From assembly GCF_002836595.1 (NCBI RefSeq), contig NZ_PJBB01000003.1, positions 930,001 to 994,000 on the forward strand: DNA of 64,000 nt. Reading direction: 5' to 3'. The position numbers and the translations under genes were made by a program. This document shows positions 1 to 64,000 of the stretch, one piece after another. Positions within the stretch are counted from its first letter, which is position 1, and each line of letters opens with the position of its first letter. Origin of the DNA: Tenacibaculum sp. Bg11-29. GTDB taxonomy: Bacteria > Bacteroidota > Bacteroidia > Flavobacteriales > Flavobacteriaceae. Under the pieces are notes generated by a model, which had not been told where the DNA came from, searched no databases, and saw only the letters and a list, made by a program, of their open reading frames with translations.

Positions 1-952
1 AATTCTTAACATCTTTAAATACATCTTTATATGTTTCAGATGGTACGTTGTATTCCATTTCACGAAATTTTACAATGCGAGGTGTCGCAAATATTTTATG
101 ACTATAGTATACTTTTTTAATTGTACTAATGTTTGCAGCTGTTATTTTAGCAACGGTTTCATTTTGTGAAGGAAAATATCGGGCAAATTCACAGGCGAGT
201 TTAAATATGTGGTTTTCTAAGAAGAATTCAGTCCAATAATTAAAAAAATTATCTTTATCTGGTGCTGTATTCTCTATAATATTTGTTGTTTTTGTCCAGG
301 CTGTGTCTGTATAAGGTATCCAAAAAAATTCAAAATTTCTGTTTTCTTTATTACGTTGATCTAAAGTAGCTAATACATCATGTATGTTTTCTCTGCCATT
401 TTGTAAAGTTAACTTATATGAAGGCACACATTGTATGGTTATTTCAGTAATAATACCTAAACATCCTAAAGAAAGGCTAGCAGCTTTAAATAGTTGTTCA
501 TTTTTAGTAGTTGAACATTTTACAATTTCACCTTTACCATTAATAAATTTTAATTCAATAACTTGTGTACTTATCGAACCAAAGCTAGTACCTGTACCAT
601 GTGTACCTGTACTAATGGCTCCAGCGATAGATTGAGAATCAATATCTCCTAAATTCTCCATAGCTAAGCCTTCAATGAATAGCAATTCTCCCAATAATTT
701 TAATTTTGTACCTCCTTTAACTGTTGCTTGACATTTCTCTTTATTTGTTGATAATAGTCCTTGATACTTATCTAAACTAACTAAAATATGACTTGTTTGG
801 CTTAATGGAGTAAAAGAATGACCAGTACCGATTGTTCGTATTTTCTTATTAGAATTCACAGCTTTTAAAATCAGTTGTTGAATTTCTATTTCTGTAGATG
901 GATACGCAATTTCTGAAGGATTCCATTGTACATTTTCTGCCCAGTTTTTCAT
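1..952 (-). CDS. FAD-binding aldonolactone oxidase-like protein (partial, C-terminus cut by window edge)
   Basis: The start is the ATG at 952 (MKNWAENVQWNPSEIAYP), and the frame stays open to base 1, so about 317 N-terminal residues are visible. The N-terminus has the VAO/PCMH FAD-binding pattern: residues near 40 read IRTIGTGHSFTPLSQT, followed by GDIDSQSIAGAISTGTHGTG, the covalent/ADP-binding loop region. This matches the family of L-gulono-1,4-lactone, D-arabinono-1,4-lactone and alditol oxidases, which oxidise sugar lactones or alditols with FAD and oxygen. The C-terminal HWxK motif that would confirm the family lies outside the window. The gene starts 2 bp after the tetR-type gene stops, so the two are probably co-transcribed and the regulator may control it. 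The substrate is unknown. Confidence 0.85.
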   Translation of the reverse strand, partial: MKNWAENVQWNPSEIAYPSTEIEIQQLILKAVNSNKKIRTIGTGHSFTPLSQTSHILVSLDKYQGLLSTNKEKCQATVKGGTKLKLLGELLFIEGLAMENLGDIDSQSIAGAISTGTHGTGTSFGSISTQVIELKFINGKGEIVKCSTTKNEQLFKAASLSLGCLGIITEITIQCVPSYKLTLQNGRENIHDVLATLDQRNKENRNFEFFWIPYTDTAWTKTTNIIENTAPDKDNFFNYWTEFFLENHIFKLACEFARYFPSQNETVAKITAANISTIKKVYYSHKIFATPRIVKFREMEYNVPSETYKDVFKDVKN

Positions 953-953
953 A

Positions 954-1577
954 TTATAAATTCGTATGATTTTGGTTTGTTAATAAGCTTATATACGGGA
1001 GAATAATTTCATCGTATTTTTGAAGTAAAAAAAGTTTACTATTTTTTTCTAAAGTAGAGTGATGAATAGCAATACCCTCAATCATACTAATTAATTGTTG
1101 TGCAATTACAGATGCAGAAAGCGATATTTTAATTTCTTTGCTTTTTATAGAAGTATGAATAATATTTTCTATTTCTATATGGTATTCATGTAGCGTTTCA
1201 AGAATCTTTGTTCTAATAATATCATCACTTTCACTTTCTAATTGAAATAAAAAATAACGTCGAATAGGGAATAAAAGATCTCCTCCAGATTTTTCAACAA
1301 AATCAATTAAATCAACAAAAAATGTATACCTATTTTTTATTCTTTTTTGCAATGATAATGTTGAATCATCAATAAGAATATTGTCGTAAAGTTTAAAAAA
1401 GTACTCATCTAAAGCAGCTAAATAAATAGCATGTTTATTTTTAAAATGGTGGTAAATAGCACCTTTTGATGAGTTGGTAGCTAAGATAATATCATTTAAA
1501 CTGGTTTTTTGATACCCTTTATTTAAAAATAAAGTAAAAGCAGTTGTAATAATTTTTTCTTTACCCTGTTTAGCCAT
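954..1577 (-). CDS. TetR/AcrR family transcriptional regulator
   Basis: This 207-residue protein has a typical TetR N-terminus. A helix-turn-helix lies at about residues 26-45 (TSLNDIILATNSSKGAIYHHF), where the YHHFKNK end of the recognition helix is diagnostic. The remaining helical C-terminal part would bind ligand. The gene lies between a LuxE-like gene upstream (stop at 1639) and the FAD oxidase downstream (2 bp gap). An imperfect dyad, AAACAG-A-CTGTTT, at 1616-1628 sits just upstream of its start and fits an autoregulatory operator. The ligand cannot be read from sequence. Confidence 0.92.
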   Translation of the reverse strand: MAKQGKEKIITTAFTLFLNKGYQKTSLNDIILATNSSKGAIYHHFKNKHAIYLAALDEYFFKLYDNILIDDSTLSLQKRIKNRYTFFVDLIDFVEKSGGDLLFPIRRYFLFQLESESDDIIRTKILETLHEYHIEIENIIHTSIKSKEIKISLSASVIAQQLISMIEGIAIHHSTLEKNSKLFLLQKYDEIILPYISLLTNQNHTNL

Positions 1578-1615
1578 TTCGTTTTGTAATTTCTTTAAAG
1601 ATAAGAAAAAAAATA

Positions 1616-1628
1616 AAACAGACTGTTT
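1616..1628. promoter_or_regulatory. Candidate TetR operator (dyad AAACAG-A-CTGTTT)
   Basis: A 13-bp inverted repeat, with 6-bp arms around one central base, lies 39 bp upstream of the TetR start and 11 bp before the end of the LuxE-like gene. TetR proteins usually bind such dyads at their own promoters. Assignment rests on position and symmetry only. Confidence 0.4.
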
Positions 1629-1638
1629 GGTTTGTTTT

Positions 1639-2613
1639 TTATAAAACCATTAAATTACATCCACGAATATCAGAATTATCAAAGCGACCAATAACTTCAA
1701 AGCTATTATTTGTGTATACTTTTCCTAAATCTTGGGTTGCAATAAAACTACAAGAATTATAATTAGCTAAGTCGATAACATTAATTCCACCTGATTTTTC
1801 TTTTGGTAAAATTGTTAGTGCATCTTCAGTATCTCGGGTTAAAATTTTCATCCAAGGCGGACAATTAAAAACGCCGTTTCCTTTAGAATAACCTTGACTT
1901 AGCAATTCGGTCATTCCATATTCTGAGTGAATTTTTTGAACACCAAATCCTTCTCCTAAAATTTGATGTAATTCGTTTCTTATAAGCTCTTTTCTTCTCC
2001 CTTTCATTCCACCTGTTTCCATAATAATGGTGTTTTTAAGGTTAAATTTTTGCTGTTCAATTAAATCTAATAAAGCAAAAGAAACGCCAATAAGTAATAT
2101 TTTTTGACCTTTTTTATCTAATTCGATGAGTTTTTTGGCTAATTCATCTAAATTATTGAGGTAAAAACCACTTTCAGATTGTTTAGATTTTTTAATTAAA
2201 TCATCAACCATATATACCAATGAAGATCCTTTACGGTCTAAATAATTTGGTAACAAAGCTAAAACTACATATTCTTGTATGTTTCCGTAGAAATAATCAA
2301 AACCTTTTAAATAACTAGTCTCATACCACGATAAATCGGTAACATGATGTTTACTGGTTGTACTTCCGGTAGTCCCAGAACTAGAAAACGTTTCTTTAAT
2401 TTTATCAGTAGATGAAAGTATCTCTTTTGTTTTAAAAAACTGAATTGGTAAAAAAGGAATTTGCTCAATTGTTTTTACATCTGATGGATGAATATATAAC
2501 AAATCACAAAAAGAACGGTACACTTTATTGTTTGTAAACTGATGTTTAAAAACATGTAAAGCTGCTTGGGTAAATTCTTCTGTATTTTGAATATTAAAAA
2601 TAGTGTCTTCCAT
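1639..2613 (-). CDS. LuxE-like acyl-protein synthetase / acyl-activating enzyme
   Basis: This 324-residue protein belongs to the LuxE acyl-protein synthetase group of the ANL adenylating superfamily. The phosphate-binding loop SSSGTTGST is at about residues 77-86, and later blocks (METGGMKGRRKE, HSEYGMTELLSQ) match the acyl-activating core. In luminous bacteria LuxE activates a fatty acid as acyl-AMP and passes it to the reductase LuxC. No luxC, luxA or luxB homologue is present here. In Bacteroidota such stand-alone LuxE proteins often sit near lipid or surface-polymer genes, and their role is unknown. The next minus-strand genes are the TetR regulator and the flavoprotein, 61 bp downstream. 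Confidence 0.85.
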   Translation of the reverse strand: MEDTIFNIQNTEEFTQAALHVFKHQFTNNKVYRSFCDLLYIHPSDVKTIEQIPFLPIQFFKTKEILSSTDKIKETFSSSGTTGSTTSKHHVTDLSWYETSYLKGFDYFYGNIQEYVVLALLPNYLDRKGSSLVYMVDDLIKKSKQSESGFYLNNLDELAKKLIELDKKGQKILLIGVSFALLDLIEQQKFNLKNTIIMETGGMKGRRKELIRNELHQILGEGFGVQKIHSEYGMTELLSQGYSKGNGVFNCPPWMKILTRDTEDALTILPKEKSGGINVIDLANYNSCSFIATQDLGKVYTNNSFEVIGRFDNSDIRGCNLMVL

Positions 2614-2742
2614 ATATTTTACAAAAATAAGATTAATAGACGCAACCTTTTATATCTTTTTACATCTTGTAATAAAAGAACTCAAATTTTTGAGTTTGAT
2701 TTAAAGTTAAATTATTGAAAACCTAAAATAAATAACTGAACT

Positions 2743-3426
2743 ATGAGAAAAATAATCATTTTAATTTTTATAATAGCATTAGTTTCTTGCGAAAAAAACA
2801 ATGAAATCATTGAAAATCCAGATAACTTATTAATTGGTAGCTGGACTGATGTAAGTTATAAAGATGGTAAAACATCATTTTCTAGAAGCAGCTCTTTACC
2901 TGAGAACGATTACGGGGTTTCATTTAAAACAAATGGAGATTATAAAGAAAAAACTTCTGGTTGGTGTGGCACACCTCCATTATCATATTTTAATATAGAA
3001 GGGAGTTATCAATTAGAAAATAACTTTATTACTATTACTAAAGGGAATAATAGTTATAAATGGAGGGTTATTTCTATAACAGAAACAACTTTAGTTATTA
3101 AGAGAGAATTAACAACGCAAGAAATTGCACATAAAAAACTAATGAATCTTTTTAATGAAATTGAAGAGATGTCTAATAAAGAAACTTGTTCGAATTCACT
3201 TGATTGGAGTTTTGCTGGATATGGCGCAAAAGCATGTGGTGGTTTTAAAGGTTACATAACTTATTCAAAAAACATAGATACTGTATTATTTTTAAAAAAA
3301 ATAACAGCTTATACAAAAGCAGAAAATGAGTTTAACAAAGAATTTGGTATTGTTTCAGATTGTAGCATTATTAAAAAACCAATTTCAGTAGTATGTGAAA
3401 ATAATTATCCAACTCTTAAATATTAA
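2743..3426 (+). CDS. Hypothetical lipoprotein (lipocalin-like)
   Basis: This 227-residue protein has a short SPII signal (MRKIIILIFIIALVSC, with C16 as the predicted lipidated cysteine), so it is likely anchored in a membrane. The region of residues 30-105 (GSWTDVSYKDG ... YQLENNFITITKG) resembles the small lipocalin-like domains common in Flavobacteriaceae lipoproteins. The C-terminal half is cysteine-bearing and unrecognised. It is followed closely by a second lipoprotein gene and an ECF sigma gene. No function can be assigned. Confidence 0.8.
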   Translation: MRKIIILIFIIALVSCEKNNEIIENPDNLLIGSWTDVSYKDGKTSFSRSSSLPENDYGVSFKTNGDYKEKTSGWCGTPPLSYFNIEGSYQLENNFITITKGNNSYKWRVISITETTLVIKRELTTQEIAHKKLMNLFNEIEEMSNKETCSNSLDWSFAGYGAKACGGFKGYITYSKNIDTVLFLKKITAYTKAENEFNKEFGIVSDCSIIKKPISVVCENNYPTLKY

Positions 3427-3430
3427 AATT

Positions 3431-3835
3431 ATGAAAAAAATAACAGTATTATTAATTAGTATAATTTTATTATCATCATGTTTAAATAATGATGATTTAC
3501 CAAATTACAAGTATGAATTTATTAAAATAGATGAAGTATCAGCGCCTAATAATTTTACATACGGTGTAAAAGACACTATTTTTATAAAATATACATTACC
3601 TAATAGTTGTTATCGTTTTAATGACGTTTTATACGATTATAAAGACACAACAAGAACTGTTGCGGTTAGAGCAATTGTAAATTTAGATAATGCTTGTTCA
3701 GAAGTTATAACCCAAAAAGAATACAAATTAATTGTTAATGCATTACAGAAAGAAGATTATCTTTTTAAATTTTATAAAGGAAAAGATACTGATGGGAAAA
3801 ATATTTTTGAAGAAATTGTAATTCCAGTAAATTAA
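3431..3835 (+). CDS. Hypothetical lipoprotein
   Basis: This is a 134-residue lipoprotein. I place the start at the ATG at 3431, not at the upstream in-frame ATG at 3395, because the protein then begins with a clean SPII signal (MKKITVLLISIILLSSC, lipid cysteine at 17) and no longer overlaps the preceding gene. The mature part is not recognised. It has two cysteines that could pair. Its gene lies 4 bp after the previous lipoprotein and just before the sigma factor, suggesting one transcript. The function is unknown. Confidence 0.8.
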   Translation: MKKITVLLISIILLSSCLNNDDLPNYKYEFIKIDEVSAPNNFTYGVKDTIFIKYTLPNSCYRFNDVLYDYKDTTRTVAVRAIVNLDNACSEVITQKEYKLIVNALQKEDYLFKFYKGKDTDGKNIFEEIVIPVN

Positions 3836-3881
3836 TACTATCAAATTAGAAAAACTCATAAAAGGATGCTGCCAGCAAAAG

Positions 3882-4382
3882 TTGGCAGCACAATCTGAAG
3901 TTTATCAGCTATTTGCTGATAAACTTTTTCCGCTTTGTCTTAAGTATTCTAGAAATTATCAAGACGCGGAAGATACTTTACAAGATAGTTTTTTAACGAT
4001 TTTTAGTAAAATAAAACAATATAAAAATAAAGGCTCTTTTGAAGGTTGGTTAAAACGTATTGCTATTAATACAGCACTTCAAAAATATAGAGAAAAAGCA
4101 CCTTTAGAAATTGTAAAAGAAGTACCTGAAAACGACGAAATTGAAGAAGTTTATTTAGAAAATGAAATATTTAGTATTGATGTTCTATTATCTTTTATTC
4201 AACAATTACCAGACAGGTATCGTTTAATTTTTAATCTATATGTATTAGATAATTATTCTCATAAAGAAATTTCAAATCTTTTAAAAATTTCAGAGAACAC
4301 ATCTAAATCTAATTTATCTAGAGGTAGAAAAATTTTAAAAAACAAATTAGAAATTCATCAACAAAAAGAACAAAAAGCATAA
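3882..4382 (+). CDS. ECF-type RNA polymerase sigma factor (sigma-70 family)
   Basis: This ECF sigma factor has region 2 (RNYQDAEDTLQDSFL ... FEGWLKRIAINTAL) and region 4 (LPDRYRLIFNLYVLD ... HKEISNLLKISENTSKS). The listed start is TTG at 3882, giving 166 residues. That start is probably too short: the same frame is open back to 3831 and reads KLEKLIKGCCQQKLAAQ before it, which looks like the conserved ECF N-terminus. The natural start would then be the ATC at 3840 or ATT at 3831, since no ATG, GTG or earlier TTG exists. The next gene begins 3 bp after the stop and encodes a membrane-anchored partner, so this is likely a sigma/anti-sigma-type unit. Confidence 0.92.
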   Translation: MAAQSEVYQLFADKLFPLCLKYSRNYQDAEDTLQDSFLTIFSKIKQYKNKGSFEGWLKRIAINTALQKYREKAPLEIVKEVPENDEIEEVYLENEIFSIDVLLSFIQQLPDRYRLIFNLYVLDNYSHKEISNLLKISENTSKSNLSRGRKILKNKLEIHQQKEQKA

Positions 4383-4385
4383 CTG

Positions 4386-5744
4386 ATGGAAAATAGAGAT
4401 ATAGATAGATTATTTACTGAAAAATTAAAAAATTTAGAGGTAATTCCACCAAAAAGAGTTTGGAATAATATTGAGTCTGACTTAAAAAAAAGAAAACGAA
4501 GAGTATTACCAATGTGGTGGTTTTCTGGAGGAATATCTGCTGTTTTAGTTTTAGGAATTTTATTATTTTCTTTTCCTAATAACTCTGTAAATAAGAATAA
4601 TAATACACCAATTATTATTGCAAACCCAGAAATAAATATTCCAGATTTAAGCCCCACAAAAACTAAAGATCCTTTTAATAAAAAGCAACCAGAAATAATA
4701 GTAACAAAAGCAACAAAGGTTTCTAAAGAAAAGAAAAACGTACGAAAAGAAAAGACAAAAGAAACCTTATTTTTAATAGCAGATAAACCCCAACAGAATG
4801 GATCAAATAAAACTAAAAATAAAATAGTAAAAGGTATCCGAGAAAAAAAATATGTAACAAATAATAATACAAAAGAGAATATAGAAATTATTAATTCTAA
4901 AATTGAAATTGCTCAAAAGGATGTTTTAATAAAAACAAAAAAGCCTTCTGATTTAGCTGAAAATCCAGTTTTAATTGATAAGAATAAAGCTAAAAAGAAA
5001 TATCTTAAGAAAGATATTTTAGTTGTTATGAATAATAGTAAGAAAGAAGAAAAAAAGAGCAATAAAAAACTATGGAAAATTTCACCAGTTGTAGCTGTTT
5101 TAAATTCTAATTCTTTTTCTAATGCTTCTCCAATTAATAAAAATTTAGGAAACTCTACAAGAGGAAATAATTCTTATTCTTATGGTATACAAGTTGGTTA
5201 TCAGTTAGATAATAAATGGACAATTCAATCTGGTATTCATTTACAAGAAATGCAGTTTTCTAATAGTCAAATTACTATAAATACAACAAGTTCTAGTAGT
5301 TCTACTATTGCACTTAATTCAGGAGACACTTACTCTCTAGAAGATTCTTCTTTAGAGAATTTGTCATTAAATACAGTAAGACAAAATGCCAATTTATCTC
5401 AAGTATATGGCTACATAGAAATTCCGGTAGAAATAAAATATAATGTATTAGAAAACAGAAACTTTAAAACAGAATTAGTTGCAGGTTTTAGTTCACTTTT
5501 TTTAAATAAAAACTCAATAAATTTAAAAGCGAATAACTTTACTAAAATTGGAAAAGCAAATAATTTAAATAATATTAATTTTAGTGGAAATGTAGGGGTT
5601 AATTTTAATTATCAATTTGATAAGAAGTGGTCTTTAAATTTAAACCCAATGTTTAAAAGTCAATTAAATACATTTAATAAAAACCAAAATGGATTTAAAC
5701 CATATTTTGTAGGTATTTATACAGGTATTAACTATAAGTTTTAA
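4386..5744 (+). CDS. Membrane-spanning protein with C-terminal outer-membrane beta-barrel-like domain (sigma partner)
   Basis: This 452-residue protein has an N-terminal cytoplasmic segment (MENRDIDRLFTEKLKNLEVIPPKRVWNNI), one transmembrane helix at about 52-64, a long lysine-rich linker (about 75-220), and a C-terminal stretch (about 225-452) rich in alternating beta strands and ending in GIYTGINYKF. That ending is typical of PorT/OMP_b-brl-type barrels. In Bacteroidota, proteins of this architecture directly follow ECF sigma genes and are thought to act as the sigma's membrane partner. Here the gap is 3 bp. Whether the N-terminus binds the sigma factor is inference. Confidence 0.75.
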   Translation: MENRDIDRLFTEKLKNLEVIPPKRVWNNIESDLKKRKRRVLPMWWFSGGISAVLVLGILLFSFPNNSVNKNNNTPIIIANPEINIPDLSPTKTKDPFNKKQPEIIVTKATKVSKEKKNVRKEKTKETLFLIADKPQQNGSNKTKNKIVKGIREKKYVTNNNTKENIEIINSKIEIAQKDVLIKTKKPSDLAENPVLIDKNKAKKKYLKKDILVVMNNSKKEEKKSNKKLWKISPVVAVLNSNSFSNASPINKNLGNSTRGNNSYSYGIQVGYQLDNKWTIQSGIHLQEMQFSNSQITINTTSSSSSTIALNSGDTYSLEDSSLENLSLNTVRQNANLSQVYGYIEIPVEIKYNVLENRNFKTELVAGFSSLFLNKNSINLKANNFTKIGKANNLNNINFSGNVGVNFNYQFDKKWSLNLNPMFKSQLNTFNKNQNGFKPYFVGIYTGINYKF

Positions 5745-5781
5745 ATGAGTAATGAATCTTTTTAATAGGTTTGTAAAAAAC

Positions 5782-6834
5782 TTACTCTTTATAAATCTTT
5801 ACAACCAAGTCTCCTTTGTCATTCATTGATGCTCTGTACATTCCTGCGGTATTAAACTCAAAAGACATGTTTCCGTTTTTATCTAAAGCCACAACACCAC
5901 CAGTACCACCAAGCGCAGTAAGTTTGTTTTGAATAACATCTTTTGTTGCGTTTTTTAATGTTTTTTGTTGATATTCCATTTGTGCAGAAATATCATAAGC
6001 TACTTGTCCCCTAATAAAATACTCACCCCAACCAGTAGAAGAAACACCACAAGTTTTATTGTTTGCATAAGTACCAGAACCAATAACAGGTGAATCACCA
6101 ATTCTGCCCCAACGTTTATTTGTCATTCCACCAGTAGAAGTTCCAGCAGAAATGTTTCCGTTTTTATCTAAAGCTACACAACCCACTGTTCCGAATTTTG
6201 CATTTTTAATATCAGTATCATAAAAAGCTGCCTTTTTATCGTCGTGATCTAATGCTGTTTTATTTTTATCTTTTATTCTCTGAAGAGATTTAAAACGTTT
6301 TTCTGTATAAAAGTAACTGGGATCAACAATTTCTAACCCTTTTTCTTCTGCAAAACTTGCAGCACCTTTTCCAGAAAGCATAACATGATCTGAATCGGTC
6401 ATAATTTTTATTGCTAATTCTATTGGGCTTTTTACGCTCTTCACTCCTGCAACAGCACCAGCATTTAAAGTTTTTCCATCCATAAAAGAAGCATCTAATT
6501 CGTTCGTTTCTTCATGTGTAAAAACAGCTCCTTTACCAGCGTTAAATAGTGGAGACTCTTCCATAATTTGAATAGTTCTCATTACTGCTTCCTGACTTGT
6601 TCCTCCATCTTTAAGAATAACATAACCTGTTTTTATAGCCTCTTTTAGTTTGGTCTTGTATGCAGTTTCTTTTTCATCAGACATGTTTTTCTTTAAAATA
6701 GTTCCCGCACCACCATGAATTATAATAGCAAAATCGTTTACCTTCTTAGTACCTTCTTTTTTTATTGATATCTCTTCTGTTTTGCATCCTAAAGAAATTA
6801 ATAAAATAGAAGTAATAAATAGTATTCCCCTCAT
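5782..6834 (-). CDS. Isoaspartyl peptidase/L-asparaginase (Ntn hydrolase, EcAIII/IaaA type)
   Basis: This 350-residue proenzyme has a lipoprotein-type signal (LLISLGC, C17). The mature fold starts with IIIHGGAGT (about residues 38-45). Self-cleavage should occur before Thr216 in NAKFGTVGCVALD, exposing the N-terminal nucleophile, followed by the substrate-binding blocks STGGMTNKRWGR and GSGTYANN. Family enzymes hydrolyse isoaspartyl dipeptides and L-asparagine. The gene is convergent with the barrel protein and divergent from the aldehyde dehydrogenase. All key residues are present. Confidence 0.94.
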   Translation of the reverse strand: MRGILFITSILLISLGCKTEEISIKKEGTKKVNDFAIIIHGGAGTILKKNMSDEKETAYKTKLKEAIKTGYVILKDGGTSQEAVMRTIQIMEESPLFNAGKGAVFTHEETNELDASFMDGKTLNAGAVAGVKSVKSPIELAIKIMTDSDHVMLSGKGAASFAEEKGLEIVDPSYFYTEKRFKSLQRIKDKNKTALDHDDKKAAFYDTDIKNAKFGTVGCVALDKNGNISAGTSTGGMTNKRWGRIGDSPVIGSGTYANNKTCGVSSTGWGEYFIRGQVAYDISAQMEYQQKTLKNATKDVIQNKLTALGGTGGVVALDKNGNMSFEFNTAGMYRASMNDKGDLVVKIYKE

Positions 6835-6945
6835 AACAAGTGTTTGAAATTAAACAATAAGTATTGTTTTTGTTAAATTTAAATATATGTAAATTTATTT
6901 GTAAATTCGTTCCTCGAATTTAAACAACTTAAACGGAACAACAAA

Positions 6946-8487
6946 ATGGCAGATTTTGGAATTAAAGAAGCTTTAGCTCAATTAGGAGTAAAAGATATAA
7001 ATGATGGAACTTCTACAGGTTCTAACAATTTTTCTAATGGAGAACTTATCGAAAGTTACTCTCCTGTTGATGGAAAGTTAATAGGAAAAGTAAAAGCAAC
7101 TACAAGAGAAGATTATGATAAGGTAATGGATACGGCAACTAAAGCTTTTTTAAGTTTTAGAGATATGCCAGCTCCACAAAGAGGAGAAATTGTTCGTCAG
7201 TTTGGTAATAAGTTAAGAGATTTAAAAGAGCCATTAGGAAAGTTAGTTTCTTATGAAATGGGTAAATCTTTACAAGAAGGTTACGGAGAAGTTCAAGAAA
7301 TGATTGATATCTGTGATTTTGCTGTTGGATTATCAAGACAATTAAATGGTCAAACAATTCCATCTGAGCGTCCAGGACACGTAATGAGAGAGCAATGGCA
7401 CCCAATTGGTGTTGTTGGTATTATATCTGCATTTAACTTTCCTGTTGCTGTTTGGGCTTGGAATACAGCTCTAGCTTGGATTTGTGGTGATGTATGTGTT
7501 TGGAAAGGTTCTGAAAAAGCACCTTTATGTTCTATTGCTTGTCAGAATATCATAGCAGATGTTTTAAAACAAAATAATTTACCAGAAGGAATTTCTAGTA
7601 TTATTAATGGAGATTACAAAGTAGGAGAAATGATGACGACTGATACTCGTGTCCCTTTAGTATCTGCTACAGGTTCTACAAGAATGGGAAGAATTGTTGG
7701 TGCAACTGTTGCAGGACGTTTCGGAAAATCTTTATTAGAATTAGGAGGAAATAATGCAATTATTATTACACCAACTGCTGATTTAAAAGTGGTTGTTCCT
7801 GGAGCTGTATTTGGAGCTGTAGGAACTTGTGGACAACGTTGTACCTCTACAAGAAGATTAATTATTCACGAATCTGTTTATGATAAAGTAAGAGATGCAA
7901 TTGTTGGTGCTTATGGGCAATTAACAATAGGTAATCCTTTAGATGAAACAAATCATATTGGGCCGTTAATTGATCACGATTCTGTAAACACGTATTTAGC
8001 TGCTATTGAAAAAGCAAAAGCTGAAGGAGGAAACGTATTAGTTGAAGGTGGTGTTTTAACAGGTAAAGGATACGAAAGTGGATGTTACGTTAAACCAGCT
8101 ATTATTGAAGCTGAAAATCATTTTGAAATTGTTCAACATGAAACTTTTGCTCCGATTTTATATTTAATGAAATATTCAGGAGAAGTAGAAAATGCTATTG
8201 AGAAACAAAATGGTGTTGCTCAAGGTTTATCTTCTGCAATTATGACCAATGAACTGAAAGAAGCTGAAAAGTTCTTATCATACGCTGGTTCTGATTGTGG
8301 TATTGCAAATGTAAACATCGGAACTTCTGGTGCTGAAATTGGTGGTGCTTTTGGAGGTGAAAAAGAAACAGGTGGTGGACGTGAGTCTGGGTCTGATGCT
8401 TGGAAAGTTTACATGAGAAGACAAACAAATACGGTAAATTATTCTGATGAATTGCCTTTAGCACAAGGAATAAAATTCGATTTATAA
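6946..8487 (+). CDS. Aldehyde dehydrogenase, ALDH7 type (probable L-piperidine-6-carboxylate / alpha-aminoadipate semialdehyde dehydrogenase)
   Basis: This 513-residue NAD(P)-dependent aldehyde dehydrogenase shows the ALDH7/antiquitin signatures. The nucleophile Cys299 is in GTCGQRCTSTRR, the general base Glu265 in LELGGNN, and the cofactor site is in SAFNFPVAVW and VSATGSTRMG. ALDH7 enzymes oxidise alpha-aminoadipate semialdehyde (from lysine breakdown) to alpha-aminoadipate. No other lysine catabolism gene is in the window. It is monocistronic: the next feature is a strong terminator at 8515-8543. Confidence 0.93.
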   Translation: MADFGIKEALAQLGVKDINDGTSTGSNNFSNGELIESYSPVDGKLIGKVKATTREDYDKVMDTATKAFLSFRDMPAPQRGEIVRQFGNKLRDLKEPLGKLVSYEMGKSLQEGYGEVQEMIDICDFAVGLSRQLNGQTIPSERPGHVMREQWHPIGVVGIISAFNFPVAVWAWNTALAWICGDVCVWKGSEKAPLCSIACQNIIADVLKQNNLPEGISSIINGDYKVGEMMTTDTRVPLVSATGSTRMGRIVGATVAGRFGKSLLELGGNNAIIITPTADLKVVVPGAVFGAVGTCGQRCTSTRRLIIHESVYDKVRDAIVGAYGQLTIGNPLDETNHIGPLIDHDSVNTYLAAIEKAKAEGGNVLVEGGVLTGKGYESGCYVKPAIIEAENHFEIVQHETFAPILYLMKYSGEVENAIEKQNGVAQGLSSAIMTNELKEAEKFLSYAGSDCGIANVNIGTSGAEIGGAFGGEKETGGGRESGSDAWKVYMRRQTNTVNYSDELPLAQGIKFDL

Positions 8488-8514
8488 GTTGATAATTAAC
8501 ATTTAATTATATTG

Positions 8515-8543
8515 AAAAGGCTTCACAATTTGTGAAGCCTTTT
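8515..8543. terminator. Rho-independent terminator, bidirectional
   Basis: A 13-bp stem (AAAAGGCTTCACA with TGTGAAGCCTTTT) and short loop, followed by T-rich sequence on either strand. It lies between the convergent aldehyde dehydrogenase and ankyrin genes and probably serves both. Confidence 0.9.
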
Positions 8544-8571
8544 TTAATTCAAATAACTATATTTTCTGAAA

Positions 8572-8952
8572 TTATTTATCTAGAGCATTTAATAAAAGCT
8601 TATAAGCTTCATTTGCTTTAGACATTTTTGCATAATTAAGAGCAGTATAACCTCTTGTAGATTTTACTTTTAATTTAGCACCTTTTTTAATTAATAATTT
8701 AACAATTTCTACTTTATTATACCTTGCAGCAAACATTAAGGGAGTTAAGCCTGTAGATTTTTTATTAATATTTGTCCCGTTTTCAATCAACATTTTTACA
8801 GCGTCATAATTACCTGCAACAATTAACTTACAAAAGGTATTAATATTTGGGTATTCAATAGAAGTTTTAATATTTGATTTGTTCAATTCTGAAGCAGTAA
8901 TCGTTCCGAAAGATAATGTGATCGCTAATATGGTAAATACAATTGTTTTCAT
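8572..8952 (-). CDS. Secreted ankyrin-repeat protein
   Basis: This 126-residue protein has a signal peptide (MKTIVFTILAITLSFGTITAS) and about two to three ankyrin repeats. The diagnostic blocks are TGLTPLMFAARYNKVEIVKLLIKKGA (about residues 67-92) and TRGYTALNYAKMSKANEAYKLLL. It is probably periplasmic and probably mediates protein contacts. No partner is evident from the neighbours. The gene shares the terminator at 8515-8543 with the convergent dehydrogenase. Confidence 0.88.
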   Translation of the reverse strand: MKTIVFTILAITLSFGTITASELNKSNIKTSIEYPNINTFCKLIVAGNYDAVKMLIENGTNINKKSTGLTPLMFAARYNKVEIVKLLIKKGAKLKVKSTRGYTALNYAKMSKANEAYKLLLNALDK

Positions 8953-9136
8953 GGTATATGTTTTTTAAAAGATTAGGTTTATACTTAAGAGACGCTTATA
9001 AAAAAAAAATGTTTCAATAAAATTAAAGAGTTAACATATATTTAAGAATTTTTCTTAAAATGTTCTTAACGTATTAAATTATAATATTTAATAAATTTTT
9101 AATAAATTCACAATCAGTAACTTAAATAACTATAAA

Positions 9137-10096
9137 ATGAGTAAAAAATCAACTTATTTATTAGGTATCTTGTTAACGATTGTTGTTGGTAGCCTTTTGT
9201 ATTGGTATTTATGTTGTAGTGTTTGTTGTGAAAAACAAAGCTGTGATGTAAATAAAACAAGTAAAGAAGCATCCCAAGATAATGTTGCAAAACCTAAAGT
9301 AAAAAAACCAACTTTTATTCCATTCAGCATTAACGATGCTAATGGAGATTTTAAATTTTCAATTGATGAGAGCTTTAATTTTAACGAATCTAACTTTGTT
9401 ATTAATAATACTGTTTCAGAAAATTTAAACAATGGTATTTTAAATATTAAAGAGTATTTAGATGCAAATGGAAACAAACGTTTTAATATTACAGGGTATT
9501 ATACCAGTAATGAAACAAATAATTCAGCATTTCCAAATTTAGGTTTAGCAAGAGCTAATTCTGTAAAAAACTACATGACAACTAAAGGAATATCATCTAA
9601 AGTAATTAACACCTTTGGTGGATTAAAAGATGATATTGTTTCTGATAAAAATAAGGACTTCTTAGGGCCTTTATCGTTCGATATTTTTACAAGAACAGAT
9701 GAGGCTACTTTAAAAGATAAAGAGTTTAAAGAAATTTGTGAAACAATTAAAGAGAATCCTTTAAAACTTTATTTTGATTCTGGTAAAGCTCATATTAATT
9801 TATCAAAAGAACAACGTGAAAAATTTACAAGTATTTCTAGTTGTATTGATAAACTAGGAATGATTGTTCAAGTAATAGGACATACAGATAATACTGGTAA
9901 TTCTGAAAACAATATGAATCTTGGTCAAAAACGAGCAGATTTTGTGAAAGACTATTTGGTACAAAATGGTATTTTAAAAGAGAATATAGAAACTTCTTCA
10001 AAAGGTCAAAACCAACCAATTGCTAATAATGCAACCAAAGAAGGAAGAGTAAAAAACAGAAGAATTGTAGTAACAATAACTAAATCAAAAAAATAA
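9137..10096 (+). CDS. OmpA-family protein with two tandem OmpA-like domains
   Basis: This 319-residue protein has an N-terminal membrane anchor (about residues 7-25), a cysteine cluster (CCSVCCEKQSC, 26-36), and a C-terminal OmpA domain at about 205-315 (LYFDSGKAHI, IGHTDNTGNSENN, GQKRADFVKDYL). The OmpA fold binds peptidoglycan. Residues about 75-185 (ITGYYTSNETNN ... NLGLARANSVKNYM) look like a degenerate copy of the same domain. The next gene, 4 bp downstream, encodes a coiled-coil membrane protein and is surely in the same transcript. Confidence 0.9.
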   Translation: MSKKSTYLLGILLTIVVGSLLYWYLCCSVCCEKQSCDVNKTSKEASQDNVAKPKVKKPTFIPFSINDANGDFKFSIDESFNFNESNFVINNTVSENLNNGILNIKEYLDANGNKRFNITGYYTSNETNNSAFPNLGLARANSVKNYMTTKGISSKVINTFGGLKDDIVSDKNKDFLGPLSFDIFTRTDEATLKDKEFKEICETIKENPLKLYFDSGKAHINLSKEQREKFTSISSCIDKLGMIVQVIGHTDNTGNSENNMNLGQKRADFVKDYLVQNGILKENIETSSKGQNQPIANNATKEGRVKNRRIVVTITKSKK

Positions 10097-10100
10097 AATT

Positions 10101-10823
10101 ATGAATTTATTAGCAATGCATATACCATGTTGGTTAATTCCATTATTAGTTGGAGTTATTTGTGCAATATTAGGATATTTATTAGGAAGACTTTTCGGAA
10201 GAGAGAAAAATAAAGAAGAGTTAGATATATGGAGCAACAAAGTAACGAGCTTAGAAGAATCTTTAGAAGAATGTGGTAAGAAAAGGTCTGCTTTAGAGAC
10301 CGACCTAAATACATGTAATAAGAATAAATTAAACTTAGAAGCAGATTTAGGAGCTTGTCATAAGACAAAATTAGCTTTAGAAGCTGATTTAAATACATGT
10401 AACAAGAGTAAATTAAACTTAGAGTCTGATTTATTATTAGCAAAATCAAGTTTTACAAGTAAGGCGGCTGATGTTTCAAGTATCACAAATGTAGCATCAT
10501 CTTTTACAGAATCACCAATGCTAATTCCTTTTGAAGCTACATTAGCAAAAGCGGTATTTGGTAAAAAAATTAAAGAGAATGACTTGAAGATTGTGGAAGG
10601 AATCGGGCCAAAAATTGAAGGCTTATTTCACACTTTTGATATTAAAACATGGAAAGATTTAGGTGAGGCTTCAATAGAAAAATGCCAAGAAGTATTAAAT
10701 AGCGGAGGAGATCGTTATCGAATTCATAAACCAAATACATGGCCAAAACAAGCTAAATTAGCTTACGAAGGTAAATGGGAAGAATTATTAAAATGGCAAG
10801 ATGAATTAGACGGAGGAAAATAG
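10101..10823 (+). CDS. Membrane-anchored coiled-coil protein with C-terminal helix-hairpin-helix
   Basis: This 240-residue protein has a transmembrane helix at about 11-30, four 14-residue coiled-coil repeats at 51-106 (pattern LExDLxxCxKxKLx), and a C-terminal helix-hairpin-helix-like domain near 163-200 (LKIVEGIGPKIEGLF). Each repeat carries one cysteine (58, 72, 86, 100), so the cysteines fall exactly every two heptads. Proteins with this tail are frequent in Bacteroidota and are usually annotated only as hypothetical. The gene is 4 bp behind the double-OmpA gene and followed by a terminator, so the two proteins may work together in the envelope. Confidence 0.82.
   Translation: MNLLAMHIPCWLIPLLVGVICAILGYLLGRLFGREKNKEELDIWSNKVTSLEESLEECGKKRSALETDLNTCNKNKLNLEADLGACHKTKLALEADLNTCNKSKLNLESDLLLAKSSFTSKAADVSSITNVASSFTESPMLIPFEATLAKAVFGKKIKENDLKIVEGIGPKIEGLFHTFDIKTWKDLGEASIEKCQEVLNSGGDRYRIHKPNTWPKQAKLAYEGKWEELLKWQDELDGGK
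10251..10418 (+). repeat. Four in-phase 42-bp coding repeats
   Basis: The DNA encodes residues 51-106 of the coiled-coil protein as four 42-bp units, with a fifth partial unit after them. Units 2 and 4 are the most alike (both contain the run taaatacatgtaa). The copy number could change by slippage in multiples of 14 residues without a frameshift. Confidence 0.8.
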
Positions 10824-10843
10824 TAATTTATTTTTTTAATATA

Positions 10844-10875
10844 AACCCTCGCAATTGCGAGGGTTCTTTTTTTAA
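10844..10875 (+). terminator. Rho-independent terminator
   Basis: A perfect palindrome, AACCCTCGCAA/TTGCGAGGGTT, is followed by TCTTTTTTT, 20 bp after the stop of the coiled-coil gene. It ends the OmpA/coiled-coil operon. Confidence 0.9.
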
Positions 10876-10905
10876 ACCTTTTAATATTTTCTAAGTCCAA
10901 TTAGT

Positions 10906-12279
10906 ATGAATACAAAACAGATTCAACATTTATATAACCGTATTGGTTTTGGAATTACTCCTTTTCAACTTAAAAAACTGATAGGTAAGTCTCAAAAACA
11001 AATTATTGATTCTCTTTTTCAAGAGTCAAAAAAAGTGACACCTGTTACTATTGATATCTCTTTTGCTTTAAATCTAACAAAAGAAGATTTTAAAAATAAA
11101 AAGAGACGAAGAGAGCTAACGAAAATAAGTAAAGAAAAAATATTAGCTTTAAACAAAGCTTGGTTAGAAAGACTGTATAACCCTTCGGAATTATTGCGTG
11201 AAAAAATGACCCTTTTTTGGGCAAACGTTTTTGTTTGTAAAGATAAAGATATTCGTTTTTTTCAACGATATAATAACTTATTGCGATCACATTCATTAGG
11301 AAGTTTTAAAACATTCACAAAAGCTATTGCTAAAGAACCAGCAATGTTAAAGTATTTAAATAATAAGCAAAATAGAAAGAAAAGTCCGAATGAAAATTTT
11401 GCACGTGAATTGATGGAGCTGTTTACTCTTGGACAAGGAAATTATACAGAAAAAGATATTAAAGAAAGTGCGAGAGCATTTACAGGATACAATCATAATT
11501 TTTATGGGGAGTTTAAATTTAGAAAGAAACAACATGATAATGGAGAGAAAACTTTTTTAGATCAGACAGGATATTTTGAAGGTGATGATATTATTGATAT
11601 AATTTTAAAACAAAAGCAATGTGCTCGTTTTATATGTGAAAAAGTATATCGTTATTTTGTGAATAACACAATTAATTCTAATCATGTAAATGAAATGGTT
11701 TCGAAGTTTTATTCAAACTATAATATTGAAGAATTAATGTATTTTGTATTGAGTTCAGATTGGTTTTATGCTGAAGAAAATATAGGTGTGAAAATAAAAT
11801 CACCAATCGAATTCCTAGTAGGAATGAATACTGTAGTTCCGTTTTCAATAGAAAAAAATAAACAAAGTTTATTTATTCAAAAATTATTAGGGCAAGTATT
11901 ATTAAATCCACCAAATGTTGCTGGGTGGAAAGGAGGGAGGACATGGATTGATAGTAATACTATTGTTACTCGATTACGACTAGCATCTGTATTGTTAAAT
12001 AATGCAGAAATTACCTATTCCGACAAAGGAGGATTAGAAGAAGATGTAAAAGATTTTAGTGAGAAAAAATTAAGAAGAAAAATATTTATAAAAGTAGCAG
12101 CAGATTGGAATGTTTTTGAAAATAATTATCCAACAAGAACTAATAAAGAATTAATTGATCAGGTTATTACGAGTCCTATAAATAAAGGAACTTTAGAATT
12201 ACTAGAGAATAGCGAGTTTGTTTCAAAAAGAGATTTTTGTGTGCAATTATTATCGTTACCAGAATATCAATTATGTTAA
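10906..12279 (+). CDS. DUF1800 family protein
   Basis: This 457-residue protein is of the DUF1800 family. Blocks seen include HLYNRIGFGITP at the N-terminus, REKMTLFWANVFV (about residue 98), NENFARELMELFTLGQGNYTEKDI, and a late NPPNVAGWKGGRTWI motif. Function is not established. DUF1800 genes are nearly always followed by DUF1501 genes, as here (12 bp gap), and the pair is thought to be exported or envelope-associated. No clear signal peptide is visible in this copy. Confidence 0.9.
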   Translation: MNTKQIQHLYNRIGFGITPFQLKKLIGKSQKQIIDSLFQESKKVTPVTIDISFALNLTKEDFKNKKRRRELTKISKEKILALNKAWLERLYNPSELLREKMTLFWANVFVCKDKDIRFFQRYNNLLRSHSLGSFKTFTKAIAKEPAMLKYLNNKQNRKKSPNENFARELMELFTLGQGNYTEKDIKESARAFTGYNHNFYGEFKFRKKQHDNGEKTFLDQTGYFEGDDIIDIILKQKQCARFICEKVYRYFVNNTINSNHVNEMVSKFYSNYNIEELMYFVLSSDWFYAEENIGVKIKSPIEFLVGMNTVVPFSIEKNKQSLFIQKLLGQVLLNPPNVAGWKGGRTWIDSNTIVTRLRLASVLLNNAEITYSDKGGLEEDVKDFSEKKLRRKIFIKVAADWNVFENNYPTRTNKELIDQVITSPINKGTLELLENSEFVSKRDFCVQLLSLPEYQLC

Positions 12280-12291
12280 AAAGTAAAATAA

Positions 12292-13485
12292 ATGGATAGA
12301 AGAAATTTTATAAAAAGAACATCATTGGCATCTGGAGGATTATTTTTTGTTCCGCAGTTTGTAAAAGCCTTTGAACAAAATACTCAGCAATTATTTAGCA
12401 ATAAAAAAATTGTAATTATTCAATTAAAAGGTGGTAATGATGGTTTAAATACGGTTGTTCCTTTTAGAAATGATATTTATTATCAAAAAAGAAACGGAAT
12501 TGCAATTCCGAAGAATAAGTTATTACAATTAAATGATGAGGTTGGTTTACATGCAAGTTTGGCTCCGCTACAAAAATTGTATGATAAAGGCTATGTAAGC
12601 ATTATTAACAATGTAGGATATCCAAATCCGAATCGCTCACATTTTAGATCAACAGATATTTGGCAAACAGCAAGTGATAGTAATGAATATCTACAAAGTG
12701 GTTGGGTCGGTCGTTTTTTAGATCAAACAAAATCGAAGCCTTATAAAGCAATAGAAGTAGACGAGAGTTTGTCTTTAATGCTAAAAGGAGAGCTTCAAAA
12801 TGGATTAGCAGTAACGAACCCTAAATTATTTTATGAGTCGTTAAAACAACCATTTTTTAATGATGTTTTAAATCATTACAACGATGCTCATTTAAGTGAA
12901 CACAACTTAGGTTATTTATATAATACAATGATTGATGCAAAATCATCTGCAAAACATATTTACGAGAAAAGAAAAACAACTACCTCTAAAGCAAAGTACC
13001 CTAAAAATGTATTTGGAAAACAATTAAAAACGATTGGAGAGTTTATAAATTCGGGATTAGAAACTCAAGTGTATTATGCTGCATTAAGCGGATTTGATAC
13101 TCATGTAAATCAAAAGAATAAACAAGCACGCTTATTAGAACTGTATGCTGATAGTATGGAGGTTTTTGTTAATGATTTAGAGAAAAACAATACTCTTGAA
13201 GATACATTGATTATCACTTTTTCTGAATTTGGTCGTAGAGTACAACAAAACGCAGCAAATGGTACCGATCATGGTACAGCAAACAATGTTTTTGTAATAG
13301 GTAAAAACCTAAAAAAACAAGGAGTGTATAATGATTTACCAGACTTACAAAATTTAGATACTAATGGTGATTTAAAGCACGAAATTGATTTTAGAGAAAT
13401 TTATGCAACACTATTAGATAAATGGCTTAAAGTTGATGATGCTCAAATATTAAACAAGCAATTTTCTAAGCTTAATTTTGTGTAA
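12292..13485 (+). CDS. DUF1501 family protein with twin-arginine signal
   Basis: This 397-residue DUF1501 protein starts with a twin-arginine-type signal (MDRRNFIKRTSLASGG), so it should cross the inner membrane folded. Recognisable blocks are VIIQLKGGNDGLNTVVPF, HASLAPLQKLYDKG, NPNRSHFRSTDIWQTA and TFSEFGRRVQQNAANGTDHG. These place it in the sulfatase/alkaline-phosphatase-like fold group. Its substrate is unknown. It forms a conserved pair with the DUF1800 gene just upstream. Confidence 0.92.
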   Translation: MDRRNFIKRTSLASGGLFFVPQFVKAFEQNTQQLFSNKKIVIIQLKGGNDGLNTVVPFRNDIYYQKRNGIAIPKNKLLQLNDEVGLHASLAPLQKLYDKGYVSIINNVGYPNPNRSHFRSTDIWQTASDSNEYLQSGWVGRFLDQTKSKPYKAIEVDESLSLMLKGELQNGLAVTNPKLFYESLKQPFFNDVLNHYNDAHLSEHNLGYLYNTMIDAKSSAKHIYEKRKTTTSKAKYPKNVFGKQLKTIGEFINSGLETQVYYAALSGFDTHVNQKNKQARLLELYADSMEVFVNDLEKNNTLEDTLIITFSEFGRRVQQNAANGTDHGTANNVFVIGKNLKKQGVYNDLPDLQNLDTNGDLKHEIDFREIYATLLDKWLKVDDAQILNKQFSKLNFV

Positions 13486-13540
13486 AACTTGTTCTTACCT
13501 TTTTTTGATAACTTCGCTATTGTTGTAAAGCAATTTGAAG

Positions 13541-14071
13541 ATGAGTTTTAAGTATTTTATTATAGGGTTTTTTATTATTATTGGATGTAAATCTATTGAT
13601 ATAAAAAAGGCTTCGGAGTTTAAATTAACTGATGAATCTATAAACCTAAAGGTATTTATAGGAGAAAAAATATCAGTGAAAGAATTTGACCCAAACAAAA
13701 ACAATAAAAAAAAAGTAATTGATTCAATAACTGGTGATACTATAATTAGGAAAACATATGTTATGGATCATGGATTTTTAGCTAAATACAAAGTAGTGCA
13801 AAATGTATTTAATGATTTAAAAACAGATACAATTGAATTTCTAGTTTATGATCATTATGGTAGACCTGGGTTTGAAAATTATGAAAATGTACTTCTGTAT
13901 ATATCTTTAAATAAAGAAAAATATAATTACTATCATCAAAAATATCAATTCGACCCAGTAAAAAGGACAAAAAAGAAGACATGGAAAGGTTTGAAAGGAG
14001 AAAGTATAGAAAACCTTTTCACTGAAAAGAAAAACGGAGTATTAAAAGCTCGTGGAACTTTTGGTAAATAA
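13541..14071 (+). CDS. Hypothetical lipoprotein
   Basis: I choose the ATG at 13541, giving 176 residues, because it places a short SPII signal (MSFKYFIIGFFIIIGC, C16) at the very start. The upstream TTG at 13535 adds only two residues. The mature protein is lysine-rich and contains no domain I recognise. It follows the DUF1501 gene by 55 bp and converges on the radical SAM gene. The function is unknown. Confidence 0.75.
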   Translation: MSFKYFIIGFFIIIGCKSIDIKKASEFKLTDESINLKVFIGEKISVKEFDPNKNNKKKVIDSITGDTIIRKTYVMDHGFLAKYKVVQNVFNDLKTDTIEFLVYDHYGRPGFENYENVLLYISLNKEKYNYYHQKYQFDPVKRTKKKTWKGLKGESIENLFTEKKNGVLKARGTFGK

Positions 14072-14086
14072 AAATTCAGCAATAAT

Positions 14087-15946
14087 TTATACGGTTAAAA
14101 ACTGTTCTATTAAATTAATTTGTTGGGTAGTTTTTGGTATTTTAAAATCGAAGTATTTATGTAAAGGTATTTCAAAACCTTTATAATTTAAGTAATTGTT
14201 TAAAGCGGTATTTAACCCTTCGCTATATAAATGATGTTCAGCTCCTGTGGGATCTTCGTGATACAAATCATTTTCAGCAAAACCTTTAAATTCTGGCCCT
14301 GTAATGTTAATTTCAAATTCATCAGGGTTTTTACCAACGGGGCTATGACTAGTACAGGCAAACATATGCCAAAAAGCAGATTGAATACAATTGTTTTGAA
14401 ATAACTGACGAACAACTTCTAAAGAATCAATTGTTTCTTGCGCTGTTTCAGTAGGAAAACCAAACATTAAATAGGCATGTACCATAATGTTTTCATCAGA
14501 AAAAGCTTTCGTAACTCTAGCAACTTGACCAATATCTACACCTTTTTTCATTTTAACTAATAACCTATCTGAAGCAACTTCTAAACCACCAGTAACAGCA
14601 ATACAACCCGATTTTGATAACAAAGAACAAAGTTCAGGCGTAAATGTTTTTTCGAATCGAATGTTAGTCCACCAAGTAATATAAACCTTTCTTTCTAGTA
14701 ACTTATTAGCTAAAGCTCTTAGCATTTTAGGTGGTGCAGCTTCATCAACAAAATGAAAACCCGTAATACCAGTTTCTGATATTATTTTTTCAATTTTATT
14801 AACTAAATCATCTGCTGTTGTATTTTGATAGTTTCCTATATAATCTAAAGTAACATCACAAAAAGAACACTGTTTCCAATAGCATCCATGAGAAATGGTT
14901 AGTTTATTCCATTTACCATCAGACCACATTCTGTGCATCGGGTTCATTACATCTAAAAAAGATAAATATTTATTTGTTGGAAGTCCTAGATAACTAGGAG
15001 CAGGCAAGTTTTTATGATGAAATATGGTGTTTGGTATTTTATCAGCATAAACGACCTTGTTATTTTTACAAATGAAAGTTCTTTCTAAAGAATCTTCGTT
15101 TACTTTACCGCTTAAAAATTCAGTAATTTTTAATAAAGGTCCTTCACCATCATCTAAGGTAATAAAATCTACAAATTCGAAAATTCGAGGATCAGATAAA
15201 CGTCTTAACTCCGTATTACAATAACCACCACCCATAGCTGTTTTTATACCAGGATATTGTTTTTTTATAAACTGAGCACATCGTAAGGCTGAAAATAAAT
15301 TACCAGGAAAAGGAACTGTAAAACAAATTAAATCGTACGTGTCTTGTTGTAATTTTTCATCTAACAAATACAACATTTCATCTTCTATTAAGGTAGTTTC
15401 ATATTGCAAAAACTCATCAATAGTATCGAAACTAGAAGCTGATCTTCCTAATTGTTCTGCATAGCGTGTAAAAGAAAAAAACTCATCAACATTGGCATTT
15501 ATAAAATCACCTAATTCTTCTACAAACAGTGTAGCAATATGTTTGGCTTTGTCTAAAATTCCTAATTTTCCGAATTCGGTAGTTAAATCTTTATTTAGTT
15601 TAATACGCCTATGACCGTGCGGTAAATAATCTTTATGTACCATCTGATACGCAGCAGTAACTTCTTGCACACGTAAATAGTTCATTACAGAATCTACTTT
15701 ATTTATATATTCTTCCTTTTGTTTATAAACCAATGGAAAATCACTATTACCAAGCATTTCAGCTTGTTTAAAAATAGCATTTATAAATTCTTTGGTAAAC
15801 ACTGCGGTAAACAACTCGATACTTAAATCCATCTGCGTTGCTTTTACATTTTTAGAATCTAAAAAACCTTTAATATATGCAGTTGCAGGATATGCTGTAT
15901 TTAATTGAGTAAAAGGAGGTGTTATTAAAAGCGTGTTTATAGCCAT
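14087..15946 (-). CDS. B12-binding-domain radical SAM protein
   Basis: I choose the ATG at 15946 (MAINTLLITPPFTQLN), which fits the usual start of this family. An upstream ATG at 15967 would add seven residues. The N-terminal third is a cobalamin-binding Rossmann-type domain (YDLICFTVPFPGNLFSA, TAMGGGYCNTEL). The radical SAM cluster motif is GCYWKQCSFCD at Cys355, Cys360 and Cys363, a CX4CX2C spacing instead of the common CX3CX2C. Later parts (TGGLEVASDRLLVKMKKGV, AYLMFGFPTET) fit the TIM barrel. Such enzymes catalyse methylations or rearrangements of unknown metabolites. No peptide precursor or pathway genes are adjacent. Confidence 0.88.
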   Translation of the reverse strand: MAINTLLITPPFTQLNTAYPATAYIKGFLDSKNVKATQMDLSIELFTAVFTKEFINAIFKQAEMLGNSDFPLVYKQKEEYINKVDSVMNYLRVQEVTAAYQMVHKDYLPHGHRRIKLNKDLTTEFGKLGILDKAKHIATLFVEELGDFINANVDEFFSFTRYAEQLGRSASSFDTIDEFLQYETTLIEDEMLYLLDEKLQQDTYDLICFTVPFPGNLFSALRCAQFIKKQYPGIKTAMGGGYCNTELRRLSDPRIFEFVDFITLDDGEGPLLKITEFLSGKVNEDSLERTFICKNNKVVYADKIPNTIFHHKNLPAPSYLGLPTNKYLSFLDVMNPMHRMWSDGKWNKLTISHGCYWKQCSFCDVTLDYIGNYQNTTADDLVNKIEKIISETGITGFHFVDEAAPPKMLRALANKLLERKVYITWWTNIRFEKTFTPELCSLLSKSGCIAVTGGLEVASDRLLVKMKKGVDIGQVARVTKAFSDENIMVHAYLMFGFPTETAQETIDSLEVVRQLFQNNCIQSAFWHMFACTSHSPVGKNPDEFEINITGPEFKGFAENDLYHEDPTGAEHHLYSEGLNTALNNYLNYKGFEIPLHKYFDFKIPKTTQQINLIEQFLTV

Positions 15947-16222
15947 AAAAATATAAATAAGGTACAAAGATACTTTTTAAGACAGTACCTTCTAGTTGAT
16001 TTACTAAAACTATTGAAGTGTTAATAGAATAGTGTGTCTTATGATGGTTTAAACATATTTAATACTTCTCTTATCATTAGTTTTTTTACTGTTTTGTTTA
16101 AAATATAACAATTATAAATAAAATGTTGTTTTTTGTGTTTTATTGATTTTATAGCATTTTTAAGGTGGTTTTTTGTTTTTATTTTGCTTTATTAGCACTT
16201 TAAACCTGTTTTAGTTAATAAT

Positions 16223-18544
16223 ATGAAAAAATATTTATCGTTTTTAGTGATCTTTAGTTTGTGTTTATTTATGGTAAGCTGTAAACAAAAGTTAAAAGAA
16301 AGTGTAGTAGAACAAGAACATAAAAAAGATTTTACAAAACATGTAAATCCTTTAATTGGAACTAGTAAAATGGGACATGTATTTCCTGGAGCAACAGCTC
16401 CTTTTGGAATGGTACAATTAAGTCCGCAAACTAATTTTGAAGTTATGTTTAATAAAGACGGTAGTTATAATAGTAAAACGTATGAATATTGTGCGGGTTA
16501 CCAATACAAAGATTCAACAATTATAGGTTTTGCTCACACTAATTTTAGTGGAACAGGACATGCCGATTTAGGTGATTTTTTAGTAATGCCAACTACGGGG
16601 AAATTAATTTTAGAACCTTTAAAAACGAAAGAGAATACCAAAGGGTTTTATTCAACATTTTCACACGATACAGAAAAAGCGTCTCCTGGTTATTACAATG
16701 TTAATTTAGATAGTTACAATATAAAGGCTGAATTAACAGCTAGTGAACGTGTAGGTTTTCATCAATATACATTTCCTAAATCTAACGACTCTCATATTAT
16801 TTTAGATTTAGTTTATAATATATACCATCATGATAATAAAAATGTATGGACATTTATTCGTGTTGAAAATGATAGTTTAATAACTGGTTATAGACAAACA
16901 AAAGGGTGGGCAAGAACAAAAAAAGTGTTTTTCGCAATGCAGTTTTCTAAACCATTTAAAAGTTATGGTCATAAAAAATACAATAAAGAAACGTATGATG
17001 GTTTTTATAGACGTTTTAAACAAAATGAAAATTTTCCTGAAATGGCAGGAAAAGATATAAGAGCCTATTTTAATTTTGATACTGAAGAAGGTGAAAAAGT
17101 GAACATAAAATTTGCATTATCTCCAGTAAGTACCAATGGTGCTTTAAACAATTTAAAAGAAGAAATTCCGCATTGGAATTTTGACAAAACAAAAGAAGAA
17201 ACAAAAGATAAATGGAATAAGGAGTTAGGAAAAATTGATGTAGAAACGATTACTGAAAAAGAGAAGACTACTTTTTATACGGCTTTATACCACACTAATT
17301 TATCACCTATTTTGTATGAAGATGTTGATGGGAAATACCGAGGACTAGATCAAAATATATACACTTCAAAAGGTTTTACTAATTATACCATATTTTCTCT
17401 TTGGGATACTTACAGAGCGCTTCACCCATTATATAATATAACGCAACCAAAGCGAAACAATGACATGATAAAATCGATGTTAGCACATCATGATCAAAGT
17501 GTGCATAACATGTTACCAATATGGAGTCATTATTCTAATGAAAACTGGTGTATGATTGGGTATCATGCAACTTCAGTTATTGCAGATGCATTAGTAAAAA
17601 ACGTGGGAGATTTTGATGTAAATCATGCACTTAAAGCATCAACAAATACAGCTACTGTTCGATATTTTGATGGTATTGGAGATTATATAGATTATAAATA
17701 TGTTCCGGAAGATAAAAGCCACTCTTCCGTATCAAAAACACTAGAATATGCATACAATGATTGGTGTATTGCTCAAATTGCAAAAAAGGTTGGAAAGACT
17801 GACGTAGAAAAAGAGTATTTAACAAGAGCTGAATATTATAAAAATGTTTATGACCCAACAATTGGATTTATGCGTCCTAAATTATCTGATGGTACTTTTA
17901 GAAAAAACTTTGACCCAATGGATACTCATGGGCAAGGTTTTATTGAAGGAAATGCATGGAATTATGGATTATATGTTCCTCAAAACATTGATAAAATGAT
18001 TGAAATGATGGGTGGTAAAGAAAAATTTAGTAATCAACTAGATGAATTATTTACGACTGAAATAGCTGATAAATACATAGCAAATCATGAAGATATTACT
18101 CGTGATGGAATTATAGGAAATTATGTTCATGGTAACGAGCCAGGTCATCACATTCCGTATTTATATAATTGGACAGGGCATCCTAAAAAAACGCAGCAAA
18201 GAGTACGTATGATAATGGATACTATGTATGGAGATACTGTTGATGGTTTGTGTGGTAATGATGATGCAGGTCAAATGAGTGCTTGGTACATATTTAGTAG
18301 TTTAGGATTTTATCCTGTAACGCCAGGGTCGCCATATTATGCAATAGGAAGCCCCAATATTAAAGAGGCTACAATTTATTTAGAAAACGGTAAAACTTTA
18401 AAAATTACAGCTAAAAACCAAAGTAAAGAAAATGTATTTGTAAAAAGTATAAAAGTAAATGGTAAGAAAATAATCAACAATGTACTTTCTCATGATGCTA
18501 TTGTAAATGGTGGAGAAATCGTTTTTGAAATGAGTAAAGAGTAA
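16223..18544 (+). CDS. Glycoside hydrolase family 92 alpha-mannosidase (lipoprotein)
   Basis: This 773-residue exo-alpha-mannosidase has an SPII signal (SLCLFMVSC). GH92 blocks are HVNPLIGTSKMGHVFPGATAPFGM at the start of the mature enzyme, GFAHTNFSGTGH, SLWDTYRALHPLYN, HGNEPGHHIPYLYN and GNDDAGQMSAWYIFSSLGFYPV. The last two contain the glutamate and aspartates used for calcium-dependent inverting catalysis. The enzyme removes alpha-linked mannose from glycans, consistent with a marine polysaccharide or glycoprotein scavenger. There is no SusC/SusD pair beside it, so it is not in a visible utilisation locus. Confidence 0.95.
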   Translation: MKKYLSFLVIFSLCLFMVSCKQKLKESVVEQEHKKDFTKHVNPLIGTSKMGHVFPGATAPFGMVQLSPQTNFEVMFNKDGSYNSKTYEYCAGYQYKDSTIIGFAHTNFSGTGHADLGDFLVMPTTGKLILEPLKTKENTKGFYSTFSHDTEKASPGYYNVNLDSYNIKAELTASERVGFHQYTFPKSNDSHIILDLVYNIYHHDNKNVWTFIRVENDSLITGYRQTKGWARTKKVFFAMQFSKPFKSYGHKKYNKETYDGFYRRFKQNENFPEMAGKDIRAYFNFDTEEGEKVNIKFALSPVSTNGALNNLKEEIPHWNFDKTKEETKDKWNKELGKIDVETITEKEKTTFYTALYHTNLSPILYEDVDGKYRGLDQNIYTSKGFTNYTIFSLWDTYRALHPLYNITQPKRNNDMIKSMLAHHDQSVHNMLPIWSHYSNENWCMIGYHATSVIADALVKNVGDFDVNHALKASTNTATVRYFDGIGDYIDYKYVPEDKSHSSVSKTLEYAYNDWCIAQIAKKVGKTDVEKEYLTRAEYYKNVYDPTIGFMRPKLSDGTFRKNFDPMDTHGQGFIEGNAWNYGLYVPQNIDKMIEMMGGKEKFSNQLDELFTTEIADKYIANHEDITRDGIIGNYVHGNEPGHHIPYLYNWTGHPKKTQQRVRMIMDTMYGDTVDGLCGNDDAGQMSAWYIFSSLGFYPVTPGSPYYAIGSPNIKEATIYLENGKTLKITAKNQSKENVFVKSIKVNGKKIINNVLSHDAIVNGGEIVFEMSKE

Positions 18545-18572
18545 TAAATGAAATTATTTTTACAAATGGTTA

Positions 18573-18603
18573 AAAAAACAACACTCACAAGGTGTTGTTT
18601 TTT
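18573..18603 (+). terminator. Rho-independent terminator after the GH92 gene
   Basis: AACAACAC pairs with GTGTTGTT around a 7-base loop, with A-rich sequence before and a T-run after. It lies about 30 bp past the stop of the alpha-mannosidase. Confidence 0.85.
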
Positions 18604-18710
18604 ATGTTAAGGTTTTAGAATGGGTAATTAGTATACGTTTATTAAAATAAGTGTAGTTATCTGGCTACTAAAAACCGAGAGGTTTATTTATATGATTGTG
18701 ATAAATAAAA

Positions 18711-18745
18711 ATGATAGTCAATATTTTAAAAATACTGACTATCAT
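18711..18745 (-). terminator. Terminator of the GG-leader peptide unit
   Basis: ATGATAGTCA pairs perfectly with TGACTATCAT and the stem continues with one mismatch. On the minus strand it is followed by TTTTATTTATC. It lies 31 bp downstream of the peptide gene's stop. Confidence 0.7.
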
Positions 18746-18776
18746 CAATGTATGTTACTGTATTATGTTCTCAATA

Positions 18777-18959
18777 TTAACAAGAACAATGAGACCAATC
18801 TATACCATATTGCTCTAATTGATGTTGTATGTAATAATTTCTATCCCTCCAACTACTTCTGCAAAAGTCGGCACAATTAAAAAATATTCTTCCTCCTTTA
18901 ATTTCTTGTTGATCTTTTTTGTTTAACCTTTTTCCAAGGTTTAAAATTTGTTTTTTCAT
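18777..18959 (-). CDS. Double-glycine-leader peptide (bacteriocin/RiPP-like precursor)
   Basis: This 60-residue peptide has a leader, residues 1-23, reading MKKQILNLGKRLNKKDQQEI then KGG. This is the Bacteroidota version of the double-glycine leader recognised by C39-peptidase ABC exporters. Cleavage after Gly23 would release a 37-residue product, R24-C60, with four cysteines (29, 33, 58, 60) as CxxxC near the start and CxC at the very end. It also has many aromatic and charged residues. The unit is isolated between a good promoter (19041-19071) and a terminator (18711-18745). No exporter or modification enzyme is in the window, so export must be in trans. Its activity is unknown. A short AT-rich frame on the opposite strand is not credible. 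Confidence 0.8.
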   Translation of the reverse strand: MKKQILNLGKRLNKKDQQEIKGGRIFFNCADFCRSSWRDRNYYIQHQLEQYGIDWSHCSC

Positions 18960-19027
18960 AATAATAATTCAATTGATTAATCCCTGAATATTTTAAAGAC
19001 ACTCAAGGTTTTTGTCTATTCCCTCGC

Positions 19028-19041
19028 GAAAGAATTCTTTC
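19028..19041. promoter_or_regulatory. Perfect 14-bp palindrome at the predicted transcription start of the peptide unit
   Basis: GAAAGAATTCTTTC is a perfect palindrome abutting the promoter's -7 box on its downstream side. This is where a repressor would block initiation. The regulator is unknown. Confidence 0.45.
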
Positions 19042-19071
19042 AAATATAATTAATAATATGTTATTAATCAA
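19041..19071 (-). promoter_or_regulatory. Bacteroidota-type promoter of the GG-leader peptide
   Basis: Read on the minus strand: TTG, a 20-nt spacer, then TATATTTG, matching the TTTG-N17-23-TAnnTTTG pattern for the primary sigma of Bacteroidota. The predicted start is about 75 nt before the peptide ATG. Confidence 0.7.
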
Positions 19072-19316
19072 GTTGTTATGGTTTTTTTAAGTAAAAATTT
19101 ATACTGCTAATAACTATAAATTGAACCTAGCAGTATTTTACGTAATGTAATGGTGACATAGGTATTGTTCTCAAATGAATTGAAACTAAAAAAAGAGTTA
19201 TTTAATTATTAATTATGAGGGAACTAAGTTTGATGTGCATATAAGATTTCCAAAGATTCAATAAAAACTATCGAAGTTAGTTTAAATACGATTTCCTCTA
19301 GATTATCCTTATACTT

Positions 19317-20456
19317 TTAACTATATCTAACTTTGCGTAATACACGCATTGCTTCCTTGTATTTTATATAAGTAGTTTTGTCTTCTAAACCTTTAATATA
19401 ATTTTTTGCTTTTTTTAGTTGTTGAGGAGCTTCTAAAAATCCGTTTAAATAACATATTAAATAGAAGGTAGGTAGCTTGTAAACATTTTCACTCTCAGTT
19501 GTTGAAAGTGTTTTATTATTCAATATTTTGGTAATAATACGATTGTTATTATCGTAAATATGATTTAAAATAGTAGAGTTGTATATAGGTGCTTCAAACA
19601 AAAATTCGGTAACAATATCGTGTTTTCCATTACCTTTAAAATGAATAATTGTTTTTTCTAACGGATAATGTTTTTTGCTTTCGTCAATACCTAAAACAAT
19701 GTATTCGGTAATTATAAACGATTGTTCGTTATAGGTAATTTGCACATCATCTAAAGCAGAAAAAAATAAACGAACCTGTTCATTTATCAATTCAATATCT
19801 ACTCTAGTATAAAATATTTCCTTGTTAATTAGTTTCTTTTTTCCAGCCCAACACAATACAAATTGTTCGTTAAATACTTTGTATTTTGGATTGTACTCAG
19901 GTTTGTGATTATTGATAAAATCAAAAACTCCATCGAGGGTTAGTTTTATATTATTGCTAGCATTTTTTTCAATTGCAGCTACAATAGTAGTATTTACATC
20001 ATTTAAGGTAAAATTACCTTCAGAGGGCATTGAATTACTTCCTCTGCGAAAAAAAATAGTGTTTTTACAGTATTTCCAAGTGTTTTTTAAAAGTGATGTA
20101 ATTTGATTATTCGGATAAATAGTAACCAAACCTATTACTTTATGACGAGGTAAACGGGGGAAAGGAACATTTTCATATTCAATTTTTGGAGGATTATTTA
20201 AGTAAGCGTTTATTAAATTCTGAATTTTACTATCATCGTAAAAATCAACTCCTAGGATTTTATTTTCTTCATCTTCAACCCCAATAATAATATATGAATT
20301 ATTATTAGGGTTTGAGTTAGATAAGGCACAAACGTGTTTTATAAACTTAGCCTTTCCTTCTTTTGAATTTAAGGATAGCTTTTGTTTTTTATCATAAAAA
20401 CTATTTTCATTATTATGAGAAAGTAGGTTTTTAATTAAAAGCCGTTTGTTAATCAC
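19317..20456 (-). CDS. AlbA/Schlafen-like putative ATP-binding protein
   Basis: This 379-residue protein has an N-terminal AlbA_2 (Schlafen-type) domain at about residues 22-125: FYDKKQKLSLNSKEGKAKFIKHVCALSN, YIIIGVEDEENKILGVD and the FFRRGSNSMP block. This domain occurs in predicted regulators and ATP-binding proteins of uncertain activity. The C-terminal 220 residues are specific to the Bacteroidota branch and have no motif I can name. The gene starts 3 bp after the SDR gene ends, so they share a transcript. Relatives are sometimes found in defence islands, but nothing else here supports that role. Confidence 0.8.
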   Translation of the reverse strand: MINKRLLIKNLLSHNNENSFYDKKQKLSLNSKEGKAKFIKHVCALSNSNPNNNSYIIIGVEDEENKILGVDFYDDSKIQNLINAYLNNPPKIEYENVPFPRLPRHKVIGLVTIYPNNQITSLLKNTWKYCKNTIFFRRGSNSMPSEGNFTLNDVNTTIVAAIEKNASNNIKLTLDGVFDFINNHKPEYNPKYKVFNEQFVLCWAGKKKLINKEIFYTRVDIELINEQVRLFFSALDDVQITYNEQSFIITEYIVLGIDESKKHYPLEKTIIHFKGNGKHDIVTEFLFEAPIYNSTILNHIYDNNNRIITKILNNKTLSTTESENVYKLPTFYLICYLNGFLEAPQQLKKAKNYIKGLEDKTTYIKYKEAMRVLRKVRYS

Positions 20457-20459
20457 AGG

Positions 20460-21215
20460 TTATATATTTTTATTTAATATCGTTGCTGTGGCTTGTGCAG
20501 TAGGATAAACAACTAAATCTTCAATATTTACATGATATGGTCTGCTAATAACAAAGTAAATAATATCAGCAATATCCTCAGGTTGTAATGCTTTATAACC
20601 TTGGTATACGGTTTTTGCTTTATCTGTATCTCCTTTAAAACGAACATCTGAAAATTCGGTTTCTACCAATCCTGGATGAATAGCAGAAACTCTAATATTG
20701 TGTTTGTTTAAATCAATACGCATTCCTTTATTTAAAGCGTTTACAGCAAACTTTGAGGCGCAATACACATTTCCATTAGGATACACGTCTTTACCTGCAA
20801 TAGATCCAATATTAAGAATAAATCCGTTGTTTCTATCAACCATTTGAGGTATGATTGCTTTCGAAACATACAATAAACCTTTTACGTTTCCATCAATCAT
20901 TGCATCCCAATCATCAATACTTCCTTCTTGAATACTACTTAAGCCATGTGCATTACCAGCATTATTAATAAGAATATCAATATGTTTAAACGCATCAGGT
21001 AAGCTGTCAATAGCCTCTTGTACTTGTTCTTTATAACGAACATCAAATTGTAATGTATGTACTTTTGTTAAGGCTGATAGCTCTTGTTGAAGAGCTTGTA
21101 GTTTTTCGGTGCGCCTTCCACAAATAATAAGGTTAATGTTGTTTTTAGCAAAAATACGAGCGGTTTCTTTACCAATACCCGAAGTTGCTCCAGTAATTAA
21201 AGCGGTTTGTTGCAT
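20460..21215 (-). CDS. SDR family NAD(P)-dependent oxidoreductase
   Basis: This 251-residue classical short-chain dehydrogenase has the cofactor loop TGATSGIG (8-15), the NNAG block (about 84-87), and the catalytic Ser138, Tyr151 and Lys155 (YCASK). It resembles the YdfG-like group that acts on 3-hydroxy acids and serine-type substrates, but substrate assignment is inference. It is the first gene of a two-gene unit with the AlbA-like gene, and has a plausible promoter at 21231-21259. Confidence 0.95.
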   Translation of the reverse strand: MQQTALITGATSGIGKETARIFAKNNINLIICGRRTEKLQALQQELSALTKVHTLQFDVRYKEQVQEAIDSLPDAFKHIDILINNAGNAHGLSSIQEGSIDDWDAMIDGNVKGLLYVSKAIIPQMVDRNNGFILNIGSIAGKDVYPNGNVYCASKFAVNALNKGMRIDLNKHNIRVSAIHPGLVETEFSDVRFKGDTDKAKTVYQGYKALQPEDIADIIYFVISRPYHVNIEDLVVYPTAQATATILNKNI

Positions 21216-21230
21216 TTTTATTTTTTTCTA

Positions 21231-21259
21231 TAAAGGTAAAATATTTTACGTTAAGCAAA
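21231..21259 (-). promoter_or_regulatory. Probable promoter of the SDR/AlbA-like unit
   Basis: On the minus strand it reads TTTG, N17, TACCTTTA, which differs from the TAnnTTTG box by one base. It ends 16 bp before the SDR start. Confidence 0.4.
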
Positions 21260-21276
21260 TATTATAAAAAAGAAAA

Positions 21277-21298
21277 ACCGCTCTACTTCTAGAGCGGT
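21277..21298. terminator. Rho-independent terminator
   Basis: A 9-bp GC-rich stem, ACCGCTCTA/TAGAGCGGT, with a 4-base loop. On the minus strand it is followed by TTTTTCTTTTTT. It ends the lipoprotein gene whose stop is at 21346. Confidence 0.88.
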
Positions 21299-21345
21299 AT
21301 CTTTTAGTTGGTAACTACTCCAACCAAAAATCAACTAACCAAACT

Positions 21346-22260
21346 TTATTTTAAATATTTTCTATCAACGGTTTTACGTTGTATTTTAGTACGTTTTCTA
21401 CCGTTATTCCTTACAGTAGTTTTTGTAATTTTTTTATTTTTAGCTTTTAAATATTGTACAAATCCTCTACCAGAAAAAGTGTACATTGTTTCAGAGCTTA
21501 TATGAAAGAGTTTAATCTTTCCATCATTTATAACGCTTAATTCAAACTCTTCAGTATCTCCACCATCATAATTAAGTGTTAAAAATTTTAAATCGTTATA
21601 ACCTGAAATATTTGCTATTTCATAACCACCTATATATTCCCAATTCAGGTAGTCAATATTCGTGCCAAAAGCGTCATGAGATGAACGAAATGTTACATCA
21701 TTCTCAGGTGTAAACTGTAAAAAATGTTCTTCATCAAAAGGATTTGGAGTACCATCTATTTCATTGGTTTTTTCCCAAGCAACATATTCTTGTAAAAAGT
21801 ATTCTATGTTTTCATAAAATAATTTATCATAATCAAAACTATTTGTTTGATATCCGATTAAATAATAGCTTACATTTTGAGATAAATCATCTATTCTAAT
21901 TTCATTATTACTTAATTGAATCACTTCAAAATTATAATTACCATTAAGATCATGATCAGTTTCTAAAACTGTTTGGTTTGTGCCATAATTACCAACAGCA
22001 ATTCCTAAACCATTTCCTGTTTTTCCTATATCAGTAATATTGTTATTAGCATACATGGTTCCGTTTAAAAAAGAAACGGTAAACGCTTTAGATAAAAAAG
22101 GAACTTCACCTGAACCTTCAGTTCTATGATAATCAATATACCATAAATCATAACTCGATACATATTCGTTTAATGAAAAATCATTTTCATTCTGAACCAC
22201 ACACGATGTTAACGTTATACTTGCGGTAATAAATAAGAATAGTAATTTTAGACGTTTCAT
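21346..22260 (-). CDS. Conserved flavobacterial lipoprotein, function unknown
   Basis: This 304-residue protein has an SPII signal (FLFITASITLTSC, C20). The mature part starts with ELNEYVSSYDLWYIDYH-like sequence (here NEYVSSYDLWYIDYH) and has a conserved aromatic centre (FYENIEYFLQEYVAWEKT). The tail is strongly basic (KNKKITKTTVRNNGRKRTK). I recall proteins of this type being carried in databases under the name nicotinic acid mononucleotide adenylyltransferase. No nucleotidyltransferase motif is visible and I do not support that name. It is monocistronic, with terminators on both sides. Confidence 0.8.
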   Translation of the reverse strand: MKRLKLLFLFITASITLTSCVVQNENDFSLNEYVSSYDLWYIDYHRTEGSGEVPFLSKAFTVSFLNGTMYANNNITDIGKTGNGLGIAVGNYGTNQTVLETDHDLNGNYNFEVIQLSNNEIRIDDLSQNVSYYLIGYQTNSFDYDKLFYENIEYFLQEYVAWEKTNEIDGTPNPFDEEHFLQFTPENDVTFRSSHDAFGTNIDYLNWEYIGGYEIANISGYNDLKFLTLNYDGGDTEEFELSVINDGKIKLFHISSETMYTFSGRGFVQYLKAKNKKITKTTVRNNGRKRTKIQRKTVDRKYLK

Positions 22261-22314
22261 AAGCTGTTATTTTATGGTTATACATATATAGTTTTCAAAA
22301 TACGTGCCAAAAAC

Positions 22315-22343
22315 AAAAAACACCTTATAAAAAGGTGTTTTTT
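22315..22343 (-). terminator. Rho-independent terminator
   Basis: AAAAAACACCTT pairs with AAGGTGTTTTTT around a 5-base loop. It begins 2 bp beyond the stop of the small lipoprotein gene. Confidence 0.88.
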
Positions 22344-22344
22344 G

Positions 22345-22830
22345 TTAGTTTTGAGGTTTTGAAGAGGGCATAAAAATTTTTCTTTCTTTTTTTATACCTT
22401 CTACTTTATAGTAAAGAGTTTTAGTATCTAGTTTATAAGAAACGATAGCTTCATTTTCTTTTAAGTCAAAAGGGAATTTTTCTTGTTTCTTGGCTTCATT
22501 CCCGTATTCTTTTTTGGGATCTGCATTTAAAACTAAATCAGCTTTATTGTTATCCGTTGAGGTTTTATAACGAGCAGCAATGTACTTTTTATTTTGTTTT
22601 TCTTCAACTACAGCCGTAACTATTCTGTTTTGAAAGTAAACATTTTGAAAGTCAACTATTTCATTTGTAGAAAATTCAATCATTAAATTAAGGCTACTAT
22701 TACCAGGTAAACCACCTGTAATATGTGTGTAAGAAGCAGACTTTATAGTAAAAGGAGGAGTCGTTTCTAGTTTAATGCTTGCACACTGGGTAAAGCTAAG
22801 GGCAAAAATTAAGATTCCGAATAGTTTCAT
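22345..22830 (-). CDS. Hypothetical lipoprotein
   Basis: This 161-residue protein has an SPII-type signal (MKLFGILIFALSFTQC, C16). The mature region is predicted to be mostly beta strand and lysine-rich, with no recognised domain. It is divergent from the FAD oxidoreductase at 22902, with only 71 bp between the two starts. A TATATTTG box on the minus strand at 22883-22890 could be its -7 element, but no matching upstream box was found. The function is unknown. Confidence 0.75.
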   Translation of the reverse strand: MKLFGILIFALSFTQCASIKLETTPPFTIKSASYTHITGGLPGNSSLNLMIEFSTNEIVDFQNVYFQNRIVTAVVEEKQNKKYIAARYKTSTDNNKADLVLNADPKKEYGNEAKKQEKFPFDLKENEAIVSYKLDTKTLYYKVEGIKKERKIFMPSSKPQN

Positions 22831-22901
22831 AAGTTTACTTTAAATTGTTTAATTTTAGATATTCAAGCAATGTGCCAGTTTACAAATATAGTTAGTTTTT
22901 T

Positions 22902-24017
22902 ATGATGTTGAATTACAGTTATTGGGAGTTAAAAGAATGGTTTACTGATGTTGATTTTACAATTGTTGGTAGCGGAATTGTAGGTTTAAATTGTGCTTTA
23001 GCATTAAAAAAAGCACATCCAAAGGCTAAAATAGTAATTTTAGAAAAAGGAGTGTTACCACAAGGTGCGAGTACTAAAAATGCTGGATTTGCATGTTTTG
23101 GTAGTCTATCTGAATTGATTGATGATTTAAAAACACACACCGAAGAGGAAGTTTATAACTTAGTAGAAAAGCGATGGAAAGGTTTACAATTACTAAGAAA
23201 AATAGTAGGAGATAAAAATATTAATTATCAACAAAATAAAGGATATGAATTATTTCAAGATTCAGTTTTTTATGAAGAGTGTTTGTCTCAAAAAGAAGAT
23301 GTTAATAAACTTTTAAAACCTTTATTTAAAGAAGATGTTTTTAAAGTTGATGCTAATTTTTTTAAATTTAAAAAGATACACCAAAGTTATATTACAAATC
23401 AGTTTGAAGGTCAGATTGATACAGGTAAAATGGCAGCAAATTTACTGGAATTAACGCAATCTTTAGGAATAAAAATCATTAATAATATCTTAGTAGATAG
23501 TTATTTAGAAAGCAATGAAAAGGTTGTAATTAAAACAAATAAAATAGAATTTTCAACCAAAAAATTATGCATTGCAACAAATGGATTTGCAAACGAATTA
23601 CTTAATGAAAATGTACAGCCAGCAAGAGCTCAAGTATTGATTACAAAGCCGATTAAAAACTTACAGATAAAAGGTACTTTCCATTTAGATAAAGGATATT
23701 ATTATTTTAGAAATATTGATAATAGAATTTTATTTGGAGGTGGTAGAAATTTAGATTTTAAAACCGAGGAGACATCAGAGTTTGGGGAAACAGCCTTAGT
23801 TCAAAATAAATTAGAAGAAATTTTAAAAAACACAATTTTACCTAATACTGATTTTGAAATTGATCATAGATGGAGTGGTATTATGGGAGTTGGAAGCCAG
23901 AAAAAAGCAATTGTAAAACAATTATCAAATAATGTGTTTTGTGGTGTTCGTTTAGGCGGTATGGGGGTTGCAATAGGTAGTTTGGTAGGTAAAGAATTAG
24001 CAGAATTAATAATTTAG
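22902..24017 (+). CDS. FAD-dependent oxidoreductase (DAO/DadA family)
   Basis: This 371-residue flavoprotein has its FAD-binding GxGxxG at about 22-28 (IVGSGIVGLNCALAL) and the following ILEKG acidic-end strand. GASTKNAGFACFG is typical of the D-amino-acid-oxidase-like family, and a late GVRLGGMGVAIGSLVGKELA block closes the FAD site. Family members oxidise amino acids or amines such as glycine and sarcosine. The substrate is unknown here. It lies 57 bp upstream of the polyketide operon and could be its first gene or separate. Confidence 0.88.
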   Translation: MMLNYSYWELKEWFTDVDFTIVGSGIVGLNCALALKKAHPKAKIVILEKGVLPQGASTKNAGFACFGSLSELIDDLKTHTEEEVYNLVEKRWKGLQLLRKIVGDKNINYQQNKGYELFQDSVFYEECLSQKEDVNKLLKPLFKEDVFKVDANFFKFKKIHQSYITNQFEGQIDTGKMAANLLELTQSLGIKIINNILVDSYLESNEKVVIKTNKIEFSTKKLCIATNGFANELLNENVQPARAQVLITKPIKNLQIKGTFHLDKGYYYFRNIDNRILFGGGRNLDFKTEETSEFGETALVQNKLEEILKNTILPNTDFEIDHRWSGIMGVGSQKKAIVKQLSNNVFCGVRLGGMGVAIGSLVGKELAELII

Positions 24018-24074
24018 TAAAATTATTTCTTAATTTTAGTTTACCTTAAGCGAAGAAGAAAGATTCTTGGTAAG

Positions 24075-25217
24075 ATGACAATAATAAAGATGAATAAAGA
24101 ATTTGATGCAATTATTATTGGCGGAGGTTTAGCAGGTTTGTGTAACGGAATTCATTTATCTAAATTTGATAAGAAAGTTTTATTGATTGAAAAAAATGAA
24201 TACCCAAAACATAAAGTTTGTGGAGAATATATTTCGAATGAAGTATTACCTTATTTAAAGTTTTTAGAAATAAATCCGTTTGATTTTGGTGCTGTAAAAA
24301 TTAAAAATTTTAAACTATCAACAATTAAAAATAAGCTAATTTCAGCAAGACTACCTTTAGGTGGATTTGGAATTTCACGATATAATTTAGATTTTATTTT
24401 ATCAGAAAAAGCGAAAGAAAATGGTGTTGTAATTTTACAAGATTCAGTTGTAGATATAAATTTTATTGAAGGTGTTTTTCATATAAAAACGAAAGAAAAT
24501 AAAAGGTATAGTTCTGAAATTACAATAGGTGCTTTCGGAAAACGTTCTTTATTAGATATAAAAATGAAACGTGATTTTATTCAAAAAAAAGCACCTTATT
24601 TAGGAGTTAAAATTCATGTGAAAGGAAATTTCCAAGAAGATTTAGTTGCGCTGCATAATTTTAAAGGTGGTTATTGTGGTGTTTCTAAAGTTGAAAATAA
24701 TGTAATTAATTTGTGTTATATCACGAATTTTTCATCCTTTAAAAAGTATAAAAATATTGATGATTTTCAAGAACAGGTAGTTTTTAAAAATGAATATTTG
24801 AAAGAGATATTTAATAACTCTGAGACTCTTTTCGATAAACCTTTAACTATTAGCCAAGTTTCATTTGAAACTAAAAAACCTGTAGAAAACCATATAATTA
24901 TGTGTGGTGATTCTGCGGGAATGATTCATCCACTTTGTGGAAACGGAATGAGTATGGCAATTCAGTCTGCACAAATAGCGTCTAAATTGATTTTAAACTA
25001 CTTAAATGGTACAATTGAAACGAGAAAAGAACTCGAAAAGGAATATATTATAGAGTGGAATAAAAGATTTAGCTTTCGTTTAAAAATTGGGCATTTCATT
25101 GCAATGCTATTTCGGAATGATAAAATTGCAGCAGTTTTACTTCAATTTTTAAAGAAACTACCTTTTTTATTGCCAATAATCATCAAACTAACCCATGGTA
25201 AACCAATGAAAATATAA
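24075..25217 (+). CDS. FAD-dependent monooxygenase/reductase of the UbiH/geranylgeranyl-reductase type
   Basis: This 380-residue flavoprotein has its Rossmann GxGxxG in IIIGGGLAGLCNGIHL, an EKNEYPKHKVCGEYIS block, and the second FAD motif CGDSAGMIHPLCGNGMSMA (GD and P). This class includes aromatic hydroxylases and isoprenoid reductases. It precedes a methyltransferase and a type III PKS, so I infer that it hydroxylates or oxidises the PKS product, as a flavoprotein hydroxylase does in bacterial alkylresorcinol/quinone operons. The start could also be the ATG at 24090 (MNKEF), five codons later. It overlaps the next gene by one base. Confidence 0.88.
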   Translation: MTIIKMNKEFDAIIIGGGLAGLCNGIHLSKFDKKVLLIEKNEYPKHKVCGEYISNEVLPYLKFLEINPFDFGAVKIKNFKLSTIKNKLISARLPLGGFGISRYNLDFILSEKAKENGVVILQDSVVDINFIEGVFHIKTKENKRYSSEITIGAFGKRSLLDIKMKRDFIQKKAPYLGVKIHVKGNFQEDLVALHNFKGGYCGVSKVENNVINLCYITNFSSFKKYKNIDDFQEQVVFKNEYLKEIFNNSETLFDKPLTISQVSFETKKPVENHIIMCGDSAGMIHPLCGNGMSMAIQSAQIASKLILNYLNGTIETRKELEKEYIIEWNKRFSFRLKIGHFIAMLFRNDKIAAVLLQFLKKLPFLLPIIIKLTHGKPMKI

Positions 25218-25927
25218 TGGATTTTTTTATCAGCACAAAAAATAGAACAGATAAAGAAGAAATGATGGATGATTTCTCTATTGGTGGCGATTTGTTACGT
25301 GATACTTTAGATAAGTTAGAATATATAAACCGGTGGTTAGGTGGTAATTTGGTAACCGTAAATTCATTAAAAAAGATATTAAGAAACCACCCCAAAGAAC
25401 AAGAAATAAGCATTGTAGATATTGGTTGTGGTCATGGAGATATTTTACGAGATGTTGCCAAATACGGAAGAAAAAACGGATATAAAATGAAGTTGATTGG
25501 CGTAGATGCAAATACAACGGCTATTGAATATGCAAATGAATTATCTAAAAATTACCCAGAATTAACATTCAAAACCGAGGATATATTCTCTGATGATTTT
25601 AAAAATAGAAAAATTGATGTGGTTATGGCAACCTTATTCTTCCACCATTTTAAAGAAGATCAATTAGTTTCTTTTTTAAAAGATACCTTAAAACAGGTGA
25701 AAATAGGTATTGTTGTAAATGATTTACATAGGCACAAATTAGCCTACTACTTATTTATGTTATTATCTATTTTTATCAAAAACAAAATGATTATTAATGA
25801 TGGATTAATTTCTGTTTTAAGAGGATTTAAAAGAATAGATTTAATTAAAATCTCTCAAAAATTAAATGTAACACCACAAATTTCATGGAAATGGGCATTT
25901 CGTTTTCAATGGATAATTCAGAAATAA
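25217..25927 (+). CDS. Class I SAM-dependent methyltransferase
   Basis: This 236-residue methyltransferase has SAM motif I at about 66-75 (IVDIGCGHGD), an acidic loop (LIGVDANTTAIEYA) and motif IV-like VVMATLFFHHF. Its place between a flavoprotein and the type III PKS suggests O- or C-methylation of the polyketide. Its start overlaps the stop of the previous gene by one base, and the PKS start follows its own stop with no gap. This indicates translational coupling. Confidence 0.9.
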   Translation: MDFFISTKNRTDKEEMMDDFSIGGDLLRDTLDKLEYINRWLGGNLVTVNSLKKILRNHPKEQEISIVDIGCGHGDILRDVAKYGRKNGYKMKLIGVDANTTAIEYANELSKNYPELTFKTEDIFSDDFKNRKIDVVMATLFFHHFKEDQLVSFLKDTLKQVKIGIVVNDLHRHKLAYYLFMLLSIFIKNKMIINDGLISVLRGFKRIDLIKISQKLNVTPQISWKWAFRFQWIIQK

Positions 25928-26980
25928 ATGGCAGTAAAAATAACAGCAGTTGCAAAACAACTTCCAAAATATTATAGAGAAACAAAAGATATTATTCCGT
26001 TTGTAAAATTATGGATGAAAGATCAAGATACTCGTTTTCAGAGAAAAGTAATTAAACTTTTTGAAGGAGCTGCAGTAGATAAACGTTATTCAATTATGGA
26101 TCCTGAAGAAGTTTTTATAGCAACTTCTTTTGAAGAAAAGAATGATATTTATACAAGAGAAGTTGTACAGTTAGCAGAAAAATCACTTAAAAAATCTTTA
26201 GAAAAAGCAAATTTAAAAGCAACAGATATTGATTATATAATTACGGTAAGTTGTACAGGGATTATGATTCCTTCAATAGATGCTTATTTAATTAATTCGT
26301 TGCAAATGAAGCAAGATATTGTTCGTTTACCTGTTACAGAAATGGGATGTGCAGCAGGAGTCTCTGGAATTATTTATGCAAAAAACTTCTTAAAAGCGAA
26401 CCCAAATAAAAGAGCGGCTGTAGTTGCTGTTGAAGCACCAACAGCAACATTTCAATTAAACGATTATTCGATGACGAATATTGTAAGCGCTGCTATTTTT
26501 GGAGATGGAGCATCTACAGTTATTTTATCTTCTTACGAAGAAGATAAAGGACCAAAAATTATAGACGAAGCAATGTATCATTTTTACGATGCTACAAGTA
26601 TGATGGGGTTTAAATTAGTCAATACTGGTTTACAAATGATTCTAGACAAGGAGGTTCCTCAAAAAATTTCAGATCATTTTCCTGGAATAGTCCATCCTTT
26701 TTTAGAAAGAAATAACTTAACAATTGAAGATGTAAACCACTTAATATTTCATCCCGGAGGTAAAAAAATCGTACAAACAGTTGAGAATTTGTTTGGGGAT
26801 TTAGGGAAAAACATAGATGATACAAAAGAAGTTTTACGCTTGTATGGTAATATGTCTAGCGCAACAGTTCTATATGTTTTAGAGCGATTTATGGATAGAA
26901 ACCCCGCAAAAGGAGAAAGAGGTTTAATGTTAAGCTTTGGGCCAGGTTTTTCTGCACAACGTATTTTATTAGAGTGGTAA
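25928..26980 (+). CDS. Type III polyketide synthase (chalcone-synthase-like)
   Basis: This 350-residue type III PKS has the full catalytic triad: Cys141 in TEMGCAAGVSG, His275 in IFHPGGKK and Asn308 in LYGNMSSATV. The C-terminal GFGPG-type loop reads LSFGPGFSAQ. The homodimeric enzyme would extend an acyl starter with malonyl units and cyclise it to a pyrone, resorcinol or related ring. Starter and ring type cannot be read directly, but the ACP, ketosynthase and dehydratase genes downstream suggest an acyl-ACP-derived starter. It is the core of the operon from 24075 to 29964. Confidence 0.95.
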   Translation: MAVKITAVAKQLPKYYRETKDIIPFVKLWMKDQDTRFQRKVIKLFEGAAVDKRYSIMDPEEVFIATSFEEKNDIYTREVVQLAEKSLKKSLEKANLKATDIDYIITVSCTGIMIPSIDAYLINSLQMKQDIVRLPVTEMGCAAGVSGIIYAKNFLKANPNKRAAVVAVEAPTATFQLNDYSMTNIVSAAIFGDGASTVILSSYEEDKGPKIIDEAMYHFYDATSMMGFKLVNTGLQMILDKEVPQKISDHFPGIVHPFLERNNLTIEDVNHLIFHPGGKKIVQTVENLFGDLGKNIDDTKEVLRLYGNMSSATVLYVLERFMDRNPAKGERGLMLSFGPGFSAQRILLEW

Positions 26981-26989
26981 AAAGTAAAT

Positions 26990-27430
26990 ATGAATTATAC
27001 AGAAATCATAAAACATCTTCCATATAAAACACCTTTCTTGTTTGTTGATGAGCTTACCGAAATTTCAGAAAAAGGAGTTAAAGGAAGTTATAAATTCAAA
27101 GAAAAGGAATTTTTTTATGAAGGCCATTTTAAAGAAAACCCGATTACGCCAGGAGTTATTTTAACAGAAGCAATGGCACAAATTGGTGTTGTTTGCTTGG
27201 GGATTTATTTACTGAAAAATGAAATTTCATCAGAAAAAAAACCACAAATAGCATTAACGTCAAATAAAATTGATTTTTATTTACCTGTTTTACCAAACGA
27301 AAAAGTTATGGTAATTTCAGAGACATTATATTTTAGGTTTAATAAATTAAAATGTGCTGTAAAAATGATGAATGAGAAAAATGAATTGGTTTGTAGAGGA
27401 ACAATCTCTGGAATGGTAATAGTAAAATAA
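26990..27430 (+). CDS. 3-hydroxyacyl-ACP dehydratase (FabZ-like hotdog protein)
   Basis: This 146-residue hotdog-fold protein has the FabZ active site in modified form: His46 in YEGHFKENPITPG, and an acidic residue at 60 in ILTEAMAQIG. HLPYKTPFLFVDELTEI at the N-terminus also matches FabZ/FabA. It would dehydrate 3-hydroxyacyl-ACP during starter chain building. It is separate from the housekeeping fatty-acid genes and sits 9 bp after the PKS gene, which argues for a pathway-specific role. Confidence 0.88.
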   Translation: MNYTEIIKHLPYKTPFLFVDELTEISEKGVKGSYKFKEKEFFYEGHFKENPITPGVILTEAMAQIGVVCLGIYLLKNEISSEKKPQIALTSNKIDFYLPVLPNEKVMVISETLYFRFNKLKCAVKMMNEKNELVCRGTISGMVIVK

Positions 27431-27431
27431 A

Positions 27432-28706
27432 ATGAAGAATAGAGTTGTAATTACAGGTTTAGGAATTGTTGCACCAAACGGAGTAGGTTTGCAAGAGTTT
27501 ACTGACGCGATAAAGTTAGGAACTTCAGGAATTACATTTCATCAGAATTTAAAAGACAAAGGTTTTTCGTGTTGCATTGGTGGAATTCCAGCAGTTTCTG
27601 AAGAAAAAAAATTAGAATATCTAACACCTTTACAACTTCGAGGGTTTAATAGTACTTCTATTTTATATGGTTGTATGGCAGGGATTGATGCCTGGAAAGA
27701 TGCAGGTTTTTCTGTAGATGAAAATTCAAGTTTAGATTATAATTCTGGGCTAATCTTTGGAACAGGAACCTCTGGGATAGAAAAATTTAGAGAAGCAATT
27801 TATAAAATTGATGATCAAAAAGTAAAACGATTAGGAAGTACATCTGTAGTACAAACAATGGCAAGTGGAGTTTCGGCGTATTTAGGCGGGATTTTGGGTT
27901 TGGGGAATCAAGTAACCACAAATTCGTCTGCTTGTACAACAGGTACGGAAGCTTTGTTGTTAGGTTTTGAGCGAATAAAATCAGGAAAAGCAAAACGGAT
28001 GCTAGTGGGTAGTTCTAGTGATAGTAGTCTGTATACTTGGGGAGGTTTTGATGCAATGCGAGTAATGTCTTATAAACATAATGAAACTCCAGAAAAAGGT
28101 TCGAGACCAATGAGTGAAACTGCATCTGGTTTTGTGCCAGGAAGTGGAGCAGGAGCCATCGTTTTAGAGTCTTTAGAAAGTGCTTTAGAAAGAAAAACTA
28201 CTATTTATGCTGAAGTTTTAGGCGGAAATATTAATTCTGGAGGGCAAAGAAACGGTGGTACTTTAACAGCTCCAAATGCAGAGGCTGTTCAAAAATGTAT
28301 TACCGATGCTTTATTAGATTCAAAAATTTCATCAGAAGAAATAGATGTTTTAAACGGGCATTTAACAGCAACATCCAAAGATGGTTTAGAAATAGAAAAT
28401 TGGACGAAAGCATTGAATAGAAAAGGAGATGATTTTCCTCAAATAAATTCATTAAAATCTATGGTTGGACATTGTTTGGCTGCCTCAGGTGCTATTGAAT
28501 CTGTTGCTTCGATTTTACAGATTAAAGAACAGTTTATATTTCCAAATATTAATTGTGAAGACATACATCCTGATATTTCTAAATTAATTTCTGTAGATAA
28601 AATTCCAACGAAATTGATTCATAAAGACATAAACATTTTAGCAAAAGCAAGTTTTGGTTTTGGTGATGTGAACGCATGTGTTATATTCAAAAAATATTCA
28701 AAATAA
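27432..28706 (+). CDS. Beta-ketoacyl-[ACP] synthase family protein
   Basis: This 424-residue KAS II-type condensing enzyme has nucleophile Cys168 (TNSSACTTG) and two histidines, His310 (NGHLTATSKDG) and His347 (SMVGHCLAASG). The NGHLTATS block replaces the more usual HGTSTPL, so it belongs to a diverged branch like those in aryl polyene and type III PKS loci of Bacteroidota. It would elongate an acyl chain on the dedicated ACP encoded just downstream. The start follows the dehydratase stop by 1 bp. Confidence 0.92.
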   Translation: MKNRVVITGLGIVAPNGVGLQEFTDAIKLGTSGITFHQNLKDKGFSCCIGGIPAVSEEKKLEYLTPLQLRGFNSTSILYGCMAGIDAWKDAGFSVDENSSLDYNSGLIFGTGTSGIEKFREAIYKIDDQKVKRLGSTSVVQTMASGVSAYLGGILGLGNQVTTNSSACTTGTEALLLGFERIKSGKAKRMLVGSSSDSSLYTWGGFDAMRVMSYKHNETPEKGSRPMSETASGFVPGSGAGAIVLESLESALERKTTIYAEVLGGNINSGGQRNGGTLTAPNAEAVQKCITDALLDSKISSEEIDVLNGHLTATSKDGLEIENWTKALNRKGDDFPQINSLKSMVGHCLAASGAIESVASILQIKEQFIFPNINCEDIHPDISKLISVDKIPTKLIHKDINILAKASFGFGDVNACVIFKKYSK

Positions 28707-28707
28707 A

Positions 28708-28959
28708 ATGAACGAAGAAGAAATTATTTTAAAGTTAACAAGTATTGTAAAGCCATATGTACAAAATGAAGAGGCTTATAAAAATATAACTGAAGACACA
28801 GATTTTATTAATGACTTAGAAATAAATTCTGCAAATTTGGTAGACATCGTATTAGATGTAGAAGATGAATTTAATATAGAAATTGATAATGATTCTATGG
28901 AGAAAATGTTATCTGTAAAAGCAGTTGTAGCTATTATAAAAGAAAAGGAATCAGCATAA
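28708..28959 (+). CDS. Acyl carrier protein
   Basis: I start at the ATG at 28708, giving 83 residues. An upstream in-frame start at 28678 would overlap the ketosynthase gene. The phosphopantetheine-attachment serine is Ser41 in LEINSANLVDIVLDVEDEF, where the usual DSL is replaced by NSA. It is a small acidic helical carrier. It overlaps the phosphopantetheinyl transferase gene by one base, so carrier and activating enzyme are co-produced. It probably carries the starter chain for the type III PKS. Confidence 0.92.
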   Translation: MNEEEIILKLTSIVKPYVQNEEAYKNITEDTDFINDLEINSANLVDIVLDVEDEFNIEIDNDSMEKMLSVKAVVAIIKEKESA

Positions 28960-29525
28960 TGATTGGTAATGATATTATTGATTTACAGTTAGCAAGAATA
29001 GAAAGCAATTGGCAAAGGAAAGGCTTTTTAGAAAAACAGTTTACATGTAAGGAGCAAGAAGAAGTTTTAAAATCGGAAGACCCATTTTTAAAAGTGTGGT
29101 TGTTTTGGAGCATGAAAGAAGCGGCTTACAAAGCGTATACGCAACAAGAAAAAAAAAGATTTTTTGCTCCACAGAAATTTGAATGTATATTAACAGAAGA
29201 TTGTTTAGGAACTGTGTTTTATCAAGATAAAACGTTTTATACAACTACCTTTTTTAATAGATTTTATGTGCACTCAATAGCAAAAGAAACCCCAAAAGAA
29301 GTAAATTTTTTTTCAGCAATTGTTTCACCTATTTCATTAGATAGTGACCTTAAAAGAAGACTTGCAGATGAATCAGGAATTTCAATTAAAAAAATAGAAA
29401 AAAGGAAATCATCTATTGGTGCTCCATCTTTTTATTATAAAGAAAAATTATTAACAAGTTCTTGTTCAATTTCTCATCATGGAAATTACGGAGCGTTTGC
29501 ATTTATTTTAGAAAATGAATATTAA
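28959..29525 (+). CDS. 4'-phosphopantetheinyl transferase superfamily protein
   Basis: This 188-residue enzyme has both halves of the PPTase signature: MIGNDIIDL at the N-terminus (metal-binding Asp) and WSMKEAAYKAY at about 50-60, where the Glu and Lys bind metal and CoA. It transfers the phosphopantetheine arm of CoA to the serine of a carrier protein, most likely the ACP encoded immediately upstream. Its last 11 bases overlap the next gene. Confidence 0.92.
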   Translation: MIGNDIIDLQLARIESNWQRKGFLEKQFTCKEQEEVLKSEDPFLKVWLFWSMKEAAYKAYTQQEKKRFFAPQKFECILTEDCLGTVFYQDKTFYTTTFFNRFYVHSIAKETPKEVNFFSAIVSPISLDSDLKRRLADESGISIKKIEKRKSSIGAPSFYYKEKLLTSSCSISHHGNYGAFAFILENEY

Positions 29526-29964
29526 AGAAGAGTTATATAAACAATGTATTACTTATGTAAACAATCGTTTACAAACGATTGAAGAAATAATTTCATCAAA
29601 TCAAAAAGCGTTACAGTCTGAAACCAAAAGTTCAGCAGGAGATAAACATGAAACAGGACGTGCAATGTTACAATTGGAAATGGAAAAAGCGGGGCAACAA
29701 ATTAATGGAGTTGTAAAGATGAAAGAAACTCTTTCTAAAATTAATTTAAAAGGAAGTTCTGAAGTTGCGCATTTAGGATGTGTTATAAAAACAACAAAAG
29801 CGTCATTTTTTTTAAGTATCAGTGCAGGACAATTAATTGTTAATAATGAAAACTACTTTGCGATTTCAGTTTCTTCGCCAATAGGAAGGATATTATTAGG
29901 TAAAAAAGAAGGAGATACTTTTGTTTTTAACACGACAAAACAAACAATAAAAGAAATTTTTTAA
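29515..29964 (+). CDS. GreA/GreB C-terminal-domain-like protein
   Basis: This 149-residue protein has an N-terminal helical part with KSSAGDKHETGRAMLQLEMEKAGQQ, and a C-terminal beta domain (AHLGCVIKT ... FAISVSSPIGRILLGKKEGDTFVF) resembling the FKBP-like C-terminal domain of Gre factors (SPLGxALLGKxxGD). Gre domains bind RNA polymerase. Relatives of this protein are sometimes labelled 3-oxoacyl-ACP synthase, probably by neighbourhood, but no condensing motif is present. It overlaps the PPTase gene by 11 bp and is the last gene before the terminator. Confidence 0.8.
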   Translation: MNIKEELYKQCITYVNNRLQTIEEIISSNQKALQSETKSSAGDKHETGRAMLQLEMEKAGQQINGVVKMKETLSKINLKGSSEVAHLGCVIKTTKASFFLSISAGQLIVNNENYFAISVSSPIGRILLGKKEGDTFVFNTTKQTIKEIF

Positions 29965-30044
29965 TTAAAAAGTAGGGTGTAATACCGAATAACTGTTTAA
30001 TAACTAGAAGATTGTTATGCCCTTCATGAAGAGGAAGACATATA

Positions 30045-30080
30045 AAGCACTTTTATCATTTTAGATAGAAGTGCTTTTTT
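30045..30080 (+). terminator. Rho-independent terminator of the type III PKS operon
   Basis: AAGCACTTTTATC pairs with GATAGAAGTGCTT (one G-U pair), followed by a run of nine or more T. It marks the operon's 3' end, 81 bp after the last gene. Confidence 0.9.
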
Positions 30081-30121
30081 TTTAGAGAAAAGTAGTTTGT
30101 GAGTGAAAAAGAGATGAGTAT

Positions 30122-31054
30122 TTAAATAGTTTTATTAAATTTTAATGAAACTATTTCTTCTGACTTAAGAGTAAATGCGTGTTTTAAAAAAATTAATTGA
30201 TTATTATACTTAACTTCAATCAGCCAATAATAACCTTTAAAATAACTATTTTTAACAAGTGCTTTTTCATTAGAATTTTGAACAATTTTTATTTGATGTG
30301 GATATAGTAATACTGGCACTCTGTTTATTATAATTTCATTTACATCATCAAATAAAGCAGCAATGTATTTTTCTTTCAGGTTTTTATATAAATTCTCGGG
30401 AGTATCCTCCGCAATTACCTGGTTATTTTTAATAACAATCATTTTATCGGCAAATGAAAGCGCATCACCACCATCATGAGTCGCTACGATACAAGCAATT
30501 TTTTTCTTTTTTAAATAAGTGAATAAGTTTCTACGTAATGAATTTTTTTTAAAATTATCTATCTGGCTAAAAGGTTCGTCTAGTAATAACAATTCAGGCT
30601 CTTTTGCTAAAGCACGAGCAATGGCAACACGTTGTTTTTGTCCTCCACTTAAATTTTTAACCTTTTCATTCGCGAAAGTGGTCATTTCAATCACCTCTAG
30701 TAATTCTGTTGTTCTTTTTTGTGCTTCTTCGGGGTAAAACCGAGATAAGAATTTTTTAATATTTTCACTTACTGAAGTAAAAGGCATTAAATCGAAATCT
30801 TGAGCAACATATTTAAAAAAATCCATTCCAGGCACTAAGTAATGAGCAGGGCCTAAAATTTGAAAGTCATTCCAAAATAACGTTCCTTCATTTAAATCTA
30901 ATAGCCCATAAATGGCTTTTAATAGCGTAGATTTTCCGCAACCACTTTCTCCCATAATACATAAATGCTCTCCTTTTTGTAAGGTGAAATTTATATTTTG
31001 TAGTGTTTTTTCTTTCGAAAGGTATGAGAATGATATATTATTTACTTTTAACAT
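30122..31054 (-). CDS. ABC transporter ATP-binding protein
   Basis: This 310-residue ATPase has Walker A at 35-43 (GESGCGKST), the signature LSGGQKQRVAIARAL, Walker B LLLLDEPFSQID and the switch histidine in VATHDGG. The order and spacing resemble importer ATPases of the PotA/MetN type. About 85 residues follow the nucleotide-binding domain and could form a small regulatory beta domain. No permease or binding-protein gene is next to it, so the cargo is unknown. Confidence 0.93.
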   Translation of the reverse strand: MLKVNNISFSYLSKEKTLQNINFTLQKGEHLCIMGESGCGKSTLLKAIYGLLDLNEGTLFWNDFQILGPAHYLVPGMDFFKYVAQDFDLMPFTSVSENIKKFLSRFYPEEAQKRTTELLEVIEMTTFANEKVKNLSGGQKQRVAIARALAKEPELLLLDEPFSQIDNFKKNSLRRNLFTYLKKKKIACIVATHDGGDALSFADKMIVIKNNQVIAEDTPENLYKNLKEKYIAALFDDVNEIIINRVPVLLYPHQIKIVQNSNEKALVKNSYFKGYYWLIEVKYNNQLIFLKHAFTLKSEEIVSLKFNKTI

Positions 31055-31404
31055 TCTTGCAAAAGTAGTTGAGAAAAATGATTAAATACAATAAGAACTT
31101 TAAATTTTTATAATAAGAAATAGTTATAGTTGAATATTTTAATTGATGTAACTTCGAAATAGATGATGGAGATATCTTGTAGGTAAAAGGTTAATTTTTA
31201 TGAGATATTTCATTGCTAACTTATTTTATAATGATTGTGAATCTTTGTTTAATAGGGTTTTAAACAGCGTGATTTATATGTTGATAAATATAACATTTTA
31301 TAAAAAGGTAGTGTCTCAATAAACTATAATTTATTGAGACACTAAACACTTTTAGAGTTAACATAAGCCTATTTAGGGCTTAATAAAGCTTGTTGCTTTA
31401 TATT
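31055..31404. other. Intergenic region with one strong hairpin; no gene supported
   Basis: The 350 bp hold a hairpin at 31311-31342. A 40-codon frame at 31200-31322 has no recognisable content. Nothing else stands out. Confidence 0.6.
31311..31342 (-). terminator. Hairpin, probable terminator of the aerolysin-like gene
   Basis: GTGTCTCAATAAA pairs with TTTATTGAGACAC around a short loop. It lies 62 bp past the stop of the gene that ends at 31405. On the minus strand it is followed by TACCTTTTTA. The sequence also resembles an insertion-sequence end, but no second copy was seen. Confidence 0.65.
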
Positions 31405-32487
31405 TTAATTTGATTCTAGTTTGATTGGGTCACTAGCTATGACTTGTATGTTTGATTTTCTTAAATAGCTTATGCTCCCAATACTTCCTTTATTTTCTAA
31501 GTATTTATTAAGATCTCTAACATTAAGAAGGTTTCTATTTAATTCTCCGAAAGGAGCATTTGTTTCCGATAAATTATAATAATAATAAGCCTCATAGTCA
31601 CCTTTAACTCTGTAAGGAATATGATAGGTCGCATCTATAGAAGTCATATCTGTAATGATTCTAATAATTCTTTTAGACCTTGGAGGTAATTGTGCAGTAT
31701 ATTGAGCTGAAATTGTTTCAAGAGTATTTTTTGTATTTGTATACCCGGAGTTAATCTCAACACCAACGGAAAATTTAGCTTCTGCTAATAATGGAACTTT
31801 TACAGTTCCTTCAAAACCTACAGAAACACCTACAGAAACACTTACTTCTTGTTGCATTCCCTCTTCATAAGAATAGGTGTACGTAGCAGTGTCTGAAGTA
31901 TTTCCTAAATTTGTCACAACAAATTCATGTACATCTTTTTGTTTTGGTACATGGTTTCTTAGGGTTACTACTGGTTCCTCAAGATGTAAGAAAAGTCGAT
32001 TAGAACCACTAGTTGCATATATTGGAGAGTACCCATGTGTATTATTTAAAGCGTCTTCTCCATCAAAGAAAATAGCATAAGGTTCGTACCATACAGAATG
32101 AACACCCCAACTAGACTGAGACCACCTTCTTGTTTCTTGAATTAATTCATTGTTTGTTAGACCTAAACCTCTTAATTCTGCAAGATTCATTGCTTTAGAT
32201 CCTGGAAGTTCTAATTGATTATTAATATTTCTTTCAAATATTTCTTCATTATTTTTACCTTCTTTAATAATGGTCCAATCATTACTAAGTGCCATTTCTT
32301 CAAGAGCTTTTTTGGCTTCTTTTTCTGTTAGTTTGGTTTGATGAAACTCAATATTTTCACTCGATTCTAATATTCTTTCATCATTTTCACATGAATACCC
32401 TATAAAAACTAGCAGTGTTAATGCCGTAATCTTTATTCTTATTATTTTCTTTTTAATTCTTAAATTTTTGTTAGTTTTTAGTTTCAT
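31405..32487 (-). CDS. Secreted/lipoprotein with aerolysin-ETX/MTX2-like pore-forming region (candidate)
   Basis: This 360-residue protein starts with a basic N-terminus and a hydrophobic segment (TALTLLVFIGYSC, C33), consistent with SPII export, although the lipobox is imperfect. Residues 40-200 include an aromatic-rich part (SSWGVHSVWYEPYAIFFDG). Residues 200-290 show the beta-pore pattern: Ser/Thr-rich strands around an amphipathic alternating hairpin (EVSVSVGVSVGF, then KVPLLAEAKFSVGVEI), then TNTKNTLETISAQYT and QLPPRSKRIIRI. The last resembles the VPP block of ETX/MTX2 proteins. This fold makes oligomeric pores in target membranes. It is monocistronic with a C6 tract six bases before the ATG. 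The call is by pattern only and the target is unknown. Confidence 0.6.
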   Translation of the reverse strand: MKLKTNKNLRIKKKIIRIKITALTLLVFIGYSCENDERILESSENIEFHQTKLTEKEAKKALEEMALSNDWTIIKEGKNNEEIFERNINNQLELPGSKAMNLAELRGLGLTNNELIQETRRWSQSSWGVHSVWYEPYAIFFDGEDALNNTHGYSPIYATSGSNRLFLHLEEPVVTLRNHVPKQKDVHEFVVTNLGNTSDTATYTYSYEEGMQQEVSVSVGVSVGFEGTVKVPLLAEAKFSVGVEINSGYTNTKNTLETISAQYTAQLPPRSKRIIRIITDMTSIDATYHIPYRVKGDYEAYYYYNLSETNAPFGELNRNLLNVRDLNKYLENKGSIGSISYLRKSNIQVIASDPIKLESN

Positions 32488-32680
32488 TTTGAAGGGGGGT
32501 TAAATTAATTATTAATTACGTTTTTTGTACAATAATTTAGTTTGTAGATAATAGTTAACACATTAATAAATTATTTTTATCGTGTGTAAGTTACTGTTTT
32601 TTAATACATTATAGTATGTTTTAATTTAATTTAAAAATTAAAAATTATTTTTCAATCATAAGTTTATTCCTACAACATAA

Positions 32681-32709
32681 AAAAACCGACACATTTGTGT
32701 CGGTTTTTA
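32681..32709. terminator. Rho-independent terminator
   Basis: AAAAACCGACAC pairs with GTGTCGGTTTTT around a 4-base loop. It sits 55 bp past the end of the M13 peptidase gene and probably serves it. Confidence 0.88.
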
Positions 32710-32763
32710 ATTTTTTAAGAATAATTTCCTGAAAAGAGAATCATGCTAAAAACTATTTTAATT

Positions 32764-34854
32764 TTACCAGATTCGTACTCTTTCTTCTGGTTTTAAGTAC
32801 ATTTTATCACCTTCTTTAACCTTAAATGCATCATAAAATGCATCTACATTTTTAAGAGGCATATAGGCTCTGTATTGACCAGGAGCATGGGTGTTTGTCA
32901 TGATTAAGTTTTTTAAAGCCTCATCACGCATTTTAGTTCTCCAAATAGTTCCCCAAGAAAGGAAAAAACGTTGGTTAGCAGTATAGCCATCTATTTCACC
33001 AGGGTTTCCATTTTTGTTTAAGTAAATCTGTAAACCTTCGTAAGCAGCTTGTACACCACCTAAATCTCCAATGTTTTCACCTAAAGTATATTCACCGTTT
33101 AAATGCATACTATCAATCGCAATAATATCACTGTATTGTTTTACTAATTTATCACCAATAGTTTTAAACTTTTTAGAATCATCTTCAGTCCACCAGTTTT
33201 TTAAATTTCCATCACCATCAAAACGAGCACCTGAATCATCAAAACTATGAGAAATCTCATGACCAATAACAGCACCAATACCACCATAATTTACAGCCTC
33301 ATCAGCTTTGTAATTATAAAAAGGAGGTTGTAAGATTGCTGCTGGAAAAACGATTTCGTTATTTACTGGGTTAAAATATGCGTTTACAGTTTGTGGAGAC
33401 ATTCCCCATTCAGTTCTGTCAACTTTCTTACCTAATTTAGCCATGTTTTTATTATAGTTCCATTTGGTAACGTTTATTGCGTTTTCAAAATAAGTTCCCC
33501 CATTTTTTAAGCCTTTTACTTGTAGTTCAGAATAATCTTTCCATTTATCTGGATACGCGATTTTAACTGTTAACTTGTGTAGTTTAGTTAACGCTTTTTC
33601 TTTAGTTTCTTCACTCATCCAAGGTAATTGTGCAATACGCTTTTCGAAACCTAACATTACGTTGTCGATCATTTCTTCAGCTTTTGCTTTCGCTTCTGGC
33701 GGAAACTTAGCATCTACATATAATTTACCTAAAGCTTCACCAATGGCACCGTTTAAGTTTCCTAAAGCGCGCTCATCTCTTGCTCGTTGCTGTTTAGCAC
33801 CACGCATAGTTTTGCTGTAAAATTCCCAATTTGCAGTTTCTAAATCGGTACTTAAATAACCTAATGAGTTATTAATCGTATTCCAACGTAATACTAGTTT
33901 GATATCATCAACAGAACTAGCTTTAAAAATTTTACTCATTGCTTCAAAATAACCAGGGTCGGTAACAATTATTTTTTCAACATTGTTAACACCAATACCT
34001 TTTAAATGTGCGTCCCAGTTAATTGCTGGTGCTAATTTTTGAAGTTCAGCAACTGTCATTGGGTTATACATTTTACGAGTATCTCTTCGCTCTTCTTTGG
34101 TCATCATTGGTTTTGCTAAACTTGCTTCAAAAGCTACAATAGTTGCAGCATTTTTCTTAGCATTAACCTCATCATCACCAAACTTCATTAACATTTTAGC
34201 AATAAACTCTTGGTACTTTTCAAGTTTATCTTTTACTTTCTCGTCAACATAATAATCTCTAGATAAACCAAGACTACCACCACCTAAATAACCAGCATTC
34301 ATACTACTGTTTTTTAAGTCATTGTAAACACCAAAGCCATAAAAACCACCACCACCATAAGGTGCCATATTCGTTAAATATGTTTCAATATCTTCTTTTG
34401 TTTTTATATCATTAACCTTGGCTAAGTAAGGTTTAATTGGAGCAGTACCTTGCTTATTACGCGAAACAGTATCCATAATACTTTCGTAATAGTTTACTGC
34501 TTTTTCTTGATCTGAATCTATTTCATTTCCTTTAGCGTCTTTTACTTTAGGAAAGTTACCTTCTTCAATAGCTTTATTTAAGATTATTAAAACGTCATCA
34601 TCAGTTTTTTTACGAAGTTCACCAAAACCACCCCAAGAAGTTCTGTCTGCAGGAATCTCGGTTTTATCCATCCAAGTTCCGTTTACATGCCTAAAAAAAT
34701 CATCTGTAGGTTTTACAGAAGTATCCATGTTTTCTAAAATAATTCCCTGAACTTTTTCTTCAGGTTTTGGTGTTGCTTTTTTCTCTGTTTTACACGAAGC
34801 AATTGCTAAAGATGCAACAGCAGTGGTAAACAACATTTTATGAAAGGTTTTCAT
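32764..34854 (-). CDS. M13 family metallopeptidase (neprilysin-like), lipoprotein
   Basis: This 696-residue zinc endopeptidase has an SPII signal (SLAIASC, C21). The active site is HEISH at 532-536, with the third ligand Glu593 in GENIGDLGG. The NAYFNPVNNEIVFPAAILQPPF block just before it binds substrate. Family enzymes degrade oligopeptides outside the cytoplasm. It neighbours a prolyl oligopeptidase with the same orientation (65 bp upstream), so the two may form a peptide-degradation set. Confidence 0.96.
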   Translation of the reverse strand: MKTFHKMLFTTAVASLAIASCKTEKKATPKPEEKVQGIILENMDTSVKPTDDFFRHVNGTWMDKTEIPADRTSWGGFGELRKKTDDDVLIILNKAIEEGNFPKVKDAKGNEIDSDQEKAVNYYESIMDTVSRNKQGTAPIKPYLAKVNDIKTKEDIETYLTNMAPYGGGGFYGFGVYNDLKNSSMNAGYLGGGSLGLSRDYYVDEKVKDKLEKYQEFIAKMLMKFGDDEVNAKKNAATIVAFEASLAKPMMTKEERRDTRKMYNPMTVAELQKLAPAINWDAHLKGIGVNNVEKIIVTDPGYFEAMSKIFKASSVDDIKLVLRWNTINNSLGYLSTDLETANWEFYSKTMRGAKQQRARDERALGNLNGAIGEALGKLYVDAKFPPEAKAKAEEMIDNVMLGFEKRIAQLPWMSEETKEKALTKLHKLTVKIAYPDKWKDYSELQVKGLKNGGTYFENAINVTKWNYNKNMAKLGKKVDRTEWGMSPQTVNAYFNPVNNEIVFPAAILQPPFYNYKADEAVNYGGIGAVIGHEISHSFDDSGARFDGDGNLKNWWTEDDSKKFKTIGDKLVKQYSDIIAIDSMHLNGEYTLGENIGDLGGVQAAYEGLQIYLNKNGNPGEIDGYTANQRFFLSWGTIWRTKMRDEALKNLIMTNTHAPGQYRAYMPLKNVDAFYDAFKVKEGDKMYLKPEERVRIW

Positions 34855-34919
34855 TGTTTATGGTTTTATTTAATGACTAGTAATATAATAAGAGTGTTTT
34901 TTAAGTAAAATGTTACACT

Positions 34920-37076
34920 TTAACTCTTAATTTTCGATTTTGGTGGATTTGGTAATTGATCGAAACCCATATTATATAATGTAAACCCAAATATATCAGC
35001 ATATTGCTCTATGGTTTTAGCGACAGGTGTTCCAGCTCCATGCCCCGCATTTGTTTCGATACGAATTAATACAGGATTTTCTCCTTGTTGTTTTTCTTGT
35101 AGTTCAGCCGCAAATTTAAAACTATGTGCAGGTACTACACGATCATCATGATCACCAGTAGTAACCATTGTTGCTGGGTATGCTACATTTTTAACGTTAT
35201 GTACAGGAGAATATCCTTTTAAATAATTGAACATTTCTTTGCTTTGTTCTGCGGTTCCATAATCATATGCCCAACCAGCACCAGCAGTAAAAGTATGATA
35301 ACGTAACATATCTAATACTCCAACAGCAGGTAAAGCTACCTTCATTAAATCTGGTCGTTGTGTCATTGTTGCACCTACTAATAAACCACCGTTAGAGCCA
35401 CCACGAACAGCTAAATAATTAGATGTAGTATAGTTTTCTTTGATTAAATATTCAGCAGCTGCAATAAAATCATCAAATACATTTTGTTTTTTTAATTGAG
35501 TTCCTGCATCATGCCATTTTTTACCGTATTCACCACCACCACGTAAATTAGGTACAGCGTATACACCACCTTGTTCCATCCAAACAGCATTTGCAATGCT
35601 AAATGATGGAGTTAGTGAAACATTAAATCCTCCGTAACCATATAAAATTGTTGGGTTTTTACCATTTAATTCTAATCCCTTTTTATAGGTGATAATCATC
35701 GGAACTTTTGTGCCGTCTTTAGAAGCGTAAAACACTTGTTTACTTTCGTAATCGTCAGAATTAAAAGAAATAGCAGGTTTCCAATAAATAGCATATGTTC
35801 CGTCTCTTGGATTGAATTTATAAGACGAACTAGGTGTGTTGTAATTGGTAAAAGAAAAGTAAAGTTCTTTAGCTGTTGTTTTTCCTCCAAAACCACCAGA
35901 AGAACCTACTCCAGGTAATTTTACTTCACGAATTAATTTTCCATCAAAATCATATTGTAAAACTTTAGAAACAGCATCTACCATGTATTCTGTAAAGAAA
36001 TATCCAGCACCAGTTGATGGTGATAATACATTTTCAGTTTCAGCAATAAAATCCTTCCAGTTTTCTGAAGTTGGATTTTTAGCATCTACAGTAACAATTT
36101 TTTTGTTAGGAGCGTTTAGGTTAGTAACTAAGTATAATTTATCATTACGATTATCAATTACGTAAGTATCACTATCGTAGTTATCTATAACAGTAACTAA
36201 TTTACTGTTAGGTTTTGTTAAGTCTTTTAAAAATAACTTATTTCCTGATGTTGAAGTAGAAGCTGATATAATTAAATATTTGTCATCTTCAGTTAAAGAA
36301 CCACCAACGTATCTGTTTTTTTCTTCAGGAGTTGCACCGAAAATAATAGCATCATCACTTTGCTTTGTTCCTAATTTATGATAATACAATTTGTGTTGAT
36401 CTGTTTTTGCAGAAAGTTCACTTCCTTCAGGTTTATCATAACTAGAATAGTAAAAGCCCTCGTTTCCTTTCCAAGAAATTCCAGAAAATTTTACATCAAT
36501 TAAAGTATCGCCAATAATTTCTTTATCTTGTGTATTCATAACAATAATCTTTCTCCAATCACTTCCACCTTCAGAGATAGAGTATGCTACAATTTTACCA
36601 TCTTTTGTAAAATTAATACCGCCAAGAGATGTAGTTGCATCTTCAGAAAAAGTATTAGGATCTAAAAAAACTTCTTCTTTACCTTCTTTATCTTTTCGAT
36701 ACAAAACATATTGATTTTGCAACCCGTTATTTTTATTAAAATAAGTATAGTCACCTTCTTTAAATGGAGTACCTATTTTTTCATAGTTCCATAATTCTGA
36801 TAAGCGGCTTTTTAATTGTTCACGATATGGAATTTTACTTAAATAGTCAAAAGTAACTTCATTTTCAGCTTTCACCCAGTTTTCAGTTTCTGGACTTTTA
36901 TCATCTTCTAACCAACGGTAATTATCGGTTATTTTTGTTCCAAAATAGTCCTCTACAACAGGGGTTTTAGAAGTTTCAGGGTAATTCACAGTTATATTTT
37001 TTTTAATTTGCGCTTCTTTTTTACAAGAGACTAAAATGGTACTTGTAAAAAGAATTGAAAAAAGGATTTTTTTCAT
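34920..37076 (-). CDS. Prolyl oligopeptidase family serine peptidase (S9A), lipoprotein
   Basis: I choose the ATG at 37076 (718 residues), which places the signal [18 protein letters not shown] at the start. An ATG at 37103 would add nine residues. The N-terminal part is a beta-propeller. The C-terminal hydrolase has Ser561 (RGGSNGG), an aspartate in DHDDRVVP and His679 (NAGHGAG). It cleaves short peptides after proline, and the lipoprotein signal suggests work in the periplasm or at the surface. It is paired with the M13 peptidase downstream. Confidence 0.95.
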
Positions 37077-37149
37077 AATGTAAGAATTAGTTAATTCTTT
37101 CAAAGTTATAAGAAAAATGAATGAGAATCCTTTTTTTAAGATGAATTTA

Positions 37150-37203
37150 ACACTAAGTAGTCGTTAGTGTAATCTTTAATAAAGAAAAACGACTACTTTT
37201 ATA
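37150..37203 (+). promoter_or_regulatory. Two mutually exclusive hairpins in the leader of the thioredoxin gene
   Basis: ACACTAA pairs with TTAGTGT (37150-37170, 7-base loop). Overlapping it, AAGTAGTCGTT (37155-37165) pairs with AACGACTACTT (37188-37198), followed by TTTAT. The two cannot form together, as in an attenuator. It may instead be a plain terminator or chance. Confidence 0.35.
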
Positions 37204-37238
37204 CTTGAAAAATTTTCAAGTAAATAATAAAAAATAAA

Positions 37239-37598
37239 ATGACAGAAAATTTAACTAAAGCAACTTTTTTAGAAAAAGTATTTAATTTTGAAGTAAATAA
37301 AGAATGGAAGTTCGAAGGAGATAAACCTGCGTTGATTGATTTCTATGCAGATTGGTGTGGGCCGTGTAAAGCATTAGCTCCGGTTTTAGAAAAATTAAGT
37401 GAGGAGTATGAAGGGAAAATAGATATCTATAAAGTAGATACTGAGGCAGAGCAAGAATTATCAGCTGCCTTCGGAGTTCGTAGTATTCCTTCAATGTTAT
37501 TTTGTAAAGTAGGTGAGCAACCTCAAATGGCAAATGGTGCATTACCACAAAAACAAATTGAACAAATTATTAAAGATGTTTTAAAAGTTGAAAAATAA
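37239..37598 (+). CDS. Thioredoxin family protein
   Basis: This 119-residue thioredoxin has the redox site Cys40-Gly-Pro-Cys43 (YADWCGPCK) and the cis-proline block SIPSM. There is no signal peptide, so it is cytoplasmic. It lies upstream of the ribonucleotide reductase genes, though 293 bp and a probable terminator away. Thioredoxins are a known electron donor to ribonucleotide reductase, so a functional link is plausible. Its leader has alternative hairpins. Confidence 0.95.
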   Translation: MTENLTKATFLEKVFNFEVNKEWKFEGDKPALIDFYADWCGPCKALAPVLEKLSEEYEGKIDIYKVDTEAEQELSAAFGVRSIPSMLFCKVGEQPQMANGALPQKQIEQIIKDVLKVEK

Positions 37599-37617
37599 CA
37601 TTTAAACCAATTTTTAC

Positions 37618-37644
37618 AAGTGATACAAAAGTGTCACTTTTTTT
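37618..37644 (+). terminator. Rho-independent terminator after thioredoxin
   Basis: AAGTGATAC pairs with GTGTCACTT (one G-U pair) around AAAA, followed by a T-run. It starts 20 bp after the stop. Confidence 0.8.
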
Positions 37645-37891
37645 ACGCAAAAAAACTAAAATAAGAAACTCTGTGATTATCACTACTCAAGCTTATTTTT
37701 AGTTTTTAAGATGTTGTTTATTAGGGGTTTATTATTTTTCGAAAATGACGCTTTTTTTATTTTTTTTTCAATTTGTTGAAAACTTCAAGGGATTTGTGAA
37801 TAAGTAAGGCTTTCAGTTTTTAGCAAATTTTTGAATCTTTGTTAACCCCTAAGAAAACAAAATAATAAACAAAATTTAGCACAAAATAATA

Positions 37892-38863
37892 ATGGCTGCC
37901 ATCGAACCGATTTTACAAGAAAACAAAGATAGATTTGTAATTTTTCCAATTCAACATGATGATTTATGGGAATGGTATAAAAAACAACAAGCATGTATTT
38001 GGACTGCCGAAGAAATTGATTTATCGGTAGATATAATAGATTGGAATACTAAGTTAACTGATGATGAGCGTTATTTTATTAAGCATATTTTAGCTTTTTT
38101 TGCTGCATCTGATGGTATTGTTAATGAAAATTTAGCTGAAAATTTTGTAAATGAAGTTCAATATTCTGAAGCGAAATTCTTTTATGGTTTTCAAATAATG
38201 ATGGAAAACATTCATTCAGAAACCTATTCTTTATTAATAGATACCTATGTAAAAGATGATGTAGAAAAAGATAGGTTGTTTAAAGCTATTGAGGTTTTTC
38301 CTGCAATTAAAAAGAAAGCAGATTGGGCCTTAAAGTGGATCGATTCAGATTCGTTTGCAGAACGATTAATAGCCTTTGCAGCAGTAGAAGGTATTTTCTT
38401 CTCAGGTTCGTTTTGTTCTATTTTCTGGTTAAAGAAAAGAGGATTATTGCCTGGGTTAGCTTTTTCTAATGAGTTAATTTCTCGTGATGAAGGAATGCAC
38501 TGTGACTTTGCAGTTCATTTACATAACCATCACATTATAAATAAAGTGCCTAAAGATCGTATTCGTGAAATTATTATTGATGCACTTACCATTGAAAGAG
38601 AATTTATTACAGAATCTTTACCTGTAAGTTTAATTGGTATGAATGCCAAGTTAATGACACAATATTTAGAATACGTAACCGATAGATTATTATTAGAATT
38701 TGGTTGTGATAAAGAATATAAATCTACGAACCCGTTTGATTTTATGGAAATGATTTCACTTGAAGGAAAAACAAATTTCTTTGAAAAAAGAGTTTCTGAG
38801 TATCAAAAGGCGGGAGTATCATCAGGAGGTACAGGAGATATTAGCTTTGATGCTGATTTTTAA
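37892..38863 (+). CDS. nrdB: Ribonucleoside-diphosphate reductase small (beta) subunit
   Basis: This 323-residue class I ribonucleotide reductase beta subunit is ferritin-like, with metal-ligand blocks in [14 protein letters not shown] (Glu, His) and [18 protein letters not shown] (Glu, His). It carries the tyrosyl radical or metal centre that starts ribonucleotide reduction in the alpha subunit. The gene is 176 bp upstream of nrdA, in the same orientation. I saw no clear NrdR box in its leader. Confidence 0.96.
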
Positions 38864-39039
38864 AAAATAAAAAAAGTACTGCTTTCCCCTACATGCGGTA
38901 AAATTAGCTAAAGCATATTTGTGCTTTAGTGTCAATAATCGTTTCAAAAAGAAACAAAATTATTTTAACATATGTGAATCACAATAAGTGTAATGCTTTA
39001 GTGACTCTGTTAACCAAATTAAAAACCAATAGTAATAAT

Positions 39040-41442
39040 ATGTATGTAGCAAAAAGAGATGGTAGAAAAGAGCCTGTGATGTTCGATAAGATCACAGCAA
39101 GGGTTAAAAAGATGTGTTATGGATTAAATAAAATTGTTGATCCTGTAAAAGTTGCAATGCGTGTTATTGAAGGTTTATATGATGGAGTAACTACTTCTGA
39201 ATTAGATAATTTAGCAGCAGAGGTAGCAGCAACAATGACTACAGCACACCCTGATTATGCTAAATTAGCAGCAAGAATAGCCGTATCTAACTTACATAAA
39301 AACACCAAAAAGTCATTTTCTGAAACAATGGTTGATTTATATAAATATGTAAATCCACGTACAGAAAAAGAATCACCTTTATTAGCAGATGATGTATATG
39401 ATATTATCATGAAAAATGCTGATAAATTAGATTCTACTATTATCTATAATCGTGATTTTAATTATGATTATTTTGGTTTTAAAACATTAGAACGTTCTTA
39501 TTTATTAAAGTTAAACGGTAATATTGTAGAGCGTCCGCAACACATGTTAATGCGTGTATCTATAGGTATTCACAAAGAAGATATTGACGAGGCAATCGCT
39601 ACATACGAGCTAATGAGTAAAAAATATTTTACACATGCAACGCCAACATTATTTAATGCAGGTACACCGAAACCACAAATGTCGTCTTGTTTCTTATTGC
39701 AAATGCAAGATGATAGTATTGAAGGTATTTACGATACATTAAAACAAACGGCTAAGATTTCACAATCTGCAGGAGGTATTGGTTTGTCTTTACATAATAT
39801 TCGTGCAACAGGAAGTTATATTGCTGGTACAAACGGAACATCAAATGGTATTGTGCCAATGTTAAAGGTATTTAATGATACTGCACGTTATGTAGATCAA
39901 GGAGGAGGAAAACGTAAAGGTTCTTTCGCAATGTATTTAGAACCATGGCATGCCGATATTTTTGATTTTCTTGAATTAAAGAAAAATCATGGTAAAGAAG
40001 AAATGAGAGCGCGTGATTTGTTTTACGCAATGTGGATTTCTGATTTATTTATGGAGCGTGTACAACAAGATGCTGAATGGACGTTGATGTGCCCACATGA
40101 GTGCCCGAATTTATTTGACACTTATGGTGAAGATTTTGAGCGTTTATACACCAGTTATGAAGCTGCAGGAAAAGGTAGAAAAACGATTAAAGCGCGTGAG
40201 TTATGGGAGAAAATCTTAGAATCTCAAATTGAAACAGGTACACCGTACATGTTATATAAAGATGCTGCTAACCGTAAATCAAATCAGAAGAATTTAGGAA
40301 CTATTCGTTCTTCAAATTTATGTACTGAAATTATGGAGTATACTGCTAAAGATGAAGTAGCTGTATGTAATTTAGCATCAATAGCAATACCAATGTTTGT
40401 TGGTGAAGATGAAAACGGAAGTAAGTTTTTTGACCACAATGAATTATTTAAAGTAACCAAAAAAGTAATTAGAAACTTAGATACTGTAATTGATAGAAAT
40501 TACTATCCAGTTGTAGAAGCAGAAAACTCTAATGTTCGTCATCGCCCAGTAGGGTTAGGTATTCAAGGATTGGCAGATGCATTTATTATGTTACGTATGC
40601 CTTTTACATCTGATGCTGCTAAGAAGTTAAATCAAGAAATTTTTGAAACCTTATACTTTGCATCTGTAACCTCATCAATGGAAATGGCAAAAGCAAAAGA
40701 GCCATATTCAACATTTAAAGGTTCACCAATGTCTCAAGGAGAGTTTCAACACAACATGTGGGGTGTTAAAGAAGAAGAATTAAGTGGTCGTTGGGACTGG
40801 AATTCTTTACGTACACAAGTAATGGAACATGGAGTTCGTAATTCTTTATTGGTTGCACCAATGCCAACCGCATCAACGTCTCAAATTTTAGGAAACAATG
40901 AAGCTTTTGAGCCATATACCTCTAACATTTATACACGTAGAGTATTATCTGGTGAGTTTATTGTTGTAAACAAACACTTATTAGAAGACTTAGTAGAGTT
41001 GAATTTATGGGATAACAGTATGAAAGAAGATATTATGCGTGCAAACGGATCTATTCAACATATTGATATTATTCCACAAGAATTAAAAGACTTATATAAA
41101 ACAGTTTGGGAAATGAGTATGAAAGATATTATCGATATGGCACGCCATAGAGGATACTTTATCGATCAATCTCAGTCTTTAAACTTATTTATGAAAGACC
41201 CTGATTATGCAAAGTTAACATCTATGCATTTCTATGGGTGGAAATCAGGTTTAAAAACAGGAATGTATTATTTACGTACAAAATCTGCTGTAAACGCGAA
41301 ACAGTTTACATTAAATATAGAAAAGAAAGCAGAAGTGGTGATCGAAGAAGAAAAACCAATGAATGCTGAAGAATTTAAGGCAATGGTTGATGCTTCTAAA
41401 AACGGAGCACCAGATGATGATTGCTTAATGTGTGGTTCTTAA
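39040..41442 (+). CDS. nrdA: Ribonucleoside-diphosphate reductase large (alpha) subunit
   Basis: I start at the ATG at 39040 ([15 protein letters not shown]), giving 800 residues. An upstream in-frame GTG at 38929 adds 37 residues that do not look like family sequence. An N-terminal ATP-cone (about 1-90) gives allosteric control. The core includes [19 protein letters not shown] and NLCTEIMEY, with the active-site cysteines, and the C-terminal CLMCGS pair is the redox-shuttle CxxC. The enzyme makes dNDPs for DNA synthesis with NrdB. Confidence 0.96.
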
Positions 41443-41480
41443 ATCAAATCGTTATTACGAATAAAAAGAATTAAAATATA

Positions 41481-41512
41481 AAAAGAGAAGCTGAAAAGCT
41501 TCTCTTTTTTGT
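41481..41512 (+). terminator. Rho-independent terminator after nrdA
   Basis: AAAAGAGAAGCT pairs with AGCTTCTCTTTT around GAAA (a GNRA loop), followed by T. It ends the nrdBA transcript. Confidence 0.92.
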
Positions 41513-41855
41513 TAAAGGAATGTTAATGAAAATAGGGTTACACCTATTTTATTAGGGATACTCCTATGAAATATTTAGGGGTATTGGGTATTGTGAGAAT
41601 CTGTTTTTCGTGTTAATATTGTGGTGACTACTATACGTTAAAAATAAAAATTTAGAATACTATTCCCTTTAGTGTGGACTCTTTATTAAAGGAAAGGTTA
41701 TAAAAATTCAGAAAACACTACTCATCACTTTTATTAAAAAGAGATGCTCGTGTGCATACGGTGAGTGATTACGAATCTTATTACTTTTCTTTTAAAGAGT
41801 TTTAGTAAAAAAATAAAAACCTGTGATTCTAAAATAAATTCAGAGTGAGGTAATT
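41513..41855. other. Intergenic region without a recognisable gene
   Basis: The roughly 340 bp between the nrdA terminator and the membrane-protein gene contain only very short frames (for example 16 codons near 41567). I saw no RNA gene or repeat. Confidence 0.6.
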
Positions 41856-42182
41856 TTATTTAAATAAATAGCGCATAACTAGTATGAAAATACCAACAAT
41901 AGTTGCTAATGAAGAGGTAATTAAAGCTATTAAAACACTATCGTTTAAATTAAAACTAGTTACTTTAGAAAAGCCAGATAATATAATTATTAATAATATT
42001 ATACTCGTAAATCCACATAAAAAAAGGTAAGTTCTAAAAGCATACTTTTTTCGTTCATATCGATCTTGTACTCTGTCATAAACCTCTTGTTCGGTTAAAG
42101 CAGTGTTTTTATCTATCTTTTTAGTGGTATCAACATGAAGATTCTTAGATTCTTCTAATAATTCGTCTAATTTATTACGCAC
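41856..42182 (-). CDS. Small two-transmembrane protein, candidate toxin partner of the Panacea-domain protein
   Basis: This 108-residue protein has a charged helical N-terminus (about 1-45, LDELLEESKNLHVDTTKK ... YDRVQDRYERKKYAF) and two hydrophobic helices (about 50-70 and 80-105). Its start overlaps the end of the Panacea-domain gene by 8 bp, so the two are translationally coupled. Membrane-acting small proteins are one of the toxin types neutralised by Panacea antitoxins. Calling this a toxin is inference from that pairing. It could also be an accessory membrane protein. Confidence 0.65.
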   Translation of the reverse strand: MRNKLDELLEESKNLHVDTTKKIDKNTALTEQEVYDRVQDRYERKKYAFRTYLFLCGFTSIILLIIILSGFSKVTSFNLNDSVLIALITSSLATIVGIFILVMRYLFK

Positions 42183-42675
42183 TCTTTAGTTGTTTATCTA
42201 AGTTCATAATAAATCTATCATAATACCTTTTTATAAGGTTGTTGTTAATAACTCTATTATGACCTGGTCTATAAGTTAAACTCCACGGAGTTCCTGCCAT
42301 GTGCGTTAAATCTACTAAATCTTTTGCCGAAATATCTCGGTATAGTTGCCATGTTAATAATACAATTTTCTTATCCTCCTCATTACTTAAGGTAGGTTCA
42401 GAAAGATGTTGCCAATTGTCATCATCTAACATTACCGAATTCGTTGTAATAGGACTCGATTTAAAATGTTTAAATTCATGATACACACTCGGTATTACTG
42501 GGCCAAATTTCCATGCCTCAATAGTATCATTTTCAAATAATGGGCGCTCTAATAAAGACAAAGAAAGCCCTTGCGATATATACATTAACTTTATCAACTT
42601 CATGTTGGTAAGTTTGTAATCCGTTTTTTTTGCAAGTTTTATAAACTCATTAACAACTGAACTGGTTGTTCCCAT
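42175..42675 (-). CDS. Panacea/SocA-like (DUF4065) domain protein, candidate antitoxin
   Basis: This 166-residue protein has the Panacea (DUF4065, SocA-like) domain: MKLIKLMYISQGLSLSL (about 24-40), IEAWKFGPVIPSVYHEFK (about 53-70), and a later AKDLVDLTHMAGTPWSLTYRPG block. The domain is found in antitoxins that neutralise many unrelated toxins, in SocA (an adaptor for proteolysis of SocB) and in phage-associated proteins. Here it is the first of two overlapping genes, divergent from dgt, with a perfect palindrome between them. Confidence 0.82.
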   Translation of the reverse strand: MGTTSSVVNEFIKLAKKTDYKLTNMKLIKLMYISQGLSLSLLERPLFENDTIEAWKFGPVIPSVYHEFKHFKSSPITTNSVMLDDDNWQHLSEPTLSNEEDKKIVLLTWQLYRDISAKDLVDLTHMAGTPWSLTYRPGHNRVINNNLIKRYYDRFIMNLDKQLKSA

Positions 42676-42768
42676 AATTACTTAATTTGTAATAAAAATA
42701 AATACTTATTCTTCTAGAAAGAATTAATATACACAAAAATACATAATAATACAATGATTAAACGGTTC

Positions 42769-42790
42769 TTTTACACAATATTGTGTAAAA
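42769..42790. promoter_or_regulatory. Perfect 22-bp palindrome, candidate operator between panA-like and dgt
   Basis: TTTTACACAAT is followed directly by its reverse complement. It lies 93 bp from the antitoxin start and 119 bp from the dgt start. Its symmetry suits a dimeric repressor controlling one or both divergent promoters. It resembles an NrdR-type ACAC...GTGT site but has a shorter centre. Confidence 0.65.
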
Positions 42791-42909
42791 AACAACTATT
42801 TAAAATTCAGTAATTTATGAATTTTCGCCTCGGAACGACGAATTAATAAAACAAGATTGGTTATAAACTTTTCTTTTTTAGTATTTTCGACGAAACTTAT
42901 AGTAATAGA

Positions 42910-44247
42910 ATGAACTGGGAGCAATTATTATCGTTAAAACGATTTGGAGATACACAAAAACGAGAACGTATAAAACAAGATGAAACTCGTTTAGGGTTTG
43001 AGGTAGATTTTGATAGAATTATATTTTCATCGGCTTTTCGTAGCCTTCAAGATAAAACACAGGTAATTCCACTTTCTAAAACTGATTTTGTACATACCAG
43101 ATTAACACATAGTTTAGAAGTGTCGGTTGTAGGTAGAACGTTGGGTAGAAGAGTTGGTAAAGAGTTGTTAGAACGACATCCAAACCTTAAAGAATTAGGG
43201 TATACCTTTAATGATTTCGGAGCTATTGTGGCAACAGCAGCGGTAACACATGATATTGGAAATCCTCCTTTTGGGCATTCAGGAGAAAAAGCAATAGGGG
43301 AATATTTTAAAACAGGTAACGGACTTAAGTATAAAGAACAGCTTTCCGAAATAGAATACCAAGATTTAATAGATTTTGAAGGAAATGCAAACGGTTTTAA
43401 AATTTTAACAGAGAGTAATCAAGGGGCAGATGGAGGTTTGCGTTTATCATATGCAACTTTAGGTGCGTTTATGAAGTACCCTAAAGAATCATTACCAAAG
43501 AAACCAACAAAGCATATTGTTGATAAAAAGTATGGTTTTTTTCAATCGGAGAAAGCATCTTTTTTAGATGTCGCAAATGATTTAGGCTTGCAAAAAAAAG
43601 AAGGTGATGGAATTTCATATTACCGTCATCCATTAGCATATTTGGTAGAAGCTGCTGATGATATTTGTTACACAATTATCGATTTTGAAGATGGAATTAA
43701 TCTTGGTTTAATTGACGAAGATTATGCTTTAGAATATATGATTAAGTTAGTGAAAAACACCATTGATAGTAAAAAATACCACTCACTTAAATATAAAAAA
43801 GACCGTATAAGTTACTTAAGAGCCTTGGCAATAGGTGTATTAATTAATGAGGCAGTTGCTATTTTTTTAGAAAATGAAGAAAGTATTTTAAACGGGAGTT
43901 TCGAAAAATCATTATTAGACAAATGTAAATATGAAGCGCAAATAAACGATATAATTAAAATTAGTGTAGAAAAAATATATCGTAGTAAAGATGTTGTTGA
44001 AAAAGAAGTAGCGGGCTATAAGATTATTGCCGATCTATTAGATGTTTTTGTTACTGCGCTAAATAATAAGTTTACAGGAACACAATCTAATTATGATAGC
44101 TTAGTATTAAACTTACTACCTAAAGAATATCAACAAGAAAAAGAAGAATTGTATGATAGGGTGATGCAAATTTGTAGTTATGTATCAGGTTTATCAGATG
44201 GTTTCGCAATAAGATTTCATAAAAAATTGACAGGGAATATTACTTAA
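42910..44247 (+). CDS. dgt: Deoxyguanosinetriphosphate triphosphohydrolase (dGTPase)
   Basis: This 445-residue HD-domain dNTPase has metal and phosphate ligands in RLTHSLEVSVVGRTLGRR and VTHDIGNPPFGHSGE, with LVEAADDICYTIIDFEDG supplying the last aspartate. It splits dGTP to deoxyguanosine and triphosphate, balancing dNTP pools. Some family members limit phage replication by draining dNTPs. The gene is divergent from the Panacea pair across the palindrome at 42769-42790, so they may be co-regulated. Confidence 0.94.
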   Translation: MNWEQLLSLKRFGDTQKRERIKQDETRLGFEVDFDRIIFSSAFRSLQDKTQVIPLSKTDFVHTRLTHSLEVSVVGRTLGRRVGKELLERHPNLKELGYTFNDFGAIVATAAVTHDIGNPPFGHSGEKAIGEYFKTGNGLKYKEQLSEIEYQDLIDFEGNANGFKILTESNQGADGGLRLSYATLGAFMKYPKESLPKKPTKHIVDKKYGFFQSEKASFLDVANDLGLQKKEGDGISYYRHPLAYLVEAADDICYTIIDFEDGINLGLIDEDYALEYMIKLVKNTIDSKKYHSLKYKKDRISYLRALAIGVLINEAVAIFLENEESILNGSFEKSLLDKCKYEAQINDIIKISVEKIYRSKDVVEKEVAGYKIIADLLDVFVTALNNKFTGTQSNYDSLVLNLLPKEYQQEKEELYDRVMQICSYVSGLSDGFAIRFHKKLTGNIT

Positions 44248-44301
44248 TTGAAATATAATAATTTATGTTTTTAACTGTTTAGCAGTATATATAATTTTAC
44301 T

Positions 44302-47300
44302 ATGAATAAAAAAACATTTTTTTTTGGCTTACTTATACCATTAGTTATAGTTGGAGGTATCTTTAAAGTGATAGATACTAAAAATACTGATGTTAATAAA
44401 TTAAGAAGTCAACATATTGAATTCTTAAAAAATCATCCATTTCAAAAGATAGGAAAACTTCCTAAAAAAGAAAGAAAAGCACAAGGTTTACCACCAAATG
44501 CATTTTTTGAACAAAAATATTTAAGTGAAATAAATCCAACTACAGGAAGAACTCACCAAGAAAATATTTTAAAACTTCAAAAAAAGTTAAATAGAAGTAA
44601 AGGAAGTAAAAGAGCACCAGGAGAAGTAGACAATAATTGGGTAGAAAGAGGACCTGATAATGTAGGAGGAAGAACAAGAGCATTAATTTTTGACCCTAAT
44701 GATACTACTAACGAAACTGTATTTGCAGGAGGTGTAAGTGGTGGTTTATGGAAAAATACAAAAATATCTGACCCTTCAAATAAATGGGTTCGTGTAGGTA
44801 TTCCAGAAAACTTAGCAGTTTCTTGTATTGCTGTTGACCCAAATAATTCTAAAATATTTTATGTTGGTACTGGTGAGTCGTATGTAAACGGAGATGCAAA
44901 TGGAGATGGGCTTTGGAAAACTGTTGATGGAGGAAATACATGGGCAAAAATTTTTGGAGGTGCCACTGAAAATGGCACAACAAATAGTACTATTGTGTCA
45001 GGAATACAGCATATTAATGATTTAATAGTTAGAAATAATTCGGGGAAATCAGAAGTATATATCGCGGCAGGAGAATCAGGATATATAGGAGGTGTTTCTT
45101 TAGGAGGTGATAGTTTTGGTGTTTATAGATCAGTTGACGGAATTAATTTTTCTCAACTAAATATACCTAAAACAGCTGCAGGTAATGAACATGAACCTAA
45201 TGATTTAGAAATAGCTTCTGATAATTCTATTTATTTGAGTACAACAAGAAGTGCTACATTTTATGATGGAGGTGGAGTTATCTTTAAATCTACAAATGGT
45301 ACTACATTTAATAAAGTTTATACAATAACAGATGGAGTAAGAACTGAAATAGCAGTGTCGCCAACAAGTCCAAATATGGTATATGTTTTAGCGCAGACAC
45401 GTACATCAGGAGCACCAGTAAAAATGTTTAAAACAGAAGATGATTTTACAAATGTTACTACCTTATCATTACCAAATGATGCTGATGCTAATATTGCGGC
45501 TTCCGATTTTACAAGAGGGCAAGCATTTTATGATTTATTACTAAGAATAGATCCGAATAATGAGAATACCTTATATGTTGGTGGAATTGATTTATTTAAA
45601 ACTACTGATGGAGGTGCTAATTGGAATCAATTATCACATTGGTACGGAGGGTTTGGTTTTCAAAATGTACATGCAGATCAACACGGATTGGCATTTGCAT
45701 CATCAAACAGAATGGTTTTTAGTAATGACGGAGGTGTTTATTTTACAAATAATTCAGGAACAAATATTTCAGCAAGAAATAAAAACTATAATACATTACA
45801 ATTTTATACTGTAGGTGTTGCGCCAACAACAGCATTTAATGGCGCTGAATACTTTATAGCAGGTGCACAAGATAACGGTACTCAATTAATACGAGAAGCT
45901 ACAACTGGTATTAATAGTTCGATAAGAGCTAGTGGTGGTGATGGTGCTGCAAGTTTTTTTGATACTGATGGAACAGATAAGTACTACATAACTAATTACG
46001 TATATAATCAATCGGTAAGTATTTATAATTATGCTACTAACAGTGCAATAGAGGTTAATGAGGAAGGAACTTCTAATGGAGATTTTATTAATCAAGAAGA
46101 GCTTGACTCTAATTTAAATATTTTATATTCAAATTACTCTAGTGGAGGCAATTATATAGTAAAAAGATATTCAAGTCTGTTAGGTACAATAGCAAAAAAA
46201 AATTTAACAAATGCGTTAATGAATAGTGCGCCATCTACCTTAAAAATTTCACCATATACGACAACATCTAGTAAGCTTTATTTAGGATTAAAAAATGGGA
46301 AGTTATTAAAAGTAGAAAATGCGAATACTAATGCAGAATCTTGGTCTGAAATTACAGGACCTAGTTTTATTGGTTCTATTTCTGATATAGAATTTGGAAA
46401 AAATGAAAATCAAATTTTCGTTACGATGCATAATTATGGAGTCGTAAGTGTTTGGTACTCTAGTGATGAAGGGGTTACTTGGGTAAATAAAGAAGGAGAT
46501 TTACCAGATATTCCTGTTAAATCAATTATACAAAACCCTTATGATGAAAATGAAATAATCATTGGTACTGATTTAGGTGTTTGGAAAACAAGTAACTTTA
46601 ATACTAGTTCACCAACATGGAAACGATCAGACAATGGTATGAGTAATGTACCTGTTTTAGATTTAGATTTAAGAGATGATAATGTCGTATTTGCCGCAAC
46701 TTATGGTAGAGGAATCTTTTCAGGTAGTTTTTTAAATTTATCAGAAGACGCAGATGGAGATGGAGTTAATAATGATACAGATAACTGTCCAACGACAGTT
46801 AATGCAGATCAAGCAGATGTTGATGGTAATGGAATAGGAGATGTTTGCCAAGATACTGATGGCGATGGTGTTTTAGATATTAATGACAATTGTGTAAATA
46901 AAATAAATCCAGATCAGAAAGATAGAGATGATAATGGAGTTGGTGATGTTTGTCAAGATACTGATGGAGATGGTATTATGGATGATAAAGATAATTGTCC
47001 TAGAGTATCAAACGCAGATCAAAAAGATACTGATGGCGATGGCGTTGGTGATGTTTGTCAAGATGGCGATAATGATGGCGTTATAGATTCTATTGACAAC
47101 TGTTTAACAACATCAAATGCAGATCAGAAAGATAGTGATGGTAATGGTGTAGGCGATGCTTGTCAGGATACTGACGGCGATGGTATTATGGATAATGTAG
47201 ATAATTGTATTGATGTTAAAAATCCAGATCAGAAAGATACTAATGGAAACGGAATAGGAGATATTTGTGATTCTAGTTATTTAACAGTAGATAATATTTC

Positions 47301-47985
47301 TATTCAAACTATATCAGAAACCTGTGTAGGTGAGAATGATGGGAAAATAACAGTAAACATAAAAGAAACGTTTGTAAGTTATATCGTAACCTTAAAAGGT
47401 GATGAAAAAGATGAAGTAAAACAATTAACGACAGCATCATTAACTTTTGAAAATTTAAAACCAGCTTCTTACGAGATTTGTATTAAGGTTAATGATAAGA
47501 ATTATACGCAATGTTTTGAAATAAATATTAAAAAAGCGAGTACTGTATCATTAAAAGTTGCCAAGAATCAACAATCTAAAGATTATACAATTAATGTAAA
47601 TTCAGGAACAGCACCATATAATGTTTATTTAAATGGAAGTTTAATAAATACATTCAATGAATCTACGTTTAACGTTAAGATAGCTAAAAGTGGAGTTTTA
47701 GAAGTTAAAACAGCCAAAAGTTGTGAAGGAGTATTTAAGAAAATGATAGGTAATATCTTCTTAAAAAGAAATCCAGTAGGTAATACTATTGATTTACTAG
47801 TGCCTTCAGACATCAATTCTAATGTAGGTATAAAAGTTTTTGATGTTAGCGGGAAACTTGTTTTACAAAAAACAATTCAAAAGCAAGGAAATGAGTTATC
47901 TATTCCGTTTAGAGGCTTTAATTCCGGGATTTACATATTAAAAATAGGAACTGATAATAGGAATACTTTTAAAATATTAAAATAA
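44302..47985 (+). CDS. T9SS cargo protein with beta-propeller repeats, thrombospondin-type-3 repeats and C-terminal sorting domain
   Basis: This 1227-residue exported protein has an N-terminal signal or anchor (about 5-22) and a large propeller region (about 110-800) of sortilin/BNR-like repeats with recurring SxDGGxTW motifs (for example TVDGGNTWAKIF, TTDGGANWNQL, SSDEGVTWVNK). Six thrombospondin type 3 repeats follow at about 815-995 (DTDGDGVxDxxDNC), which bind calcium. A linker leads to a type A sorting domain at about 1155-1227 (NPVGNTIDL ... VFDVSGKLV ... GIYILKI). The last is removed on secretion through the type IX system. Its surface role is unknown, possibly adhesive or a peptidase inhibitor. 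It overlaps the next gene by one base. Confidence 0.9.
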   Translation: MNKKTFFFGLLIPLVIVGGIFKVIDTKNTDVNKLRSQHIEFLKNHPFQKIGKLPKKERKAQGLPPNAFFEQKYLSEINPTTGRTHQENILKLQKKLNRSKGSKRAPGEVDNNWVERGPDNVGGRTRALIFDPNDTTNETVFAGGVSGGLWKNTKISDPSNKWVRVGIPENLAVSCIAVDPNNSKIFYVGTGESYVNGDANGDGLWKTVDGGNTWAKIFGGATENGTTNSTIVSGIQHINDLIVRNNSGKSEVYIAAGESGYIGGVSLGGDSFGVYRSVDGINFSQLNIPKTAAGNEHEPNDLEIASDNSIYLSTTRSATFYDGGGVIFKSTNGTTFNKVYTITDGVRTEIAVSPTSPNMVYVLAQTRTSGAPVKMFKTEDDFTNVTTLSLPNDADANIAASDFTRGQAFYDLLLRIDPNNENTLYVGGIDLFKTTDGGANWNQLSHWYGGFGFQNVHADQHGLAFASSNRMVFSNDGGVYFTNNSGTNISARNKNYNTLQFYTVGVAPTTAFNGAEYFIAGAQDNGTQLIREATTGINSSIRASGGDGAASFFDTDGTDKYYITNYVYNQSVSIYNYATNSAIEVNEEGTSNGDFINQEELDSNLNILYSNYSSGGNYIVKRYSSLLGTIAKKNLTNALMNSAPSTLKISPYTTTSSKLYLGLKNGKLLKVENANTNAESWSEITGPSFIGSISDIEFGKNENQIFVTMHNYGVVSVWYSSDEGVTWVNKEGDLPDIPVKSIIQNPYDENEIIIGTDLGVWKTSNFNTSSPTWKRSDNGMSNVPVLDLDLRDDNVVFAATYGRGIFSGSFLNLSEDADGDGVNNDTDNCPTTVNADQADVDGNGIGDVCQDTDGDGVLDINDNCVNKINPDQKDRDDNGVGDVCQDTDGDGIMDDKDNCPRVSNADQKDTDGDGVGDVCQDGDNDGVIDSIDNCLTTSNADQKDSDGNGVGDACQDTDGDGIMDNVDNCIDVKNPDQKDTNGNGIGDICDSSYLTVDNISIQTISETCVGENDGKITVNIKETFVSYIVTLKGDEKDEVKQLTTASLTFENLKPASYEICIKVNDKNYTQCFEINIKKASTVSLKVAKNQQSKDYTINVNSGTAPYNVYLNGSLINTFNESTFNVKIAKSGVLEVKTAKSCEGVFKKMIGNIFLKRNPVGNTIDLLVPSDINSNVGIKVFDVSGKLVLQKTIQKQGNELSIPFRGFNSGIYILKIGTDNRNTFKILK
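46746..47274 (+). repeat. Thrombospondin-type-3 coding repeats
   Basis: About six units of roughly 75-110 bp, each encoding an acidic calcium-binding DxDGDGxxDxxDNC-like loop followed by ADQKDxDGNGVGDxCQ. The DNA copies are highly similar (gatactgatggcgatggtg recurs), making this a site of possible unequal recombination. Confidence 0.85.
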
Positions 47986-48683
47986 TGAGAAAAATTATAA
48001 AATCAATAGCATTATTTTCACTTTTTTTCTTTCTTTCTTGTGGTGGTGGAAGTATTAAAAACCTTAAAATTGTTAATGAAGCACCAACAAAAGTAGATCT
48101 AGTATATCCTACTCAAAATTTATTATGTATTGATAATACAATTTCTTTTGATTGGAGTGATGCTACAGATGCTAATAATGATAAAGTTAGTTATAAAATA
48201 GAATTTTCTGATACCAGAGAAATGGCTAATATCACAAATACGGAAACGGCTAGCACCTCAAAAAAAGCTATTACTTTAAGTAAAGGAGTTGCCTATTATT
48301 GGAGGGTAACAGCTATTGACAGTAAAGATGAATTAGGCGAGGCATCTTTAGTAAATGCTTTTTATACAAAAGGAACAGGAGAAACAAATACAGCTCCATT
48401 TACAGCAGAAATAGTAAGTCCAGAAAATGAAGTTTCATTAGTCGCAGGAACTGTATCTGTAGATTTAAAATGGAAAGGAGCAGATTCTAATACAAATGAT
48501 GTATTAAACTATGAAGTATACTTTGGAGAAACAACAGATTTGACTTTATTAGAAGACGATGTAGCTGTTTTAGAAAAAAATGTTACTGTAGAAAGTGGAA
48601 AAACATATTACTGGAAAATTAATACTATTGATAATTCAGGAGCAAAATCGATAGGGCAAGTTTGGAGTTTTAGTGTTAATTAA
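47985..48683 (+). CDS. Lipoprotein with two fibronectin-type-III-like repeats
   Basis: This 232-residue lipoprotein has a signal MRKIIKSIALFSLFFFLSC (C19) and two copies of a beta-sandwich repeat. Each runs from a proline (APTKVDLVYP, APFTAEIVSP) through FDWSDATDANNDKVSYKIEFS or LKWKGADSNTNDVLNYEVYFG to a YYWRV/YYWKI strand. These match the SusE/fibronectin III-like domains of surface lipoproteins. The start overlaps the stop of the T9SS cargo gene by one base, so the two surface proteins are co-produced and may interact. Confidence 0.85.
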   Translation: MRKIIKSIALFSLFFFLSCGGGSIKNLKIVNEAPTKVDLVYPTQNLLCIDNTISFDWSDATDANNDKVSYKIEFSDTREMANITNTETASTSKKAITLSKGVAYYWRVTAIDSKDELGEASLVNAFYTKGTGETNTAPFTAEIVSPENEVSLVAGTVSVDLKWKGADSNTNDVLNYEVYFGETTDLTLLEDDVAVLEKNVTVESGKTYYWKINTIDNSGAKSIGQVWSFSVN

Positions 48684-48708
48684 AATACTATGTACTTGTA
48701 AAGTAAAC

Positions 48709-48738
48709 AAAAACGACGCTATTTAGCGTCGTTTTTGT
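48709..48738. terminator. Rho-independent terminator, bidirectional
   Basis: AAAAACGACGCT pairs with AGCGTCGTTTTT around a 4-base loop, with A- and T-rich flanks. It lies between the convergent lipoprotein and DUF3109 genes. Confidence 0.9.
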
Positions 48739-48752
48739 TTTTAATATATAAA

Positions 48753-49322
48753 TTATTTTTTTCGTTTTTCAACGAGTATCTCTAATTCATCATACCAATT
48801 TTGTCCAAACTTTCTAACCAGTGCTTGTTTTACAAATTTGTAAACAGGTACTTGCAGTTCTTTCCCTAAAGAACAAGCATCATCACAAATTTCCCATTTA
48901 TCATAATTAACAGCAGAAAACTCACTGTATTCTTTAACCCTAACAGGGTATAAATGGCAAGAAACAGGTTTTTTCCAATCAACTACTCCTTGGTTGTATG
49001 CTTCTTCAATAGCGCATAAAGCAGTTTGTTTTTCATCAAAAATAACATAAGCACAATCAGCACCGTCAATTAAAGGAGTTTCTAGTTCTCCAAAGTCACT
49101 TGTAACCCACGTACCCTGTTTTTCAATAGCAGCAATACCCTCTTTGCGAAGAAATGGCTTTATTTTAGGATATATGTCTTCTAATATCTTAGTTTCTTCT
49201 TTGTCTAATGGCGCACCAGCATCTCCATCAATACAACAAGCACCTTTACAGGCAGATAGGTTACAAACAAAATCTTTATCTATAAGGTCTTCAGATACAA
49301 TAGTTTTTCCTAATTGAAACAT
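48753..49322 (-). CDS. DUF3109 family cysteine-rich protein
   Basis: This 189-residue protein of the DUF3109 family has conserved cysteines in groups: VCNLSACKGACCIDGDAGAP (about 19-38), CAYVIFDEKQTALCAIE, CHLYPVRV and CDDACSLG. The arrangement resembles a metal or iron-sulfur cluster-binding protein of the YkgJ/DUF3109 sort. The reaction is unknown. It is highly conserved in Bacteroidota. It is divergent from the MarC gene. Confidence 0.9.
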   Translation of the reverse strand: MFQLGKTIVSEDLIDKDFVCNLSACKGACCIDGDAGAPLDKEETKILEDIYPKIKPFLRKEGIAAIEKQGTWVTSDFGELETPLIDGADCAYVIFDEKQTALCAIEEAYNQGVVDWKKPVSCHLYPVRVKEYSEFSAVNYDKWEICDDACSLGKELQVPVYKFVKQALVRKFGQNWYDELEILVEKRKK

Positions 49323-49403
49323 AAAAATAGTTTAAGTTGGAAGTTTACGATAACTTCACATAAAATTTAAATGCAAAAATACTAGATTGTGACATTACTT
49401 ATA

Positions 49404-49411
49404 TAATTTTG
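49404..49411 (+). promoter_or_regulatory. Likely -7 box of the marC-type gene
   Basis: TAATTTTG matches TAnnTTTG exactly, 20 bp before the ATG. The only nearby TTG is 14 bp upstream, shorter than the usual spacing, so the -33 part is weak. Confidence 0.45.
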
Positions 49412-49431
49412 CACACGAAAAACAAAATATT

Positions 49432-50016
49432 ATGGATTTTAACTTCAAAGAAATTTTAACTGCCTTTATGGTATTGTTTGCGGTAATTGATATTATTGGA
49501 AACATCCCTATTATTATTGACCTGCGTAAAAAAGTTGGGCACATACAATCAGAAAAAGCATCGGTTATTGCGGGTTTTATAATGATTTTATTTTTATTTG
49601 TTGGTAAACAGTTATTGGGTTTAATTGGTGTTGATGTACATTCTTTTGCAGTTGCAGGTGCATTTATTTTATTTTTTATTGCCTTAGAAATGATTTTAGG
49701 AATTACTTTATATAAAGATGACGATGATGAAGAAACGTTAACGGCAACAGTTTTTCCGCTTGCTTTTCCATTAATTGCAGGGCCGGGGAGTTTAACAACA
49801 CTTTTATCTTTGCGTGCAGAATTTCATATATCAAATATAATTGTTGCAGTTTTGTTAAACGTACTAGTTATCTACATTGTGTTAAAAACATCTCCCAAAA
49901 TTGAAAAATTTATTGGTAATAATGGTATTAAAATAATTAGAAAAATATTTGGTGTTATATTATTAGCTATTGCTGTAAGATTATTTGCAGAGAATATAAA
50001 AGTATTATTAGCATAA
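49432..50016 (+). CDS. MarC family membrane protein
   Basis: This 194-residue protein has about six hydrophobic helices and MarC family features, notably the early FAVIDIIGNIPIIIDL helix and the conserved TVFPLAFPLIAGPGSLTTLL segment at about 104-123. MarC proteins are inner-membrane proteins of unsettled function; an early link to multiple antibiotic resistance was not upheld. The next gene starts at the base after its stop, so they form an operon. Confidence 0.92.
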   Translation: MDFNFKEILTAFMVLFAVIDIIGNIPIIIDLRKKVGHIQSEKASVIAGFIMILFLFVGKQLLGLIGVDVHSFAVAGAFILFFIALEMILGITLYKDDDDEETLTATVFPLAFPLIAGPGSLTTLLSLRAEFHISNIIVAVLLNVLVIYIVLKTSPKIEKFIGNNGIKIIRKIFGVILLAIAVRLFAENIKVLLA

Positions 50017-50634
50017 ATGATTTTTGACGTTTTAATTATCGGTGGTGGTGTTTCGGGCATGCAATGCGCATTAGTCTTAGGTTCTGCACATAAGAAAGAA
50101 TACGCTAAAAATAAAAAAATAGGCATTTTAATTCACCAACGAGCTTCTCATCTAGAAAGTGCTTTGTTTAATAATGTTTTAGGATTACCTGAAGGAACAT
50201 TAGGTAAGGATATTTTAATTGAAGGAAAAGAACAATTAAAAAGTCAATATCCTAGTGTATCTCAAATAGAAAATGAAAAGGTTGTAGCTGTTTTTGATAA
50301 TGAGAATGGGTATAAAATAATTACAAACAAGGAAGAGTATTATAGTAAATCAGTTGTTATAGCATTAAATTATGCGAAGCCATTTGAAATAGCAGGATTA
50401 GAACAATATATAGAGCCACATATGAGAGCAAATGCTATGAAAGATAGAATTCAGCTGCGTAACTTTAATCACTTAATTAAAAAAGGCTTATATGTTTGCG
50501 GAACTTTAGCCGGTTGGCGTAGCCAATTTGCAATAGCTGCAGGTAGCGGAGCAAGTGTAGCTACCGATATATTAACAGAATGGAATGCTAATATTTCAAC
50601 GAAAGTACATGATAAAATTACAGTGAATAAATAA
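50017..50634 (+). CDS. Short FAD-dependent oxidoreductase (thioredoxin-reductase-like, no NADPH domain seen)
   Basis: This 205-residue flavoprotein starts with a clear FAD Rossmann motif (DVLIIGGGVSGMQCALVLG, about 4-22) and ends with a GLYVCGTLAGWRSQFAIAAGSGASVA block equivalent to the second FAD motif. At this length it lacks the inserted NADPH domain of thioredoxin reductase (about 300 residues) and has no CxxC. It therefore probably uses another electron partner. It is downstream of marC with no gap. Confidence 0.85.
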   Translation: MIFDVLIIGGGVSGMQCALVLGSAHKKEYAKNKKIGILIHQRASHLESALFNNVLGLPEGTLGKDILIEGKEQLKSQYPSVSQIENEKVVAVFDNENGYKIITNKEEYYSKSVVIALNYAKPFEIAGLEQYIEPHMRANAMKDRIQLRNFNHLIKKGLYVCGTLAGWRSQFAIAAGSGASVATDILTEWNANISTKVHDKITVNK

Positions 50635-50639
50635 TAATA

Positions 50640-51332
50640 CTATTGGTTAGTTTTTAAATTAGCCAATAGCACTTTTTTAAAAGTTCTTCCGATAGGTAAT
50701 TTCTCATTGTTAATAAACAAGTTTGTACCTGTGAACTTTACTATTTTTTTTTTATTTATAATATATGATTTGTGTATTTGTATGAATTTACTTTCGTCTA
50801 AAGTATCTTTCCAGTTTTTTAAAGAATCAATAATTGTTAGTTTTTTATCAATAGTATAAAACGTAACATAATTTCTATCAGATTCTAAATATAAAAGATC
50901 TTCTACATACAGTTTGTGTATAGTCTTATCTACATTTATAAAAAGAACTTCTTTTTCTATCGAAGGTTTAGTGTTTAATTGCTTTTCAACTTTAGCGATG
51001 GCTTTTAAAAAACGATCAAAAGAAAAAGGTTTTACAAGATAATCAACAATAGTGTCTAATTCAAAACTAGTAACAGCATAATCAGGGTAGGCAGTTGTAA
51101 TAACTATTTTAGGTGGGTTTTTTATTGTTTTTATAAAATCTAACCCAGAAATATCAGGTAAATTAATGTCTAAAAAAATGGTATCTATTGTATTGTCTTT
51201 TAAAAAAGTATTTGCACTAATTGCAGTTTGAAAAGTATTTACCAAGTTAAGATCAGGAATCTTTCGAATGTAGTTTTTTATAATGTTTTGTGCAGGAAGT
51301 TCATCTTCTATAATAATACAAGTCATAAGCAT
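50640..51332 (-). CDS. LytTR-type response regulator
   Basis: This 230-residue regulator has an N-terminal receiver domain with phospho-acceptor Asp55 (TIFLDINLPDISGLDF), Thr (TTAYPDYAV) and Lys (YLVKPF). The C-terminal LytTR DNA-binding domain (about 125-225) includes IYVEDLLYLESDRNYVTFYT-like sequence and FIQIHKSYIIN. It is the partner of the histidine kinase, whose stop codon abuts this start. A second ATG two codons in (51326) is also possible. Its targets are unknown. Confidence 0.95.
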   Translation of the reverse strand: MLMTCIIIEDELPAQNIIKNYIRKIPDLNLVNTFQTAISANTFLKDNTIDTIFLDINLPDISGLDFIKTIKNPPKIVITTAYPDYAVTSFELDTIVDYLVKPFSFDRFLKAIAKVEKQLNTKPSIEKEVLFINVDKTIHKLYVEDLLYLESDRNYVTFYTIDKKLTIIDSLKNWKDTLDESKFIQIHKSYIINKKKIVKFTGTNLFINNEKLPIGRTFKKVLLANLKTNQ

Positions 51333-52304
51333 TTATAGTAAATTTAAAGATAGTGATACTTTAAAAACAGTAGTTTTATCAGTAACTAATTCATATTTGT
51401 TCTTATATAATAAATCCAATCGTTTTTTAAGGTTTTTTAAACCAATAGCATTCGGGCTTTTTACTGTTTTTTCATTATAATTATTTTTACAAATACAGGT
51501 CAATATATTTTCTTTCACGCTAATATTTATATCAATAACACTGTTAATAGTACTGTGCTTAAAAGCATTTTCTATAATAGTAATCAGTAATAAAGGAGCT
51601 ATTTTATAATGTTCTTTATCTGTTGAGGTTTGATAGTTAATTTGCTTAAGCCCTTCAGTTCTAATTTTATGAAAAGCAATATAATTATCTATAAACTGAA
51701 TTTCTTTAGACAAACTTACCTTTTCAGAATTGCTTTCATATAAAACATGTTTTAGATTATCTGATAATCTTAAAATTAAATCAGGCGCTTTACCTGGTTT
51801 TTCAATTGAATATGAATAAATAGTGTTTAAGTTGTTAAATAAAACATGTGGGTTTATCTGTGATTTCAAAAATTTCAATTCCATTTCTGTTCTTTCTTGT
51901 TGTATTTTTTCTACCTCTTCTGCTGTATCAATATATCTAAAAAGCATCCATATAAAAGAAAAAAACAATAGCGGAGTTAATGTTTGCCAAAGATAATCAC
52001 TCAAACATTTCATAATTGAACATCCGCAGCGCGCAAAAACATTGCAATATAATTGTGTTGCTAAAAATGACATCAATAAAAAAACGAAACTATAAAGCAC
52101 ATACCATCTCTTTTTTACAAAAAAAGGCAGTAGAATCTGATTGTTTGTATAAACGATAAGAACAAGAATGAAAAAATACTGTAAAAATGGATTTTCAGCC
52201 CAATAATAGCGTGTAAAAACAAATAGCGATACAAATACAAATAAGATCCAAAAGAGGACGTGAATTAACACCTGAGCGCTATGTTTTCTATTTAGTTTAA
52301 TCAT
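51333..52304 (-). CDS. LytS-type sensor histidine kinase
   Basis: This 323-residue kinase has four or so N-terminal membrane helices (about 8-120), a short coiled linker, and a His_kinase domain with phospho-acceptor His153 (SQINPHVLFNNLNTIYSYS). A HATPase region follows, with the N box IIENAFKHSTI. It lacks a large extracellular sensor, so the signal is probably detected in or near the membrane. It is the first gene of a two-gene kinase/LytTR unit. Confidence 0.94.
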   Translation of the reverse strand: MIKLNRKHSAQVLIHVLFWILFVFVSLFVFTRYYWAENPFLQYFFILVLIVYTNNQILLPFFVKKRWYVLYSFVFLLMSFLATQLYCNVFARCGCSIMKCLSDYLWQTLTPLLFFSFIWMLFRYIDTAEEVEKIQQERTEMELKFLKSQINPHVLFNNLNTIYSYSIEKPGKAPDLILRLSDNLKHVLYESNSEKVSLSKEIQFIDNYIAFHKIRTEGLKQINYQTSTDKEHYKIAPLLLITIIENAFKHSTINSVIDINISVKENILTCICKNNYNEKTVKSPNAIGLKNLKKRLDLLYKNKYELVTDKTTVFKVSLSLNLL

Positions 52305-52489
52305 GGTTATTGAAAGTAACTAAAATTTGATGGTTTAACAAAATAATAAGTACCAAAGGTTATTTGGCAAGTATGTACTACTGTTTTTAATAATTAATTG
52401 TAGTTAATATAGCTTTCTTTGATGTATATCCGTTTGTTTTTTTTATAGAACATAAAGGATATAGATTTGAGTAAAAAACATAAAAACAC

Positions 52490-53377
52490 ATGAAGATAAC
52501 AATAACAATTCTACTTTTTTTAATCAGCAATTTAGTTGTAGGACAAGATATTAATAAAACAACTAAAAGTAGTAAAGGTAAATTGATGTTATTAGGTAAA
52601 ACTGATAAAAAAGCTTTTGATATACAGGGTTTTACTTGGTTCCATAAAAATTATGAAGCGTATATTACAAATGATAAAATAGTTAATAAATTAAAAACCT
52701 CACTTAAAAACTATTCAATTAAAGCTTTTTATGGTAGTTGGTGTGGAGATAGCAAAAGAGAACTTCCCAAATTTTATAAAGTAATTGATCAAGCCAATTT
52801 TGATAAAGATCAATTAGAAATGATTGCTGTAGATAGAAAACCGGAAGCATATAAAGCATCACCAAACGGTGAAGAAAAAGGATTAAATATTCACAGAGTT
52901 CCGACTTTTATTTTTTATAAAAACAATAAAGAAGTTGGTAGAATTGTTGAGTACCCAAAGCAAGATTTTGAACGTGATTTACTTACAATCACTAATGGTA
53001 AAAAATATACTCCACAATATGTCGTTGCAGAACATTTAAATAAATTAATGATTGATAAGACGCTAGATGAATTAAAGAAAAATGAAAAAGAACTTATTGC
53101 CTCGTTAGTTGAATTTACAAAAGGAAGTAGAGAGCTTAATACTTTTGGGTATAAATTACTTAGATCTAAGAATATTAGTAAAGCTTTTTTTGTTTTTGAA
53201 TTGAATACTAAAATGTACCCATATAAATACAATGTTTTTGATAGTTTAGGAGAAGCGTATTACACAATAAAAAATTACAATCAATCATTAATTAATTATG
53301 ATAAAGTTTTACAATTAAAGCCGAATGATAAAAACGCTTTAGAGATGATAGGAAAAATAAAAAAAGAGATGATTTAA
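52490..53377 (+). CDS. Periplasmic thioredoxin-like protein with C-terminal TPR region
   Basis: This 295-residue protein has a signal peptide (ILLFLISNLVVGQD) and a thioredoxin-like domain with site Cys85-Gly-Asp-Ser88 (YGSWCGDSKRELPKF), a CxxS, so it lacks the second redox cysteine. RVPTFIF is the cis-proline block. The last 100 residues contain a tetratricopeptide repeat (about 245-280, FDSLGEAYYTIKNYNQSLINYDKVL). It may act as a thiol isomerase or binding protein. It lies upstream of the MBL-fold gene. Confidence 0.88.
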   Translation: MKITITILLFLISNLVVGQDINKTTKSSKGKLMLLGKTDKKAFDIQGFTWFHKNYEAYITNDKIVNKLKTSLKNYSIKAFYGSWCGDSKRELPKFYKVIDQANFDKDQLEMIAVDRKPEAYKASPNGEEKGLNIHRVPTFIFYKNNKEVGRIVEYPKQDFERDLLTITNGKKYTPQYVVAEHLNKLMIDKTLDELKKNEKELIASLVEFTKGSRELNTFGYKLLRSKNISKAFFVFELNTKMYPYKYNVFDSLGEAYYTIKNYNQSLINYDKVLQLKPNDKNALEMIGKIKKEMI

Positions 53378-53525
53378 TATATGTATTCTATGTTTTTTAG
53401 TAAAACGTAAATTTATAAGAGTAGTTAACTAGTAAAAGAAGTAGTACTGTTTAGGTTGTTAGGCATTTTCCTTTTTAATCTAAAGGAAGCTGTAATCCTT
53501 TCATGAAAATTATTAAATAGAATAT

Positions 53526-55010
53526 ATGAAAAACAAGAACAATTATTGTGTGTTGTTAATAAAGCAAACAAAACACCTCTTAGTTATTGCTGTTTTGTTA
53601 GTAGTAATTCAATCTTGCTCAAAAACGACTCAACTTCAAAGTTGTTGGAATAAGCAAGCAGATACCACAGATAAAAATCTTATTACCTTTTTTTTCAAGG
53701 AAGAGTTAAATAAGCTTGGACATAATTTTGAGCCATGGGAAAAAACAAAATATTCAATAATTGGAAATATATGGGTTAATCAAAATCGTTTTTTAAAACT
53801 AGATACATTAACAATAAACAGCAAAGCAAAATATTATTCTAAAATTGAATATTCTAAGAATACGCTATTACATTTAGATTATGGAAACAAAGAATTAAGT
53901 TCAATTACTAATGATATATATTTAAAACAATTAATTAAATCAGCACGATACACTCCAGTTTATTTACTTAATCATTTTGTTGAAAACAGCAATAAATTAG
54001 ATATAAATACAGGTGTTATAAACAATGTTTATTCAATAAACATAGGTAAGATTCCTGTTAAATTATTTATCAATAAATCAACAAATTTAATTGATAAAAT
54101 TACATACTTAACTTACGATGAATTGTATGGAGATGTGATTACGTCTTATTTATATTTATCTTATAAAAAAAGTAAAACATTAAGCTATCCAAGTAAAATT
54201 GAGATTAAAAAAATTAATGGGAAAGTAGTTGATAAAGTAGAAATTTTTCGATTAAATACAACAGCTGATAAAATACAATTGCTAGATAAACCTGATAACT
54301 ATAAACTTATTGCTTCAAAGAAAAATGGCAAAATTAAAGTAAAAACAGAAAAATTCAATGATTTCATTTATTTCATAAACTTAGTGCATACTGAAGACAA
54401 GATTATGGTTGTTGAGTTTGAAGATTTTATGTTAGTTGCTGAAGCACCCCTAAACAGTAAAAATGGAGAACTTATTATTTCAGAAGTAAAAAAAATAGCT
54501 CCTTTAAAACCAATAAAATATTTTGTTTTTGGGCATCATCATCCTCATTATTTAGGTGGAATACGAGCTTTTGTACACAAAGAAGCAACAGTTTTATGTA
54601 CTAATATTAGTAAAGAATATGTTGAGTATATAGCCAAAGCACCACATACTATTCAACCAGATAGTTTACAATTTGAACCCAAAAAATTAAAAACAAAAAC
54701 GATACAAGATAGTTTTATAATTGGGAAGGAAAACCAACTGAATATTTACTTTATAGGAGCAAAGTCTGAACATACAAAAGACTATTTGATTTACTATTTT
54801 CCAAAAGAAAAACTATTGTTTCAAGATGACCTTTGTTGGATTCCAAAAGAAGGGAGTATAGGTAAAGCAAACGCTAGACAAAGAGGACTATACAATAGTA
54901 TTAAAGAATTAAAACTGAATGTAAAAACTATAATTCAATCTTGGCCAGTAGAAAGTCATAAAGTAAAAACAATTATACCTTTTCAAGATTTAGAAAAATC
55001 AATAAAGTAA
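53526..55010 (+). CDS. MBL-fold metallo-hydrolase-like lipoprotein with altered metal motif
   Basis: This 494-residue protein has a hydrophobic N-terminus ending in a possible lipobox (VVIQSC, C31). The C-terminal third has an MBL-fold pattern, but the HxHxDH motif reads HHHPHYLGG at 337-345, with His341 and Tyr342 where Asp and His are usual. LLFQDDLCWI and WPVESHK supply candidate further ligands. The first 280 residues resemble the MBL-lipoprotein type seen in Bacteroidota and have no other named domain. Hydrolase activity is therefore uncertain. Confidence 0.75.
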   Translation: MKNKNNYCVLLIKQTKHLLVIAVLLVVIQSCSKTTQLQSCWNKQADTTDKNLITFFFKEELNKLGHNFEPWEKTKYSIIGNIWVNQNRFLKLDTLTINSKAKYYSKIEYSKNTLLHLDYGNKELSSITNDIYLKQLIKSARYTPVYLLNHFVENSNKLDINTGVINNVYSINIGKIPVKLFINKSTNLIDKITYLTYDELYGDVITSYLYLSYKKSKTLSYPSKIEIKKINGKVVDKVEIFRLNTTADKIQLLDKPDNYKLIASKKNGKIKVKTEKFNDFIYFINLVHTEDKIMVVEFEDFMLVAEAPLNSKNGELIISEVKKIAPLKPIKYFVFGHHHPHYLGGIRAFVHKEATVLCTNISKEYVEYIAKAPHTIQPDSLQFEPKKLKTKTIQDSFIIGKENQLNIYFIGAKSEHTKDYLIYYFPKEKLLFQDDLCWIPKEGSIGKANARQRGLYNSIKELKLNVKTIIQSWPVESHKVKTIIPFQDLEKSIK

Positions 55011-55117
55011 GCTTTAAATTGATTGTAATATTAGAATTTTTCGATTTAAAACCTACGTATAAAATATTTTAAAGTTTTTCCAAAATAAAAATGATTTACT
55101 AATTAAAACCAGAATAC

Positions 55118-55480
55118 ATGAAAATAATTTTAACATTAGCTACTATATTTTTTATGGCAGTTGCGGTAAATGCTCAAGAATTCAAATTCGAAACAGCATC
55201 TATAGATTACGGAAAAATAGATAAAGGATCAGAAAAGAAACGAGTATTTGAATTCACAAATGTTGGTGATGCACCTTTAATAATTAAACAAGTTGTATCT
55301 ACTTGCGGTTGTGCTGTTCCAAAGAAACCAGAAAAACCAATTATGCCTGGTAATAAAGGGAAGATAGAAGTTTCTTATAATACGAATATCGTAGGAGGAT
55401 TTTCAAAAATGTTTACTGTAATTTCAAATGCTAAAGCAAAAAGAAAAGCATTAAAAATAAAAGGGTTTGTGAATGAGTAA
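55118..55480 (+). CDS. DUF1573 domain-containing secreted protein
   Basis: This 120-residue protein has a signal peptide (ATIFFMAVAVNAQ) followed by one DUF1573 beta-sandwich (about 22-118). The diagnostic part is FEFTNVGDAPLIIKQVVSTCGCAVP, with a Cys-Gly-Cys, then MPGNKGKIEVSYNT. The family is frequent in Bacteroidota, is likely periplasmic or outer-membrane associated, and has no settled role. It is monocistronic with a terminator 8 bp past its stop. Confidence 0.93.
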   Translation: MKIILTLATIFFMAVAVNAQEFKFETASIDYGKIDKGSEKKRVFEFTNVGDAPLIIKQVVSTCGCAVPKKPEKPIMPGNKGKIEVSYNTNIVGGFSKMFTVISNAKAKRKALKIKGFVNE

Positions 55481-55487
55481 ATAATAA

Positions 55488-55525
55488 ATCAGAAAACCGA
55501 GTTGTTAGCTATTCGGTTTTCTGAT
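55488..55525. terminator. Rho-independent terminator, convergent genes
   Basis: ATCAGAAAACCGA pairs with TCGGTTTTCTGAT around a 12-base loop, between the convergent DUF1573 and zinc-ribbon genes. Confidence 0.82.
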
Positions 55526-55537
55526 TTAAGTATTTTT

Positions 55538-56641
55538 TTACTCCTTAATTACTATTACAATTATTGTAATAGTTAGTAGTATAAATAATACTAAAAAGAA
55601 TATTTTCCAAAAAGAATAAGGTCTTTTACCTGATATTGTAGCTGTTTGACCATTTATGTAAAAATGGTATTTCTTATTATTATAAACATAATGAGAAATA
55701 TAAACAGGTAATAATATATGTTTAAAAGTTTCCTTAGAAATATTTAAGTCTAAACTACTCACAGATTGAGTATCGCCGCCAATATCTTTGCAAGCCCAAT
55801 CAGTTGCAATTTTATGAGCTTTTTCTTTTGATTTTAAATGACCATCTTTTAAAGGTAAAGTATACTTTTCAGTTACAAAACCAGCTAAATACTTAGAGTT
55901 AAAAGTTTGCAAAGAGTTTAAATTCCAATTGGTAATTTTAGAAGGTAATGTTTTATTTCTTTTTTTAGAAGCATTAATGAGTGTATCGTCAATAAAACCA
56001 GTTATTGAACCAGAAGTAGAAGTCCATTTAGTTTTTCTCACTTGCTTATTTTTTCTAACATTCTCCCCATTTTCAATAGTATTATAATTTTCGGTAACGT
56101 AATAATAATCTCCTCGTTTGCCTGTATAATTTGCAAAAATATCAGCATCAAAAGTCCAAAAAGGTATATATAAACCTTTTGTTTTCTGAGGATCTAAAGA
56201 AGCTTTCTGAAGTTTATTAGGAGCAAACCATAAACTTTTCACCCATTTTCTAAAAATTTCATGAGATTGTTTATGTGTTAATTGAAAAGGAAGTACAGCA
56301 CCTGGTAAAATCCATTCTTCTTCATAAGCATCTTCTACAACTAATGTTTCGCTACAGTACACACAGTGTAAAGATTTGTAATTTTCTTCAACATGCTGAT
56401 TTGCTCCACAAGATTTACAATGCAGCATACTTATTTTTTCAGTATGAGATTGTGCTCCCATTTTTTTTAAATATGGGTACAATTCTAGTTCTTCAAATAC
56501 AGAATATGTTTCTTGTATCGCTTCTTCGTAACCGCAATAATTACATTTAATTTCAGAAGAACCTGGCTTATATAATAGTTCAGCACCGCAATTAACACAT
56601 GCTTTTTTTTGTTCAGAATGTTGTATTGTTTCTTGATTCAT
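55538..56641 (-). CDS. Zinc-ribbon membrane protein (YdjG-like)
   Basis: I start at the ATG at 56641 (MNQETIQHSEQKKACVNCG, 367 residues). An ATG at 56653 would add four. Four CxxC pairs form two zinc ribbons in the first 85 residues (CVNCG, CNYCG, CKSCG, CVYCS). A middle domain (about 95-320) follows, then a C-terminal membrane helix (FFLVLFILLTITIIVIVI). This layout resembles YdjG of Bacillus, which works with the SPFH protein YdjI at the membrane. The SPFH gene is 39 bp upstream, in the same orientation. Confidence 0.82.
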   Translation of the reverse strand: MNQETIQHSEQKKACVNCGAELLYKPGSSEIKCNYCGYEEAIQETYSVFEELELYPYLKKMGAQSHTEKISMLHCKSCGANQHVEENYKSLHCVYCSETLVVEDAYEEEWILPGAVLPFQLTHKQSHEIFRKWVKSLWFAPNKLQKASLDPQKTKGLYIPFWTFDADIFANYTGKRGDYYYVTENYNTIENGENVRKNKQVRKTKWTSTSGSITGFIDDTLINASKKRNKTLPSKITNWNLNSLQTFNSKYLAGFVTEKYTLPLKDGHLKSKEKAHKIATDWACKDIGGDTQSVSSLDLNISKETFKHILLPVYISHYVYNNKKYHFYINGQTATISGKRPYSFWKIFFLVLFILLTITIIVIVIKE

Positions 56642-56679
56642 TGATGTTAACACCTACCTTATAATAAACAGGTAAGACT

Positions 56680-57813
56680 TTAATTATTTGGTAATGGTGG
56701 AGGTACAGAACCTAATAAATTTTGTAATTCAGGTACACTTTTTAAACTAGCCCAATTAACCATTCCTTGTTTCCAAACTAAGGTATCTGTGTTAATAGTG
56801 CCATTTGTAAATAAGTTTTTTAAAGCTTGTTGATTAACAGGTCCAGTTTGTTGCCCATTGACTGCGTAAAAATACGGTACTTGATTTGGTAAAGGAGGAG
56901 GTGCTGATCCTGTAGATACTGGTTGGCTAGTTGTAGTTGATTGTGTTTGTTGGTTGAATAATGTTCCCATTTGTTGTGCCATCGCAAACCCCATTCCCAT
57001 TCCTATACCAGCACCAGCAGCACCAGATTCATTAGCCGCAGCTACTTCCATGGCCTTAGCTGCTTTAAATTTAGTTAACTTATCTAAATCTATTTTATTA
57101 AGTCTACTATATTCAAAAATCTCTTTTTTAAGTTCCTCTGGCATTGAAACATTTTCGATATAGAATTTTTCTAATGAAATTCCTACCGAACTAAATTCAG
57201 GCATCATTACCTCTAAGCAAGTTTCAGATAATTCAGTTGTATTCGCAGCATATAATTCAATAGGTAAATTAGCTTCTCCAATAGTATCAGTAAAACGTGT
57301 AGATATTAAACTCTTTAAATGTTCATTAATTTCAAAATTTGTGAAATGACTATCAGTACCTACAATATCAGTGATAAATTTACCTGCATCTTTTATTTTG
57401 AAAGCGTACGTACCAAAGGCTCTTATTTCAACAAATCCAAAACGATCATCGTTTAATGTAATTGGATTTTTAGTTCCCCATTTTTCATCAGTAAACATAC
57501 GAGAACTAACAAAATAAACCTCAGCTTTAAACGGGCTGTTAAAGCCATATTTCCAACCTTTTAAAGTAGATAAAACAGGAAGGTTTTGTGTGTTTAATGT
57601 GTAAGTTCCTGGCATAAAAACATCGGCTAGTTGTCCTTCATTTATAAAAACGCCAACTTGCCCTTCTCTAACAATTAATTTCGCATCATTTTTAATTTCA
57701 TTTTGATAGCGCTCAAAACGATGAACTATTGTATCATTCGAATTATCTAACCACTCTATTATATCAATAAATTCGTGACTTAGTTTCTTTTTTATTTCAT
57801 CGAAAATTCCCAT
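56680..57813 (-). CDS. SPFH/virion-core-like protein with C-terminal GYF_2 domain (YdjI-like)
   Basis: This 377-residue protein has an SPFH (band 7) domain at about 25-240 (EGQVGVFINEGQLADVFMPGTYTL ... FYIENVSMPEELKKEIFEYS), an Ala/Gly/Met-rich hinge (about 255-290), and a C-terminal GYF_2 (DUF4339) domain at about 313-370 (PYFYAVNGQQTGPV ... LVWKQGMVNWASLKSV). It matches the virion-core-protein-like SPFH group that includes B. subtilis YdjI. That protein recruits the PspA homologue and YdjG to stressed membranes. No pspA gene lies nearby. Confidence 0.88.
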   Translation of the reverse strand: MGIFDEIKKKLSHEFIDIIEWLDNSNDTIVHRFERYQNEIKNDAKLIVREGQVGVFINEGQLADVFMPGTYTLNTQNLPVLSTLKGWKYGFNSPFKAEVYFVSSRMFTDEKWGTKNPITLNDDRFGFVEIRAFGTYAFKIKDAGKFITDIVGTDSHFTNFEINEHLKSLISTRFTDTIGEANLPIELYAANTTELSETCLEVMMPEFSSVGISLEKFYIENVSMPEELKKEIFEYSRLNKIDLDKLTKFKAAKAMEVAAANESGAAGAGIGMGMGFAMAQQMGTLFNQQTQSTTTSQPVSTGSAPPPLPNQVPYFYAVNGQQTGPVNQQALKNLFTNGTINTDTLVWKQGMVNWASLKSVPELQNLLGSVPPPLPNN

Positions 57814-57885
57814 TTTATTTTTTTTACTGATTACTCATACAATATAAGTAATCTTAATCTACTTTTTGTTACAAGTTTAACAAAC

Positions 57886-57916
57886 AAAAAACTCAAGCCA
57901 TCGCTTGAGTTTTTTA
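57886..57916. terminator. Rho-independent terminator
   Basis: AAAAAACTCAAGC (last 8 bases) pairs with GCTTGAGTTTTTT around CATC, downstream of the M28 peptidase stop. Confidence 0.88.
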
Positions 57917-57939
57917 ATAATGATTAATAGATTTTAATA

Positions 57940-58863
57940 TTACAATTTCTTAGCATCTAGTTGTGTAAAAACGGTTAATAATGTTTGAATAGCATCTATT
58001 GTAAATTGTTGATCTATACTTTCATAAACATCAGTAGATTTATGATAATCCTTGTGATCTGGTACACCAAAATATACAAATGGAATATTTTTTTTGTAAA
58101 ATGCAGCATGGTCGCTAGAACTTGTCCAATCATCTAAGTTATCCAAACCTTCATGACCTATAACTAAATTAACCTCACCTACATTATTAAAAGAAGATAT
58201 CGTTTCTTTAAGGGGTTGAGAATATCGAGTTCCTACAGCATATAGTTCTTTATTATCACTTCTCGAGATCATATCAAAATTTAAATTCAAGACAATTTTA
58301 TTTAAATCAATTATCGAATTATCTGCAAAATGGTAAGCTCCTTTTAAACCTAACTCTTCAGCATCAAAAGATGCCAATATAACATTGTGTTTTGGAGGGT
58401 GACTTTTAAAATATTCAGCAAATGCAAATAAGGCAGCAACACCAGAAGCATTATCATCAGCACCATTAAAAGTTTTTCCATCTATGATTCCTAAATGATC
58501 GTAATGAGCAGATAACACAACGTATTTATCTGTATGTTCTGTACCTTTAATTAGACCTAAAATGTTAACAGCACTATAGGTTTTTGTGCCTTCAATAAAA
58601 GAGAAAGGTTGTTCGAAGTTTTCAAGAAGTGGTGTTACATTCAATTTCTTAAAGCGTTCTTTTATATAATCTCTAGCTTTTGTTGCTCCTAAAGTTGATG
58701 TCTTTCTACCTTCAAACTCATCAGATGATAATTTTTTAATATCATCTAATATTAAATTTGTTGTAAACTCATATACAAGAGGTGCAGTCTTTTCTGTTTC
58801 TGATTTACAAGAAATTACAAATGCACTTAAAATAACTATAATTAAAAAAGGTAATGTCTTCAT
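57940..58863 (-). CDS. M28 family metallopeptidase (aminopeptidase), lipoprotein
   Basis: This 307-residue protein has an SPII signal (SAFVISC, C19). The co-catalytic zinc site is visible: His120 and Asp122 (SAHYDHLG), Asp136 and Asp137 (NGADDNASG), Glu169 and Glu170 (FDAEELG), and a late Asp/His (SRSDNKE, SSDHAAF). M28 enzymes are aminopeptidases or glutamyl cyclase-like. It is likely periplasmic or surface-bound and adds to the window's protein-degrading set. Confidence 0.95.
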   Translation of the reverse strand: MKTLPFLIIVILSAFVISCKSETEKTAPLVYEFTTNLILDDIKKLSSDEFEGRKTSTLGATKARDYIKERFKKLNVTPLLENFEQPFSFIEGTKTYSAVNILGLIKGTEHTDKYVVLSAHYDHLGIIDGKTFNGADDNASGVAALFAFAEYFKSHPPKHNVILASFDAEELGLKGAYHFADNSIIDLNKIVLNLNFDMISRSDNKELYAVGTRYSQPLKETISSFNNVGEVNLVIGHEGLDNLDDWTSSSDHAAFYKKNIPFVYFGVPDHKDYHKSTDVYESIDQQFTIDAIQTLLTVFTQLDAKKL

Positions 58864-58896
58864 ATGTAACTAAATAAATTTAAGGCTAAATTAAAT

Positions 58897-58929
58897 AAAA
58901 AAACCTAAGCATTTTGCCTAGGTTTTTTT
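58897..58929 (-). terminator. Terminator of the sdhCAB operon
   Basis: AAAAAAACCTAAGC pairs with GCCTAGGTTTTTTT (one mismatch), 31 bp past the sdhB stop, followed by T on the minus strand. Confidence 0.85.
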
Positions 58930-58959
58930 ATTTAAGAAATTGATTTATTAAATCAATTT

Positions 58960-59706
58960 TTATCCTTTTAAACTAGCTTTCATAAACTCAGTATTCATAC
59001 GAGCAATGTTTTCTAATGAAATTCCTTTCGGGCATTCAACTTCACAAGCTCCTGTATTTGTACAGTTACCAAAACCTTCAGCATCCATTTGAGCTACCAT
59101 GTTTAATACACGATCTGTAGCTTCAACTTGTCCTTGAGGTAATAAAGCGTATTGACTCACTTTAGCTCCTACAAATAACATTGCCGATGAATTTTTACAA
59201 GTAGCTACACAAGCACCACAACCAATACAAGTTGCAGCATCCATTGCTTTATCTGCTGCTTCTTTAGAAATAGGAATTGAGTTCGCGTCTTGCGTATTTC
59301 CTGAAGTATTTACAGAAATATATCCACCAGATTGTTGAATTCTTTCAAAAGAAGTTCTATCAACAACTAAATCTTTAATCACAGGAAATGCAGCTGCTCT
59401 AAATGGCTCAATTGTAATTGTATCACCATCTTTAAATGAACGCATGTGCAATTGACATGTTGTTACACCTCTATCAGGTCCGTGAGCTTCACCATTAATA
59501 TACATTGAACACATACCGCAAATTCCTTCACGACAGTCATGATCAAAAGCAACAGGCTCATCACCTAAATTAATTATTTGCTCGTTAAGCACATCCATCA
59601 TTTCTAAGAAAGACATATGCTCAGAAATGTCGGCTACTTGGTAATCGACCATTTTTCCTTTATCACTTGCGTTTTTTTGACGCCAAACTTTTAAAGTAAG
59701 ATTCAT
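58960..59706 (-). CDS. sdhB: Succinate dehydrogenase/fumarate reductase iron-sulfur subunit
   Basis: This 248-residue subunit has the [2Fe-2S] ligands Cys58, Cys63, Cys66 (CREGICGMC) and Cys84 (VTTCQLH). It also has the [4Fe-4S] and [3Fe-4S] cysteines in [16 protein letters not shown] and [13 protein letters not shown]. It passes electrons from SdhA to the quinone-binding cytochrome. Order is sdhC-sdhA-sdhB, with a 9-bp gap to sdhA. The terminator lies just beyond it. Confidence 0.97.
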
Positions 59707-59715
59707 AATACTTTC

Positions 59716-61728
59716 TTATTTATATGAACGTTGTTTCAATTCAATATCGTTAAACTCTAATTCTTCTTTATGTAAAACTGCATCTGCAGGTTCTCCTTTA
59801 TACTCCCAAGCCGAAACATATGCATAATCTTTATCATTACGTTTTGCTTCTCCTTTTTGTAATCCATCTAACTCAACAGATTCTTCTCTAAAGTGACCTC
59901 CACAAGATTCGTTTCTATCTAATGCGTCCTTTGCAAATAATTCTCCTAACTCTAAGAAATCTGCTACTCTTCCAGCTTTTTCTAATTCAGGATTCATTTC
60001 GTTTGCATCACCAGGTACAGTTACGTTTTTCCAGAAATCCTCACGTAAGGCCTTAATTTCAGCCATTGCTTCTTTTAAACCTTGTTCGTTACGAGCCATT
60101 CCACATTTTTCCCACATGATCTTACCTAATTTCTTATGGTAAAAATCTACAGAATGTTCTCCTTTGTTATTAATGAAGAAATTAATGCGTTCTGTAACTT
60201 CTTTTTCTGCTTCATCAAATTCTTTAGTATCAGTAGGTATTTTTCCTGTACGAATATCGTTAGATAAATAATCTCCAATAGTATAAGGTAATACAAAATA
60301 TCCATCAGCTAAACCTTGCATTAAAGCAGAAGCTCCTAAACGGTTGGCACCATGATCAGAGAAGTTTGCTTCACCAATACAGTACAACCCATCAACTGTT
60401 GTCATTAAGTTATAATCAACCCAAACACCACCCATTGTGTAGTGTGTTGCAGGATAAATCATCATTGGAGTTTCATATGGATTGTCATCCACAATTTTCT
60501 CATACATTTGGAATAAGTTACCGTATTTTTCTTCAACGATAGCTTGTCCTAAGTCATACACCTTTGTTTCAGAAGGGTTTGATATGTTCTGAATTTTTGC
60601 TTGTTCTGTACCGTAACGACTAATCGCAGATTTAAAATCTAAGTAAACAGCTTCTCCAGTTGCATTTACTCCATAACCAGCATCACAACGCTCTTTTGCT
60701 GCACGAGAGGCAACATCACGAGGTACTAAGTTACCAAATGCAGGATATCTTCTTTCTAAGTAATAATCTCTTTGATCTTCAGTTAATTCAGTTGGTTTTT
60801 TACGACCTTCACGAATTGCCATCACATCCTCCATATTTTTTGGTACCCAAATACGACCATCGTTACGTAATGATTCTGACATTAACGTTAACTTAGACTG
60901 GTAATCTCCTGAACGAGGAATACAAGTTGGGTGAATTTGTGTATAACAAGGGTTTGCGAAATATGCTCCTTTTTTATGAATTTTCCAAGCTGCAGTTGCG
61001 TTTGAACCCATTGCGTTGGTTGATAAGAAATATACATTTCCGTATCCACCAGAAGCAATTACAACGGCGTGTGCAGAGTGACGTTCAATTTCACCAGTAA
61101 TTAAATTACGAGCAATAATTCCACGAGCTTTCCCATCTACTTTTACAACATCTAACATTTCATGACGATTGAACATTTCAATCTTACCACGAGCAATTTG
61201 ACGGTTCATAGCAGAATATGCACCTAATAATAATTGTTGACCTGTTTGTCCTTTCGCATAAAAAGTTCTAGAAACTAAAACTCCACCAAATGAACGATTG
61301 TCTAATAAACCACCATAATCACGTGCAAAAGGAACTCCTTGTGCTACACATTGATCAATAATATTTGCAGAAACCTCAGCTAAACGATGTACGTTTGCTT
61401 CACGTGAACGGTAATCTCCACCTTTTACAGTATCATAAAATAATCGGTAAAAAGAATCACCATCACCTTGATAGTTTTTTGCTGCATTAATTCCTCCTTG
61501 TGCTGCAATTGAGTGTGCTCTACGAGGAGAATCTTGATAAGCAAATGCTTTAACGTTATAGCCTAATTCAGCTAAAGTTGCTGAAGCAGAACCACCCGCT
61601 AAACCTGTACCAACTACAATAACATCAATGTTACGTTTGTTGGCAGGATTTACTAAATCAATATGATTTTTATAATCTGTCCATTTATCTTTAATTGGAC
61701 CTTTTGGTACTTTTGAATCTAAAGCCAT
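59716..61728 (-). CDS. sdhA: Succinate dehydrogenase/fumarate reductase flavoprotein subunit
   Basis: This 670-residue flavoprotein has its Rossmann motif in [19 protein letters not shown] (about 35-53), the covalent-FAD histidine in [17 protein letters not shown], and catalytic residues in [30 protein letters not shown] and [15 protein letters not shown]. The length fits the B-type succinate:quinone reductase of Bacteroidota. The gene is 12 bp downstream of sdhC and 9 bp upstream of sdhB. Confidence 0.97.
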
Positions 61729-61740
61729 ACTTGTTTCGTA

Positions 61741-62430
61741 TTAATGATTGAAATGGTGAAATAATGCAATAATGATAAATCCAACTGGTAACCCAATTGC
61801 ATAAATCTTACAGAATGTTTTCAATCCTTTAGTGTATTTATTGTTTGCTCCAACTGATTGGAAAGCCGAAGTAAACCCGTGTAATAAGTGTAATGCTAAA
61901 AATACAAATGCTATTATATAAGCAATTACTCTAATAGGGTTAACAAACTTGTGTTGTAATTCTTCGTAATATCTAAGTCCGCTATCAGCTACATTAGGGT
62001 CAATAAGACCAGACATATCACCCTGAATAAATTTGGTGTTGATTTCTGGAAACCAAAAATCGATAAAGTGTAATACTACGAAAGCTAAAATTGCTGCACC
62101 AGACCAAATCATATTTCTACTCATCCAAGTAGAATTTGCTGCTCCGTTGTTTTTAGCATAGCTTATTTTTTGCGCACTTTTGTTTTTTAATTCTAAGACG
62201 AATCCCATTACAAAGTGAAAAACTACACCAAAAATTAAGACAGGTTGCATAACGTATTGTATTAACGGATTGGTTCCCATAAAATGAGATAACTTGTTAA
62301 ACGTTGCTCCATTGTCTGGAAAAATTGAGGTGATGTTTATTGCAAAATGTTGTAATAAGAAGAACATCAAGAAGAACGCCGAAAGTGCCATGGCAAATTT
62401 TCTTCCAATAGAAGATTTTAATAATCCCAT
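61741..62430 (-). CDS. sdhC: Succinate dehydrogenase cytochrome b subunit
   Basis: This 229-residue membrane anchor has five hydrophobic helices and histidines spaced for two haems (LQHFAINI, VFHFVMGF, VLHFIDFW, ALHLLHGF). This is the single-subunit di-haem cytochrome b of B-type succinate:menaquinone reductases. The promoter at 62462-62493 lies 32 bp upstream. It is the first gene of the sdhCAB operon. Confidence 0.95.
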   Translation of the reverse strand: MGLLKSSIGRKFAMALSAFFLMFFLLQHFAINITSIFPDNGATFNKLSHFMGTNPLIQYVMQPVLIFGVVFHFVMGFVLELKNKSAQKISYAKNNGAANSTWMSRNMIWSGAAILAFVVLHFIDFWFPEINTKFIQGDMSGLIDPNVADSGLRYYEELQHKFVNPIRVIAYIIAFVFLALHLLHGFTSAFQSVGANNKYTKGLKTFCKIYAIGLPVGFIIIALFHHFNH

Positions 62431-62461
62431 TATTTTTTTTGTTTATTAAAGTATAATAATA

Positions 62462-62493
62462 CAAATTTAAGCGGTACGAGGTAGTTGCACAAA
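62462..62493 (-). promoter_or_regulatory. Bacteroidota-type promoter of sdhCAB
   Basis: On the minus strand it reads TTTG (62493-62490), then TAAATTTG (62469-62462). The gap between TTG and TAAATTTG is 20 nt, an exact match to TTTG-N17-23-TAnnTTTG. It ends 32 bp before the sdhC ATG. Confidence 0.82.
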
Positions 62494-62811
62494 CTTTAGG
62501 AATTTTTTTATTAAATATTTAGAATGGGTTTAAATAGGGAGGTGTGGCTTTAAGTGCTTTTTTGTTACTTAATGATGTGTCGCATGAGACGCAAAATTAA
62601 TAAAAATTAGAATCACTACCGAGCTCAAATTTTGAGTTGAATCTGATTTTTGCATTAATTATAGTTATAATTTTATCTTTCTTTAATAGTAATATTTTGA
62701 AAGGAAAGAGTAAATCAATACTGTTTTTTGTAATCTACGATAAAGTAACTTTTGTTGATGTTTAATAGTGGAGATGTTAAATTACAACAAAAGTTATTTT
62801 TTAAAAAGACT
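62494..62811. other. Intergenic region; no gene seen
   Basis: These 318 bp separate the sdhC promoter from the stop of the TonB receptor. They hold a short symmetrical CTCAAATTTTGAG (62624-62636), probably chance in AT-rich DNA. I saw no short gene or RNA. Confidence 0.6.
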
Positions 62812-64000
62812 TTAGAATGATATTTTATAACTAATGTTTGGAATCAATAAAGCTTCTCTATGTTCTTCTACTTTATTGTTTTTTAGATGATAACGATGTC
62901 CTTGGTATTCTTTAAAGTTTGTTGCGTTAAGAATCTTTAGCGACAGTTTTTGTGTTGTTTTCTTTTTGTACCATTCATAATTAACTGTAAAGTGTGATAT
63001 GAATCCAGCTCTAGTTTGTTCAGTAAATGGTGTAGTTTCATTGTAAATAGCATCTTTTTTATCTAAAGAAGCAGCATGATCAATAATAGAATGTCTATCA
63101 CCACCTTGATAACTTAATTTAAAATTTACACCAAGTAAATTTTGTTTATGCTTTCCAATTCTAAACTCTTTACCAACCAAAACATTAAATAAGTAGTTTT
63201 TATTGTAACGAGTATTGTACCATTTTTCAGAATCTGTTTTATATTTAGAATTAAAAACAGAACCAGAAATTAAATAATAAAAACCATTATTAATATATTG
63301 TTCTAATGTTAAATCTAGTCCGTAATTCTTCCCTTTTCCTGAATTAATGTAAGCATCATTAATAAACCAATCGCTTTGTAAGTTTAAAAGTGAAGTAGTA
63401 CTATTCTTAATAATAGGAATGTTATAGAGGTGTTGATAATATGGTTCGATTTTTAAATGTAACTTTTCTGTAATGTTCCAATCATATGCTAACACAAAAT
63501 GATGTGCTTTTGAAAAATCTAAACCTCTGTTAGCTTGTAATGATGTTGAGTTTGTTGTATTGGCAAAATAAATATTCAAGGCTTCAATTCTACTATGCAA
63601 GCCATAACCAAAACTTAATTTGTTGTTTTCGTTTAATTGATAACTTAAACCAAGGCGAGGTTCTACTGTAAAATTATTATTTAATGTAAATAATTGAGTA
63701 TTTACACCTATGTTTATTTTCCAATTTTTTAAGGAAAAAGAAGAGTTTGTGTATGCAGAGACTAAAGAGGTAAACCCATTTTCTGAAACTATGGTTTTTA
63801 GATTATTCGTGCCACCTTCAGCTTCTTTTAAATCGATATTATAACCTAAACCTCTTATGGTGACACCTGTTTTGTTTGTGTGTTTAGAGCTAAATTTTTT
63901 ATTAAGGAAAGATTTAAAAGTAATATTATAATTACTATTATCTATTTTGTTTTTTGGTTGTAATATTGAGGAGTCTCCAAGTCTATCCGTTTTTAAGTCT
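62812..64000 (-). CDS. TonB-dependent outer-membrane receptor (partial, N-terminus outside window)
   Basis: The frame is open from base 3999 of the last kilobase (63999) down to the stop at 62812, giving about 395 residues of the beta-barrel. The in-frame TTG at 63600 is not a real start, because coherent barrel sequence (NNFTVEPRLGLSYQLNENNKLSFGYGLHSR) runs through it. Repeated amphipathic strands such as LKIEPYYQHLYNIP and FKLSYQGGDRHS are typical. The end NISYKISF finishes in an aromatic residue as barrel proteins do. The plug domain and TonB box are off the window. The substrate is unknown. Confidence 0.88.
   Translation of the reverse strand, partial: DLKTDRLGDSSILQPKNKIDNSNYNITFKSFLNKKFSSKHTNKTGVTIRGLGYNIDLKEAEGGTNNLKTIVSENGFTSLVSAYTNSSFSLKNWKINIGVNTQLFTLNNNFTVEPRLGLSYQLNENNKLSFGYGLHSRIEALNIYFANTTNSTSLQANRGLDFSKAHHFVLAYDWNITEKLHLKIEPYYQHLYNIPIIKNSTTSLLNLQSDWFINDAYINSGKGKNYGLDLTLEQYINNGFYYLISGSVFNSKYKTDSEKWYNTRYNKNYLFNVLVGKEFRIGKHKQNLLGVNFKLSYQGGDRHSIIDHAASLDKKDAIYNETTPFTEQTRAGFISHFTVNYEWYKKKTTQKLSLKILNATNFKEYQGHRYHLKNNKVEEHREALLIPNISYKISF

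Follow-up and report, generated by a model that had tools for sequence, protein, structure and literature searches.

A flavobacterial operon that may join a private, partial type II fatty-acid line to a type III polyketide synthase

A survey of 2,680 flavobacterial genomes assigned 10.74% of its counted clusters to type III polyketide synthases (PKSs), and the available portion of its text names no product for them (PMC10734526). A gene cluster of this kind, widespread in flavobacteria yet uncharacterised, lies in the window that we analysed, a 64,000-nucleotide stretch of the Tenacibaculum sp. Bg11-29 genome. Why does a type III PKS share an operon with fatty-acid enzymes and a carrier protein, and what might they make together? 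The operon spans positions 24075-29964 and holds eight genes, all on the + strand (Table 1). A sequence-only reading had described these genes as running in one direction and tightly packed, and this was borne out: the largest gap is 9 bp, and three junctions overlap. The flavoprotein (FMO) and methyltransferase (MT) genes overlap by 1 bp, MT and PKS abut (0 bp), 9 bp separate PKS from the dehydratase (DH) and 1 bp separates DH from the ketosynthase (KS). The gap between KS and the carrier protein (ACP) is 1 bp if ACP translation starts from the ATG at 28708; ACP and PPTase overlap by 1 bp, and PPTase and the GreA/GreB-like gene by 11 bp.

Table 1 Features of the operon and its flanks (positions in the window)
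Feature	Coordinates	Strand	Evidence
DAO-type FAD oxidoreductase, 371 aa	22902..24017	+	PF01266 E=5e-35
FMO, group A flavoprotein (halogenase / aromatic-hydroxylase / geranylgeranyl-reductase superfamily)	24075..25217	+	FAD-binding Pfam family
MT, SAM-dependent class I methyltransferase	25217..25927	+	PF13649 E=6e-14
PKS, type III polyketide synthase, 350 aa, Cys141/His275/Asn308	25928..26980	+	PF00195/PF02797/PF08392
DH, FabZ-like dehydratase, His46/Glu60	26990..27430	+	PF07977
KS, FabF-like ketosynthase, Cys168/His310/His347	27432..28706	+	PF00109/PF02801
ACP, carrier protein, Asn40-Ser41 in place of Asp-Ser	28708..28959	+	PF00550 25 bits
PPTase, Asp5 and Lys53-Glu54 intact	28959..29525	+	PF01648 E=2e-12
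GreA/GreB C-terminal-like protein, accessory	29515..29964	+	PF01272 E=2e-7
Terminator-like hairpin, 14 pairs, then T run	30044..30077	+	Terminator scan

The genes of the operon stood as first described, with two corrections, one at either end. The GreA-like gene does not belong to the core, because in many relatives it lies elsewhere or is missing nearby, and its position varies; its protein had no match in PHROGs. At the other end, the DAO-type gene may be the first gene of the transcript in the window's lineage, outside the conserved core. This gene was present in just 4 of 20 orthologous loci; in 21 of 26 loci that showed both genes (among L005-L039, with longest-ORF starts) it lay within -8 to +4 bp of FMO. 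A scan for terminators found five sites of the kind that follows the operon, against 2.0 in shuffled sequence. A count of promoter-like sites gave 31, below the 40.2 of shuffled sequence, and we therefore claim no promoter.

We compared the catalytic residues of the operon's enzymes with those of aligned orthologues; for PKS and ACP, rows outside 0.8-1.3 of the length of the window protein or below a score threshold were excluded. The PKS triad, KS Cys168 and ACP Ser41 had been picked out from the sequence of the window, and all are intact and invariant. Cys141/His275/Asn308 of the PKS was found in 100 of 100 rows and aligns with Pks11 and others, which identifies the protein as a type III PKS. 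Its nearest solved relatives are Pks11, an alpha-pyrone enzyme (175 bits), and then 1u0m (145 bits), with CylI ranked fourth (142 bits). The top NCBIfam model, DpgA (3,5-dihydroxyphenylacetyl-CoA synthase), scored 175.3 bits, below its equivalog cut-off of 425. The clade is sharply bounded: matches of at least 65% identity occurred in 33 of 395 phylum genomes, and all others, among the matches listed, had at most 39%. The AF2 model of the PKS (pLDDT 54.6) was too poor for inspection of the tunnel and was dropped. Residues that bind CoA are unusable as a test of CoA-bound against ACP-bound starters, because the extender is CoA-bound anyway and the site would be kept either way.

The fatty-acid parts are equally well conserved. 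KS Cys168, His310 and His347 were found in 93 of 93 sequences, DH His46/Glu60 in 94 of 94, ACP Ser41 in 89 of 89 and PPTase Asp5 and Lys53-Glu54 in 85 of 85, so that an elongating Cys-His-His KS, a FabZ-type DH and a discrete ACP form a type II fatty-acid set. The residue before the ACP serine is Asn, not Asp, in 88 of the 89 orthologues. Two Pfam ACPs were found in the Bg11-29 genome, that of the operon and one reading GADSLD, which sits beside another FabF-like KS. We considered whether the operon KS is a plain housekeeping enzyme and rejected this, as that second KS (34% identity) adjoins the second ACP; a third match was weak (27% identity, 47 bits). The PPTase is one of two in the genome. 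It is missing from 4 of 20 orthologous loci, and the Asn-Ser carrier motif also occurs in loci without it. The MT scored 134 bits against NF004851, under the cut-off of 243. The structure model of the FMO is good, and its fold matches rank halogenases first; that it acts as a ring hydroxylase rather than as a reductase or halogenase is our guess.

Comparison of neighbourhoods across Flavobacteriaceae had been proposed as a check of the operon. We found the order FMO-MT-PKS-(SDR)-DH-KS-ACP in 20 of 20 orthologous loci, where SDR is a gene of relatives described below, and the arrangement is therefore not due to chance. By contrast, at 20 loci that hold distant Bacteroidota type III PKSs (30-36% identity), no DH, KS or ACP lay within 8.5 kb. 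In another set of 80 loci, KS was present in 74, and five of the other six were cut by contig ends. An HAE3/MMPL-type transporter gene lies downstream in 11 of these 80 loci, mostly in Winogradskyella. Across 397 family genomes, an evenly drawn sample, a PKS orthologue was present in 142 and KS in 140, all of them within those 142; the KS clade was never found without the PKS. Likewise, among 26 picked genomes, all six with PKS had a KS at 619.9-937.7 bits, and none of the 20 PKS-less genomes gave a KS match above 190.1 bits. PKS and KS distances correlated with r = 0.94 over 95 loci, a value obtained with no neutral control gene and which may merely mirror species relatedness. Co-inheritance indicates that the genes act in one pathway; it does not say which part feeds the other, and related genomes are not independent.

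Most relatives carry a gene that is absent from the window operon. An enoyl-reductase-like SDR was present in 127 of the 142 PKS-bearing family genomes; it is a core part of the cluster in most relatives, yet not essential, because it was not found in the other 15. In a comparison restricted to loci with both PKS and DH, with a midpoint root and with L071 (whose SDR lies elsewhere on its locus) scored absent by hand, the window's lineage has lost the SDR, and its loss is patchy among relatives. FabL ranks first among matches to the SDR, narrowly so in the PDB (80.0 bits; next match, 77.4) and below the cut-off of 328 among NCBIfam models (142 bits). We rejected a ketoreductase assignment on the conserved Y-x6-K spacing, the bit margin to other SDRs being small: in an alignment of 54 SDRs, Tyr and Lys are each conserved in at least 95% of the sequences and align with those of FabL, and no Tyr stands four residues before the Lys. 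We take this spacing to be the catalytic motif of enoyl-ACP reductases of the FabL/FabI kind. The original statement that the operon has no ketoreductase or acyltransferase holds for the window, and neither its operon nor the compared loci showed a recognisable ketoreductase or malonyl transacylase; most relatives, however, do carry this reductase-like SDR with the PKS.

Further insight came from genomes in which the cluster has come apart. In six genomes that we looked at, belonging to three groups, it is broken up, with parts kept elsewhere in the genome. G571, G531 and G707 have FMO-MT-PKS-SDR and DH-KS-ACP as separate blocks; in the L046 genome, KS (749 bits) and ACP are neighbours at a site beyond the PKS locus that was fetched; and in the L027 and L028 genomes ACP (80% and 78% identity) lies ~80 and ~74 kb from KS. 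G525 keeps FMO-MT-PKS-SDR, and its best KS elsewhere scores 162 bits. The absence of KS is thus a true loss in this genome, and the trio of FMO, MT and PKS may be able to function by itself, if only for a while. G673 has a contig end inside KS, and L080 carries several genes as broken copies. G424 and G637 hold the SDR without a PKS; in G637, a 33-bit PKS remnant directly precedes it. Together, synteny, co-occurrence and retention after break-up strongly support the part of the sequence-only reading that links the trio functionally to a partial fatty-acid machine.

Across hundreds of genomes one part is hardly ever retained without the other, and it is therefore very probable that both contribute to a single lipid-phenol product. 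We consider it fairly probable that the operon comprises two modules, a private partial type II fatty-acid line and a type III PKS making a decorated alkyl-phenol or alkyl-quinone lipid. The first module (KS, FabZ-like DH, the operon's own ACP and, in many lineages, its own PPTase) would build an acyl chain, and in most relatives the enoyl-reductase-like SDR would complete it. Malonyl-ACP and keto-reduction would come from primary metabolism, as would enoyl reduction in the window. The PKS would then take the finished chain, extend it with malonyl-CoA and close a resorcinol (or pyrone) ring, which the MT would methylate and the flavoprotein would probably hydroxylate. Direct transfer from ACP to PKS is a reasonable inference, and the ring type, tailoring order, flavoprotein chemistry and final product are likewise predictions. 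If this two-module reading is true, it may turn a large part of the unexplained flavobacterial type III PKS clusters into a single lipid family that can be predicted, and the operon would serve as a type II system in which to study the choice of a carrier-bound starter by a type III PKS. More tentatively, a dissociated type II line with an Asn-Ser ACP, dedicated to a type III PKS with ACP-to-PKS hand-over, could be old within Flavobacteriaceae, and loss of its own enoyl reductase could tune the chain, such that lineages with the enzyme make alkyl phenols and, in those that lost it, the window's among them, the chains are unsaturated or the step is borrowed.

Other routes would also account for a shared pathway. 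Flow could be reversed: the PKS would make a small aromatic thioester, as DpgA does, and after its loading onto the private ACP, KS and DH would lengthen it to an aryl-polyene-like chain. DpgA is the best model for the PKS, though at 175 bits against 425, a KS and DH without their own enoyl reductase could give polyenes, and the downstream transporter (11/80 loci) would fit; we nevertheless think this unlikely. The SDR of 127 of the 142 genomes speaks for a reduced chain, and among solved proteins the alpha-pyrone enzyme Pks11 is the closest to the PKS. A KS/CLF pair was not seen in the loci, nor was a ligase or acyltransferase recognised among the locus neighbours that were identified. Alternatively, the PKS could use ordinary long-chain acyl-CoA or primary acyl-ACP while KS, DH, reductase and ACP make a separate acyl group for the same pathway, for example one that esterifies the phenol or forms a second chain on it. 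In other organisms, PKSs of this trio type are enough for alkylresorcinol formation, according to the available text of PMC10896814, and G525 keeps the trio without KS. However, the loci held no recognised enzyme that would attach a further chain, and in the split or reduced loci of G571, G531, G707, L046 and G525 the SDR remains with the PKS block, which ties chain reduction to the PKS and makes a separate group improbable. That this is an ordinary phenolic-lipid cluster whose extra genes merely boost acyl supply, with no private carrier channel, would require no unprecedented step and only parts from known families, but is very unlikely given the atypical conserved Asn-Ser motif and a KS clade not found without PKS in 397 genomes.

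The two-module arrangement resembles several known systems in part. In srsABC of Streptomyces griseus, a type III PKS, a methyltransferase and a flavoprotein yield methylated phenolic lipids and quinones; the likeness is one of gene content, and srsABC is not known to have a private ACP, KS or DH. Flexirubin, aryl polyene and dialkylresorcinol clusters of Bacteroidota combine dissociated KS, DH and ACP with an aromatic ring. We rejected membership of the flexirubin/dialkylresorcinol group, as the PKS scored 25 bits against the DarB model (cut-off 550), and the locus has a single KS, unlike the KS/CLF pair of aryl polyene and flexirubin clusters. For the trio, the comparison drawn from papers is with hidABC (hierridin, cyanobacteria; PMC8086630) and planctomycetal operons (PMC10896814), which, in the text available, share a methyltransferase, an oxidoreductase and a long-chain type III PKS in one operon. 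The same three functions occur here in one predicted operon, with the order FMO-MT-PKS rather than the MT-oxidoreductase-PKS described in PMC10896814. The likeness is by gene content, not sequence, and KS, DH, ACP and mostly the SDR are added here; the main text of PMC10896814 has no mention of FabZ, dehydratase or ketosynthase. The accessible part of that paper reports C15/C17 alkylresorcinols from the planctomycetal enzymes in C. glutamicum and proposes CoA-linked starters, the latter a point against the two-module reading.

Carrier-bound chains have been linked to type III PKSs by other routes. Our searches of open-licence literature turned up no description of a dissociated type II synthase feeding a type III PKS. 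In the cylindrocyclophane route, as far as the available text of PMC8086630 describes it, CylI closes a resorcinol on a chain begun on a free-standing ACP; unlike here, type I PKSs carry out the elongation, and the chain is linked with another ring. Germicidin synthase accepts acyl-ACP, and in arsABCD of Azotobacter vinelandii ACP-bound chains of the ArsA fatty-acid synthase pass directly to ArsB/ArsC (PMC6274091, available text). Azotobacter therefore offers a type I precedent for a private synthase that supplies a type III PKS; ArsA is a type I enzyme, whereas the flavobacterial line would consist of separate type II proteins, with some steps borrowed.

The type III polyketide synthase (PKS) of Tenacibaculum sp. 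Bg11-29 belongs to a real, conserved cluster of two modules: a trio of group A flavoprotein (FMO), SAM-dependent methyltransferase (MT) and PKS, and a partial fatty-acid line of FabZ-like dehydratase (DH), FabF-like ketosynthase (KS), carrier protein (ACP) and, in relatives, an enoyl-reductase-like protein (SDR). The sequence-only reading had described eight same-strand genes, tightly packed with overlaps. This arrangement was confirmed, with junctions ranging from an 11 bp overlap to a 9 bp gap, and Pfam and NCBIfam returned the protein families it had named. The transcript may begin at an upstream FAD oxidoreductase (DAO-type) gene, because the DAO–FMO spacing is −8 to +4 bp, measured from longest-ORF starts, in 21 of the 26 loci showing both genes (among L005-L039). 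In deep-branching loci, what by eye resembles a gene for a fused alpha-keto-acid dehydrogenase E1 (658 aa) stands upstream of the cluster and might hint at branched starters. Two further window ORFs, annotated by eye, are listed with the other features.

Features of the window and of related loci (L numbers)
Feature	Position	Strand	Remarks
Operon FMO, MT, PKS, DH, KS, ACP, phosphopantetheinyl transferase (PPTase), GreA-like	24075-29964		all one direction
Terminator-like hairpin	30044-30077		3' of operon
DAO-type gene	22902-24017		57 bp upstream of operon
60-aa ORF	18777-18959	-	Bacteroidota RiPP precursor-like; MKKQILNLGK leader, GG before Cys-bearing core
360-aa ORF	31405-32487	-	middle resembles ETX/MTX2-type beta-pore-forming domain
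E1-like gene	L150:5609-7585; L153:4129-6105; loci with similar-sized gene		other genes intervene in some
Transposase-like ORF (group c16)	L008, L014, L016, L023, L025, L028, L034, L036, L037, L043, L055		between PKS and DH
PKS fragment	L184:9202-9366		directly before SDR
Intact SDR	L184:9360-10154		rest of cluster lost from genome
SDR remnant	L189:9647-9832		between PKS and DH
Small membrane protein	L150:13595-14011		multi-helix, by eye; after ACP

A search of the phylum found some type III PKS in 168 of 395 genomes, and by identity the matches fall into two clear classes: 33 genomes, the window's own included, carry a PKS at least 65% identical, and the others among the matches listed are at most 39% identical. 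The sequence-only reading had proposed a neighbourhood comparison, which showed the order FMO, MT, PKS, DH, KS, ACP in all 20 loci fetched from the 33 of the close class, versus none of 20 distant-class loci (30-36% identity) with DH, KS or ACP within 8.5 kb; FMO and MT stood beside the distant PKS in one (L133). An SDR separates PKS from DH in 10 of the 20 close loci, and a PPTase is present in 16 of them. Outside Flavobacteriaceae, orthologous clusters occur in a further two families belonging to this class (f10 and f3; L144, L145, L149), possibly reflecting transfer. The window PKS groups in the tree with a Polaribacter irgensii copy (93%), and those of two other genomes of its own genus (G312, G088; L136, L137) are just 79% identical to it and lie near Winogradskyella, a placement for which horizontal exchange is possible.

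The link between the two modules is strongly supported by co-inheritance. In an even draw of 397 family genomes (E at most 1e-100), PKS orthologues were found in 142 (lowest identity 56%, G572) and KS orthologues in 140 (48%, G537), each in 91 of 237 genera; none of the 397 had KS without PKS (Fisher p 3e-107, ignoring relatedness). As for the two PKS-only genomes, the contig end falls inside KS in G673, and G525 has FMO-MT-PKS-SDR alone (best KS 162 bits). Among 26 genomes picked from the phylum search, KS scored 619.9-937.7 bits in all six that have PKS; in the 20 that lack it, no KS match exceeded 190.1 bits. Three genomes (G571, G531, G707) keep both the FMO-MT-PKS-SDR block and the DH-KS-ACP block, separated by some 355 kb or placed on different contigs; their PKS sequences sit next to one another in the tree, so this split is probably a single event. 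KS was present in 74 and ACP in 71 of 80 named loci kept out of 562 relatives, the gaps sitting at contig ends except in L027, L028 and L046. The ACPs missing from L027 and L028 were found elsewhere in their genomes (80% and 78% identity), and the L046 genome has KS (78%) and ACP (66%) side by side away from its PKS. The pair and L046 add two further break-ups with the parts kept, turning apparent exceptions into support for the link. Broken copies of several of the genes are present in L080 (Lacinutrix neustonica). Besides the operon's own, the window genome encodes another PPTase, and another KS adjoining another ACP.

Catalytic residues are conserved throughout, in alignments from which copies too short, too long or under the score threshold were left out. 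PKS Cys141, His275 and Asn308, correctly named from the sequence, align with their counterparts in Pks11, an alpha-pyrone synthase and the nearest solved relative, and show no variation across the 100 rows aligned; KS Cys168, His310 and His347 are kept in 93 of 93, and DH His46 and Glu60 in 94 of 94. Around its serine the operon ACP has the sequence I-N-S-A-N; of the 89 orthologues aligned, 88 place Asn before Ser, as do four divergent members. Canonical ACPs carry Asp at this position, and the other Pfam ACP of the window genome reads GADSLD. The Asn-Ser motif does not simply track a linked PPTase, since it is present also where none is linked. The membrane protein of L150 was observed in a lineage lacking a linked PPTase.

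The gene list read from the window stood but lacked the SDR of most relatives, which is invisible from the window alone. Many relatives have this protein of ~265 aa inserted after PKS and before DH, and it was found in 127 of the 142 PKS genomes (even sampling, E at most 1e-40); the best match in the window genome is 27% identical and no orthologue was found there. Two genomes, G424 and G637, have it without a PKS orthologue, and in G637 a PKS remnant directly precedes it (for such an arrangement see L184 in the table). The SDR is probably ancestral and repeatedly lost, judging from a PKS tree in which 63 of the 110 loci have SDR, because all branches nearest the midpoint root carry it, its distribution needs 11 changes (8 forced by well-supported branches) and a remnant survives in L189. 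The SDR looks more like an enoyl reductase than a ketoreductase: it conserves a Y-x6-K spacing, which we take to be an enoyl reductase mark, and FabL heads its matches to solved structures, albeit by a small margin (80.0 bits, the next at 77.4). FabL is also the best NCBIfam model, at 142 bits, under the cut-off of 328. Separately, the c16 ORF (~187 aa, by eye) was observed in 11 of the 80 named loci, together with SDR in L043 and L055.

We found no description of the gene set or product in the open-licence literature searched. In two antiSMASH surveys of Flavobacteriaceae, type III PKS make up 9% (PMC7440613) and 10.74% (PMC10734526) of clusters. Hand-over of the chain from ACP to PKS, and the product, are predictions. 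The kinds of parts are all known, and their combination is a new variant.
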